Assembly: GCA_030538085.1 (NCBI GenBank)
Contig: JAUNUR010000021.1
Span: 1 to 44,709 of the forward strand
Length of the DNA stretch: 44,709 nt
Reading direction: 5' to 3'
Origin: Pseudomonadota bacterium
GTDB taxonomy: Bacteria > Pseudomonadota > Gammaproteobacteria > Burkholderiales > Burkholderiaceae_C
Shown here: positions 1 through 44,709 of the stretch, piece after piece
How the letters are laid out: each line of letters begins with the position of its first letter
How positions within the stretch are numbered: position 1 is the first letter of the stretch
The notes under the pieces: generated by a model
What the model was told of the DNA's origin: nothing
Database searches by the model: none
What the model saw: the letters and a program-made list of their open reading frames with translations, nothing else
Made by a program: the position numbers and the translations under genes

Positions 1-20
1 AAAGCTGCGCAGGCAGCTTT
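1..20. other. Perfect hairpin at left window edge
   Basis: Arms at 1-8 and 13-20 (AAAGCTGC / GCAGCTTT) are perfectly complementary around a 4-base loop. It may be the end of a terminator of a gene outside the window. There is no T-run on the plus strand after it, so its role is open. The rest of 21-128 shows nothing recognisable. Confidence 0.3.
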
Positions 21-128
21 GGAGCCGCGGCACTTGCCCTTGCCTGGCACGCCCAGCGCGGCACGTTCAGGCGCATCCAACTGCCGTTTCTAGGTTCAAG
101 GGTGATACACCCGGTTGCAGATGTGGCG

Positions 129-1055
129 TCACCGCTTGACGCGCCACGCCGCGCGCGGCGGCAGCGTGGCCAGCAGCACGCCGATCAGCGCCACGCCGTA
201 GGCCAGCAGTTGCAGCGTGCTCGGGCGCTCTCCCAGCGCCACCACGCCCACGGCGGCGGCGCTGATGGGCAGCATCACGGTGAACACGCCGGCTTGCGCC
301 GCCGGCACGCTTTTCAGCCCCGTCATCCACAGCCACACCGTCCACACGCAGGCGGCCAGCGCGTAGAACACCAGCAGCAGCCAGGCGGATGCCGGCACGG
401 CGCCGAAGTCGAAACGCCAGGCCAGCCACAGGCCAAAGGGCATGCTCAGCACGAAGCCCCAGCCATTGATCAGCGCGCTGATGCGGCGCGGCGACAGGCT
501 GGCCGTCAGCGTCTTGCCGATGACGGCGTAGCTGGCTTCGCACAGCACGGCGCCGATCAGCAGCAGGTTGCCCAGCCAGGCCTGCTGCGGCGTGTCTTGC
601 GCGGCTGGCTCCTGCTTAGACAGCGCCACCAGCGCGATGCCGATGACCGCGCAGGCCACGCCGGCCCACACGCGCGGGGCCACGCTTTCGCGCAGGATCA
701 ACCAGCTCAACACCGCCACCGCCGCCGGAATCGCGGCCAGGATGACGCCGGCCGACACCGCCGTGGTCAGCTTCACGCCGCTGATCATGCACAGCGTGAA
801 CAGGAAGTTGCCGAGGAAGGATTCGATGAACAGCAGGCGCCGGGTGCGCGGCGTCAGCGGTGGTTCATCAAGCGGTTTCTTGAGCCAGTGCAGCATGGCC
901 AGGCCGCCAATGCCAAAGCGCAGCCAGGCCAGCAGCATGACCGGAAAGATGGCCGCCAGCGGCTTGGACAAAGCCACGTAGCTGCCCACCAGCGCCATGG
1001 ACAGTGCCAGGCACGCATAGGCCAGCGGGCGGCTGGGGGAGGGCGTGGCTTGCAT
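129..1055 (-). CDS. DMT-superfamily transporter (EamA family)
   Basis: A 308-residue, very hydrophobic protein with about ten predicted membrane segments arranged as two EamA repeats. The first repeat starts at LAYACLALSMALVGSYVALS and the second near WLGNLLLIGAVLCEASYAV. Members of the drug/metabolite transporter superfamily export amino acids or other small metabolites across the inner membrane; the substrate cannot be read from the sequence. I chose the ATG at 1055 over an upstream TTG at 1064, because ATG is the stronger initiator and only three residues are lost. It is divergent from the DUF47-pit pair, with about 230 bases between them. Family call is firm, substrate unknown. Confidence 0.85.
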   Translation of the reverse strand: MQATPSPSRPLAYACLALSMALVGSYVALSKPLAAIFPVMLLAWLRFGIGGLAMLHWLKKPLDEPPLTPRTRRLLFIESFLGNFLFTLCMISGVKLTTAVSAGVILAAIPAAVAVLSWLILRESVAPRVWAGVACAVIGIALVALSKQEPAAQDTPQQAWLGNLLLIGAVLCEASYAVIGKTLTASLSPRRISALINGWGFVLSMPFGLWLAWRFDFGAVPASAWLLLVFYALAACVWTVWLWMTGLKSVPAAQAGVFTVMLPISAAAVGVVALGERPSTLQLLAYGVALIGVLLATLPPRAAWRVKR

Positions 1056-1226
1056 CGGGATCAACAGGACGGACGCTGGTTTTTCACCCCTGAACCCATG
1101 GCCGTGGAGCCGCGCCAGGTGTTCCGCAGGACGTGGCCCGCCGAACGCGGGGTGTTTCAGCGTCCATGGTGGCTGGGGCGCAACGTGTCAGGTCTGGAAA
1201 GCTGGCGGTGGGTACACTCTCGTAAC

Positions 1227-1244
1227 AAGTCATGAAACATTCAT
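1227..1244 (+). promoter_or_regulatory. Possible Pho box upstream of DUF47-pit
   Basis: AAGTCATGAAACATTCAT has two TCAT cores 11 bases apart, the spacing of the PhoB direct-repeat site (consensus CTGTCAT-N4-CTGTCAT). I count 12 of 18 matches. It lies about 40 bases before the DUF47 start, where a PhoB-dependent promoter could be. The assignment rests on motif and on the phosphate function of the genes downstream. Confidence 0.4.
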
Positions 1245-1285
1245 ATTCATGATGTTGGAATTCCAACGAGGAAAAGGTCTTTCTC

Positions 1286-1933
1286 ATGCTGTTCAGCAAA
1301 CTGTTGCCCAAGGAGGGCAATTTTTTTGAGTTGTTCAACCAGCACGCCGACCACATTGTCGAGGCTGCGCAGGCGTTTCAGCAGCTGGTGGCGCACTATG
1401 CCGACGAGGCGGCGCGCGGCCGCTACAACCAGCGGGTGGACGATGCCGAGCGCGCCGCCGACCGTGTGACGGCGGAAGTCAGCCGCCTGGTTCACACCAC
1501 CTTCATCACCCCCATCGACCGCGAGCAGATTCACAGCCTGATCAACCTGATGGACGACGTGGCCGATCTGCTGCAGGACTCGGCCGAGACCATGGCGCTG
1601 TACGACATTCACCACATGACGGAGGAAATCGAGCGCCTGACGGATCTGGCCGTCAAGTGCTGCCAGCGCTTGCAGGCGGCGGTGCGGCTGCTGGGCAAGG
1701 TGGCCGAGCAGAACGTGGCCGAGGCGACGCTGAAGACCTGCGAGGAAATCGACCAGCTCGAATCCGACGCCGACCGCGTGATGCGCAGCGCCATGAGCAA
1801 GCTGTTCCGCGAGGAAGAGGACGTGCGCGAGCTGATCAAGCTGCGCGCCATCTACGAACTGCTGGAAACCGTGACCGACAAGTGCGAGGAGGTGGCCAAC
1901 CAGATCGAGGGCATCGTGCTCGAAAACTCATGA
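1286..1933 (+). CDS. DUF47 family PhoU-like phosphate transport regulator
   Basis: A 215-residue all-helical protein of the DUF47/TIGR00153 family, which folds like PhoU. It begins MLFSKLLPKEGNFFELFNQH, typical of the family, and has acidic metal-binding-type stretches (EEIERLTDLAVKC near residue 112; TCEEIDQLESDADRVMRSA near 150). These proteins are nearly always encoded directly before a Pit phosphate transporter and are thought to modulate its activity. That is the arrangement here, with pit starting 67 bases after the stop. A strong ribosome site (GAGGAAAAGG, 1268-1277) supports the ATG. Role in phosphate uptake control is inferred from family and neighbour. Confidence 0.9.
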   Translation: MLFSKLLPKEGNFFELFNQHADHIVEAAQAFQQLVAHYADEAARGRYNQRVDDAERAADRVTAEVSRLVHTTFITPIDREQIHSLINLMDDVADLLQDSAETMALYDIHHMTEEIERLTDLAVKCCQRLQAAVRLLGKVAEQNVAEATLKTCEEIDQLESDADRVMRSAMSKLFREEEDVRELIKLRAIYELLETVTDKCEEVANQIEGIVLENS

Positions 1934-1999
1934 CCTCGCTGTGCGCGATGGCCTGTGAGTCATTCCGTCATTAGCCCATTCTCAACGATAGACAAGTCC

Positions 2000-3010
2000 A
2001 TGGAAACCGCTCAAGCTGCCCTCTGGGTCGTGATGCTGCTGGTGCTGCTCGCGATCGCGTTCGACTTCATGAACGGCTTTCACGATGCCGCCAACTCGAT
2101 TGCCACCGTGGTCTCCACCGGCGTGCTCAAGCCCGCTCAAGCGGTGATGTTCGCGGCTTTCTTCAACTTCATCGCCATCTTCGTGTTCCACCTGTCCGTG
2201 GCCGCCACGGTGGGCAAGGGTATCGTGCAGCCCGGCGTGGTGGACACGCATGTGGTGTTCGGTGCGCTGGTGGGCGCTATCAGCTGGAACCTGCTGACCT
2301 GGTACTACGGCATTCCCAGCAGTTCCTCGCACGCGCTCATCGGCGGCATCGTTGGCGCGGTGATCGCCAAGTCGGGCTTCGGGCACCTGATCGCCAGCGG
2401 CATCCTGAAGACGGTGGCCTTCATCTTCGTGTCGCCGCTGCTGGGTTACCTGCTGGGCTCGCTGCTGATGGTGGCCGTGGCCTGGTTGTTTCGCCGCACG
2501 CGGCCGGGCCGGGTGGACAGGTGGTTCCGCCGCCTGCAACTGGTCAGCGCCGGCGCCTACAGCCTGGGCCATGGCGGCAACGACGCGCAGAAAACCATCG
2601 GCATCATCTGGCTGCTGCTGATCGCCACCGGCTACACGGCGGCCAGCGACGCGGCGCCTCCCATGTGGGTGATCGTCAGCTGCTACGCGGCCATCGCGGC
2701 CGGCACCATGTTCGGCGGCTGGCGCATCGTCAAGACGATGGGGCAGAAAATCACCAAGCTCAAGCCCGTGGGCGGCTTCTGTGCCGAAACGGGTGGGGCG
2801 CTGACGCTGTTTCTGGCCACGGCCTTCGGCATTCCGGTGTCGACCACGCACACCATCACCGGCGCGATTGTGGGCGTGGGCTCCACCCAGCGTGCCAGCG
2901 CCGTGCGCTGGGGCGTGGCGGGCAACATCGTGTGGGCATGGATTTTGACCATCCCCGCCAGCGCGCTGGTGGCGGCACTGGGGTACTGGTTCAGTCTGGC
3001 GTTGTTTTGA
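2000..3010 (+). CDS. pit: Inorganic phosphate transporter, Pit family
   Basis: A 336-residue inner-membrane protein with the duplicated Pit signatures: FDFMNGFHDAANSIATVVST near the N-terminus and GIPVSTTHTITGAIVGVG near the C-terminus, plus the central GHGGNDAQKTIGI motif. It imports phosphate, probably as a neutral metal-phosphate complex with protons, at low affinity. About ten membrane segments are visible. I chose ATG at 2000; the frame also allows a GTG at 1955, but the extra 15 residues look non-native and have no ribosome site. It forms a two-gene unit with the DUF47 gene upstream. No clear terminator follows it. Confidence 0.93.
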   Translation: METAQAALWVVMLLVLLAIAFDFMNGFHDAANSIATVVSTGVLKPAQAVMFAAFFNFIAIFVFHLSVAATVGKGIVQPGVVDTHVVFGALVGAISWNLLTWYYGIPSSSSHALIGGIVGAVIAKSGFGHLIASGILKTVAFIFVSPLLGYLLGSLLMVAVAWLFRRTRPGRVDRWFRRLQLVSAGAYSLGHGGNDAQKTIGIIWLLLIATGYTAASDAAPPMWVIVSCYAAIAAGTMFGGWRIVKTMGQKITKLKPVGGFCAETGGALTLFLATAFGIPVSTTHTITGAIVGVGSTQRASAVRWGVAGNIVWAWILTIPASALVAALGYWFSLALF

Positions 3011-3151
3011 GAGGCTGCCCTCAAACTCCTCGCGCCGAGACATTGAACAGGCTCTGAGTGCCATCCCTTTCCGGGGCCTTGGTGAGCGTGGGAGTTTGCG
3101 CTGCGCTTGAGCAGCCGCAGCCGGAAGAGGGCGCAACGTCTTCACCCTTTC

Positions 3152-3260
3152 CCGTCATTGCGGCGAAGGCCGCAATCCACACGGTGTCCGCGGGTCAACA
3201 CCGTGCCAAGGTGGCGGCGCCATGGATTACGGGCGAGTGGGCAGCACACAAACGATGACC
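3152..3260. repeat. REPIN/MITE-like inverted repeat element
   Basis: The left end has GTCATTGCGG...CCGCAATCCA (3154-3179), itself a hairpin. The right end has TGGATTACGGGC (3223-3234) and CGATGAC (3253-3259), an imperfect reverse complement of the left end. The CATTGCGG/CCGCAATCC core is typical of dispersed palindromic elements found in many proteobacterial genomes. No protein is encoded. Confidence 0.4.
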
Positions 3261-3407
3261 AATGACTGCGGCTGGCGCCGCACGACAAACGAGGCCATTT
3301 GTCATTTTGAAAGCCAATGTGTAAGAGATCGCTGTATTTGGGCAACTTCCCGGTACATTGGCCCAATCTTCCTGGGAGGAAGGTATCAAAAACGACCGAT
3401 TGGGAGA

Positions 3408-3413
3408 TATAAT
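3408..3413 (+). promoter_or_regulatory. Putative -10 box of the rpsP promoter
   Basis: A perfect TATAAT lies 117 bases before the rpsP start. The -35 region is weak: the hexamer at the right spacing is roughly ATCAAA (3385-3390). It would give a leader of about 110 bases. Assigned by sequence match only. Confidence 0.45.
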
Positions 3414-3530
3414 GATGGGTTTTCGGTGTGTCGCTGGCCGGGTGGCCATGTCGCGTGTCTCAACATCGGAAGAACCCTGGTGCACGGTCACGCCGGCACC
3501 GAGTCACCACCCACAGGATTCAAACACATC

Positions 3531-3791
3531 ATGGTCGTTATTCGTCTTTCGCGCGGCGGCGCCAAGGCCCGTCCCTTCTTCAACATCGTGGTTGCCGACA
3601 AGCGCGTGCGCCGCGATGGCCGCTTCATCGAGCGCATCGGTTTCTACAACCCCACCGCCACCGGTGGCGCCGAAGGCCTGCGCATTGCCCAGGACCGCCT
3701 GAACCACTGGCTCAGCGTTGGTGCCCAGCCGTCGCCCACCGTGCAGCGCCTGGTCAAGCAGGCTGCCAAGGCCGCGCCCGCCGCCGCCTGA
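3531..3791 (+). CDS. rpsP: 30S ribosomal protein S16
   Basis: An 86-residue protein starting [20 protein letters not shown], followed by [20 protein letters not shown]: the full bS16 fold. It is a structural and assembly protein of the small ribosomal subunit. Length matches the family (about 80-90). The ATG at 3531 gives the canonical N-terminus; the open frame extends further upstream but with unrelated sequence. It is followed after 8 bases by rimM, the usual order. The common downstream genes trmD and rplS are absent here. Confidence 0.98.
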
Positions 3792-3799
3792 CCGTACCG

Positions 3800-4366
3800 A
3801 TGAACCCAGGCCTGGAGCCGGCCGAACTGCCGGCGGACGCGGTCGAAGTCGGCCGCGTGCTGGACGCCTGGGGCATCAAGGGCTGGTTCAAGATCCAGCC
3901 TTACAGCGCCTCGCCCGAGGCGCTTTTTTCTTCCAAGCGCTGGTTTTTGCAGCCCGCCGAGCGCGGCGCCAAGAACTCGTTCGCGGGCACGGTGCTGCTG
4001 AAGATCAAGCAAGCCCGGGACCACGCCGACGCGGTGGTCGCCAGCGCGCAGGATATCCCCGACCGCACCGCCGCCGAAGGCCTCAAGGGCGCGCGCATCT
4101 TCATCGCCCGCTCGTCCTTTCCCACGCTCGAAGAGGGCGAGTATTACTGGGTCGATCTGATCGGCCTGGCCGTTATCAACCGCGAGGGCGTGGCGCTGGG
4201 CACCGTGACCGACCTCATGGCCACCGGTCCGCAGCAAGTGCTGGTGATTGGTTACGAGGAAGATGGCAAGCCGCAGGAGCGCATGATCCCGTTCGTCGAT
4301 GCGTACGTGGACGACGTTGATCTGGCGGGCAAGCGCATCACGGTGGATTGGCAGCCCGACTACTGA
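3800..4366 (+). CDS. rimM: Ribosome maturation factor RimM
   Basis: A 188-residue protein with an N-terminal RimM beta-barrel (VEVGRVLDAWGIKGWFKI near residue 14) and a C-terminal PRC-barrel (EGEYYWVDLIGLAVINREG near residue 112). RimM binds S19 and helps mature the 30S head domain. ATG at 3800 gives the family start; it lies 8 bases after rpsP, so the two are co-transcribed. In most proteobacteria trmD and rplS follow. Here the next gene is ftsB on the opposite strand, converging with only 30 bases between stops and no obvious terminator. Confidence 0.96.
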   Translation: MNPGLEPAELPADAVEVGRVLDAWGIKGWFKIQPYSASPEALFSSKRWFLQPAERGAKNSFAGTVLLKIKQARDHADAVVASAQDIPDRTAAEGLKGARIFIARSSFPTLEEGEYYWVDLIGLAVINREGVALGTVTDLMATGPQQVLVIGYEEDGKPQERMIPFVDAYVDDVDLAGKRITVDWQPDY

Positions 4367-4396
4367 CGCGGGCGCGGCGGGGGCAAGCGGCGCGGT

Positions 4397-4675
4397 TCAG
4401 CGCGGCGTGACCTGCACGAAAATCTCATTCGGCTTGACCATGCCCAACTCGATGCGGGCACGCTCCTCGACCATGCCCAGGCCAGCGCGCAGGTCTTCCA
4501 CCTCCGACGCCAGTTGCTCGTTCACCAACCGTGCCTGCGCATTGGCGGCCTTTTGCTGATCCAGCTTGCGCTGCAGCGCCGTCACGTTGGGCAGGCTGCC
4601 ACGCCCCACCCACAGTTGTGCTTGGACGACCACCAGCAGCACGATCAGGACGGCTGGGACGATGCGGTGAACCAT
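4397..4675 (-). CDS. ftsB: Cell division protein FtsB
   Basis: A 92-residue bitopic protein: short cytoplasmic start, one membrane helix (IVPAVLIVLLVVVQAQLWVG, about residues 5-24), then a periplasmic coiled coil (VTALQRKLDQQKAANAQARL, residues 31-50, and beyond) and a family-like tail. FtsB forms the FtsQBL complex that links divisome assembly to septal peptidoglycan synthesis. It lies downstream of eno on the same strand, 138 bases away, the standard eno-ftsB arrangement. Length fits the family (about 90-105). Confidence 0.93.
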   Translation of the reverse strand: MVHRIVPAVLIVLLVVVQAQLWVGRGSLPNVTALQRKLDQQKAANAQARLVNEQLASEVEDLRAGLGMVEERARIELGMVKPNEIFVQVTPR

Positions 4676-4813
4676 GGCGGGCGAAGGCTGATGAAGCGGT
4701 GCTGGGCTGCTATCGTTTCAGTATAGCGCCAGTTTGTCTCGTACAGTCACACAGACGGGGGAGGCAGACAGATCAGTTGAAGAAGGCTCTGATCATCCGC
4801 GCCCCCGGCGATA

Positions 4814-6124
<1,311 letters not shown>

Positions 6125-6130
6125 TCATGA

Positions 6131-6190
6131 ATCAAATCAGGCCTCGGCGCCCATGAAACAGGCGGAGGATGCTATGAAGTAAATAGCTAA
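6131..6190. repeat. Copy of dispersed TAGCTA/GGCGCC-type intergenic repeat
   Basis: The spacer between eno and the DUF1330 gene contains ATCAAATCAGGCC, GGCGCCC, then GCTATGAAG and AAATAGCTA. These are degenerate parts of the repeat seen more clearly at 10626, 39900 and 41488. It ends directly at the stop codon of the DUF1330 gene. Confidence 0.35.
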
Positions 6191-6478
6191 TCAGACGCCT
6201 TCCACGCACAGCAGATTGAATACCCCCGCGCCCACGCGCTGCTCGCGGGCCTGCCGGTACTCAGGCGAGTCGTAAAAGGCGCGCGCTTGTGCGTAGCTTG
6301 GGAAGCGCAGCACCACCGTACGGGGATGGGCGCTGCCTTCCAGTACTTCCTGTTGACCGCCGCGCACGATGAACTCGCCACCATTGGCCTGCACGGCGGC
6401 GGTGCTGAACTTGCGGTATTCTTCCATCTGAGCCGGGTTGGTGACCTGGATGTTGGCGATGACGTAGCCGTAGGGCAT
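6191..6478 (-). CDS. DUF1330 domain-containing protein
   Basis: A 95-residue protein of the dimeric alpha-beta barrel type, beginning MPYGYVIANIQVTNPAQMEE and ending with the family-typical EYRQAREQRVGAGVFNLLCV. DUF1330 proteins are small and cytoplasmic with unknown biochemical function. It lies 24 bases after kdsA and before eno, a conserved position in Burkholderiales, suggesting co-transcription. No catalytic residues can be assigned. The family is sure, the function is not. Confidence 0.88.
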   Translation of the reverse strand: MPYGYVIANIQVTNPAQMEEYRKFSTAAVQANGGEFIVRGGQQEVLEGSAHPRTVVLRFPSYAQARAFYDSPEYRQAREQRVGAGVFNLLCVEGV

Positions 6479-6502
6479 GGCGAACCTCGAAAGCGGGGTG
6501 GT

Positions 6503-7360
6503 TTAGGCGTTGAAATGGTCTTCCAGGTAGCCGTGCCGCTTGGTCACGGCGTCCAGCGCCATCAGGGTTTCGAGCAGGGCCTTCATGTGCTTCAGCGGTA
6601 CGGCGTTGGGGCCGTCCGACAGCGCGTTGGCCGGGTCGGGGTGCGTTTCCATGAACAGCCCAGCCACGCCCACCGCCACGGCGGCGCGTGCCAGCACCGG
6701 CACCATCTCGCGCTGGCCGCCGCTTGACGTGCCCTGGCCGCCCGGCAATTGCACCGAATGCGTGGCGTCGAACACCACCGGCGCACCCGTTTCGCGCAGG
6801 ATGGCCAGGCTGCGCATGTCGCTGACGAGGTTGTTGTAGCCAAAGCTGGCGCCGCGCTCGCAGGCCATGAAGACGTCGGTGGGTAGGCCCTTCTCGGCCG
6901 CTGCCGCGCGCGCCTTGTCGATCACGTTCTTCATGTCATGGGGTGCGAGGAACTGGCCTTTCTTGATGTTGACTGGCTTGCCGCTTTGAGCCACGGCGCG
7001 GATGAAGTCGGTCTGGCGGCACAGAAAGGCGGGGGTCTGCAGCACGTCGACCACGGCGGCCACTGCGGGAATCTCGGCTTCGGTGTGCACGTCGGTCAGC
7101 ACCGGCAGGTTCAGCTCGCGCTTGATCTTGGCGAGGATCTCTAGCCCCTTGTCCATGCCCGGCCCGCGAAAGCTGTTGCCCGACGACCGATTGGCCTTGT
7201 CGTAGCTGCTCTTGAAGATGAAGGGGATGCCCAGCGACGCCGTGATGTCCTTGAGTTGTCCGGCAACGTCCATCTGTAATTGTTCAGACTCCACCACGCA
7301 CGGCCCGGCGATCAGAAAAAAAGGCCGTTCAATGCCAATATCAAAACCACAGAGCTTCAT
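6503..7360 (-). CDS. kdsA: 3-deoxy-8-phosphooctulonate synthase (KDO-8-P synthase)
   Basis: A 285-residue TIM-barrel enzyme that condenses phosphoenolpyruvate with arabinose-5-phosphate to make KDO-8-phosphate for lipopolysaccharide. Visible motifs are [43 protein letters not shown] and [13 protein letters not shown]. The cysteine in AGPC (C21) replaces the asparagine of the E. coli type and marks the metal-dependent class. ATG at 7360 gives the usual start [19 protein letters not shown]. In many relatives pyrG lies directly upstream; here the upstream neighbour is a divergent M48 peptidase. Confidence 0.97.
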
Positions 7361-7554
7361 GAGTCAAACAACCCCAAATCATCGTTTCCTGGCGGCACCC
7401 GACGGTGCGCCGGCCAAGCTGGACATTGTGCCATTGTTCGAGGCGGCGGCGCCTCGGCGGTGTCATGGCGCGCACATACAATGACATCCGCAGTGCCGCT
7501 GGCGGAGGTGCACCGGAGGCGTCAAGGCACGCGCTTTTTTAATAAAGGAATAAC
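7361..7554. promoter_or_regulatory. Divergent promoter region kdsA / M48 peptidase
   Basis: A 194-base gap. A TACAAT box (7477-7482) lies 73 bases before the M48 gene but has no clear -35 partner. A ribosome site AAAGGA (7545-7550) precedes its ATG. I found no recognisable remnant of pyrG or another gene. Confidence 0.35.
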
Positions 7555-8799
7555 ATGAATAAACTGGTTTATCCCAATGAAACGATATTGGGATGGTTGA
7601 CCTTGATATTGGGTTCGGCGGTCTGGATTTTTCTGGCGGCGGGACTTGTAAATGCATTGCCCAGCGCGGCGCTGGTGGGTATTCTGGGCAGCCTGTTAGT
7701 GGCATTATTGGTTGGCTTTTTGTTTTATTTGATGGCGCAATCAGCACTGATCTCTCATATTCGCGGATCGGGAGTCGAGCTATCACCGGAGCAGTTGCCC
7801 GACTTGCATGCGAAAGTGCAGTTTTGCATGGAACGCCTGCAGTTGAAGAAAGCGCCAAGGGTGTACGTGCTCAATGGCGATGGCGGCATGAACGCCTTTG
7901 CCACCAAGTTCCTGGGGGTGCCGTATGTGGTGCTGCTGTCCAGCGTGGTTGACGCCATGAAAGAGCACCCCGATGGCGTCAACTTCTACATCGGCCACGA
8001 AATGGGGCATTTGCGGATGCGTCACTTGTCGTGGCAGTTCCTGCGCTGGCCGGTGTTGTGGCTGCCTTTGCTGGGCGCGGCCTATTCCCGTGCGCGGGAA
8101 AGCACCTGTGACCGGCATGGTCTGGCATGCTGCGCTTCGCCCCAAAATGCCGCCTATGCGCTGGTGGCACTGGCTTCGGGTGCCGAGCGGTGGAAAGACA
8201 CCAGTTTGCAAGCCTTTGTTGGGCAAACCCGCTACACCAAAGGTTTCTGGATGTCCCTGCACGAACTGGTGGGCGCCTATCCGTGGCTGACCAAACGTGT
8301 TGCGCGGGTGATGAACCTGGAACAGCCCGAGATTCCACGCCGCAACATATTTTCTTACTTGTTGGCGATCCTGATTCCCTATTCGGGTCGCCTGGGTGTT
8401 TGGGGCATATTGATCTGGGTGTATCTGATCGGGGTGCTGGTGGCCGTGGCCCTGCCAGCTTATCAAGATTACACCGTGCGTGCCAAGCTGACGGCGGTGG
8501 ATGCGCTGGTGCAGCCGGTGACCGCGGCGCTTGGACAGGCGTATCAAAAAGATGAAGCCATTCCTGAGTCACTTCAGGAAGTGAATGCGGAGTCGACGCT
8601 GGCGTCTGGCGAGTCACTGGAGTACGACTCCGACACGATGACCGTCACCGTGCACACCAGCCAAGGGCCGCTGCTGTACACCCCGAAGCTGGACAGTGAC
8701 GGCTCCGTGGTATGGAGTTGCGCGGGCGTCGAGGGTGCTGATGGAAAGGCCGATATTCGCCCGAATCAATTGCCTGCCGCGTGCAAGGAAAAAGAGTAA
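7555..8799 (+). CDS. M48 family metalloprotease with C-terminal type IV pilin-like domain
   Basis: A 414-residue membrane protein in two parts. Residues 1-290 form an M48 (Ste24/HtpX-like) zinc peptidase: two N-terminal membrane helices (about 10-35 and 40-65), the zinc motif H148-E-M-G-H152, and a likely third ligand E182 in ESTCDRHG. Then comes a membrane helix that merges into the pilin-like sequence GVLVAVALPAYQDYTVRAKL (293-312), the hallmark after the prepilin cleavage site, though the cleavage motif itself is missing. The tail has two cysteines in pilin-type context (VVWSCAG and LPAACKEKE), expected to form the pilin disulfide loop. Family knowledge suggests membrane-protein quality control for M48; the pilin part may bind or sense substrates. 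The gene stands alone, and its 5' part is visibly AT-richer than neighbours. Function unproven. Confidence 0.85.
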   Translation: MNKLVYPNETILGWLTLILGSAVWIFLAAGLVNALPSAALVGILGSLLVALLVGFLFYLMAQSALISHIRGSGVELSPEQLPDLHAKVQFCMERLQLKKAPRVYVLNGDGGMNAFATKFLGVPYVVLLSSVVDAMKEHPDGVNFYIGHEMGHLRMRHLSWQFLRWPVLWLPLLGAAYSRARESTCDRHGLACCASPQNAAYALVALASGAERWKDTSLQAFVGQTRYTKGFWMSLHELVGAYPWLTKRVARVMNLEQPEIPRRNIFSYLLAILIPYSGRLGVWGILIWVYLIGVLVAVALPAYQDYTVRAKLTAVDALVQPVTAALGQAYQKDEAIPESLQEVNAESTLASGESLEYDSDTMTVTVHTSQGPLLYTPKLDSDGSVVWSCAGVEGADGKADIRPNQLPAACKEKE

Positions 8800-8938
8800 C
8801 CTTAAATGTCGCATTCCGGATGATTGGCACCTGAACATCGTTGTCACCCGCAGTCAACATGGGTTCGCCGCGCGCTCGCTTCCCTTCGCACTTCGGCGCC
8901 GGTGGCCTCAAGCGTTACCGATGACGGCACCGAAAATG

Positions 8939-8970
8939 AAAAACCCCGCGCAATCTGCGCGGGGTTTTTC
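8939..8970. terminator. Bidirectional intrinsic terminator between M48 gene and ahpF
   Basis: A perfect 8-bp stem CCCCGCGC (8944-8951) / GCGCGGGG (8957-8964) with a 5-base loop, flanked by A-run and T-run (TTTTT, 8965-8969). It lies between two convergent genes and can serve both. Confidence 0.85.
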
Positions 8971-9029
8971 TTTGAGTCGGGCTTGCGTGGCGCGGCGCCA
9001 GCGATCGAGTCGTCAGCGCTTTTTGTCCA

Positions 9030-10619
9030 CTAGGCTTTGGCGCTCTCCGGCGCCGGTGTGCGGATCAGGTAGTCAAACGCACTCAGCGCTGCCGTGGAGC
9101 CGGCACCCGCCGCCACCACGATCTGCTTGTACGGCACCGTGGTGCAATCGCCCGCCGCGAACACGCCGGGCACGTTGGTCTCGCCGCGCGCGTTGACGAC
9201 GATCTCGCCGAACTTGCTGCGCTCGACGACCTCGCCCAGGAACTCGGTGTTGGGCACCAGACCGATCTGCACGAACACGCCTTCCAGGTCGACGCTGGCA
9301 TCGGTGCCATCGCCGCGGTGCTTGAACTTCAGGCCATTGACCTTGCCGCTCGCACCCGTGATCTCGGTGGTCTGCGCGTTGGTGTGGATGGTCACGTTGG
9401 GTAGGCTCTTGAGCTTTTTTACCAGCACGGCGTCGGCCTTCATCTCGGGCAGGAACTCGAACACGGTGACGTGCTTGACCACGCCAGCCAGGTCGATAGC
9501 TGCCTCGACGCCGGAGTTGCCGCCGCCGATGACGGCCACGTCCTTGCCCTTGAACAGCGGGCCGTCGCAGTGCGGGCAGTAGGCCACGCCCTTGGTCTTG
9601 TATTCCTGCTCGCCCGGCACGTTGACGTTGCGCCAGCGCGCGCCGGTGGCCAGGATGACGGTGCGGCTTTGCAGCGTGCCGCCGTTGTCGAGCTTGACGG
9701 TGACGTAGCCGCCGGGCTGTGCGGCGGGCACCAACTCGGCCACGCGCTGCGTGTTCATGATGTCGACCTCGTAGTTGCGCACGTGCTGCTCCAGCGCGGC
9801 GGCGTAGGCGGGGCCGTTAGTTTCGGGGATGCCGGGGTAGTTGGCGATCTCCATGGTGTCGTTGACCTGGCCGCCGAAGCGCTCGGCCACGACGCCGGTG
9901 CGGATGCCCTTGCGTGCTGCATAAATCGCGGCAGCCGCGCCAGCGGGACCACCGCCGACGATGAGCACCTCGAACGGGGCCTTGGCGGACAGCTTCTCGG
10001 CATCGCGCTTGGCGGCGCCGGTATCGACCTTCTGGATGATTTCTTCCACGCTCATGCGCCCGTTGGCGAAGAACGCGCCGTTCAGGAACACGGTGGGCAC
10101 GCCCATGATCTCGCGCTCTTCGATCTCTTTCTGGAACAGGCCGCCGTCGATGACGGTGGTTTTAATGCGCGGGTTGTAGATGCTCATGAGCGACAGCGCC
10201 TGCACCACGTCGGGGCAGTTGTGGCACGACAGGCTCATGTAGACCTCGAAGTCGAGGTCGACGTCGAGCGCCTTGATCTGCTCCAGCACGTCGGCCTCCA
10301 CCTTGGGTGGGTGGCCGCCGGTCCACAGCAGGGCCAGGATCAGGCTGGTGAACTCGTGCCCCATGGGGATGGCGGCAAAGCGCAGGCTGGTGTTGGCGCC
10401 CTTGGCTGCCAAGGTGAACGATGGCTTGCGCGCGTCGCTGCCATCGGTGCGCAGCGTGATCTTGTCGGGGCGGGCGGCGGCGACTTCTTCGAGCAGTTCG
10501 CGCAGCTCGGTCGACTTGTCGCCGTCGTCCAGCGAGGCCACCATCTCGAACGGCTCCTTCACGCGCTCGAGGTAGGCGGTCAGTTGTTGCTTGATGTCGT
10601 CGTCCAACATGGTGGTCAC
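9030..10619 (-). CDS. ahpF: Alkyl hydroperoxide reductase subunit F
   Basis: A 529-residue flavoprotein that passes electrons from NADH to AhpC. The N-terminal third is a double thioredoxin-like domain with the CxxC pair in [10 protein letters not shown]. The rest is a thioredoxin-reductase-like part with an FAD motif ([17 protein letters not shown]), the redox pair in YCPHCDGP, an NAD motif ([14 protein letters not shown]) and the late FAD motif [12 protein letters not shown]. All expected elements and full length are present. It lies downstream of ahpC on the same strand; a strong hairpin between them suggests that ahpF is reached by read-through or has its own promoter. Confidence 0.97.
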
Positions 10620-10625
10620 TCCTTG

Positions 10626-10673
10626 TTTGATAGCTGCTGGCGCTTGATGGACGGGCGCCAGAGCCTGATTTTG
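10626..10673. repeat. Copy of dispersed TTTGATAGCT intergenic repeat
   Basis: TTTGATAGCTGC (from 10626) followed by an inverted repeat TGGCGC (10638-10643) / GCGCCA (10655-10660) and AGAGCC...ATTTT. This is the clearest copy of a short element also seen at 39900 and 41488. It lies just upstream of the ahpF start. Confidence 0.6.
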
Positions 10674-10683
10674 TCAATAAAAA

Positions 10684-10721
10684 GCCGAACGGCAGGGCAG
10701 GGCGCCCTGTCGCCGTTCGGC
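10684..10721 (-). terminator. Intrinsic terminator after ahpC
   Basis: A perfect outer stem GCCGAACGGC (10684-10693) / GCCGTTCGGC (10712-10721) encloses a second AGGGC/GCCCT stem. Read on the minus strand it is followed by TTTTTATTG. It lies 38 bases after the ahpC stop and before ahpF, so ahpC transcripts can end here, giving more AhpC than AhpF. Confidence 0.8.
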
Positions 10722-10759
10722 TTGTCGATAAAACGCCGGGGGCGCTTCGTGCAGTGGGC

Positions 10760-11329
10760 TTAGATCTTGCCGACCAGGTCGATGGAGGGCTTCAGCGTCT
10801 TCTCGCCTTCCTTCCACTTGGCGGGGCACACTTCGCCGGGGTGGGCGGCGGTGTACTGGGCGGCCTTCAGCTTGCGCACGGTTTCCTTCACGTCACGGGC
10901 GATTTCGTTGGAGTGCACTTCCATGGTCTTGATCGTGCCGCTGGGGTCGATCACGAAGGTGCCGCGCAGGGCCAGGCCTTCTTCGGGGATGTGCACGCCG
11001 AAGGCGTTGGTCAGTTGGTGCGTGGGGTCGCCCACCAGGAAGAACTTGGCCTTGCCGACGGCGTCGGACGTCTCGTGCCACACCTTGTGGCTGAAGTGCG
11101 TGTCGGTGGTGACGATGTACACCTCGGCATTGGCCTGTTGGAATTCGGCGTAGTGGTCGGCCGCGTCCTCAATCTCGGTCGGGCAGTTGAAGGTGAAGGC
11201 AGCGGGCATGAAGATGACCACGGACCAGTTCTTGCCGTTGGACAGGTTTTTCTCGGTGACTTCCTCGAACTGGCCGTTGTGGAAGGCCTGGGCCTTGAAG
11301 GGCTGGACTTGGGTGTTGATCAGGGACAT
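10760..11329 (-). CDS. ahpC: Alkyl hydroperoxide reductase subunit C (peroxiredoxin)
   Basis: A 189-residue typical 2-Cys peroxiredoxin. The peroxidatic cysteine is C49 in AFTFNCPTEIED and the resolving cysteine is in GEVCPAKW near the C-terminus. It reduces hydrogen peroxide and organic hydroperoxides and is recycled by AhpF, encoded next. It starts MSLINTQVQPFKAQAFHNG, the usual family N-terminus. An OxyR-like site lies just upstream (11370-11414), so peroxide induction is likely. Confidence 0.97.
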   Translation of the reverse strand: MSLINTQVQPFKAQAFHNGQFEEVTEKNLSNGKNWSVVIFMPAAFTFNCPTEIEDAADHYAEFQQANAEVYIVTTDTHFSHKVWHETSDAVGKAKFFLVGDPTHQLTNAFGVHIPEEGLALRGTFVIDPSGTIKTMEVHSNEIARDVKETVRKLKAAQYTAAHPGEVCPAKWKEGEKTLKPSIDLVGKI

Positions 11330-11369
11330 GCGTGTTCTCCTTGGTTGATGAAGTTGCGATGCGTGAAGT

Positions 11370-11414
11370 ATAGATTAGAGCTATTGAATTTGCGATTCAT
11401 TTCGTCTAATCTAT
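11370..11414. promoter_or_regulatory. OxyR-type operator and promoter of ahpC
   Basis: ATAG-N7-CTAT at 11370-11384 matches a half of the OxyR tetrad motif. The whole region is a 10-bp perfect inverted repeat, ATAGATTAGA (11370-11379) / TCTAATCTAT (11405-11414). On the minus strand a TATACT -10 box (11372-11367) overlaps its ahpC-proximal edge, with a poor -35, as expected for an activated promoter. Confidence 0.6.
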
Positions 11415-11511
11415 TTTTAGGCAAAAGCTATAGAGCCATTTTTGCCAGCGCACGGCGCCAGCAACGGCGCAGCTTACCGCAGAAGCAGTGACAAACGGGT
11501 GTCTGGATGTC

Positions 11512-11540
11512 AATGTCCGCGGGTGTGCTTGGCGGACATT
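11512..11540 (-). terminator. Stem-loop after the bactofilin gene
   Basis: A perfect 9-bp stem AATGTCCGC (11512-11520) / GCGGACATT (11532-11540) lies 21 bases after the bactofilin stop. No T-run follows on the minus strand, so it may be an RNA 3' end stabiliser rather than a true intrinsic terminator. Confidence 0.35.
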
Positions 11541-11561
11541 GGGTGCGGGCCGGAAGCGGGC

Positions 11562-12002
11562 TCAGTCCTTGGGCGTCTTGGGCGTGGACTGGTCGGTGCT
11601 TGGGTTGAAGGGCAGCACGGGAGGGGTGCCGCCGTCACGCATGGTGACGCTGCCCTGGTAGCGCGCCCCTGGATCGACCTGCAGGGTTTCGGCCTCGATG
11701 TTGCCGTGGATCTGCGCGCTGGCCTGCAGGTGCAGGCGCTGGGCGTGCACGTTGCCCTCCAGCCGGCCCAGCACCAGCAGGTCGGCGGCGTGCACGTCGC
11801 CCTTGACGCTGCCGGTTTCGCCGATGATGGCGCGGCCCTCGGCCCGCAGGGTGCCCTGGATGCGGCCATCCACCTTGATCGAGTTCTTGGTCGTCAGATC
11901 GCCTTCCAGCGTGCACTGATCGGCAATGATGGTGTCGATCTGCTTGCCGGACGAGGTGTCGGTGAACGCGCGGGTGGAGGACTTGTCTCGGGAGCCGAAC
12001 AT
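11562..12002 (-). CDS. Bactofilin family polymer-forming protein
   Basis: A 146-residue protein with the central beta-helical DUF583 domain, about residues 22-115 (TIIADQCTLEGDLTTKNSIK through HGNIEAETLQVDPG), flanked by disordered ends rich in T, P and D. Bactofilins polymerise without nucleotides into membrane-associated filaments that scaffold cell-wall enzymes or shape cell poles. ATG at 12002 gives the usual short N-terminus MFGSRDKSS. The gene upstream, 31 bases away, encodes an M23 peptidase. This pairing is recurrent in proteobacteria and suggests that the filament positions the peptidase. Confidence 0.92.
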   Translation of the reverse strand: MFGSRDKSSTRAFTDTSSGKQIDTIIADQCTLEGDLTTKNSIKVDGRIQGTLRAEGRAIIGETGSVKGDVHAADLLVLGRLEGNVHAQRLHLQASAQIHGNIEAETLQVDPGARYQGSVTMRDGGTPPVLPFNPSTDQSTPKTPKD

Positions 12003-12033
12003 GCAGCGGGCCTTACTGGGATTCAAGAAGTGA

Positions 12034-12945
12034 TCAGGGATTGGAATCAGCGGCGTCGTTGAGCGCCAGAAACTGCTCGGGGTTCTGCCGTTCGCCACGC
12101 CGCTGCACCTCGTAATGCAGATGCGGGCCGGTGGAGCGGCCAGTGGAGCCCAGCAGGCCCACCACTTCGCCAGCGGTCAGTTGCTGGCCTTTCTCAACCT
12201 CGATGCGCGACAGGTGCGCGTACAGCGTGTTGTAGCCGTGGGCGTGCGCCACTTCCACCAGATTGCCGTAGCCGCCTTGCCAGCCGGCGAACACCACGCG
12301 GCCAGCGGCGGTGACCTGCACGGGATCGCCCGTGGTGCCCTTGAAGTCGAGCCCGCCATGCGATTCGGCGCCACGGCCGGTGAAGGGGTTGGCGCGTTCG
12401 CCAAAGGCGGAGGTCATCCCCCCCTCGTGCGGCAGGCCCAGGGGGATGGATTGCAGCGCCTCCAGCAGGTTGCTGGCGTCGTTCGCGAAGCTGCCGGTGT
12501 AGGGCACGGGCTTGCCTACCTGGGCTTGCATGATCGGGCCACCGGCCGCGGGGTTGGGCTGGCCCTTGGGCGGCTCGATGGAAACCGGCTTGACGTTGAC
12601 GCCGCGCGCCTGCAGGTAGGTCTGCAGGTCGCCAATCATCTGTTCGGACTTTTTCAGCGCCGCCAGCTTGGCATTGATCTCGGCGGATGTGAAGTTCTTC
12701 AGGTCCGCCACTTCCTGGCGCAGGGCGTTGATTTCCTGCCGGCGTTCGTTCAGCGCCTGCTGGCTGTCCGCGCGGGAGATCAGGTGCTGCGCGCCCAGGC
12801 CCACCAGCCCCACGCCCAGCAGCACGGTGCTGGCACCCAGGCCCATCAGCAGCGGCCGAAGCCAGGCAAGCAGCCGGGTGTCGACTTCAAGAGAGCGTGT
12901 CTGCTCGGGCGTGACGATGAGAACGGTGGATCGAGCCATGGGCAT
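12034..12945 (-). CDS. M23 (LytM) family metallopeptidase, membrane-anchored
   Basis: A 303-residue protein: cytoplasmic start, one membrane helix (WLRPLLMGLGASTVLLGVGL, about residues 29-48), a coiled coil (near 60-115, SQQALNERRQEINALRQEV), a linker, and a C-terminal LytM domain with the zinc motifs SHGGLDF and GPHLHYEV. It probably cleaves peptidoglycan cross-links or activates amidases in the periplasm. Both metal motifs are intact, so it is likely active. Start could be the ATG at 12945 or the one at 12939. It precedes a bactofilin gene, probably in one operon. Confidence 0.93.
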   Translation of the reverse strand: MPMARSTVLIVTPEQTRSLEVDTRLLAWLRPLLMGLGASTVLLGVGLVGLGAQHLISRADSQQALNERRQEINALRQEVADLKNFTSAEINAKLAALKKSEQMIGDLQTYLQARGVNVKPVSIEPPKGQPNPAAGGPIMQAQVGKPVPYTGSFANDASNLLEALQSIPLGLPHEGGMTSAFGERANPFTGRGAESHGGLDFKGTTGDPVQVTAAGRVVFAGWQGGYGNLVEVAHAHGYNTLYAHLSRIEVEKGQQLTAGEVVGLLGSTGRSTGPHLHYEVQRRGERQNPEQFLALNDAADSNP

Positions 12946-13201
12946 GCAGAAAAAAAGCGGTGCAGTGGAAAGGGGCCGTGAAGCCCCTTTAAAGCGAAAG
13001 CCTGTAGCCTAGCGAGACCAGCCGGGCCTGGTTTTGACACAGCGCACCAATCGCGCATTTGTCAAGCAGGGGAGTGTAGGACGAAATCCTCTCGGATGGT
13101 AGTTAAAAGTGTTGCGAAGTGGTGCGGCATGTGCGCCAGGTCAGCGGATTTGCTTTTGCTGGATTGACTTGGCGCACGTGTCGGCTGATCGGCTTGGAGA
13201 A
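12946..13201 (-). other. Gap between rne and the M23 gene with a stem-loop
   Basis: No gene is visible. A perfect stem AAAGGGGC (12969-12976) / GCCCCTTT (12983-12990) lies about 24 bases before the M23 start. On the minus strand a run of seven T occurs 13 bases further on. It could end rne transcripts poorly or form part of the M23 leader. The rest holds nothing recognisable. Confidence 0.35.
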
Positions 13202-16111
13202 TCAATGCCCTGGTGTACCGCCTTGCTCGAACGGCAGGGTGACCTGGCGCAGATCCTTGCGCGTTTCGACCAGTACCAGCGGGCCTTCGTCGATCTCGAC
13301 CAGCGGCGGGCGCTCGCGCGGCACGTGGATCGGCTGTGGCTCGGCGGCGATGGCGGCCTGCACGCTGGCGACTTTGTCGGCGTCGGAGTTCACCCACTGC
13401 AGACCGGCGGCTTGCGCCAGCGATTCCAGCTCGCCCAGCGGCAGGGCGAAGGGCGTTACCTTGGGCATGCCTGCCGTTTGCGGCGCGGCATGGCCGTTGG
13501 TGGCGGCAGAGGCAGGTGCCTGAGCGGCTTCGGACACCATGGCTTGCGGCGCTTGCCGCGCTAGCGCCTGAGCTGGTTTTTCCTCGGACTCGGAAACCGT
13601 GGTGGCGGTCGCCGTGGCCGCATCGGCGGCCCCGCTGCGCGTGAAGTACGAGCGCGGTGCGTCGCTGCCAGCTTCGGGCGCGGTCTGCGCCACGGTGCCA
13701 TCGGCCGACACGCTGCCGGGCAGCTCGGCGGCGCGCTCGTCGCGGCGCTCGCTGTTGCGGTCGCGGCGGTCACGGCCATAGCGGTCGCGCGAACGGCGTT
13801 CGCGGCGCTCTTCGGCTTGCGGGGCGTCACCGTTGGTGTCGGATGTGGGGCTGCCGTCGGGCAGGGCAGCGGCCAGTGCCGTGGTGGCGATGGCCGCGTC
13901 GTCTTGCGGCTGGCCGTCGGCGCGCTCGGCGCGGTCGCCACGCTCGCGGCGGCCCTCGCCACGATTGCGGCGGCCTTCGCCGCGCTCACCGCGTTCACCA
14001 CGCGGCGGACGGGCGCTGGTGTCGATGCTGGCGTCTTGCCCGGCCACGTCGGTCGTCGGGCTGTCGCTCGGCACGGCGTCGCGGCGCTCGCGCTGGCGGT
14101 CGCCGCGTGGGCCGCGGTCGCCACGCTCACTGCGTTCGCCGTTGCGGCGGCTGCCGTCGCGCTGGCCGCTGCGGGATTCGCCCTGGCCCTCGGCGCGGGT
14201 TTCGCTGCGGCGCTCGTCGCTGCCGCGGCCGTCGCTGCGTTCACCACGCTGGCCGCCACGGCCACCGCGTCCGCCACGGCGTTCGCTGTCGCGGCCACCA
14301 CGGCTTTCGCGCTTTTCGGTGGCGGGGGTGGGCGTCGGCGCGGGGGCTGGCACGGGTGCGGGTGGCGGGGCGCTGCCGAACAGGCTCTTCAGCCAGCCTA
14401 TCAGGCCGGCCGATGCAGGGGCGGCGGCGGGTGCCAAGGCCACCGGTGCAGGGGCCACGGCGGGCGCCGTCGCCACCGGCTCGGGCTTGGCCTCGGCCAC
14501 CGGCGCCGGGCTGTCGCGCAGCACACCCTTGATGACAGGCTGCTGGCGGTTGGTCGGCTCCTGGCTGCGGCGGGTGACGGTGGTCGGGTCCTCGAACTCC
14601 TCGGCCAGCTTGTAGCTGGAGTCGATGTCGTCCAGGCGCGGGTCGTCGTGCTTCAGGCGTTCCAGCTTGTAGTGCGGCGTCTCCAGCGTCTTGTTGGGCA
14701 CCAGGGTGACGTTGACGCGCTGCTTGAGCTCGATCTTGGCGATTTCGGGGCGCTTCTCGTTCAGCAGGAAGCTGGCCACTTCCACCGGCACCTGCACATG
14801 GACGGCGGCGGTGTTGTCCTTCATGCACTCTTCCTGAATGATGCGCAGGATCTGCAGCGCCGACGATTCGGTGTCGCGCACGTGGCCGGAGCCGCCGCAG
14901 CGCGGGCAGGGGATGGAGGCACCTTCGGACAGCGCGGGCTTCAGGCGCTGGCGGCTCATCTCCAGCAGGCCGAACTTGCTGATGGAGCCGAACTGCACGC
15001 GGGCGCGGTCCTGGCGCAGGGCCTCGCGCAGACGGTTTTCGACCTCGCGGCGGTTCTTGGCCTCTTCCATGTCGATGAAGTCGATCACGATCAGGCCGCC
15101 CAAATCGCGCAGGCGCATCTGGCGCGCCACCTCGTCGGCGGCCTCCAGGTTGGTGCGGGTGGCGGTTTCCTCGATGTCGCCGCCCTTGATGGCGCGCGCC
15201 GAGTTGACGTCCACCGCCACCAGCGCCTCGGCGTGGTCGATCACGATGGCGCCGCCCGAGGGCAGGGTGACGGTGCGCGAGTAGGCCGATTCGATCTGGT
15301 GCTCGATCTGAAAGCGGCTGAACAGCGGCGCGTTGTCGCGGTAGCGCTTCACGCGGTACGCCTGCTCGGGCATCACGTGGCTCATGAACTGGTGCGCCTG
15401 CTCGTAGATGTCATCCGTGTCGATCAGGATGTCACCGATGTCCGAGTTGAAATAGTCGCGGATGGCGCGGATGACGAGGTTGCTCTCCTGATAGATCAGG
15501 AAGGCGCCCTTGCCGGCCTTGGCGGCGCCGTCCACGGCGTCCCACAGCTTCAGCAGGTAGTTCAGGTCCCATTGCAACTCGGGCGCGGTGCGGCCGATGC
15601 CGGCGGTGCGGGCGATGATGCTCATGCCTTTCGGGTATTCGAGCTGGTCCATCGCCTCTTTCAGCTCGGCGCGGTCCTCGCCCTCGATACGGCGGCTGAC
15701 GCCACCGCCGCGCGGGTTGTTGGGCATCAGCACCACGTAGCGGCCCGCCAGGCTGATGAAGGTGGTCAGCGCGGCGCCCTTGTTGCCGCGCTCTTCCTTC
15801 TCGACCTGGACCAGCAACTCCTGGCCTTCCTTGATCACGTCGTTGATCTTGGCCTGGCTGGGCGACACGCCCTCGGCAAAATACTGGCGCGAGATTTCCT
15901 TGAACGGCAGAAAGCCGTGGCGGTCTTCGCCGTAGTCGACGAAGCAGGCCTCCAGCGACGGCTCGACGCGCGTGACCACCGCCTTGTAGATGTTGCCCTT
16001 GCGCTGTTCGCGCCCTTCGATCTCGATCTCGTAATCGAGCAGTTTCTGTCCATCGACGATCGCCAGGCGGCGCTCTTCGGCCTGCGTGGCGTTGATCAGC
16101 ATCCGTTTCAT
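13202..16111 (-). CDS. rne: Ribonuclease E
   Basis: A 969-residue endoribonuclease and degradosome scaffold. The catalytic half has an S1 domain (about 35-125), the two metal-binding aspartates D301 ([10 protein letters not shown]) and D344 (LIVIDFIDM), and the zinc link C402-P-R-C405. It cuts AU-rich single-stranded RNA for mRNA turnover and rRNA/tRNA maturation. From about 520 on, the sequence is low complexity: a proline/alanine linker, then a long arginine-, glycine- and glutamate-rich stretch ([20 protein letters not shown]) expected to be disordered and RNA-binding, and a conserved-looking end ([16 protein letters not shown]). The start has a good ribosome site (GAAGGA). It is divergent from rluC, as in many proteobacteria. 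Confidence 0.96.
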
Positions 16112-16715
16112 GATGCGTTGTCCTTCAAATCAAAAGCAGCGGGCGGCTTCCCCAAGGGGAAAACCCAAGATGCCTTGGACGGCGCAATGAAACGGGCGGA
16201 ATGGCCGCGGCGACTGACTTTTGGGGAGAAGGCGTGCGGTGCGCGCGCCTTCATGCTGGCCGCTGGGGTTCAGCGGCCAGGGTCAGGCGGGCTGGCTTGG
16301 ATGGGTGCGAGGGCTGCCCAAAGCGAAGTTGCTACATGAAAAGTAGCTGCTCGCGCTGGGTGGGCGCTGGCTGGGGCGGTACTTGGCTTGAAAACCGCCA
16401 GCCGCAGCCAGCGTGTCAGGGCCATGATCAATGCCATCAGCACAACAAGAGTCTCGCTTCGATCCGACCCGCGGGCACCATCACTTTGGGGTGGCCTGCC
16501 GGTCATGGGTATTCCGTGTTCAGTGTTTCATCACGTCGGCCTGATCCTGCGCTTTTCTTGGCGTGCCTGCCCGATTCGTGGGGGCAGGGCGCTTTCTTGT
16601 GCAGGTGCGGCATCGACCTTGTACTGGCGGCTGCTCGTGGGCGGGTGGAATAGACTACCCGCTCATTCGGGCGGTGACTTCCATTTCAAATTCAACCACT
16701 TACGGCCGGTTGCCA
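16112..16715. other. Divergent rne/rluC intergenic region with leader hairpins
   Basis: About 600 bases without a credible gene. Two hairpins lie next to each other on the rne side: AAGGCG (16229-16234) / CGCCTT (16246-16251), and a perfect 10-bp stem CTGGCCGCTG (16256-16265) / CAGCGGCCAG (16271-16280) with a 5-base loop. In E. coli, the long structured rne leader lets RNase E degrade its own mRNA. The length and hairpins here fit the same idea, but I see no sequence match. Promoters for both genes must be here; I could not identify convincing boxes. Confidence 0.45.
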
Positions 16716-17699
16716 GTGAATCGCATTATAGGTGCCAAAGCGGCCTCGCCGCTGGCTCAGGGCAAACCCCAGGTCGGCTGGCTGACGGTGGACGCCGAGA
16801 GCGCCGGCCAGCGCCTGGACAACTTCCTGATCCGCCACCTTAAAGGCGTGCCCAAGACCCACGTCTACCGCATCATCCGCAGCGGCGAAGTGCGCGTGAA
16901 CAAGGGCCGCGCCGCCGCTGACACGCGGGTGGCGGCGGGCGACGTGGTGCGGGTGCCGCCGGTGCGGGTGAGCGAACGCTCGCCCGAGGACAAGGCTGCC
17001 GCCGCGCCAGCGCGCGAATTCCCGATCCTGCTGGAAGACGAACACCTGATCGCGCTCGACAAGCCCGCCGGCGTGGCGGTGCATGGCGGCTCGGGCGTGA
17101 GCTTTGGCGTCATCGAGCAGTTGCGCCGGGCACGCCCGGATGCCCGCTTTCTGGAACTGGTGCACCGGCTCGACCGCGAAACCAGCGGCATCCTGCTGGT
17201 GGCCAAGAGGCGCAGCGCGCTCAAACATCTGCAGGACCAGTTCCGTGAGCGCGAAACCGGCAAGACCTACCTGGCGCTGGTGCTGGGCGACTGGCCCGAG
17301 CGGTTGAAGGTGATCGACGCGCCACTGCGCAAGTACCTGCTGGAAGATGGCGAGCGGCGCGTGAAGACGACAAGCAAGGACGACCCGGACGGTATGCGCT
17401 CGATCAGCCTGGTGAAGGTGCGCGAGCGCCTGAACGGCTTCACCCTGCTTGAAGTGACCATCAAGACGGGCCGCACGCACCAGATCCGCGTGCACCTGGC
17501 ATCGCAGGGTCACCCGATCGCGGGTGATGATAAATATGGTGATTTCGAGCGCAACAAGGCCATGCAAAAGCAGGGGTTGAAGCGCATGTTCCTGCACGCG
17601 TGGCGGCTACAGTTCGTGCATCCGGCCACGGCGCAGGCCGTGGAACTGCACGGCCCTCTGCCCGCCGATCTGGCTTCTTTTCTTCCACGCTCTCCATGA
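16716..17699 (+). CDS. rluC: 23S rRNA pseudouridine synthase, RluC type
   Basis: A 327-residue RluA-family enzyme. An N-terminal S4 RNA-binding domain (QRLDNFLIRHLKGVPKTHVY, about residues 30-90) is followed by the catalytic domain with the nucleophilic aspartate D153 in HRLDRETSGILLVAK and the late motif GRTHQIRVHLASQGHPI. RluC modifies uridines 955, 2504 and 2580 of 23S rRNA in E. coli; position next to rne supports RluC rather than RluA or RluD. GTG at 16716 gives a start that leaves about 20 residues before the S4 domain; longer upstream extension looks non-coding. Its stop overlaps the next gene (ATGA). Confidence 0.9.
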   Translation: MNRIIGAKAASPLAQGKPQVGWLTVDAESAGQRLDNFLIRHLKGVPKTHVYRIIRSGEVRVNKGRAAADTRVAAGDVVRVPPVRVSERSPEDKAAAAPAREFPILLEDEHLIALDKPAGVAVHGGSGVSFGVIEQLRRARPDARFLELVHRLDRETSGILLVAKRRSALKHLQDQFRERETGKTYLALVLGDWPERLKVIDAPLRKYLLEDGERRVKTTSKDDPDGMRSISLVKVRERLNGFTLLEVTIKTGRTHQIRVHLASQGHPIAGDDKYGDFERNKAMQKQGLKRMFLHAWRLQFVHPATAQAVELHGPLPADLASFLPRSP

Positions 17700-18358
17700 C
17701 CCGCCCGCGCCAATTCGACCTGATCTGCTTCGACTGGGACGGCACCCTGTTCGATTCCACAGCCATCATCGTGCGCAGCATCCAGCAGGCGGTGCTGGAC
17801 GTGGGCGGTGCTAAGCCCACTGACAAAGCCGCCGCTTATGTGATCGGCATGGCGCTGATCCCGGCGCTGGCGCACGCCGCGCCCGACGTGCCGAAAGAAA
17901 AATACCCGCTGCTGGGCGAACGCTACCGCCACCACTATCTGGCGCGCCAGCACGACATCAGCCTGTTCGACGGCGTGCTGCCCATGCTGGCCGATCTGAA
18001 AAGCCGCCACCACTGGCTCACGGTGGCCACCGGCAAGAGCCGCCGAGGCCTGGACGACGTGCTGGCCTCGCGCCAGTTGCATGGCATCTTCGACGGCTCA
18101 CGCACGGCGGACGAAACCGCCGGCAAGCCGCACCCGCGCATGCTGCACGAGTTGATGCGCGAGTTCGGCGCCGAGCCCGAGCGCACGCTGATGATCGGCG
18201 ACACCACCCACGATTTGCAGATGGCCGTGAACGCCGGCTGCGCCAGCGTGGGCGTGAGCTACGGCGCGCACGCGCCGGGTGAGTTCCACGCCCTCGGCCC
18301 GCGCTTCATCGCCCATTCGGCTGGCGAACTGCACCGCTGGCTGGCCGACAACGCCTGA
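17696..18358 (+). CDS. HAD-superfamily phosphatase (Gph-like)
   Basis: A 220-residue hydrolase with the HAD motifs: motif I CFDWDGTLFDS (about residues 11-21, the first Asp being the nucleophile), motif II VATGKSRRGLD, and motif IV GDTTHDLQMAVNAG. A helical cap lies between motifs I and II, as in the phosphoglycolate phosphatase group. The physiological substrate cannot be deduced. It overlaps the rluC stop by 4 bases and is followed after 29 bases by a Rieske protein gene, so the three are probably one transcript. Confidence 0.9.
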   Translation: MTRPRQFDLICFDWDGTLFDSTAIIVRSIQQAVLDVGGAKPTDKAAAYVIGMALIPALAHAAPDVPKEKYPLLGERYRHHYLARQHDISLFDGVLPMLADLKSRHHWLTVATGKSRRGLDDVLASRQLHGIFDGSRTADETAGKPHPRMLHELMREFGAEPERTLMIGDTTHDLQMAVNAGCASVGVSYGAHAPGEFHALGPRFIAHSAGELHRWLADNA

Positions 18359-18387
18359 GTTACTGGTTTTTTGACTGTCGTTTCCAT

Positions 18388-18765
18388 ATGACCGATACCG
18401 ATTCACAAGCCATTGCCCTGTGCAACAGCGCCGACCTGCAAGAGGGCGGCCTGGCCGTGCCTTTCGACGTGGCCTACGACGGCCAGACGCTGCGTGCTTT
18501 CGCCGTGCGTTTCGAGGGCCAGCCACACGCTTACCTGAACCGCTGCACCCATGTGGCGATGGAGCTGGACTACCAGCCCAATCGCGTGTTCGACGACACC
18601 GGCCAATGGTTGCTGTGCGCCACGCACGGCGCGGTGTTCAAGCCAGACACCGGCGAATGCAGCGGCGGGCCGTGCCGGGGCGGACTGGTCAAGGTGCGGA
18701 TGAGCGAACACGATGGCGTGGTGCACTGGCACACCAGCCACGCGCTGAAGCCGATCGAGTTCTAG
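18388..18765 (+). CDS. Rieske [2Fe-2S] domain protein
   Basis: A 125-residue stand-alone Rieske protein. The cluster ligands are C53-T-H55 and C77-A-T-H80, the second in LLCATHGAVFKPDTGEC. It has no membrane segment, so it is probably a soluble ferredoxin-like electron carrier. The two extra cysteines in TGECSGGPCRGG are typical of small Rieske proteins of this kind. The redox partner is unknown. It lies between a HAD phosphatase and an S49 peptidase, which gives no functional hint. Confidence 0.92.
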   Translation: MTDTDSQAIALCNSADLQEGGLAVPFDVAYDGQTLRAFAVRFEGQPHAYLNRCTHVAMELDYQPNRVFDDTGQWLLCATHGAVFKPDTGECSGGPCRGGLVKVRMSEHDGVVHWHTSHALKPIEF

Positions 18766-18780
18766 CGTGAACATAACTTC

Positions 18781-18877
18781 TATTTTTATAGTGGCTTGCG
18801 CATATCCAGTAATGATTTCAAGAAAAATCAATCTGAAATGCTTGTGCGGCAAGCGCAAGCAGCTCCTGTTTTGATAG
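18781..18877. repeat. Two degenerate copies of the dispersed intergenic repeat
   Basis: The first part (18781-18815) has TTTTTATAGTGGCTTGCGC and ATCCAGTAA. The second (18827-18877) has GCTTGTGCGGCAAGCGCAAG, AGCTCCTG and TTTTGATAG. These are the same words as in the copies at 10626 and 39900. It fills most of the Rieske-sppA spacer. Confidence 0.5.
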
Positions 18878-18920
18878 AGCGCCACGGCGCCTGTTTCCAG
18901 CCAACCAACCCCACCATGCC

Positions 18921-19877
18921 ATGGAAAACGAAGTCACCCTGAACGCCAAGACGATCCACTGGGAGCGCGAGGCCATCGAAAAACTGCTGCTGGCCGACCT
19001 GCGCGAGCGCCGCGCCGCCCGCCGCTGGCGCATCGTGCGCAGCTTGCTGTGGATGGTGCTGTTCGGCGTGCTGATCTGGGTGCTGTTCGCCGACGCACTG
19101 CCCACCAACGCCCCGGCCACGCCGCACACCGCCATGGTCGCCATCAAGGGCGAGATCGCCGACGAGGCTGAGGCCAGTGCCGAGTTTGTGCTGCCCGCGC
19201 TGCGTAGCGCCATGGAAGACAAGGGCGCGCAGGCGCTGGTGCTGCTGATCAATTCGCCCGGCGGCAGCCCGGTGCAGGCGGGGCTGATCACCGACGAAAT
19301 CCACCGCCTGCGCGCGCTGCACAAGAAGCCCGTGTACGCCGTGGTGGAAGAAACCGCCGCTTCGGCCGCTTACTACATCGCCTCGTCGGCCGACAAGATC
19401 TATGTCGACAAGGCCAGCATCGTCGGCAGCATCGGCGTGCTGATCAACGGCTTTGGCTTCGTCGACACGCTGGACAAACTGGGTGTCGAGCGGCGCCTGC
19501 TGACGGCGGGCGAGAACAAGGGCTTTCTCGATCCGTTCAGCCCGCAATCCGAAGCGCACAAGCAGCATGCGCAGGCCATGCTGGGGCAGATTCACCGCCA
19601 GTTCATCGATGTGGTGAAAAAGGGGCGCGGCGAGCGCCTGAAGGAAACGCCGGAAATGTTCAGCGGCCTGTTCTGGACCGGCGAGCAAGCGGTGCAACTG
19701 GGCCTGGCGGACGAGTTTGGCAGCCTGGATTCCGTGGCGCGCGACGTGGTGAAGGCCGACAAGCTGGTGGACTACTCCAACAAAAAGAACCTGGCAGAGC
19801 GTTTTGCCAAGCGCTTTGGCGCGGCCATGGGCGAGGGCGCCGTGAAGGCGCTGCAGGTGGCGCCCAGCGTGCGCTGA
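18921..19877 (+). CDS. sppA: S49 family signal peptide peptidase, short form
   Basis: A 318-residue membrane-anchored serine peptidase. One membrane helix near residues 38-57 (LLWMVLFGVLIWVLF) is followed by a single SppA domain: INSPGGSPVQAG, VEETAASAAYYIASSADKIY and the catalytic serine S170 in ASIVGSIGV. It degrades cleaved signal peptides in the membrane. It has one domain, not two as in E. coli SppA, so it must oligomerise to form the catalytic chamber, as known for short SppA proteins. The opposite-strand methylase gene ends 7 bases after its stop. Confidence 0.92.
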   Translation: MENEVTLNAKTIHWEREAIEKLLLADLRERRAARRWRIVRSLLWMVLFGVLIWVLFADALPTNAPATPHTAMVAIKGEIADEAEASAEFVLPALRSAMEDKGAQALVLLINSPGGSPVQAGLITDEIHRLRALHKKPVYAVVEETAASAAYYIASSADKIYVDKASIVGSIGVLINGFGFVDTLDKLGVERRLLTAGENKGFLDPFSPQSEAHKQHAQAMLGQIHRQFIDVVKKGRGERLKETPEMFSGLFWTGEQAVQLGLADEFGSLDSVARDVVKADKLVDYSNKKNLAERFAKRFGAAMGEGAVKALQVAPSVR

Positions 19878-19884
19878 GCCTCGC

Positions 19885-20661
19885 TCAGGCCCCGATGGCG
19901 AACACGGCCGGGGCGCGATCCAGTTCGGCTGCGCTGCCCTGGCGCCAGTTGCTGACCGCCGCCGAGCGCACGCGACCATCGGCCAGCGTCAATCCCTGGG
20001 CCACCGTCAGTCGCGTGCCGGGCTTGAGCGTCTGCACCAGCGCCTGCCAAACCGCCGGATTGCGGTAGGGCGTTTCGATGAACAACTGCGTCTGGCCGGT
20101 CTTGTGTGCCAGCGCCTCCAGCTCGCGCACGCGCTGCGTGCGTGCGGCGGCGTCCTGCGGCAGGTAGCCGACGAAGGCGAAGTTCTGCCCGTTCAGCCCG
20201 CTGGCGGCCAGCGCCAGCAGCAATGACACCGGCCCGACCAGCGGCAGCACCGTGATGCCCAGATCGTGCGCGGCGCGCACCACCGAGCTGCCGGGGTCGG
20301 CCACGGCGGGCATGCCCGCTTCGCTGATCAGGCCGACATCGTGACCCTGCAGCGCGGGCGCCAGCAGCGGCCGGGCGTCGAAGCGCGTGCTGCCGGCGTG
20401 GTCGCCTTTCTTGTGCACTTCGCGCGGCAGTTCGGTGATCTGCTGCGCCTGAATCGGCTGCGCCAGCGGCTCCAGCGCATCGACGCGCTTGAGGAAGGCG
20501 CGGGTGGATTTGGCGTTTTCACTGATCCAGTGGGTGAGGGCGGCGGCGGCCTGGATCGTGCCGGCAGGCAGTACCGCGTCCAGCGGCGTCTGCGTGTCGC
20601 AGCCGTGGTCGAGCGGGGTGGGCACCAGCAACAGCCGGCCCTTGGGGGCGGGCGCGGTCAT
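19885..20661 (-). CDS. SAM-dependent methyltransferase, RsmI/tetrapyrrole methylase family
   Basis: A 258-residue protein with the TP-methylase fold. Visible are the N-terminal strand LLLVPTPLDHG, the substrate-loop region ISENAKSTRAFLKRV and the SAM-site motif SEAGMPAVADPG. These match RsmI, which 2'-O-methylates C1402 of 16S rRNA, but the protein is shorter than typical RsmI (about 280-300) and the motifs are diverged. In Burkholderiales such a paralogue beside maf is common and a separate true rsmI usually exists elsewhere. It overlaps the maf gene by 4 bases, so both are co-transcribed. Methylation target uncertain. Confidence 0.85.
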   Translation of the reverse strand: MTAPAPKGRLLLVPTPLDHGCDTQTPLDAVLPAGTIQAAAALTHWISENAKSTRAFLKRVDALEPLAQPIQAQQITELPREVHKKGDHAGSTRFDARPLLAPALQGHDVGLISEAGMPAVADPGSSVVRAAHDLGITVLPLVGPVSLLLALAASGLNGQNFAFVGYLPQDAAARTQRVRELEALAHKTGQTQLFIETPYRNPAVWQALVQTLKPGTRLTVAQGLTLADGRVRSAAVSNWRQGSAAELDRAPAVFAIGA

Positions 20662-21251
20662 GGCAACGTCAACCCGGCGGCGCGCAGCAAGCGGGCGGTG
20701 CGGATCAGCGGCAGGCCGACCAGCGCGGTCGGGTCGTCGTTGTGGATGGCGTCCAGCAGCGCGATGCCCAAACCCTCGCTCTTGGCGCTGCCGGCGCAGT
20801 CGTAGGGCTGCTCGGTGTGCAGATAGCGTTCGATTTCGTCATCGCTTAGGTCACGGAACAGCACCTCCACAGCGGCCAGGTCGGTCTGCTCGAAGCCCGC
20901 TTCGGCGCACACTACCGCCAGCGCGGTCTGGAAGATCACCGTTTGTCCGCGCATGCGGCGCAGTTGCGCCACGGCGCGCTCATGCGTGCCCGGCTTGCCC
21001 AGCGGCTCGCCGTCCAGATCAGCCACCTGATCGGAGCCAATGACGATGGCCCGTGGGTGCCGCGCGGCCACGTCGCGCGCCTTGGCCAGCGCCAGGCGCA
21101 GGGCCAGCTTGCGCGGTGATTCGCCGGGCTGCGGGGCTTCGTCCACGCGCGGTGCCTCGGTGGTGAAGGGCAGGCCCAGGCGGGCCAGCAGTTCGCGCCG
21201 GTAGGGCGAGGTGGAGCCCAGGATCAACGGGCGATGGGTGGAAGACGGCAT
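20658..21251 (-). CDS. maf: Maf-like nucleotide pyrophosphatase (YceF type)
   Basis: A 197-residue protein with the Maf signature LILGSTSPYRRELLARLG at the N-terminus, the acidic motif VIGSDQVADLDGE, and YDCAGSAKSEGLGI near the C-terminus. Maf proteins hydrolyse non-canonical or modified nucleoside triphosphates to monophosphates; the YceF subgroup prefers 7-methyl-GTP. Context next to yceD, rpmF and plsX matches the E. coli yceF-yceD-rpmF-plsX neighbourhood, although here maf is divergent from yceD. Only 26 bases separate the two divergent starts. Confidence 0.92.
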   Translation of the reverse strand: MPSSTHRPLILGSTSPYRRELLARLGLPFTTEAPRVDEAPQPGESPRKLALRLALAKARDVAARHPRAIVIGSDQVADLDGEPLGKPGTHERAVAQLRRMRGQTVIFQTALAVVCAEAGFEQTDLAAVEVLFRDLSDDEIERYLHTEQPYDCAGSAKSEGLGIALLDAIHNDDPTALVGLPLIRTARLLRAAGLTLP

Positions 21252-21277
21252 GCGCGCGATTCTCTTACACTGCCCCG

Positions 21278-21826
21278 ATGAGCAAGACGTTTCAGCCCGA
21301 CCGGCTTGACGTGGCGGCCTTCGTGACCGCCAAGGCCCATCTGTCGGCGCACGATCCGCTTCAAAAATACGAGCGGCTTGCGCAGGAGTTGCGTGAGCCA
21401 GAGCATGATTTGGTCATTGACTGGCAAGTCGATGGCGAGCAGCGCGGCACCATCGACGGCAGTCGCCGTCCGGCGCTGCATTTGCGCGCGCGGGCCGATC
21501 TGCCGTTGACCTGCCAGCGCTGCATGGGCGAGGTGCGCGTGCCGGTGGAGGTGGACCGGCATTTCGTCTTCGTGCCCGATGAAGACGCCGCCGCCGCGCT
21601 GGACGAGGCTTCCGACGACGACGTGCTGGCGCTGGCGCCGGACTTCGATCTGCGCGACTTGATCGAGGATGAACTGCTGATGGCGTTGCCGCTGGTGCCG
21701 CGCCACGAGCAGTGTCCCGAAGGCGTGCGGCTGTCGGCGCAGAGTGCCGATTTCGATGCGGCGCAGGAAGAAAAGGCCAACCCGTTCGCCGCGCTGGCCG
21801 TGCTCAAGACAGACAAGTCCAACTGA
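21278..21826 (+). CDS. yceD: YceD (DUF177) family protein
   Basis: A 182-residue protein with the DUF177 hallmark CxxC pair LTCQRCMGEVRVPVEVDRHF and the acidic helix LRDLIEDELLMALPLVPRHE. The family is encoded before rpmF almost everywhere; plant and bacterial members are linked to 23S rRNA accumulation. Its cysteines may bind metal. Here rpmF follows after a 180-base gap with its own promoter. Biochemical role not established. Confidence 0.93.
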   Translation: MSKTFQPDRLDVAAFVTAKAHLSAHDPLQKYERLAQELREPEHDLVIDWQVDGEQRGTIDGSRRPALHLRARADLPLTCQRCMGEVRVPVEVDRHFVFVPDEDAAAALDEASDDDVLALAPDFDLRDLIEDELLMALPLVPRHEQCPEGVRLSAQSADFDAAQEEKANPFAALAVLKTDKSN

Positions 21827-21875
21827 AAACGCGCTAACTGCCTGCCGCCACTGGTAAAAGCAGCCAAAATCGGGC

Positions 21876-21881
21876 TATAAT
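21876..21881 (+). promoter_or_regulatory. Putative -10 box upstream of rpmF
   Basis: A perfect TATAAT lies 125 bases before the rpmF start and 49 bases after the yceD stop. The -35 region at the right spacing is weak (GGTAAA, 21853-21858). The leader of about 115 bases is long enough for control by RNA structure, but I see no clear motif. Confidence 0.45.
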
Positions 21882-22006
21882 CGAAGGCTTCGCGCGCAAG
21901 AGCCGGCTGGGGTTTCCAGTGCCGGATGCGTCAAAACAATTTTCAACTTGCTTTTTGAGGCGGCGGTTTGCTCCGTGGCCTCGGGCCACACACCAAAGGA
22001 GCCATC

Positions 22007-22189
22007 ATGGCTGTTCAGCAAAACAAGAAGTCGCCTTCCAAGCGCGGCATGCACCGTTCGCACAACGCCCTGTCCGCGCCCGGCATCGCCGTGGAGCCGA
22101 CCACGGGCGAGACGCATCTGCGTCACCACATCAGCCCCAACGGCTTCTACCGCGGCCGTCAGGTAATCAAACCCAAGACCGAAGCCTGA
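22007..22189 (+). CDS. rpmF: 50S ribosomal protein L32
   Basis: A 60-residue basic protein beginning [20 protein letters not shown], with [17 protein letters not shown] near the end: bL32 in full. It is the cysteine-free form, without the zinc ribbon. A good ribosome site (AAAGGAG, 21995-22001) precedes the ATG. It is followed by plsX after 183 bases that contain a terminator-like hairpin. Confidence 0.97.
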
Positions 22190-22259
22190 TTGCCGGCTGC
22201 GGGTCTGGGCGCGCCATGTGCGGTTCCAGCCACCCGTTGCCGATGTCTTTTGCTTGGCC

Positions 22260-22304
22260 AGGCCCGGCGCTACAGCTTGTAGCCTCGGGCCTTTGGTGTT
22301 TCTG
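22260..22304 (+). terminator. Terminator-like hairpin after rpmF
   Basis: Stem AGGCCCG (22260-22266) / CGGGCCT (22286-22292) with an inner CTACA/TGTAG stem, followed by TTGGTGTTTC. The T-run is interrupted, so termination may be partial, allowing read-through into plsX and the fab genes. Confidence 0.55.
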
Positions 22305-22372
22305 AAGCGGTTTTTTGTCATGCCAATCCATCGGGGGTGATGGCTGGCGTGGCGGTTTTGCATGGGGCTTGC

Positions 22373-23419
22373 ATGATTGTTCTGGCTGTGGACTGCATGG
22401 GCGGCGACCATGGTGTCAAGGTCACCTTGCCAGCGTGCCAGCGGTTTCTGGAGCGGTACCCGGATGCGCGGCTCTTGCTGGTCGGGCAAGCCGAGGCGCT
22501 GGCCGGTTTCGCGCATGAGCGTGCCCGCGTGGTGCCCGCCACCGAGGTGGTGGCCATGGACGATGCGGTGGAGGTGGCCCTGCGCAAGAAAAAGGATTCG
22601 TCCATGCGCGTGGCGATCCAGCAGGTGAAGGACGGCGCGGCCCAGGCGGCGGTATCGGCCGGTAACACCGGCGCGCTGATGGCGATCGCGCGCTATCTGC
22701 TGAAGACGCTGGAGGGCATCGAGCGCCCCGCCATCGCCACCCAGTTGCCCAACGCCAAGGGCGCGGCGACCACGGTGCTGGACCTGGGTGCCAACGTCGA
22801 TTGCACGGCCGAGCACCTGCTGCAGTTCGCGGTGATGGGCTCGGCTCTGGTGTCGGTGCTGAAGAACGACGGGCAGCCGACGGTGGGGCTGCTCAATATC
22901 GGCGAAGAGGCCATCAAGGGGAGCGACGAGATCAAGCGTGCCGGTGAGTTGCTGCGCGCGGCGGCGGGTTCGGGTGACCTGAACTTCATCGGCAACGTCG
23001 AGGGCAACGATATTTTCAAGGGCGCGGCCGACATCGTGGTGTGCGACGGCTTCGTTGGCAACGTGGCCCTGAAGACCAGCGAGGGGCTGGCGTCGATGAT
23101 CGTTGGCTTCCTCAAGGAAGAGTTTTCACGTGGCATCTTCACCAAATTTGCAGCCATCGTTGCCTATCCGGTGCTAAAAGCCCTGCAGCGGCGCATGGAT
23201 CACCGCCGCTACAACGGCGCCGCGCTGCTGGGTCTGCGCGGGCTGGTGTTCAAGAGCCATGGCTCGGCCGATGCGGTGGCCTTCGAGCAGGCCCTGCGCC
23301 GCGCGTATGATGCGGCCAGCAACCAACTGCTTGATCGCGTGCGAGAGCGTATTGCCCACGCGGCGCCCCTGCTGGCGGATTCGGCGCCCACGCCACTGGC
23401 CCAGCCGCTGCCAGCCTGA
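22373..23419 (+). CDS. plsX: Phosphate acyltransferase PlsX
   Basis: A 348-residue peripheral membrane enzyme that converts acyl-ACP and phosphate to acyl-phosphate, the first step of phospholipid synthesis with PlsY. It starts [18 protein letters not shown], the usual family N-terminus, so the ATG at 22373 is preferred over the one at 22337. Other motifs are [19 protein letters not shown] and [20 protein letters not shown]. It opens the fatty-acid cluster plsX-fabH-fabD-fabG-acpP-fabF; fabH begins 49 bases later. Confidence 0.96.
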
Positions 23420-23468
23420 AACACATCGCCGGGGCGGTTCCCGAGAATCGGTTAAATAATCTGACAGC

Positions 23469-24449
23469 ATGACTCGACGCTATTCCCGCATCACCGGCAC
23501 CGGCAGTTGTCTGCCGCCGCGTCGTGTGACGAACGAGGAACTGGTGGCCGAACTGGCCACGCGGGGCATCGAGACGTCGAACCAGTGGATCGTCGAGCGC
23601 ACCGGCATCCACGCGCGCCATTTCGCCGCGCCCGAGGTGACCACCAGCGACCTGGCGGTGCCGGCGGCCCAGGCGGCCTTGCAGGCGGCGGGGTTGCGCG
23701 CGACCGACATCGATCTCATCATCGTGGCCACTTCCACGCCCGACATGGTGTTTCCGGCCACGGCGGCCATCGTGCAGCACAAGCTGGGCATCGCCGGTTG
23801 CCCGGTGTTTGATCTGCAGGCGGTGTGCTCGGGCTTCGTCTACGCGCTGACCGTGGCCGACGCCATGATCAAGGCCGGCAATGCCACGCGCGCGTTGGTC
23901 ATCGGCGCCGAGGTGTTCAGCCGCATCCTCGATTTCAACGACCGCACCACCTGCGTGCTGTTCGGCGATGGCGCGGGCGCCGTGGTGCTGGAGGGCAGCG
24001 ACACGCCCGGCATTCTGGCGACCGATTTGCATGCCGATGGCAAGCATGTCGGCATTCTTTGCGTGCCCGGCACGGTGGCTGGCGGACAGGTGCTGGGCGA
24101 TCCGCTGCTGAAGATGAATGGGCAGGCCGTGTTCAAGCTGGCCGTCAGCGTGCTCGACCAGGCGGCGCGGACGGTGCTGGACAAGGCCGGCAAGACCGAA
24201 AGCCAGATCGACTGGCTGATTCCCCATCAGGCCAACATCCGCATCATGCAGGGCACTGCCAGAAAGCTGAACCTGCCCCTGGAGCGCATGGTGGTGACCG
24301 TGCACGACCACGGCAACACCTCGGCCGCGTCGATTCCGCTGGCGCTCGACCACGGCGTGCGCTCGGGACGGGTCAAGCCTGGTCAGACGGTGCTGCTCGA
24401 AGGCGTGGGCGGTGGCTTCACCTGGGGGGCCGTGCTTCTTGATCTGTAG
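23469..24449 (+). CDS. fabH: Beta-ketoacyl-ACP synthase III
   Basis: A 326-residue thiolase-fold enzyme that starts fatty-acid synthesis by condensing acetyl-CoA with malonyl-ACP. The triad is visible: C120 in [13 protein letters not shown]253 in [12 protein letters not shown] and N283 in HGNTSAAS. The start [20 protein letters not shown] is typical of proteobacterial FabH. Full length. It is followed by fabD after 62 bases, a spacer that carries a partial copy of the dispersed intergenic repeat. Confidence 0.97.
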
Positions 24450-24482
24450 CTGCTGGTGCTTGCTGTATAAGGGAAGCTGCTC
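24447..24482. repeat. Partial copy of dispersed intergenic repeat
   Basis: TAGCTGCTGGTGCTTG (24447-24462) matches the TAGCTGCTGGCGCTTG word of the copy at 10626 with one change. It begins in the fabH stop codon and lacks the second stem arm, so the fabH stop may itself come from the repeat. Confidence 0.4.
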
Positions 24483-24511
24483 AATTTCACTCACCATCAA
24501 GAACGCTATCC

Positions 24512-25462
24512 ATGAAACCCATCGCCTTTGTTTTCCCCGGTCAGGGTTCGCAATCCGTCGGCATGTTAGACGCCTGGGGCGAGCACCCAGTGGTGCGCGA
24601 CACGGTGCAGGAGGCCTCTGACGCGCTGGGCGAGGATCTTGGCGCGCTGATCGCGGGTGGCCCCAAGGAAGACCTGGCGCTGACCACCAACACCCAGCCC
24701 GTGATGCTGGTGGCTGGCGTGGCCTGCTGGCGCGTCTGGCGTGCAGAGGGTGGGGCGCTGCCGGCGGCGGTGGCGGGGCATTCGCTGGGTGAGTATTCAG
24801 CGCTGGTCGCCGCGGAGGCTTTGCCGCTGGCCGAGGCCGTGCCGCTGGTGCGCCTGCGTGCCCTGGCCATGCAGGAGGCTGTGCCCGTCGGCACCGGCGC
24901 CATGGCCGCCATCCTGGGGCTGGAGGCCGCGAAAGTGATCGCCGGTTGCGAGGAAGTGACGGGCGCCATGGGCAAGAACGGCACCGAAGTGGTGGAGGCC
25001 GTCAATTTCAATGATCCGGTGCAGACCGTGATCGCTGGCACCAAGGCGGCGGTCGAGAAGGCCTGCGAAGTGCTGAAAGGCATGGGTGCCAAGCGCGCGC
25101 TGCCGCTGCCGGTGTCGGCGCCGTTTCACAGCAGCCTGATGAAGCCCGCCGCTGAGCGGCTGAAAGGGGCGCTGGACGCCGTGGACTTCGCTGACCCGAA
25201 GATTCCGGTGGTCAACAACATCGACGTCGCCATCGAGGGCGACCACGACCGCATCCGCGACGCGCTGTACCGGCAGGCCTTTGGCCCGGTGCGCTGGGTC
25301 GAGTGCATCCACAAGATCAAGGCCATGGGGCTGCACACCGTGGTCGAATGCGGTCCCGGCAAGGTGCTGGCTGGCATGACCAAGCGCATCGACGCCGAAC
25401 TGACAGGCGTGGCGATGTACGACCCGGCCACGCTGGCCGAGGTGAAGGCGCTGCTGGCCTGA
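24512..25462 (+). CDS. fabD: Malonyl-CoA:ACP transacylase
   Basis: A 316-residue enzyme that loads malonyl groups onto ACP. It has the oxyanion-hole motif FPGQGSQSVGM near the start, the nucleophile S91 in AGHSLGEYSAL, and the partner histidine region VSAPFHSSLM. Length and order are those of the family. It lies between fabH and fabG in the type II fatty-acid cluster, 28 bases before fabG, so they are probably co-transcribed. Confidence 0.97.
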   Translation: MKPIAFVFPGQGSQSVGMLDAWGEHPVVRDTVQEASDALGEDLGALIAGGPKEDLALTTNTQPVMLVAGVACWRVWRAEGGALPAAVAGHSLGEYSALVAAEALPLAEAVPLVRLRALAMQEAVPVGTGAMAAILGLEAAKVIAGCEEVTGAMGKNGTEVVEAVNFNDPVQTVIAGTKAAVEKACEVLKGMGAKRALPLPVSAPFHSSLMKPAAERLKGALDAVDFADPKIPVVNNIDVAIEGDHDRIRDALYRQAFGPVRWVECIHKIKAMGLHTVVECGPGKVLAGMTKRIDAELTGVAMYDPATLAEVKALLA

Positions 25463-25490
25463 GCCAGGCTACAAGCGAGAGGGAAAACGA

Positions 25491-26240
25491 ATGTCTGAAA
25501 CTGTCATGACGGGCCAGGTGGCCCTGGTCACGGGCGCTTCACGCGGCATTGGCGCCGCTATCGCGCAGACGCTGGCGGCGCGCGGCATGAAGGTCGTCGG
25601 CACGGCGACCACGGAAGAGGGCGCTGGCAGGATCTGCGCCGCGCTGGCCGCCTATCCGGGCTGCCGCGGCGCCGCGCTTGATGTCAACGACGCGGCGGCG
25701 GCCGAAGGCCTGATCGACGCCATCGTCAAGGAGCACGGCGCGTTGCACGTGCTGGTCAACAACGCCGGTATCACGCGCGACCAGCTCGCCATGCGCATGA
25801 AGGACGAAGACTGGGATGCCGTGCTCGACACCAACCTGAAGGCAGTGTTCCGCATGAGCCGTGCCGTGATGCGCCCCATGATGAAGCAGCGCCATGGCCG
25901 TATCGTCAGCATCACCAGCGTGGTGGGCGTCTCGGGCAACCCCGGCCAGGCCAACTACGCGGCGGCCAAGGCCGGCGTGGCGGGCATGACGCGCGCGCTG
26001 GCGCGCGAGCTGGGCAGCCGTGGCATCACCGTGAACTGCGTGGCGCCGGGCTTCATCGCCACCGACATGACGGCGGCGCTGGGCGAGGAGCAGCAGAAAG
26101 CGCTGACCGGGCAGATTCCGCTGGGCCGCCTGGGCCAGCCGGCCGACATCGCCGCCGCCGTGGCCTATCTGGCCAGCCCCGAGGCGGGCTACGTGACGGG
26201 GCAGGAACTGCACGTCAACGGCGGCATGTTCATGGCATAA
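25491..26240 (+). CDS. fabG: 3-oxoacyl-ACP reductase
   Basis: A 249-residue short-chain dehydrogenase that reduces 3-oxoacyl-ACP with NADPH. It shows the cofactor motif TGASRGIGAAIA, the NNAG motif in VNNAGITRD, and the catalytic Y156 and K160 in ANYAAAKAGVAG. ATG at 25491 has a ribosome site (GAGAGGG) at the right distance; an in-frame ATG at 25506 is the alternative. It precedes acpP by 92 bases. Confidence 0.97.
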   Translation: MSETVMTGQVALVTGASRGIGAAIAQTLAARGMKVVGTATTEEGAGRICAALAAYPGCRGAALDVNDAAAAEGLIDAIVKEHGALHVLVNNAGITRDQLAMRMKDEDWDAVLDTNLKAVFRMSRAVMRPMMKQRHGRIVSITSVVGVSGNPGQANYAAAKAGVAGMTRALARELGSRGITVNCVAPGFIATDMTAALGEEQQKALTGQIPLGRLGQPADIAAAVAYLASPEAGYVTGQELHVNGGMFMA

Positions 26241-26299
26241 AGCCATACACTCACCGATTCGCGCCCGCCGGCTCCGAGCAGCCAGGTAAGCGCGGGTAA

Positions 26300-26569
<270 letters not shown>

Positions 26570-26578
26570 GCCCCCGAC

Positions 26579-27823
26579 ATGTCCCGACGCCGCGTCGTTG
26601 TCACCGGCCTGGGTTGTGTCAGCCCCGTGGGCAACACGGTGGCGGAAAGCTGGGCCAGCCTGCTGGCCGGCCGCTCGGGCATTGATCTCATCACGCGCTT
26701 CGACGCCAGTCAGTTCGCCTCCCGCATCGCCGGCGAGGTGAAGGGGCTGGACATTTCGCCGCACATCTCGGCGAAAGAAGCGCGCACCATGGACACCTTC
26801 ATCCATTACGGCATCGTGGCCGCCGCCGAGGCGGTGCAAGATGCCGGCCTGCCCGTGGGCGAGGCGCTGGGTGAAGAGGTCGCCACGCGCATTGGCTGCG
26901 TGATCGGCTCGGGCATCGGCGGTCTGCCGATGATCGAGGAGACGCACGGCGAATTCACCGCGCGCGGTGCGCGGCGCATTTCGCCGTTCTTCGTGCCGGC
27001 CTCCATCGTCAACATGGTGGCGGGCCAGGTTTCAATGAAGTTCGGCTTCAAGGGGCCAAACCTTGCTATCGCGACGGCCTGTACCACCGGCCTGCATTGC
27101 ATTGGCCAGGGCGCGCGCTTGATCGAACATGGCGATGCCGACGTGGTGGTGGCCGGTGGCGCCGAGTCCACGGTATCGCCGCTGGGCATTGGCGGCTTTG
27201 CCGCCATGCGCGCGCTCTCGACCCGCAACGACGACCCCAAGGCCGCCTCGCGCCCTTGGGACAAGGACCGCGACGGCTTCGTGCTGGGAGAGGGTGCCGG
27301 CATCGTCGTGCTGGAAGAATACGAGCGCGCCAAGGCCCGTGGCGCCAAAATCTATGCTGAACTGGCTGGCTTTGGCATGAGCGCCGATGCCGGCCACATG
27401 ACCGCGCCCAACATGGACGGCCCGCGCCGCGCCATGGTGGCGGCGTTGTGCAACGCCGGGGTGAATGCCGAGCAGATCGGCTACGTCAACGCGCACGGCA
27501 CTTCCACCCCGCTGGGCGACGTGAACGAGTCCAACGCCATCAAGGCGGCGCTGGGCGAGCACGCGAAGTCCACCGTGGTCAGCTCCACCAAGTCAATGAC
27601 CGGCCACCTGCTGGGTGGCGCGGGTGGCATCGAGAGCGTGTTCACCATCCTCGCGCTGCACGAGCAGAAGGTGCCGCCCACGATCAACATCTTCGAACAG
27701 GATCCGGAGTGCGATCTGGACTACTGCGCCAACACCGCGCGGGACTTGAAGGTCGATGTGGTGCTGAAGAACAACTTCGGCTTTGGCGGCACCAACGGCT
27801 CGCTGGTGTTCAAGCGCGTTTGA
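26579..27823 (+). CDS. fabF: Beta-ketoacyl-ACP synthase II
   Basis: A 414-residue condensing enzyme for chain elongation. The triad is C168 in [11 protein letters not shown]306 in [11 protein letters not shown] and H343 in [12 protein letters not shown]. It starts [20 protein letters not shown], the family N-terminus. It follows acpP by 9 bases and closes the fatty-acid cluster. Family length is about 410, so it is complete. Confidence 0.97.
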
Positions 27824-27884
27824 TGGCGCTAGCGGCGGCCAGTAGTGCTTTGCTGCCGCGCCTGAATCAGGAAGGCATCGAATC

Positions 27885-28367
27885 TTGACTGGCGTGCCCG
27901 CGGTGATCTTTCCCGTGGGCCGTACCCGCGCGCTGGCCGTGGGGTTGCTGGCATTGTCGGCGGGCGGCCTGTTGATGCTGATGTCCACGTGGTTCTGGCC
28001 GTCAACCGGCGCACACAAGGCGTGGTCGGCCATGGTTCTGGCGGTGTTTTCGGGTGCTGCCACGATGGCCTGCTGGCGTTTCTGGCGCCAGCAGGTGCCG
28101 CGCCATCTGCGCTGGGATGGCGAGCGCTGGTGGCTGCTCGTGGTATCCGGTGGCGAGCAGGAAGGCGCCCTGGTTCAGGTCAGGCTGGATGCGCAGCGCT
28201 GGATGCTGCTGTGGTTTCGCCCGGAAGACGGTGGCCGCGCCATCTGGCTGTGGGCGCAGGCTTCCGTCGACCGGCAACGCTGGCACCTGCTGCGCTGTGC
28301 GCTATATTCGCCGGAGACTTCGGCCAAGCAGGGCTCGGTGCCCAAAGCCGATGCCGAACGCGCCTGA
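27885..28367 (+). CDS. YgfX-like small membrane protein
   Basis: A 160-residue protein with two close membrane helices (ALAVGLLALSAGGLLMLMS near residue 16 and AWSAMVLAVFSGAATMACW near 46), then a cytoplasmic beta-rich part with the family-like pattern HLRWDGERWWLLV and WMLLWFRPED. This resembles YgfX/CptA (PF07254), which in E. coli is encoded with SdhE and was proposed to affect the cytoskeleton. Here there is no SdhE partner; it lies between fabF and rpoE. The start is TTG at 27885, which is uncertain. Family call by pattern only. Confidence 0.6.
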   Translation: MTGVPAVIFPVGRTRALAVGLLALSAGGLLMLMSTWFWPSTGAHKAWSAMVLAVFSGAATMACWRFWRQQVPRHLRWDGERWWLLVVSGGEQEGALVQVRLDAQRWMLLWFRPEDGGRAIWLWAQASVDRQRWHLLRCALYSPETSAKQGSVPKADAERA

Positions 28368-28404
28368 TGCCGGGCGCGTCGCCGTTTTTGAAGCCTGATT
28401 TTGC

Positions 28405-29037
28405 GTGACCGAACCCGCCGCCTCTCCCCCAGCTCCCTCCGATAGCGATGCGCTGCTCGTCGAGCGGGCAACCGCGGGCGACCAGCGGGCGTACGAGTTG
28501 CTGGTCATCAAGTACCAGCGCCGCATTGAGCGGCTGATTGGCCGCATGGTGCGCGATGTCGACCTGGTGCCCGACATCGCTCAGGAAACCTTTATCCGTG
28601 CCTGGCGCGCGCTGCACCAGTTCCGGGGCGATGCCCAGTTCTATACCTGGCTTTATCGCATCGCCGTCAACACGGCCAAGAAGTCGCTGATGGAACTCAA
28701 GCGCGATCCGGTGATGACCGAGGCGGCCTTGTATTCAGCCGACGATGATGATGAAACTTCCCGTCGGGAAAACGAACTAATCTCGGAATCCACGCCTGAG
28801 TCGGAACTGGCCGCACGCGAAATCGCCGCGGCAGTCAACGAGGCGATGGAGGCCCTGCCCGAGGATTTGCGTACCGCCGTCACGTTGCGCGAGATCGAAG
28901 GGCTGAGTTATGAAGAGATTGCGGAAGCGATGAATTGCCCGATCGGCACGGTACGGTCCCGGATTTTCCGGGCGCGTGAGGCGATTTCAGCCAGGGTCAA
29001 GCCCTTGCTGAGCCACCAGACAGGCAAGCGTTGGTAA
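28405..29037 (+). CDS. rpoE: RNA polymerase sigma factor RpoE (sigma-E)
   Basis: A 210-residue ECF sigma factor. Region 2 includes DLVPDIAQETFIRAWRALHQ and region 4 includes the helix-turn-helix LSYEEIAEAMNCPIGTVRSR. It directs transcription of envelope-stress genes and is held at the membrane by RseA, encoded next. GTG at 28405 is the start; it lies 37 bases after the YgfX-like gene. The order rpoE-rseA-rseB-mucD matches the classic sigma-E system. Confidence 0.96.
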   Translation: MTEPAASPPAPSDSDALLVERATAGDQRAYELLVIKYQRRIERLIGRMVRDVDLVPDIAQETFIRAWRALHQFRGDAQFYTWLYRIAVNTAKKSLMELKRDPVMTEAALYSADDDDETSRRENELISESTPESELAAREIAAAVNEAMEALPEDLRTAVTLREIEGLSYEEIAEAMNCPIGTVRSRIFRAREAISARVKPLLSHQTGKRW

Positions 29038-29073
29038 ACGGTGGGTGGGAAGAATCGGTAACGGTGCTCAATC

Positions 29074-29718
29074 ATGAAGACTCAACTTGACAGTCAACTG
29101 GATCGCGAAGCGGTATCGGCCCTGATGGACGGGCGGTTGCAAGGCGGCGATGCGTCGGCGGCGCTGCGGATGATGGCCTCCGAGGAAGCCTGCGAATGCT
29201 GGCGGCTGTATCACCTGGTGGGCGATGTGCTGCGCTCCACCGATCTGGCGGCCTGCGGTCATGACAGCGCTTTCGTGTCTCGCCTGAGTGCGCGCCTGCG
29301 GCAAGAGGCGCAGCCCGTGGCGGTGCCCGCGCCCAGCCCGATCCAGGTGCGCGATGTCGCGCAGCCGGCGGCCAACGATGGCGTGTTCCGCTGGAAGATG
29401 GTGGCTGGCCTAGCTTCTTTCGCCGCCGTGGCGGCCATCGGTTGGGGCGCCATGGGCAGCATTGGCCCGCAGCCTGGTCATGGCGCCCAACTGGCGCAAG
29501 CTGGATCAGCCGCGCCCACACGGATCGTCACGCTCGCGGCTCCGGTGCCGGTGACCATGGCTTCGGGCGCGCTTGAGGCCGACGCGGGCGCCGTCATGCT
29601 GCGCGATGCGCGGCTGGACGAATTGCTGGCCGCGCACCGCCAGACCTCGGGCGCGACGGCGTTGGGCAACGCGGCGGGTTTTCTGCGCAACGCCACGTTT
29701 GAAAGTCCCGGGCGTTGA
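29074..29718 (+). CDS. rseA: Anti-sigma-E factor RseA
   Basis: A 214-residue single-pass membrane protein. The cytoplasmic N-terminal domain (VSALMDGRLQGGDASAALRM; ECWRLYHLVGDVLRS) is the sigma-binding fold. A membrane helix (VAGLASFAAVAAIGWGAM, about residues 109-126) leads to a periplasmic tail of about 85 residues that would bind RseB. It sequesters sigma-E until cut by DegS and RseP. It is directly between rpoE and rseB. No obvious change from the family. Confidence 0.93.
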   Translation: MKTQLDSQLDREAVSALMDGRLQGGDASAALRMMASEEACECWRLYHLVGDVLRSTDLAACGHDSAFVSRLSARLRQEAQPVAVPAPSPIQVRDVAQPAANDGVFRWKMVAGLASFAAVAAIGWGAMGSIGPQPGHGAQLAQAGSAAPTRIVTLAAPVPVTMASGALEADAGAVMLRDARLDELLAAHRQTSGATALGNAAGFLRNATFESPGR

Positions 29719-29732
29719 GCGCGGCTGTGCGG

Positions 29733-30815
29733 ATGAGACAGGCGCCATCCTGTGGCGACGCGAGCGGCCGGCGTCGGCGGTGGGGCCGGCGGCTGCGGCA
29801 GGCAGCCATTGTTTGGTGTGCCGGCGGCTTGCTCACGCTGGCCGGGGCGCAAGGGGGCGTGCCGTTCGGCGATGGTGCATCGGATCGTCCGGTCGGGCCG
29901 CCGCAGCGCAGCGTGGCCGAGTGGCTGGTGCGTTTGCAGCAGGGCGCGCAAGTGCCGTCGTACATGGGCACGTTCGTGGTGTCATCGGCTTCCGGCGCCA
30001 TGTCCAGCTCACGCATCTGGCACGTGTGCGAGGGCGACGTGCAGATGGAGCGCGTGGAAGCCCTGACGGGCGTGCCGCGCTCCACTTTCCGCCGCAATGA
30101 ATCCGTGGTCACCTTCCTGCCCGAGGCGCGCGTGGCGAAGCTCGACCAGCGCGAAGCGGGTGGGGCGTTTCCGAATCTGCTCAGTGTTGGGCGCGATTTT
30201 CCCACGGCGGATTTCTACGCCGCCCGTGAAGTAGGCCATGGCCGCGTTGCCGGCTTCGATGCCGATATCGTGGTGCTGACACCGCGCGATGCCTGGCGCT
30301 TCGGCTACCGTATCTGGAGCGAGATGCGCACCGGCATGGTGGTGAAGATGCAGACGCTGGACAGCCGCGGGCGTGTGCTGGAGCAGGTCGCGTTTTCCGA
30401 GTTGCAGCTGAATGCACCGGTGCAGGCGAACAGGTTGCGCCAGATGATGTCGAGCACCGAGGGGTATCGGGTCGTCAAGTCGGAGCGTGTGCGGACCACG
30501 GCGGAGGCCGAAGGCTGGCGCCTGAAGGCGCCTGTGCCGGGCTTTCAGTCGCAGAACTGCTATCGCCGCCCGCTGTCGAAAGCGGAATCGGCGGTGCAGT
30601 GGATATTCACCGACGGCTTGGCCACGGTGTCGCTGTTCATGGAGCCGTTTGACCGGCAACGCCATGAAGGCGAAGGCGCTTCCACCATCGGTGCCACTCA
30701 TGCCCTGGCCCTGCGCTGGCCTGACCATTCCGGTGAATGGTGGGTAACGGCCGTGGGCGAGGTGCCCGCCGCCACGCTTCGAGCGTTCATCGAGGGGCTG
30801 GAGCGACGGCCCTGA
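29733..30815 (+). CDS. rseB: Sigma-E regulatory protein RseB/MucB
   Basis: A periplasmic protein of about 360 residues with a basic start and hydrophobic signal (RRLRQAAIVWCAGGLLTLAGA), then the LolA-like RseB domain (QQGAQVPSYMGTFVVSSASG) and the smaller C-terminal domain (WVTAVGEVPAATLRAFIEGL). It protects RseA from DegS cleavage and releases it on binding mislocalised lipopolysaccharide. I chose ATG at 29733; a TTG at 29715 overlapping the rseA stop is the alternative. It precedes degP. Confidence 0.92.
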   Translation: MRQAPSCGDASGRRRRWGRRLRQAAIVWCAGGLLTLAGAQGGVPFGDGASDRPVGPPQRSVAEWLVRLQQGAQVPSYMGTFVVSSASGAMSSSRIWHVCEGDVQMERVEALTGVPRSTFRRNESVVTFLPEARVAKLDQREAGGAFPNLLSVGRDFPTADFYAAREVGHGRVAGFDADIVVLTPRDAWRFGYRIWSEMRTGMVVKMQTLDSRGRVLEQVAFSELQLNAPVQANRLRQMMSSTEGYRVVKSERVRTTAEAEGWRLKAPVPGFQSQNCYRRPLSKAESAVQWIFTDGLATVSLFMEPFDRQRHEGEGASTIGATHALALRWPDHSGEWWVTAVGEVPAATLRAFIEGLERRP

Positions 30816-30907
30816 GTTTGCCCGGAGCGAATGACCGCTTTTGCTCAATGCAGTGTGCCCGTGGGCGTTTTTGCGTTGATTCTGACAAGAAAGAGAGTTT
30901 GAACCCT

Positions 30908-32398
30908 ATGCCGACGAAGATGAAAAAACTGGGCCTGTTTGCCGTGGCCGCGCCGTTGTTGACAGCCATGGCGCTGTGCATGCCCGTGGCTTCCATGGCG
31001 CAGGCGCCGGTGCCCGCGGCGCCGTCGGTGCGTGGACTGCCCGACTTCACCGATCTGGTCGATACCGTAGGACCGGCCGTGGTCAACATCCGCACCATGG
31101 AGCGTGTGCGCGCCGGCGGGGGCTCCGGCCAGATGGACGAGGAAATGCAGGAGTTCTTCCGGCGTTTCTTCGGCATTCCCATGCCCAATGTACCGCGCCA
31201 GGGGCCGCGTCCCAACCGGCCGCAGCCGCAACAACCCGATCAGGAAGTGCCGCGAGGCGTGGGCTCGGGCTTCATCATCTCGCCGGATGGCTTCGTGATG
31301 ACCAACGCGCACGTGGTCGATGGCGCGGATGAGGTGGTGGTGACGCTGCCCGACAAGCGCGAGTTCAAGGCCAAGATCATCGGCGCCGACAAGCGCACCG
31401 ACGTGGCCGTGGTGAAGATCGAAGCCACCGGCCTGCCGGCGGTGCGCATTGGCGACATCAACCGCCTGCGCGTGGGCGAATGGGTGATGGCCATCGGATC
31501 ACCTTTCGGGCTGGAGAACACCGTCACCGCCGGCATCGTCAGCGCCAAGCAGCGCGACACTGGTGACTACCTGCCCTTCATCCAGACCGACGTGGCCGTG
31601 AACCCCGGCAACTCGGGCGGCCCGCTGATCAACATGCGCGGCGAGGTGGTGGGCATCAACAGCCAGATTTATTCGCGCTCGGGTGGCTTCATGGGCATTT
31701 CGTTCGCCATTCCCATCGACGAGGCCATGCGCGTGAGCGAACAGTTGCGTGCCACTGGCCGGGTGACGCGCGGGCGCATCGGCGTGCAGATCGCCGAGGT
31801 GACGCGCGAGGTGGCCGAGTCCATCGGCCTGGGCAAGCCGCAGGGTGCGCTGGTGCGCAATGTAGAAGCAGGCTCGCCGGCCGAGAAGGCGGGCGTCGAG
31901 GCGGGCGACATCATCACGCGCTTCGAGGGCCGTGCCATCGAGAAGGCGTCCGATCTGCCGCGCCTGGTGGGCAATACCAAGCCCGGCACGCGCAGCGGCA
32001 TCACGGTGTTCCGTCGTGGGCAGAACCGTGACTTGAACATCACCATTGCCGAGCTGGAACCCGAGCAGACGGCGCGTCGCCCCGCCACGCGCGGCAGTGA
32101 AGCGCCCAAGGCGGCTGGTGCGGGCCAGGCCCTGGGTCTGACGGTGGTTGAATTGACCGAGGCGCAAAAGCGCGAGCTCAAGGTCAAGCGCGGCGTGCGT
32201 GTGGAAGCTGCGGCCGATGCGGGTGCCCGTGCCGGGTTGAGAGAAGGCGATGTCATCCTGTCGGTGGGCAATGCCGAAATCCAAAATGTGCGCGAGTTCG
32301 AGGCTGCCGTGGCCAAGGCAGACCGGGGCAAGCCGGTGAACATGCTGATTCAGCGGGGTGATCTGGTGCAGTTCGTGTTGGTGCGTCCCACGCGCTGA
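30908..32398 (+). CDS. degP: Periplasmic serine endoprotease DegP/MucD
   Basis: A 496-residue HtrA-family protease and chaperone. It has a signal peptide (LGLFAVAAPLLTAMALCMPV, cut near MAQA), the triad H135 (TNAHVVDG), D165 (KRTDVAVV) and S236 (NPGNSGGP), and two PDZ domains (near 285-375 and 410-490). It degrades misfolded envelope proteins. Its place after rpoE-rseA-rseB identifies it as the MucD type. ATG at 30908 gives the signal peptide; a longer upstream frame is not needed. A strong terminator follows. Confidence 0.95.
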   Translation: MPTKMKKLGLFAVAAPLLTAMALCMPVASMAQAPVPAAPSVRGLPDFTDLVDTVGPAVVNIRTMERVRAGGGSGQMDEEMQEFFRRFFGIPMPNVPRQGPRPNRPQPQQPDQEVPRGVGSGFIISPDGFVMTNAHVVDGADEVVVTLPDKREFKAKIIGADKRTDVAVVKIEATGLPAVRIGDINRLRVGEWVMAIGSPFGLENTVTAGIVSAKQRDTGDYLPFIQTDVAVNPGNSGGPLINMRGEVVGINSQIYSRSGGFMGISFAIPIDEAMRVSEQLRATGRVTRGRIGVQIAEVTREVAESIGLGKPQGALVRNVEAGSPAEKAGVEAGDIITRFEGRAIEKASDLPRLVGNTKPGTRSGITVFRRGQNRDLNITIAELEPEQTARRPATRGSEAPKAAGAGQALGLTVVELTEAQKRELKVKRGVRVEAAADAGARAGLREGDVILSVGNAEIQNVREFEAAVAKADRGKPVNMLIQRGDLVQFVLVRPTR

Positions 32399-32407
32399 AC
32401 CTGCTTG

Positions 32408-32433
32408 CAGGCCGGGAGATCGGCCTGGTTTTT
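32408..32433 (+). terminator. Intrinsic terminator after degP
   Basis: Perfect 7-bp stem CAGGCCG (32408-32414) / CGGCCTG (32421-32427) followed by GTTTTT, ten bases after the degP stop. It would end the sigma-E operon transcript. Confidence 0.8.
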
Positions 32434-32645
32434 CGGCTTTTTGACAACAGACGAGTCCGCCGACGGGGCCGTGGGCGGGCGTGCACCGTCGATGGTCCAC
32501 ATAAGCATTTGGATAGAATTTCACCAATCAACCAGTGATTTTGTGCATATGGAAGCCTGAAATTCACCACGATGTGGTGTAACGGCGTGTGATTCGTGGA
32601 AATCCACAGCGCCTTTCAAGTTGCCCATAACCGGCACCATCGAAT

Positions 32646-32665
32646 TGTTGATAAGCTGTTGATAA
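32646..32665. repeat. Tandem TGTTGATAA direct repeats (DnaA-box-like)
   Basis: TGTTGATAA occurs at 32646-32654 and 32657-32665, an 11-base period. On the minus strand each reads TTATCAACA, one base from the DnaA box TTATCCACA. No dnaA, dnaN or other origin genes are near, so an origin is unlikely; a regulatory site for DnaA or another protein is possible. Confidence 0.4.
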
Positions 32666-32734
32666 CATTGCGTTGCAATACCGCAACGGCAACAAGATAA
32701 CTTCCGTGGGTCTGAGTCGGAGGCGTTTTTTGCC

Positions 32735-32740
32735 TACAAT
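32735..32740 (+). promoter_or_regulatory. Putative -10 box before the sRNA candidate / lepA
   Basis: TACAAT fits a sigma-70 -10 box; a -35 at 17 bases would be CTGAGT, which is weak. Transcription would start near 32747, directly before the hairpin-rich segment. Confidence 0.4.
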
Positions 32741-32746
32741 GAAGTC

Positions 32747-32813
32747 CCAACTATCGCAGTTGCCAAAGATTGTTGGTTGAGGGCGCGTCACATCATGGGC
32801 GCGCCCTTTTTTT
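32747..32813 (+). ncRNA. Candidate small RNA or lepA leader attenuator
   Basis: About 67 bases after a -10-like box. Hairpin 1 is CAACT (32748-32752) / AGTTG (32758-32762); hairpin 2 is CCAA (32763-32766) / TTGG (32773-32776), and CCAAC/GTTGG offers an alternative fold across both. The end is an intrinsic terminator, GGGCGCG (32781-32787) / CGCGCCC (32800-32806) plus seven T. No protein frame or known RNA family is recognised. It is either an independent small RNA or an attenuator in the lepA leader. Confidence 0.45.
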
Positions 32814-32857
32814 CATGTGTGCCCTTTGGTAATTCAAATACTTGCCTGCTTTCATTG

Positions 32858-34666
32858 ATGGACCACATCAGAAATTTTTCAATCATCGCGCACATCGATC
32901 ATGGCAAGTCCACGCTCGCTGATCGGCTGATTTCACGCTGTGGCGGCCTCGCTGACCGCGAGATGAGCGAGCAGGTGCTCGACTCCATGGACATCGAGAA
33001 AGAGCGGGGGATAACCATCAAGGCGCAGACCGCCGCGCTGCAATACAAGGCGCGTGATGGTCAGGTCTACAACCTCAATCTGATCGACACACCGGGGCAT
33101 GTGGACTTCTCGTACGAAGTCTCGCGTTCGCTCTCCGCGTGCGAAGGTGCGTTGCTGGTCGTCGATGCCTCGCAGGGTGTCGAGGCGCAGACGGTAGCCA
33201 ACTGTTACACCGCGCTCGACCTGAATGTTGAAGTGCTGCCGGTGCTCAACAAGATGGATCTGCCGCAGGCCGACCCTGAGAACGCCAAGGCCGAGATTGA
33301 GGACGTGATTGGCATCGATGCCAGCGAGGCCATCGCCATCTCCGCCAAGACGGGCATGGGCATCGACGATGTGCTGGAGCAGATCGTCGCCAAGGTGCCG
33401 GCGCCACGCGGCAAGGTGGATGCGCCGCTGCGCGCCATGATCATCGACAGCTGGTTCGACGCCTACGTGGGCGTGGTGATGCTGGTGCGCGTGGTCGATG
33501 GCCGCCTGCTGAAAGGCGAGCGCTTCAAGATGATGGCCACGGGCTCCGCCTACGAGGCCAACAACGTGGGCGTATTCACGCCCGCGCAACTGCCCCGCGA
33601 TGCGCTGGAGGCGGGCGAGGTGGGCTACATCATCGCGGGCATCAAGGAGCTGAAGGCCGCCAAGGTGGGCGACACCATCACGCTGGAGAAGAAGCTGCCC
33701 AACAACCTGGGGCCGGCCGAGAAAGCGCTGCCCGGCTTCAAGGAAATCCAACCGCAGGTGTTCGCCGGCCTGTACCCGACCGAGGCCAACCAGTACGACG
33801 CGCTGCGCGATTCGCTGGAAAAACTCCAGCTCAACGACGCCAGCCTGCACTTCGAGCCCGAGGTGTCGCAGGCACTGGGCTTTGGCTTCCGCTGCGGTTT
33901 CCTGGGTCTGCTGCACATGGAGATCGTGCAGGAGCGGCTGGAGCGCGAGTTCGACATGGATCTGATCACCACCGCCCCCAGCGTGGTGTACGAGGTGGAG
34001 AAGGCCGACGGCGAGGTGATCCAGGTCGAGAACCCGTCCAAGATGCCCGATCAGGGCAAGATCCACGAGGTGCGCGAACCCATCGTCACCGTGCACCTGT
34101 ACATGCCGCAGGACTATGTCGGCCCGGTGATGACGCTGGCCAACCAGAAGCGCGGCGTGCAACTCAACATGTCCTACCATGGTCGCCAGGTGATGCTCAC
34201 GTATGACCTGCCGCTGGGCGAGATCGTGCTCGACTTCTTCGACAAGCTCAAATCCGTCAGCCGTGGCTATGCGTCGATGGACTATGAGTTCAAGGAGTAC
34301 CGCCCGTCCGACGTGGTGAAGGTGGACATCCTGCTCAACGGCGAGAAGGTCGATGCGCTGTCGATCATCGTGCACCGCAGCCAGGCGCAGTACCGTGGCC
34401 GGGCGGTGGCGGCCAAGATGCGCGAGATCATCAGCCGCCAGCAATTCGACGTGGCCATCCAGGCGGCCATCGGCGCCAACATCATCGCGCGCGAGAACAT
34501 CAAGGCGCTGCGCAAGAACGTGCTGGCAAAATGCTATGGGGGTGACATCACCCGCAAGCGCAAACTATTGGAAAAACAGAAAGCGGGCAAGAAGCGGATG
34601 AAGCAGATTGGTTCGGTCGAGGTGCCGCAGGAGGCTTTTCTGGCGATCCTGCAGGTGGAGGAATGA
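32858..34666 (+). CDS. lepA: Elongation factor 4 (LepA)
   Basis: A 602-residue translational GTPase. It has the P-loop [30 protein letters not shown] (G3) and [12 protein letters not shown] (G4), then EF-G-like domains II, III and V and the LepA-specific C-terminal domain ([19 protein letters not shown]). LepA acts on the ribosome in initiation or back-translocation. ATG at 32858 gives the family start [16 protein letters not shown]; the open frame runs further upstream through the terminator, which is not coding. Its stop overlaps lepB (ATGA), as in E. coli. Confidence 0.97.
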
Positions 34667-35634
34667 TGCCGATCTTGACGGCTTTTGTGTTGGCGGGTTT
34701 CGTGGGGTACGGAGCAGCCTGGTATTTCGGCTTTATCCAGGGCAACTTCGCGTTGCTGCTGTTCGTCGCCACGGTGGTGACGGGGCTTTACTGGCTGGCT
34801 GAACGCCTTGTTTTTTTGCCACGGCGCCGCGCCGCCGCGGATGCCTTGCAGCAGCAGACCCATCAGCGCCGGGCCGAGCTGGCCGCGCAGGGGATCACGC
34901 AGGTTGATCAGGGCGATCTGGCCGCAGCGCGCGAGCGCGTGCTGGCGCAGCCCTGGTGGCTGGATTACACGGCGGGATTGTTCAACGTGATCCTGATCGT
35001 GTTCCTGCTGCGTTCCTTCGTGTTCGAGCCGTTCAAGATTCCCTCGGGCTCCATGATTCCGACGTTGCTGGTGGGCGACCTGATTCTGGTGAACAAGTTC
35101 ACCTACGGCCTCAAGCTGCCGGTGATCCACACGCGCCTGACCCAGGGCAAGCCGGTGCAGCGCGGCGACGTGGTGGTGTTTCGCTACCCGCCGCAGCCCA
35201 GCGTGGACTACATCAAGCGCGTGGTTGGCGCACCGGGCGATGAGGTGGCGTACCTGAACAAGCAGCTCACGGTGAACGGGCAACCGGTGCCGCACACGGC
35301 GGTCACCGATTTCCTCAACGAATCCACCATGGAGTACTACAAGCAGTTCGACGAGCAACTGGGCCAGAAAAACCACCGCATCATCATTGATGAACGCGAC
35401 TCGGCGTTCATCAGCGGCGTTTTTGATTTTCCGTACAAGGAGAACTGCCGTTACAGCATCGAGGGAGTGGTCTGCACGGTGCCGCAGGGACATTACTTCA
35501 TGATGGGCGACAATCGCGACGATTCGCTGGATTCCCGTTTCTGGGGGTTCGTGCCGGACGGCAACATCGTGGGCAAGGCCTTCCTCGTGTGGATGAATTT
35601 CGGCGATCTCAAGCGTATTGGCTCTTTCAACTGA
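34663..35634 (+). CDS. lepB: Signal peptidase I
   Basis: A 323-residue inner-membrane peptidase that removes signal peptides. Membrane helices lie near residues 2-20, 25-45 and 105-122. The catalytic dyad is S130 ([16 protein letters not shown]) and K185 ([14 protein letters not shown]). The late motif [19 protein letters not shown] is present. It overlaps lepA by 4 bases and has GGTGGAGG as ribosome site. The next gene encodes a DUF4845 protein. Confidence 0.97.
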
Positions 35635-35641
35635 TCTTTCC

Positions 35642-36016
35642 ATGAAACCTATGCAATCCACTCGTTCGTCCCAGCGGGGCCTCTCGCTGATCAGCTTGCT
35701 GTTTTTTGGTGTTCTGTTGGCGCTGGTGGTGGTGGTCGGCGCGCGCGTGCTGCCCACCGCCACTGAATTCATGGCGATCCAGAAAGCCGTCAAGAAGGCC
35801 GCCGCCGATGGCGATACCGTGCCTGCGGTGCGTGCGGCGTTTGATCGCGCGGCGTCGGTCGACTACATCACCTCCATCTCCGGCAAGGATCTGGACGTCA
35901 CCAAGATGGGTGACAAGGTGGTGGTCGACTTTGCCTACGACAAGGAAATTCCCCTGGTCGGCCCGGCGTATCTGCTGCTCAAGTACCGCGGCTCCTCGGC
36001 GAGTGGCTACAACTGA
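35642..36016 (+). CDS. DUF4845 domain protein with prepilin-like N-terminus
   Basis: A 124-residue protein with a basic start, then RGLSLISLLFFGVLLALVVV (about residues 12-31) as a membrane helix, and a small periplasmic domain (DYITSISGKDLDVTKMGDK). The GLSLISLL stretch after an arginine resembles a class III signal of prepilins, with the glycine as possible cleavage point, though the usual glutamate at +5 is replaced. DUF4845 proteins occur between lepB and rnc in beta- and gammaproteobacteria; function unknown. Starts 7 bases after lepB. Confidence 0.9.
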   Translation: MKPMQSTRSSQRGLSLISLLFFGVLLALVVVVGARVLPTATEFMAIQKAVKKAAADGDTVPAVRAAFDRAASVDYITSISGKDLDVTKMGDKVVVDFAYDKEIPLVGPAYLLLKYRGSSASGYN

Positions 36017-36041
36017 GCATCGTTCGCCCTCGGGGCGCGCC

Positions 36042-36731
36042 ATGAGCGCGTCCGTCAGCTTGCAAGCCTTGCAGTCGCGCCTGCAGTACCGGTTCGTGAC
36101 ACCGGCGCTGCTGGAGCGGGCGCTGACGCACCGCAGCTATTGCGCCGATCACAACGAGCGCCTGGAATTCCTGGGTGATTCGGTGCTGGGCCTGGCCGTG
36201 GCGCACATGCTGTATGAAGCGCTGGGCAGCGGGGCCGAGGGTGACTTGTCTCGCCTGCGCGCCCACCTGGTGCGGCAGGACAGTCTGCACCGCCTGGCGC
36301 TGGAGCTGGAGCTGTCGCCGCTGCTGCGCCTGGGCGAAGGGGAAATGCGCTCGGGCGGCCAGCGCCGTCCGTCCATCCTGGCCGATGCGCTGGAGGCCAT
36401 CATTGGCGCGGTGTTCCTGGATGGCGGCCCAGCCGCGGCCGATGCGCTGGTGCGCCGATTGTTCGAGCGGGTGGAAATTTCGCCCGCCATGTCGGCCGCC
36501 GCCAAGGACGCCAAGACCGCCTTGCAGGAATGGTTGCAGGGGCGCAAGATGGCGTTGCCGCAGTATGAGGTGAAGCAGATCCTGGGAGAGGCCCACCGCC
36601 AGACCTTCGAGGTGGCGTGCCGGGTGTCGCAGCTCGATCTGGAGGCGCTGGGCCAAGGCGCTTCGCGCCGCGCGGCGGAACAGGCGGCGGCCACCGCCAT
36701 GCTGCAGACACTGGAATCGAACGCTACATGA
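36042..36731 (+). CDS. rnc: Ribonuclease III
   Basis: A 229-residue double-strand-specific RNase. The catalytic domain has the signature [20 protein letters not shown] and the second acidic cluster in [17 protein letters not shown]; the C-terminal dsRNA-binding domain spans about 155-225 ([20 protein letters not shown]). It processes rRNA precursors and regulates mRNAs. ATG at 36042 lies 25 bases after the DUF4845 stop. Its stop overlaps the era start (ATGA), so the two are translationally coupled. Confidence 0.97.
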
Positions 36732-37708
36732 ATGCTTCCAAGAACAAGGCCGCCGGCGCTGACTCGGCGCCGCCCGATGGCCAAACTGATGCCGGAACAG
36801 TGCAGCGCTGCGGCCTGATCGCCATCGTCGGCAAGCCCAACGTCGGCAAGTCCACGCTGCTGAACGCGCTGGTGGGCCAGAAGATCAGCATCACCAGCCG
36901 CAAGGCGCAGACCACGCGGCACCGTATCACCGGCATCCGCACGCTGACGGGCGAAGGTGGTGGCGGCACGCAGTTCGTGTTCGTTGACACGCCGGGCTTC
37001 CAGACCAAGCACTCGGCGGCGCTGAACAAGTCGCTCAACAAGACGGTGCTGGGCGCCATCGACGGCGTGGACCTGATCCTGTTCGTGGTCGAGGCGGGCA
37101 GCTTCACGCTGGGCGATGCCAAGGTGCTGTCGCTGCTGAAAGCCGGCACGCCCGCCATTCTGGTGGCCAACAAGCTCGATACCGTACACCGCCGTGCCGA
37201 GGTGGCGCCCTGGCTGCGCGACATGCAGGAGCGCCATCCGTTCGCCGAATTCGTGCCAATGTCGGCCAAGCAGCCCAAGGACGTGCGCAAGCTGCTGCAG
37301 ATTTGCGAGCGCTACCTGCCCGAGCAGCCCTGGTGGTACAGCGAGGACGAGCTGACCGACAAGAGCGAGAAATTCCTTGCTGGCGAAGTCGTGCGTGAGA
37401 AACTGTTCCGCCTGACGGGCGACGAGTTGCCCTACACCTCCACCGTGGTGGTCGAGCAGTTCAAGGAAGAAAAAAGCAAGGCCCATGGCCGCATGGTGCG
37501 CATTGCCGCCACCATCGTGGTCGAGCGCGACGGCCACAAAGCCATGGTGATCGGCGAGAAGGGCGAGCGCCTCAAACGCATCGGCACCGAGGCGCGGCAG
37601 GAACTGGAAAAGCTGATGGATTGCAAGGTGTTCATTGAGCTGTGGGTGAAGGTGCGCAGCGGCTGGGCCGACGACGAGGCGCGGGTGCGCAGCTTCGGGT
37701 ATGAATAG
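36728..37708 (+). CDS. era: GTPase Era
   Basis: A 326-residue GTPase for 30S assembly. The G domain has [18 protein letters not shown], the G2 region [25 protein letters not shown] and [10 protein letters not shown]; the C-terminal KH domain has [19 protein letters not shown]. Slightly longer at the N-terminus than the E. coli protein (a hydrophilic leader of about 30 residues). It overlaps rnc by 4 bases. In relatives recO follows closely; here a GC-rich repeat region of 153 bases intervenes. Confidence 0.97.
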
Positions 37709-37861
37709 GCCCCCCCCTGAGCCGCTGACGCGGCTTCCCCCCAGGGGGACAACGCCAGTGTCCGGCGCAGGTCCGGACACGGCGTTCCCGCATGGCCTGC
37801 TTCGCGGCCCATTCTGGGGCTTGCTGCGCAGCCCCTTGCCACGACCGGTTGGTGATGGCGC
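37709..37861. repeat. GC-rich repeat region between era and recO
   Basis: It begins with a C-run and CTGAGCCGCTGACGCGGCTT then CCCCCCAGGGGGAC, a palindromic GC-rich element of the kind scattered in Comamonadaceae. A second inverted repeat follows: AACGCCAGTGTCCGG (37751-37765) / CCGGACACGGCGTT (37773-37786). The rest (GGCCTGCTTCGCGGCCC, GGGGCTTGCTGCGCAGCCCC) is also made of small palindromes. No gene. Confidence 0.65.
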
Positions 37862-38668
37862 GTGGTTTGCGCGTGGGTCGCTGAAGTCTGGTCGCGGGAG
37901 TCTGAACTGAAGCGCGTCGTTCACGAGCCCGCCTACGTGCTGCACCACTACGACTGGAGCGAATCCAGCGTCATCGTCGAGGCGTTCACGCGCACGCATG
38001 GCCGCGTGGCGCTGGTGGCCAAGGGGGCCAAGCGACCATCCTCCAACTTCCGCCCGGTGCTGCTGCCGCTGCAGCCCTTGTCGCTCAGTTGGGGGGGCGA
38101 TGCCGAAATTCGCACGCTGAAAGGCGCCGAATGGGGCGGCGGCCAGGTGATGCCCACGGGCGATGCACTGCTGTCGGGTTATTACGCCAATGAACTGCTC
38201 ATGCGCCTGTTGGCGCGCGAAGACGCGCACCCGCGCTTGTTCGATGCCTACGCCCAACTGGTACACGTGCTGGCGTCGGAGGATGCCGAGCCCCTGGTGG
38301 CCGCCGCGCTGCGTGCCTTCGAGTTGCTGCTGCTGCGCGAAACCGGCCATCTGCCCGCGCTCGGCGCGCAGACGCTGACTTTCGCGCCGCTCGACGCCGA
38401 GGCGCCGTACCGTCTGGTCGCCGAAGGTGGCCTGCGCGCGGCCCATGCCGACGATGCCTGCTGGCTGTCCGGTGCGCACTGGCGGGCGCTGGCACAGGCG
38501 CTGGACGATGCGGCGCCGTTTTCCACTGCGCTGCAAGCCGTGGCCCGCTGGCCCGGCGAGGCGCGCGGTCAGTTGCGCCAGCAGTTGCGCGAATTGCTCC
38601 ACTACCATTGCGGTATCGGCACGCTGCGCACGCGGCAGCTGATGATGGACATACAGGCGCTATCGTGA
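37862..38668 (+). CDS. recO: DNA repair protein RecO
   Basis: A 268-residue protein with the N-terminal OB fold ([20 protein letters not shown] and [19 protein letters not shown]) and a helical C-terminal domain ([14 protein letters not shown]). RecO works with RecR to load RecA on gapped DNA. The start is uncertain: in frame there is only GTG at 37862, without a good ribosome site, giving about 20 odd residues ([17 protein letters not shown]) before the family homology. The upstream repeat may have displaced the original start. It overlaps pdxJ by 4 bases. Confidence 0.92.
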
Positions 38669-39432
38669 CAACAACCGCTCGGCAAACCCAACTCTCCGTC
38701 AATGTCAACAAGGTCGCTCTGGTGCGCAACACGCGCCACCTGGGCATTCCCAGCGTCACCCGCGCCGCCGAACTCTGCCTGCAGGCCGGCGCGCACGGCA
38801 TCACCGTGCACCCGCGGCCCGATGAGCGTCACATCCGCGCGGCCGACGTGCATGAACTCGCCGCGCTGATGCAGCGCTGGCCCGGCCGCGAATACAACAT
38901 CGAAGGCAACCCCACGCACAACCTGCTGGACTTCATCCGTGCCGTGCGGCCTCACCAGGCCACCTTCGTGCCCGACAGCGAAGACCAGTTCACCAGCGAT
39001 CACGGCTGGCACCTCGACGATGCCGCCGTGCGTGCGCGCCTGAAGCCCCTGGTGGCCGAGTGCCGCGCCTTGGGGGTGCGCGTCAGCCTGTTCATGGACC
39101 CCGCCCCGGCGCTGATGGTCTGGGCCGCCGAGGTGGGCGCCGACCGCGTCGAGCTGTACACCGAACCCTACGCCGCCGCCCATGCCGACCCCGCCGCGCG
39201 TCAGCGGCAGCTGATTGCCTACGCTGGCGCCGCGCAGGCCGCGTTGACCAACGGCCTGGGCGTCAACGCGGGGCACGATCTGAACCGCGATAACCTCACC
39301 GACTTCCTGCGCGCCGTGCCCGGCGTGGCCGAGGTTTCCATCGGCCACGCCCTGATTTCCGATGCGCTGGAGCTGGGCTACGCGGCCACGGTGCGCGACT
39401 ATCTGCGCTGCATCGACGCGGCGGGCGGATGA
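38665..39432 (+). CDS. pdxJ: Pyridoxine 5'-phosphate synthase
   Basis: A 255-residue TIM-barrel enzyme that closes the pyridine ring in vitamin B6 synthesis from 3-amino-2-oxopropyl phosphate and deoxyxylulose phosphate. Motifs are [37 protein letters not shown] and [15 protein letters not shown]. The start is GTG at 38665, overlapping the recO stop. Next comes acpS after 58 bases, the conserved recO-pdxJ-acpS order. Confidence 0.97.
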
Positions 39433-39490
39433 TGGATTCTTGTCCACGACCCGCTCTGCCTTCAGCGGTGGGCAGCGACATCACTCCACC

Positions 39491-39898
39491 ATGATCCACG
39501 GCATCGGCACCGACATCTGCGACATCCGCCGCATCCGCGCCAGCTTCGAGCGGCATGGCGAGCGTTTCGCGCAGAAGATCCTGTCCGACGCCGAACTGGC
39601 CGCGTGGCGTCGCCGCAGCGCGCGCTGGCCCGAGCGCGGCCTGCGCTATCTGGCCACGCGCTTCTCGGCCAAGGAAGCGTTCAGCAAGGCCATCGGCCTG
39701 GGCATGCGCCTGCCCATGCAATGGCGCTTGTGCGAGATCGCCAACCTGCCCAGCGGCGAACCAGTGATCATGCTGCACGGTGGGCTGAAGGACTGGTTCG
39801 AGGCGCAGGGCCTCACGGCGCACATCAGCGTGACGGACGAGAGCGAGTACGCGGCCAGCTTCTGCGTGGTCGAGAAGCGCGTGCGGGATTCTGAATGA
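39491..39898 (+). CDS. acpS: Holo-[acyl-carrier-protein] synthase
   Basis: A 135-residue enzyme that transfers 4'-phosphopantetheine from CoA to the ACP serine. It has the metal-site motif [16 protein letters not shown] at the start and [16 protein letters not shown] in the middle. ATG at 39491 gives the canonical start [10 protein letters not shown]. Its substrate AcpP is encoded in the same window. The spacer to nagZ carries a copy of the dispersed repeat. Confidence 0.97.
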
Positions 39899-39899
39899 A

Positions 39900-39956
39900 A
39901 TCGGCCTGCAGCGCTTGTCTGGCAAGCGCAAATAGCTATTAATATCATAGTATCCG
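39900..39956. repeat. Copy of dispersed intergenic repeat
   Basis: A 7-bp stem GCGCTTG (39911-39917) / CAAGCGC (39923-39929) followed by AAATAGCTATTAATATCATAG. Same word order as other copies, in reverse orientation relative to the copy at 10626. It fills the acpS-nagZ spacer. Confidence 0.55.
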
Positions 39957-39961
39957 GGTCC

Positions 39962-41017
39962 ATGCAGCACGCCCCCCTCATCATCGACATTGCCGGTACG
40001 CAGCTGACCGACGACGACCGCCGCCGCCTGGCGCACCCGCTGGTGGGCGGGCTGATCCTGTTCGGCCGCAACTGGCAGAGCCGCGAGCAGCTCACGGCGC
40101 TGTGCGCCAGCGTCAAGCGGTTGCGGCCCGACCTGCTGATCTGCGTCGACCATGAAGGCGGCCGCGTGCAGCGCTTTCGCACCGATGGCTTCACCCACCT
40201 GCCGCCCATGCGCGCGCTGGGCGAGCTGTGGATGCACGATGCCCTGCGCGCGCAGGACGCCGCCACCGCCTGCGGCTACGTGCTGGCGGCCGAGCTGCGG
40301 GCCTGCGGGGTTGATTTCTCGTTCACGCCCGTGCTTGATCTCGACTGGGGACCCAGCGGCGTGATCGGCGACCGCGCCTTCCATGCCGACGCGCGCGTCG
40401 TCACCGTGCTCGCCAAGAGCGTGATGCATGGCCTGCTGCGCGCCGGTATGGGCAACTGTGGCAAGCACTTTCCCGGCCACGGCTTCGTCGCCGCCGATTC
40501 GCATACCGACTTGCCGCGCGATGGCCGCTCGCTCAAGGCCATCCTGGCTGATGATGCCGCGCCGTATGGCTGGCTGGGCATGTCGCTCGATGCCGTGATG
40601 GCCGCGCACGTGGTCTATCCCAAGGTGGACAAGCGCCCCGCCGGTTATTCGCCGCGCTGGCTGCAGGCGGTGCTGCGCCAGCGCCTGGGCTTTGGCGGTG
40701 CCATCTTCACCGACGACCTGAGCATGGAGGCCGCCCGCCACATCGAAGGCCGCACCGTCACGCCCACCGAGGCCGTGCTGGCCGCGTTGCACGCGGGCTG
40801 CGACCTGGCGCTGCTGTGCAACCAGTCGCTGGGTTCGGGTAGCGTGCTTGACGACGCCATCGACGGCCTGGCCGAAGCGCAACTCAAGGGGCGGTGGACG
40901 CCGTCCGACGCCAGCGAAGAGCGCCGCCTGGCGCTGCTGGCCAGGCGGCCCGCGCTGGATTGGAGTACCCTGATGCACTCACCTGGCTATCTGCACGCGC
41001 TGGCGTTGCTGCCTTGA
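39962..41017 (+). CDS. nagZ: Beta-N-acetylhexosaminidase NagZ
   Basis: A 351-residue GH3 enzyme that removes N-acetylglucosamine from 1,6-anhydromuropeptides in cell-wall recycling. Motifs are VDHEGGRVQRF, GNCGKHFPGHGFVAADSHTD (the loop with the catalytic histidine) and GGAIFTDDLSMEAARH (nucleophilic aspartate). Cytoplasmic; no signal peptide. The ATG at 39962 gives the usual start PLIIDIAGTQLTDDDRRRL. It closes the lepA-to-nagZ gene row. Confidence 0.96.
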   Translation: MQHAPLIIDIAGTQLTDDDRRRLAHPLVGGLILFGRNWQSREQLTALCASVKRLRPDLLICVDHEGGRVQRFRTDGFTHLPPMRALGELWMHDALRAQDAATACGYVLAAELRACGVDFSFTPVLDLDWGPSGVIGDRAFHADARVVTVLAKSVMHGLLRAGMGNCGKHFPGHGFVAADSHTDLPRDGRSLKAILADDAAPYGWLGMSLDAVMAAHVVYPKVDKRPAGYSPRWLQAVLRQRLGFGGAIFTDDLSMEAARHIEGRTVTPTEAVLAALHAGCDLALLCNQSLGSGSVLDDAIDGLAEAQLKGRWTPSDASEERRLALLARRPALDWSTLMHSPGYLHALALLP

Positions 41018-41079
41018 CAGACCGGCTCCTCCTAGTCGAGGTGGCTGAACTTTCGGCATGGCGCACGGTCTTACGGAGC

Positions 41080-41481
41080 ATGAACGGTATGTTTTTCTAT
41101 TCCTTGCCTTCCTCGTCGTCGTCCTCGGGCAGCGGCATCGAGCGCTTCGTCAGCGCCGCGTTCGGGCTGTTCGTGTGGGCCATGCTGGCCATGCTGGGCT
41201 TGGTGTTCGCCACCAGCCTGGCGATCTGGCTGGTGGTGATGGTGGTCGTCAGCCTGGTCAGCAGCATGTTCACTGGCCGCCCCGCCGCCGTCACCGTGCT
41301 GTGGCGCCGCTACCGCGAAATGACGCGCCAGCGCTGGCCGCATCAGCGCACCGGCAGCGCCACGCCGCGCGCCGACGCGACCGATGTGACGGGCGCCTCG
41401 GCCTCCACGCGCGTGCAGGATGTGCACTGGCGCGACGTGCCGCCGGCACCCAAGGCGCCAGCGCCCCGGCAGCAATCTTGA
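41080..41481 (+). CDS. Hypothetical small membrane protein
   Basis: A 133-residue protein: a serine-rich start (YSLPSSSSSSGSGIERFV), two close membrane helices (FGLFVWAMLAMLGLVFATSL and WLVVMVVVSLVSSMF, about residues 25-60), and a basic, then proline/alanine-rich cytoplasmic-type tail ending VHWRDVPPAPKAPAPRQQS. A good ribosome site (GGAG) precedes the ATG. I do not recognise a family. It lies 62 bases after nagZ on the same strand. Curiously, a similar tail phrase, TDVPWRDA, ends the EI24 protein downstream. Confidence 0.65.
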   Translation: MNGMFFYSLPSSSSSSGSGIERFVSAAFGLFVWAMLAMLGLVFATSLAIWLVVMVVVSLVSSMFTGRPAAVTVLWRRYREMTRQRWPHQRTGSATPRADATDVTGASASTRVQDVHWRDVPPAPKAPAPRQQS

Positions 41482-41487
41482 TGCTGC

Positions 41488-41537
41488 TTATTTGATAGCT
41501 TCTCGCGCCCGATGGATGGGCGCTGGAAAGTCTTTTT
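41488..41537. repeat. Copy of dispersed intergenic repeat
   Basis: TATTTGATAGCT (41489-41500) followed by stem GCGCCC (41505-41510) / GGGCGC (41518-41523) and TGGAAAGTCTTTTT. It has the same layout as the copy at 10626. The hairpin plus T-run could also act as a terminator for the gene before it. Confidence 0.6.
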
Positions 41538-41576
41538 CCGCAAACCTCGATGGTGTGATCTGCCCCACCTTACGAG

Positions 41577-41786
41577 GTGATGGCGGTGGATGCGGACGAG
41601 CAGCTTGCCAATGAAGGCGAGGTGTCGCTGAATCTGACCATGCGCCCGCTCGGCCTGATGGTCGGCTATGAAGACAGCCCGGAGAAAACCGCCGAGGTCA
41701 TGCGCGACGGTGCTAACGCGCCGGCGACACCGCCGCGCGGCGAGTTCGAGTATTTCGAAGAAGATTTTCCGAGCCTGAAAGGCTGA
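41577..41786 (+). CDS. Small acidic hypothetical protein
   Basis: A 69-residue acidic protein, no membrane segment, ending with EFEYFEEDFPSLKG. The start is GTG at 41577 or ATG at 41580; GAGG lies too close to either for an ideal ribosome site, so initiation is doubtful. I recognise no family. It fits the gap between the repeat at 41488 and the EI24 gene (33 bases downstream). It may be a true small gene or the end of a decayed one. Confidence 0.4.
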   Translation: MMAVDADEQLANEGEVSLNLTMRPLGLMVGYEDSPEKTAEVMRDGANAPATPPRGEFEYFEEDFPSLKG

Positions 41787-41819
41787 CATGCGGCGCGGCC
41801 GCCGCGCTATGCTTCGTTC

Positions 41820-42719
41820 ATGATCCAACGCGTCCTCGACGCCTTCGTTCGCGCGCTCGGCCACGTGCTGTTGCCGCGCGTCATCGGCCTGACCTTGCTG
41901 CCCTTGCTGGTGATGACGGCGCTGGCGCTGGGCCTGGGCTACTTTTTCTGGAGCGGCGCGCTTGAATGGATGCGCGTGGCGCTGGCCAGTTGGCCCGTCG
42001 TCGATTGGCTGGATAGCCGGCTTCAACTGGGTGGGCTGGCGGGGCTGCTGGCACCGTTCGCGCTGGTGGCGCTGGTCACGCCGGTGATCGTGCTGACCTC
42101 GCTGGTCGTGGTGTCCACCTTCATGACGCCGGTGCTGGCGCGGCTGGTGGCCGCGCGGCGTTTTCCTGCCTTGCAGCGGCAGCAAGGGGCGTCGCTGGCG
42201 GCGTCCATCGCCTGGTCCGCTGGCTCGCTGCTGGTGGCGGTGGTGGCGCTGATTCTGAGCTTGCCCCTGTGGCTGATTCCGCCGCTGGTGCTGTTGCTGC
42301 CGCCGCTCATCTGGGGCTGGCTGACCTACCGCGTGATGAGCTTCGACGCGCTGGCCGATTACGCCAGCGGCGCCGAGCGCGCCGCCATCTTCAAGGCCCA
42401 TCGCTGGCCCTTGCTGGCCATGGGCATCGTTGCCGGTTACATGGGGGCCGCGCCTGGCATCGTGTGGGCCTCGGGCGTGCTGTTCGCGGCGCTGTTCGTG
42501 GTGCTGGTGCCGCTGGCGATCTGGATCCACACCCTCGTCTTCGTGTTCTCGTCGCTGTGGTTCGCGCACTATTGCCTGGATGCGCTGCAGCAGTTGCGAG
42601 CCGCGCGCTCCACTCACCCCACGCCGCCAGCGCCGCCGCCCGCGGGCGCGTTGCCGCCAGCCGATGCGCGCTCGTCCATTACCGATGTTCCCTGGCGCGA
42701 TGCAACCCACTCAAGCTGA
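41820..42719 (+). CDS. EI24 domain membrane protein (CysZ-like)
   Basis: A 299-residue inner-membrane protein with about six hydrophobic helices, among them LLPLLVMTALALGLGYFFW, ALVALVTPVIVLTSLVVVST and LWLIPPLVLLLPPLIWGWLT; the motif YRVMSFDALADYASGAER is typical of EI24/CysZ (PF07264). CysZ is a sulfate transporter in gammaproteobacteria; whether this protein carries sulfate is not shown, and no cysteine-synthesis gene is near. The C-terminus is a proline-rich soluble tail. It overlaps the next gene by 20 bases. Confidence 0.85.
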   Translation: MIQRVLDAFVRALGHVLLPRVIGLTLLPLLVMTALALGLGYFFWSGALEWMRVALASWPVVDWLDSRLQLGGLAGLLAPFALVALVTPVIVLTSLVVVSTFMTPVLARLVAARRFPALQRQQGASLAASIAWSAGSLLVAVVALILSLPLWLIPPLVLLLPPLIWGWLTYRVMSFDALADYASGAERAAIFKAHRWPLLAMGIVAGYMGAAPGIVWASGVLFAALFVVLVPLAIWIHTLVFVFSSLWFAHYCLDALQQLRAARSTHPTPPAPPPAGALPPADARSSITDVPWRDATHSS

Positions 42720-43635
42720 ATCCTCTGCCGTGCCGTCGTTCGGCCTCATCATCATTGGCGACGAAATCCTGTCGGGCAAGCGCGCCGACAAACATCTGGC
42801 GAAAGTCATCACTTTGCTGGCCGAGCGTGGTCTGTCGCTGGCCTGGGCGCAGTACGTGGGCGACGAGCCAGCGCGCATCACCGCCATGCTGCGGCGCGCG
42901 CTCGACTCGGGCGACGTGGTGTTCTGCACCGGCGGCATCGGCGCCACGCCGGACGACCACACGCGCCAGTGCGCCGCCGCCGCGCTGGGCGTGCCGCTGG
43001 CGCTGCACCCCGAGGCCAGGCGCCTGATCCTGCAGCGGCTGCAGGCCGTGGCCGAGCAGGAGGGCGTGCCGTGGGAGCCCGAGCGCCCCGACAACCTGCA
43101 CCGCCTGAACATGGGGGTGTTCCCCGAAGGCGCGGACATCGTGCCCAACCCGTACAACCAGATTCCGGGTTTCAGTGTTGCGGGGCAAGCGGGGGGCGCT
43201 TTTCACCCCGCCGCCGGGCCGCTCCCAAGACGGGGTGCGGCCCCCTTGGGGGGCAGCGCACCTCGCGCAGCGGGGGAGCGTGGGGGCATGATTTATTTTG
43301 TACCGGGCTTTCCAGTCATGGCCTGGCCGATGATCGAATGGGCGCTGGACACGCACTGGTCGCACTGCTTTCGCCAGCGCGCCTGGCAGGAGCGCTCGGT
43401 GATCATCTTCGGCGGCGCGGAGGCCGAGCTGTCGCCGGTGATGGAGCGCGTGGAAGCCGAACACCCGGGCGTCAAGGTGTTCAGCCTGCCCAGCGTCGAC
43501 CATCCGCAGCATGGCCGGCACATCGAGCTGGGCGTGAAAGGCGCGCCCGATGCGGTGCCGGCGGCTTTCGCCGATCTGCGCGAGTGGCTGCTACCCTTCA
43601 AGCTCAGCTACGGCCCTGAATTGGTGCGTCCTTGA
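42700..43635 (+). CDS. CinA-like molybdopterin-binding domain protein with in-frame repeat insertion
   Basis: A 311-residue protein with a MoCF-biosynthesis/CinA N-terminal domain: FGLIIIGDEILSGKRADKHL and VFCTGGIGATPDDHTRQC. CinA relatives include nucleotide-recycling and pyrophosphatase enzymes; the exact activity is unknown. Between residues 159 and 197 it contains a stretch with no domain character (AGPLPRRGAAPLGGSAPRAA), encoded by a GC-rich intergenic-type repeat. On both sides the family sequence continues (NPYNQIPGFS before, IYFVPGFPVMAWPM after). Frame is kept, so a full protein can be made. Without the insert the length would be about 274. Confidence 0.88.
   Translation: MQPTQAESSAVPSFGLIIIGDEILSGKRADKHLAKVITLLAERGLSLAWAQYVGDEPARITAMLRRALDSGDVVFCTGGIGATPDDHTRQCAAAALGVPLALHPEARRLILQRLQAVAEQEGVPWEPERPDNLHRLNMGVFPEGADIVPNPYNQIPGFSVAGQAGGAFHPAAGPLPRRGAAPLGGSAPRAAGERGGMIYFVPGFPVMAWPMIEWALDTHWSHCFRQRAWQERSVIIFGGAEAELSPVMERVEAEHPGVKVFSLPSVDHPQHGRHIELGVKGAPDAVPAAFADLREWLLPFKLSYGPELVRP
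43175..43287. repeat. GC-rich repeat inserted in the CinA-like coding sequence
   Basis: About 113 bases, including GGGCCGCTCCCAAGACGGGG, CCCCCTTGGGGGGCAGCGCA and AGCGGGGGAGCGTGGGGGC. CCCCCTTGGGGG is palindromic. It is like the GC-rich elements normally found between genes in Comamonadaceae, as at 37709. Exact ends cannot be fixed without homologues. Confidence 0.7.
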
Positions 43636-43855
43636 AATCCCGTCTTTGGTGCGCGCTGCCCGCGTGCACCAAAAAGAGGCGTCCAACGGCATCAAATTTC
43701 GCTTGGCAGCCCGGTTGAAGGCCCAAGAGCAGGCAAAATCTCTCCCACGACGACCTTGCCCTGGCTGTTTCAGAGTGCCCCGTAGTGTTGGCATGGAAGC
43801 TGCGTTTCACTGGCCGTCACACTTTCAAACCACCCATCCCGCTTAGGAGAATTTG
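43636..43855. promoter_or_regulatory. glnA upstream region with palindrome
   Basis: A palindrome TTTGGTGC (43645-43652) / GCACCAAA (43666-43673) lies about 190 bases before glnA. TGGCA-N6-TTGAA (43704-43719) resembles a sigma-54 promoter but lacks the key C of the -12 element. The palindrome contains NtrC-like half-sites, in the wrong order for the classic site. The ribosome site AGGAG (43846-43850) is clear. Confidence 0.35.
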
Positions 43856-44709
43856 ATGGTCAAGTCCGTCGCCGATGTCATGAAGCTCGTGCAGGAAAAC
43901 GAGTGCAAGTTCGTCGATTTCCGCTTCACCGACACCCGGGGCAAGGAGCAGCACGTGAGCGTGCCGGTGTCGCACTTCGACGAGGACAAGTTCAGCGACG
44001 GCCACGCCTTCGACGGATCGTCCATGGCGGGCTGGAAGGGCATCGAGGCTTCCGACATGCTGCTGATGCCCGATCCGGCCACCGCCTACGTCGATCCGTT
44101 CTATGAAGAGCCCACCCTGGTACTGACCTGCGACGTGCTGGAGCCGGGCGACGGCAAAGCCTACGACCGCGACCCGCGTTCACTCGCCAAGCGCGCCGAG
44201 GCGTATCTGAAGGCCAGCGGCATTGGCGACACCGCCTACTTCGGCCCCGAGCCCGAGTTCTTCGTCTTCGACGGCGTGCGCTGGGGCACCGAGCCCGGCC
44301 ACACCTTCTACCAGATCGAGGAGTACGAGGCGCCCTGGAACACCGGCGCCAAGCTCGAAGGCGGCAACCGCGGCCACCGGCCCACCACCAAGGGCGGCTA
44401 CTTCCCCGTGGCGCCGGTCGACAGCACGCACGACATGCGCGCCGAGATGGTGCTGATCCTCGAAGCGCTGGGCATCCCGGTCGAGGTGTTCCACCACGAG
44501 GTGGCGGGCGCCGGCCAGATGGAGATCGGCACCAAGTTCAGCACGCTGGTCGAGCGCGCCGACTGGACGCAGCGCATGAAGTACGTGATCTGGAACGTGG
44601 CCGACAGCTACGGCAAGACGGCCACCTTCATGCCCAAGCCCTACCACGGCGACAACGGCAGCGGCATGCACGTGCACCAGTCGATCTGGAAGGGCGGCAA
44701 GAACCTGTT
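43856..44709 (+). CDS. glnA: Glutamine synthetase type I (partial, 3' end beyond window)
   Basis: The first 284 residues of a type I glutamine synthetase of about 470. Visible are the N-terminal beta-grasp domain ([20 protein letters not shown]), the latch-loop region [19 protein letters not shown], and the metal-binding and catalytic regions [25 protein letters not shown] and [10 protein letters not shown]. It makes glutamine from glutamate, ammonia and ATP. The gene runs off the window, so the adenylylation-site region cannot be seen. It is preceded by a 220-base regulatory gap. Confidence 0.97.

Follow-up and report, generated by a model that had tools for sequence, protein, structure and literature searches.

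An M48 metalloprotease fused to a type IVa pilin module as a candidate pilin-reading membrane protease of BlaR1-like plan

What could a membrane metalloprotease do with a type IV pilin joined to its C-terminus? This question is raised by a gene at 7555..8799 (plus strand, as are all parts of the gene given below) in the window, i.e., the whole stretch of 44,709 nucleotides analysed in this study. To our knowledge, only a few receptors are known that read pilins, and a description of an M48-, RDD-, TM2- or DUF2628-pilin protein was not found in the literature searched, which lay mostly outside the subscription journals.

An M48 protease joined to a pilin module

The gene is a single reading frame encoding a protein of 414 aa, and a likely ribosome binding site, AAAGGA (7544..7549), lies five bases upstream of its ATG. 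The window protein is composed of a transmembrane (TM) hairpin, an intact M48 zinc site, a helix covering residues 282-333 and a pilin beta-sheet with a two-cysteine tail. By hydropathy, TM1 is formed by residues 11-29 (7585..7641; model helix 7-34) and TM2 by residues 39-57 (7669..7725; model helix 37-72). The catalytic domain, approximately residues 62-262 (7738..8340) and probably cytoplasmic, was matched by the Pfam Peptidase_M48 profile (PF01435) with 61 bits against a cut-off of 20.3. The zinc ligands are HEMGH at residues 148-152 (7996..8010), assigned from the sequence and from family conservation, and the distal E182 as third ligand within the EXXXD motif ESTCD (residues 182-186; 8098..8112), of which E182 and D186 are invariant in 23/23 family sequences. 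HExxH is kept in 24 of 25 members, and also in L122 and L123; the exception, L049, is a member with a pilin head in which the motif is lost (GRELSH), possibly a pseudoprotease. Three cysteines of the catalytic part, C91, C185 and C192 (codons at 7825, 8107 and 8128 of the window), are conserved in alignment A3, the latter two invariantly and C91 nearly so. Against the HtpX equivalogs of NCBIfam the window protein stayed far below the cut-off, with a best score of 35.2 bits vs 341, and a PDB sequence search with the M48 part gave no match at E 0.01. The genome from which the window comes encodes one copy of the fusion protein; it has ten M48 matches above the cut-off, among which the window protein scores lowest.

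The sequence-only reading of this DNA had proposed the fusion of M48 protease and pilin, and this was borne out by our analysis. When residues 286-414 were compared alone with the Pfam Pilin profile (PF00114), as that reading had suggested, they scored 23.4 bits, above the cut-off of 22, and spanned the complete profile; the whole window protein scored 19.5 bits, below the cut-off. The predicted structure of the C-terminus has the expected pilin helix plus beta-sheet, i.e., a long helix packed on a beta-sheet, with a pLDDT of 64-79 for residues 281-300 at the start of the helix. In the AlphaFold model the alpha-1 helix (282-333; 8398..8553), which the pilin-helix score described below also recognises, includes TM3 (282-300) and runs directly into the head, so the continuity of pilin helix and membrane segment claimed earlier is supported. 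The PDB search with the C-terminus retrieved PilE/PilA-type pilins, which were matched mostly via the helix, and Foldseek with the whole model returned nothing below 0.001, the best match being a pilin at 1.2e-3. Pfam, head-only profiles, the AlphaFold model and structure comparison thus concur that the C-terminal part is a type IVa pilin module, whose head (residues 308-411; 8476..8787; PF00114 profile positions 1-108) is probably periplasmic. The Pfam Pilin profile was detected in 8/23 relatives (alignment A1, E 0.05; 12 of the 23 have heads) and in 10/18 headed members (alignment A3, E 0.01), so that recognition of the heads from single sequences is patchy. Nevertheless W387 and the two cysteines of the pilin tail, C389 (8719..8721) and C410 (8782..8784), are invariant in 12/12 heads of alignment A2 and in 17/17 heads of alignment A4.

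A leader with a prepilin peptidase site (G|FTLIE; G|FxxxE motif) precedes the helix in 0/28 members, in agreement with what had been read from the window alone, and the position of Glu5 is occupied by Gly in the window protein, Glu being missing in 28/28 members. Because both features are absent throughout, the C-terminus of the fusion, as judged from these sequences, is not a pilin proper. Prepilin peptidase would find no recognisable site in it, and neither release nor polymerisation of the pilin module is to be expected by the usual route.

Family distribution, constant helix and variable head

Family searches were conducted with the M48 part as query, the genome of the window being counted each time. 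Matches were found in 16/399 genomes of the order at 1e-8, in 6/369 genomes of the class at 1e-20 and in 13/170 genomes of the taxonomic family at 1e-20, and all 13 of the latter have heads. The frames read comprised 14 members from the order (L036-L049), four further ones from the class (L051-L054) and ten further ones from the family (L115-L123 and L125), giving a total of 28 proteins with a pilin C-terminus, the window protein included. L047 is truncated by the start of its contig, L125 represents the second part of a gene that is interrupted, and a pilin is missing from two of the 16 order matches, L007 and L050, which are different M48 proteins. In the interrupted M48-pilin gene, which belongs to a relative from the same family (L133, G908:C1:244000-256000, with the pieces L124 and L125), an insert of about 9.5 kb lies close to codon 184; it carries genes for a Tn3-type transposase and of the HlyD/ABC/MacB/outer-membrane efflux type (named by eye).

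An artefact of gene prediction or assembly that joined two genes, or a pseudogene, might be suspected, because no ortholog of the M48 part was detected with the full-length query in 28 genomes of the same genus (57 to 100% complete). Only one of them, G028, gave a 28% match to residues 69-163, and a match to the pilin region was found in 25/28. But the same junction is present in 27 other members from many genera, which led us to reject an assembly artefact; the likely ribosome binding site and dN/dS values below 1 in relatives also speak against this explanation, which is hardly credible. Judged from the 27 other sequences with the junction, the fusion is no accident. The family appears scattered yet conserved, as a putative membrane M48 protease of BlaR1-like plan with a pilin as outer domain.

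A pilin head, whose permanent display had been assumed from the window alone, is present in 22/28 members; the other six (L042, L043, L044, L047, L048 and L052) are headless and keep only the pilin membrane helix. The helix was scored with a matrix built from 34 leader-bearing pilin helices of the retrieved loci, many of which had been retrieved by likeness to the window protein, and scoring covered the 18 order and class members, the ten further family members being left out. The window protein scored 41.2 vs a shuffle maximum of -14.2. Scores were +11 to +60 in 17/18 members, all six headless ones lying at +11 to +34, and L049 scored -11.3, still above its own shuffles. With 500 shuffles each, the highest shuffle score among all 18 members was 0.1, and it was -12.0 or lower for each headless member. 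The N-terminal TM parts of the members and the C-termini of L001-L004, L007 and L055 all scored -25 or lower. Since the six members without a head still keep the pilin membrane helix, it is the helix, and not the head, that is the constant part of the family. Convincing relics of a head were not found near the six headless genes, the best match (E 0.095) lying inside the retained helix end. In the headless relatives, which are natural variants, the role of the membrane helix can be told apart from that of the head.

In a rival explanation, the pilin piece is a mere membrane anchor and stalk, derived from a captured leaderless pilin gene that supplied a TM helix and a soluble cap with no pilin-related function, and the protease serves general membrane quality control of the HtpX kind. 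On the M48 tree, in which many deep branches are unresolved, the headless label requires four changes, at least two of which are forced by well-supported branches; head dN exceeds M48 dN in 7/7 pairs; and the homologues L001-L004, three of which are named Alphaproteobacteria, end in other hydrophobic C-termini that are not pilin-like. All these points, together with the absence of recurrent neighbours described below, speak for an anchor. On the other hand, the headless members keep a pilin helix in its sequence, beyond mere hydrophobicity, and the head is under constraint, as indicated by the invariant W387, C389 and C410 and by head dN/dS values of 0.31 to 0.56 in the five computable pairs. 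For the M48 part, three pairs gave dN/dS values of 0.055, 0.095 and 0.149; in a further pair, L040/L120, the value was 0.476 and the order of head vs M48 is reversed. The association with PilB and another M48 protein, L055, whose head may be GspG-like according to weak scores, both considered in the following section, also argue against a mere anchor, which we regard as rather doubtful.

Gene neighbourhood, type IV pili and other tethered pilins

The fusion gene is flanked by a DAHP-synthetase-family gene and enolase on one side and by AhpF/AhpC-like genes on the other, by Pfam families, and all flanking genes lie on the opposite strand; the neighbours include genes of the pyridine-nucleotide oxidoreductase kind. 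From these families we take the DAHP-synthetase-family neighbour to be KdsA-like and the other side to be AhpF/AhpC-like. A repressor gene does not adjoin the fusion gene according to the Pfam families of the window neighbours, and no recurrent neighbour was found at 18 further loci with crude ORF calling, by which frames other than the M48 gene were picked in L100, L101, L110 and L111. With the same crude picking, no neighbour cluster, as would be expected of a conserved operon partner, occurred in more than three of the window and the 18 loci. Neighbours are shared by L104-L106 (one genus), L107/L114 (another genus) and L100/L101 (same family), and by the single pairs window 12037-12945 and L108, L100/L110 and L108/L109. 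In tblastn searches no plasmid or phage record covered 80% of the window protein, nine plasmid records and one phage record matching partially, and a scan of viral contigs, which requires exact 8-residue patterns, gave no match. A phage or plasmid origin was rejected on these grounds, and a role in anti-phage defence was rejected as no PADLOC match was found. Elsewhere in the genome of the window (L132), a BepA-like M48 protein (2814-5012, minus strand) is encoded at a distance of about 3 kb from a classical leader-bearing pilin gene (7668-8285, minus strand), near which an O-antigen-ligase-like gene is also located (all named by eye).

The co-occurrence of the fusion with pil genes, which the sequence-only reading had proposed to examine, was found with PilB, called by TIGR02538 above its cut-off. 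PilB is present in 19/19 genomes tested; in 18 of these the M48 protein has the pilin helix, and in the remaining one, G632, it has a head that may be GspG-like. Genomes first found in the 170-genome family search were left out of this comparison. In an even draw of the order, PilB is present in 135/250 genomes, eight of the 135 carrying the fusion, which leaves 127/242 without it; these 242 genomes were taken, from their identifiers, to be among the 399 searched and free of the fusion, 95 of them not being individually listed, and five candidates per genome were scored in the order draw vs all candidates in the fusion genomes. By Fisher's test the difference was significant, without correction for ancestry, both for genomes (14/14 vs 127/242, p 1.7e-4) and for genera (11/11 vs 62/115, p 1.8e-3). 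The genomes of L001-L004, for which completeness is not given, have PilB above the cut-off in 0/4 and a weaker match in three. A pilin-linked role of the fusion protein is plausible from these gene counts.

Pilin modules were also found on other membrane proteins. Two queries, a DUF2628-pilin protein encoded on a Variovorax plasmid and the GYF_2-RDD-pilin protein L013, were each run against 300 genomes. Reading was restricted to the retrieved loci and to frames in which no leader motif occurs within 28 residues upstream of the end of the helix. Apart from an M48 frame, ten frames were obtained, namely one zinc-ribbon DUF2628 protein, six RDD proteins (one being the query itself, L058) and three TM2 proteins. 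Leaderless C-terminal modules on DUF2628, RDD and TM2 membrane proteins are located in L056 (2386-3363), L057, L058, L060, L061, L064, L067, L068, L069, L081 and L082. The Pilin profile exceeded its Pfam cut-off in 9/9 tethered pilins scanned, including the plasmid protein, and L064 and L081 were placed by eye. Pilin modules have therefore been acquired at the C-terminus by several unrelated membrane proteins, which suggests that the use of such modules is not confined to pili. The M48 protein of L055 (995-2140) ends in another kind of head, maybe like the C-terminal region of GspG (E 0.0083; E 0.061; no Pfam match), a hint, only suggestive at the sequence level, of a separate origin.

Proposed role and comparison with known systems

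The earlier reading placed the head beside the protease, which is probably not the case. The charge distribution (K+R 23 vs D+E 16 over residues 62-263), the two-cysteine head and a BlaR1/ZMPSTE24-like fold suggest that the zinc site lies on the cytoplasmic side and the head in the periplasm, on opposite sides of the membrane. Both the charge bias and the TM count agree with a cytosolic zinc site and a C-terminal domain on the opposite face, although a hydrophobic stretch before TM3 leaves some doubt.

We propose, with a probability of about 0.45, that the window protein is a pilin-binding or pilin-sensing ("pilin-reading") inner-membrane M48 protease of BlaR1-like plan. Within the inner membrane, the pilin-type helix would pack against pilins (or proteins like them), which the head would contact in the periplasm, and in this way the fusion protein may read the pool of unassembled pilin; in response, a cytoplasmic or membrane-border substrate would be cleaved. 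Alternatively, the fusion protein may grip pilins directly as its substrates. In a related explanation, the module recruits misfolded, unprocessed or excess pilins via packing of pilin against pilin, for destruction by the M48 site at the cytoplasmic membrane face. The position of the pilin module on an intact M48 site and the co-occurrence with PilB are compatible with such quality control. However, the short leader of a pilin is cytoplasmic and most of the pilin mass lies across the membrane, so only the short prepilin leader would face the proposed zinc site, and relatives of the same genus with pilin genes lack the fusion protein; we consider this explanation unlikely. In Pseudomonas, regulated proteolysis of MucA via AlgW, a different protease, is reported to be triggered in some cases by a pilin that is truncated (PMC3684759), and PilS, as well as FimS for minor pilins, are receptors reading pilins (PMC5979040).

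As pilus function is tied to sensing the amount of pilin in the membrane, a protease whose built-in pilin is unable to assemble is a direct candidate receptor. A wider, rather doubtful possibility is that pilins were converted on several occasions into fixed leaderless sensor modules (M48, RDD, TM2 and DUF2628). These modules would monitor the pilin pool of the inner membrane, or else the assembly and retraction of pili, and signal inward, the M48 version acting via regulated proteolysis as a pilin-responsive counterpart of BlaR1.

As compared to known systems, the window protein shares the N-terminal TM hairpin, the M48 domain, HExxH and the distal E with HtpX and other membrane M48 proteases, which lack a C-terminal pilin helix and head. 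With the type IVa major pilins (PilA/PilE, PF00114) it shares the alpha-1 helix continuous with the head, the four-stranded sheet and the W-x-C...C tail, but it has neither a leader with prepilin peptidase site nor Glu5, and its module is C-terminal on a protease of 280 aa. The RDD-, TM2- and DUF2628-pilin proteins are multi-pass membrane proteins that likewise end in a leaderless pilin module, but they have no protease and often an N-terminal zinc ribbon or GYF_2 domain. BlaR1/MecR1 belong to peptidase family M56, whereas the window protein is M48 by Pfam and was not matched by the M56 profile, which matched 3/23 relatives at E up to 0.05, the best being L055 (E 0.0014; 18.3 bits vs a cut-off of 31). 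BlaR1 is reported to have four TM segments plus a re-entrant loop and its N-terminus outside (PMC9834060); the window protein has three clear TM segments and an N-terminus that is probably inside. Unlike BlaR1-type receptor proteases, it has no repressor gene next door at the window locus. The overall plan is probably common to both, with N-terminal TM helices, a gluzincin zinc site facing the cytoplasm (presumably so in the window protein), a last membrane helix and an outer C-terminal domain, which is a beta-lactam sensor in BlaR1/MecR1 and a pilin in the window protein.
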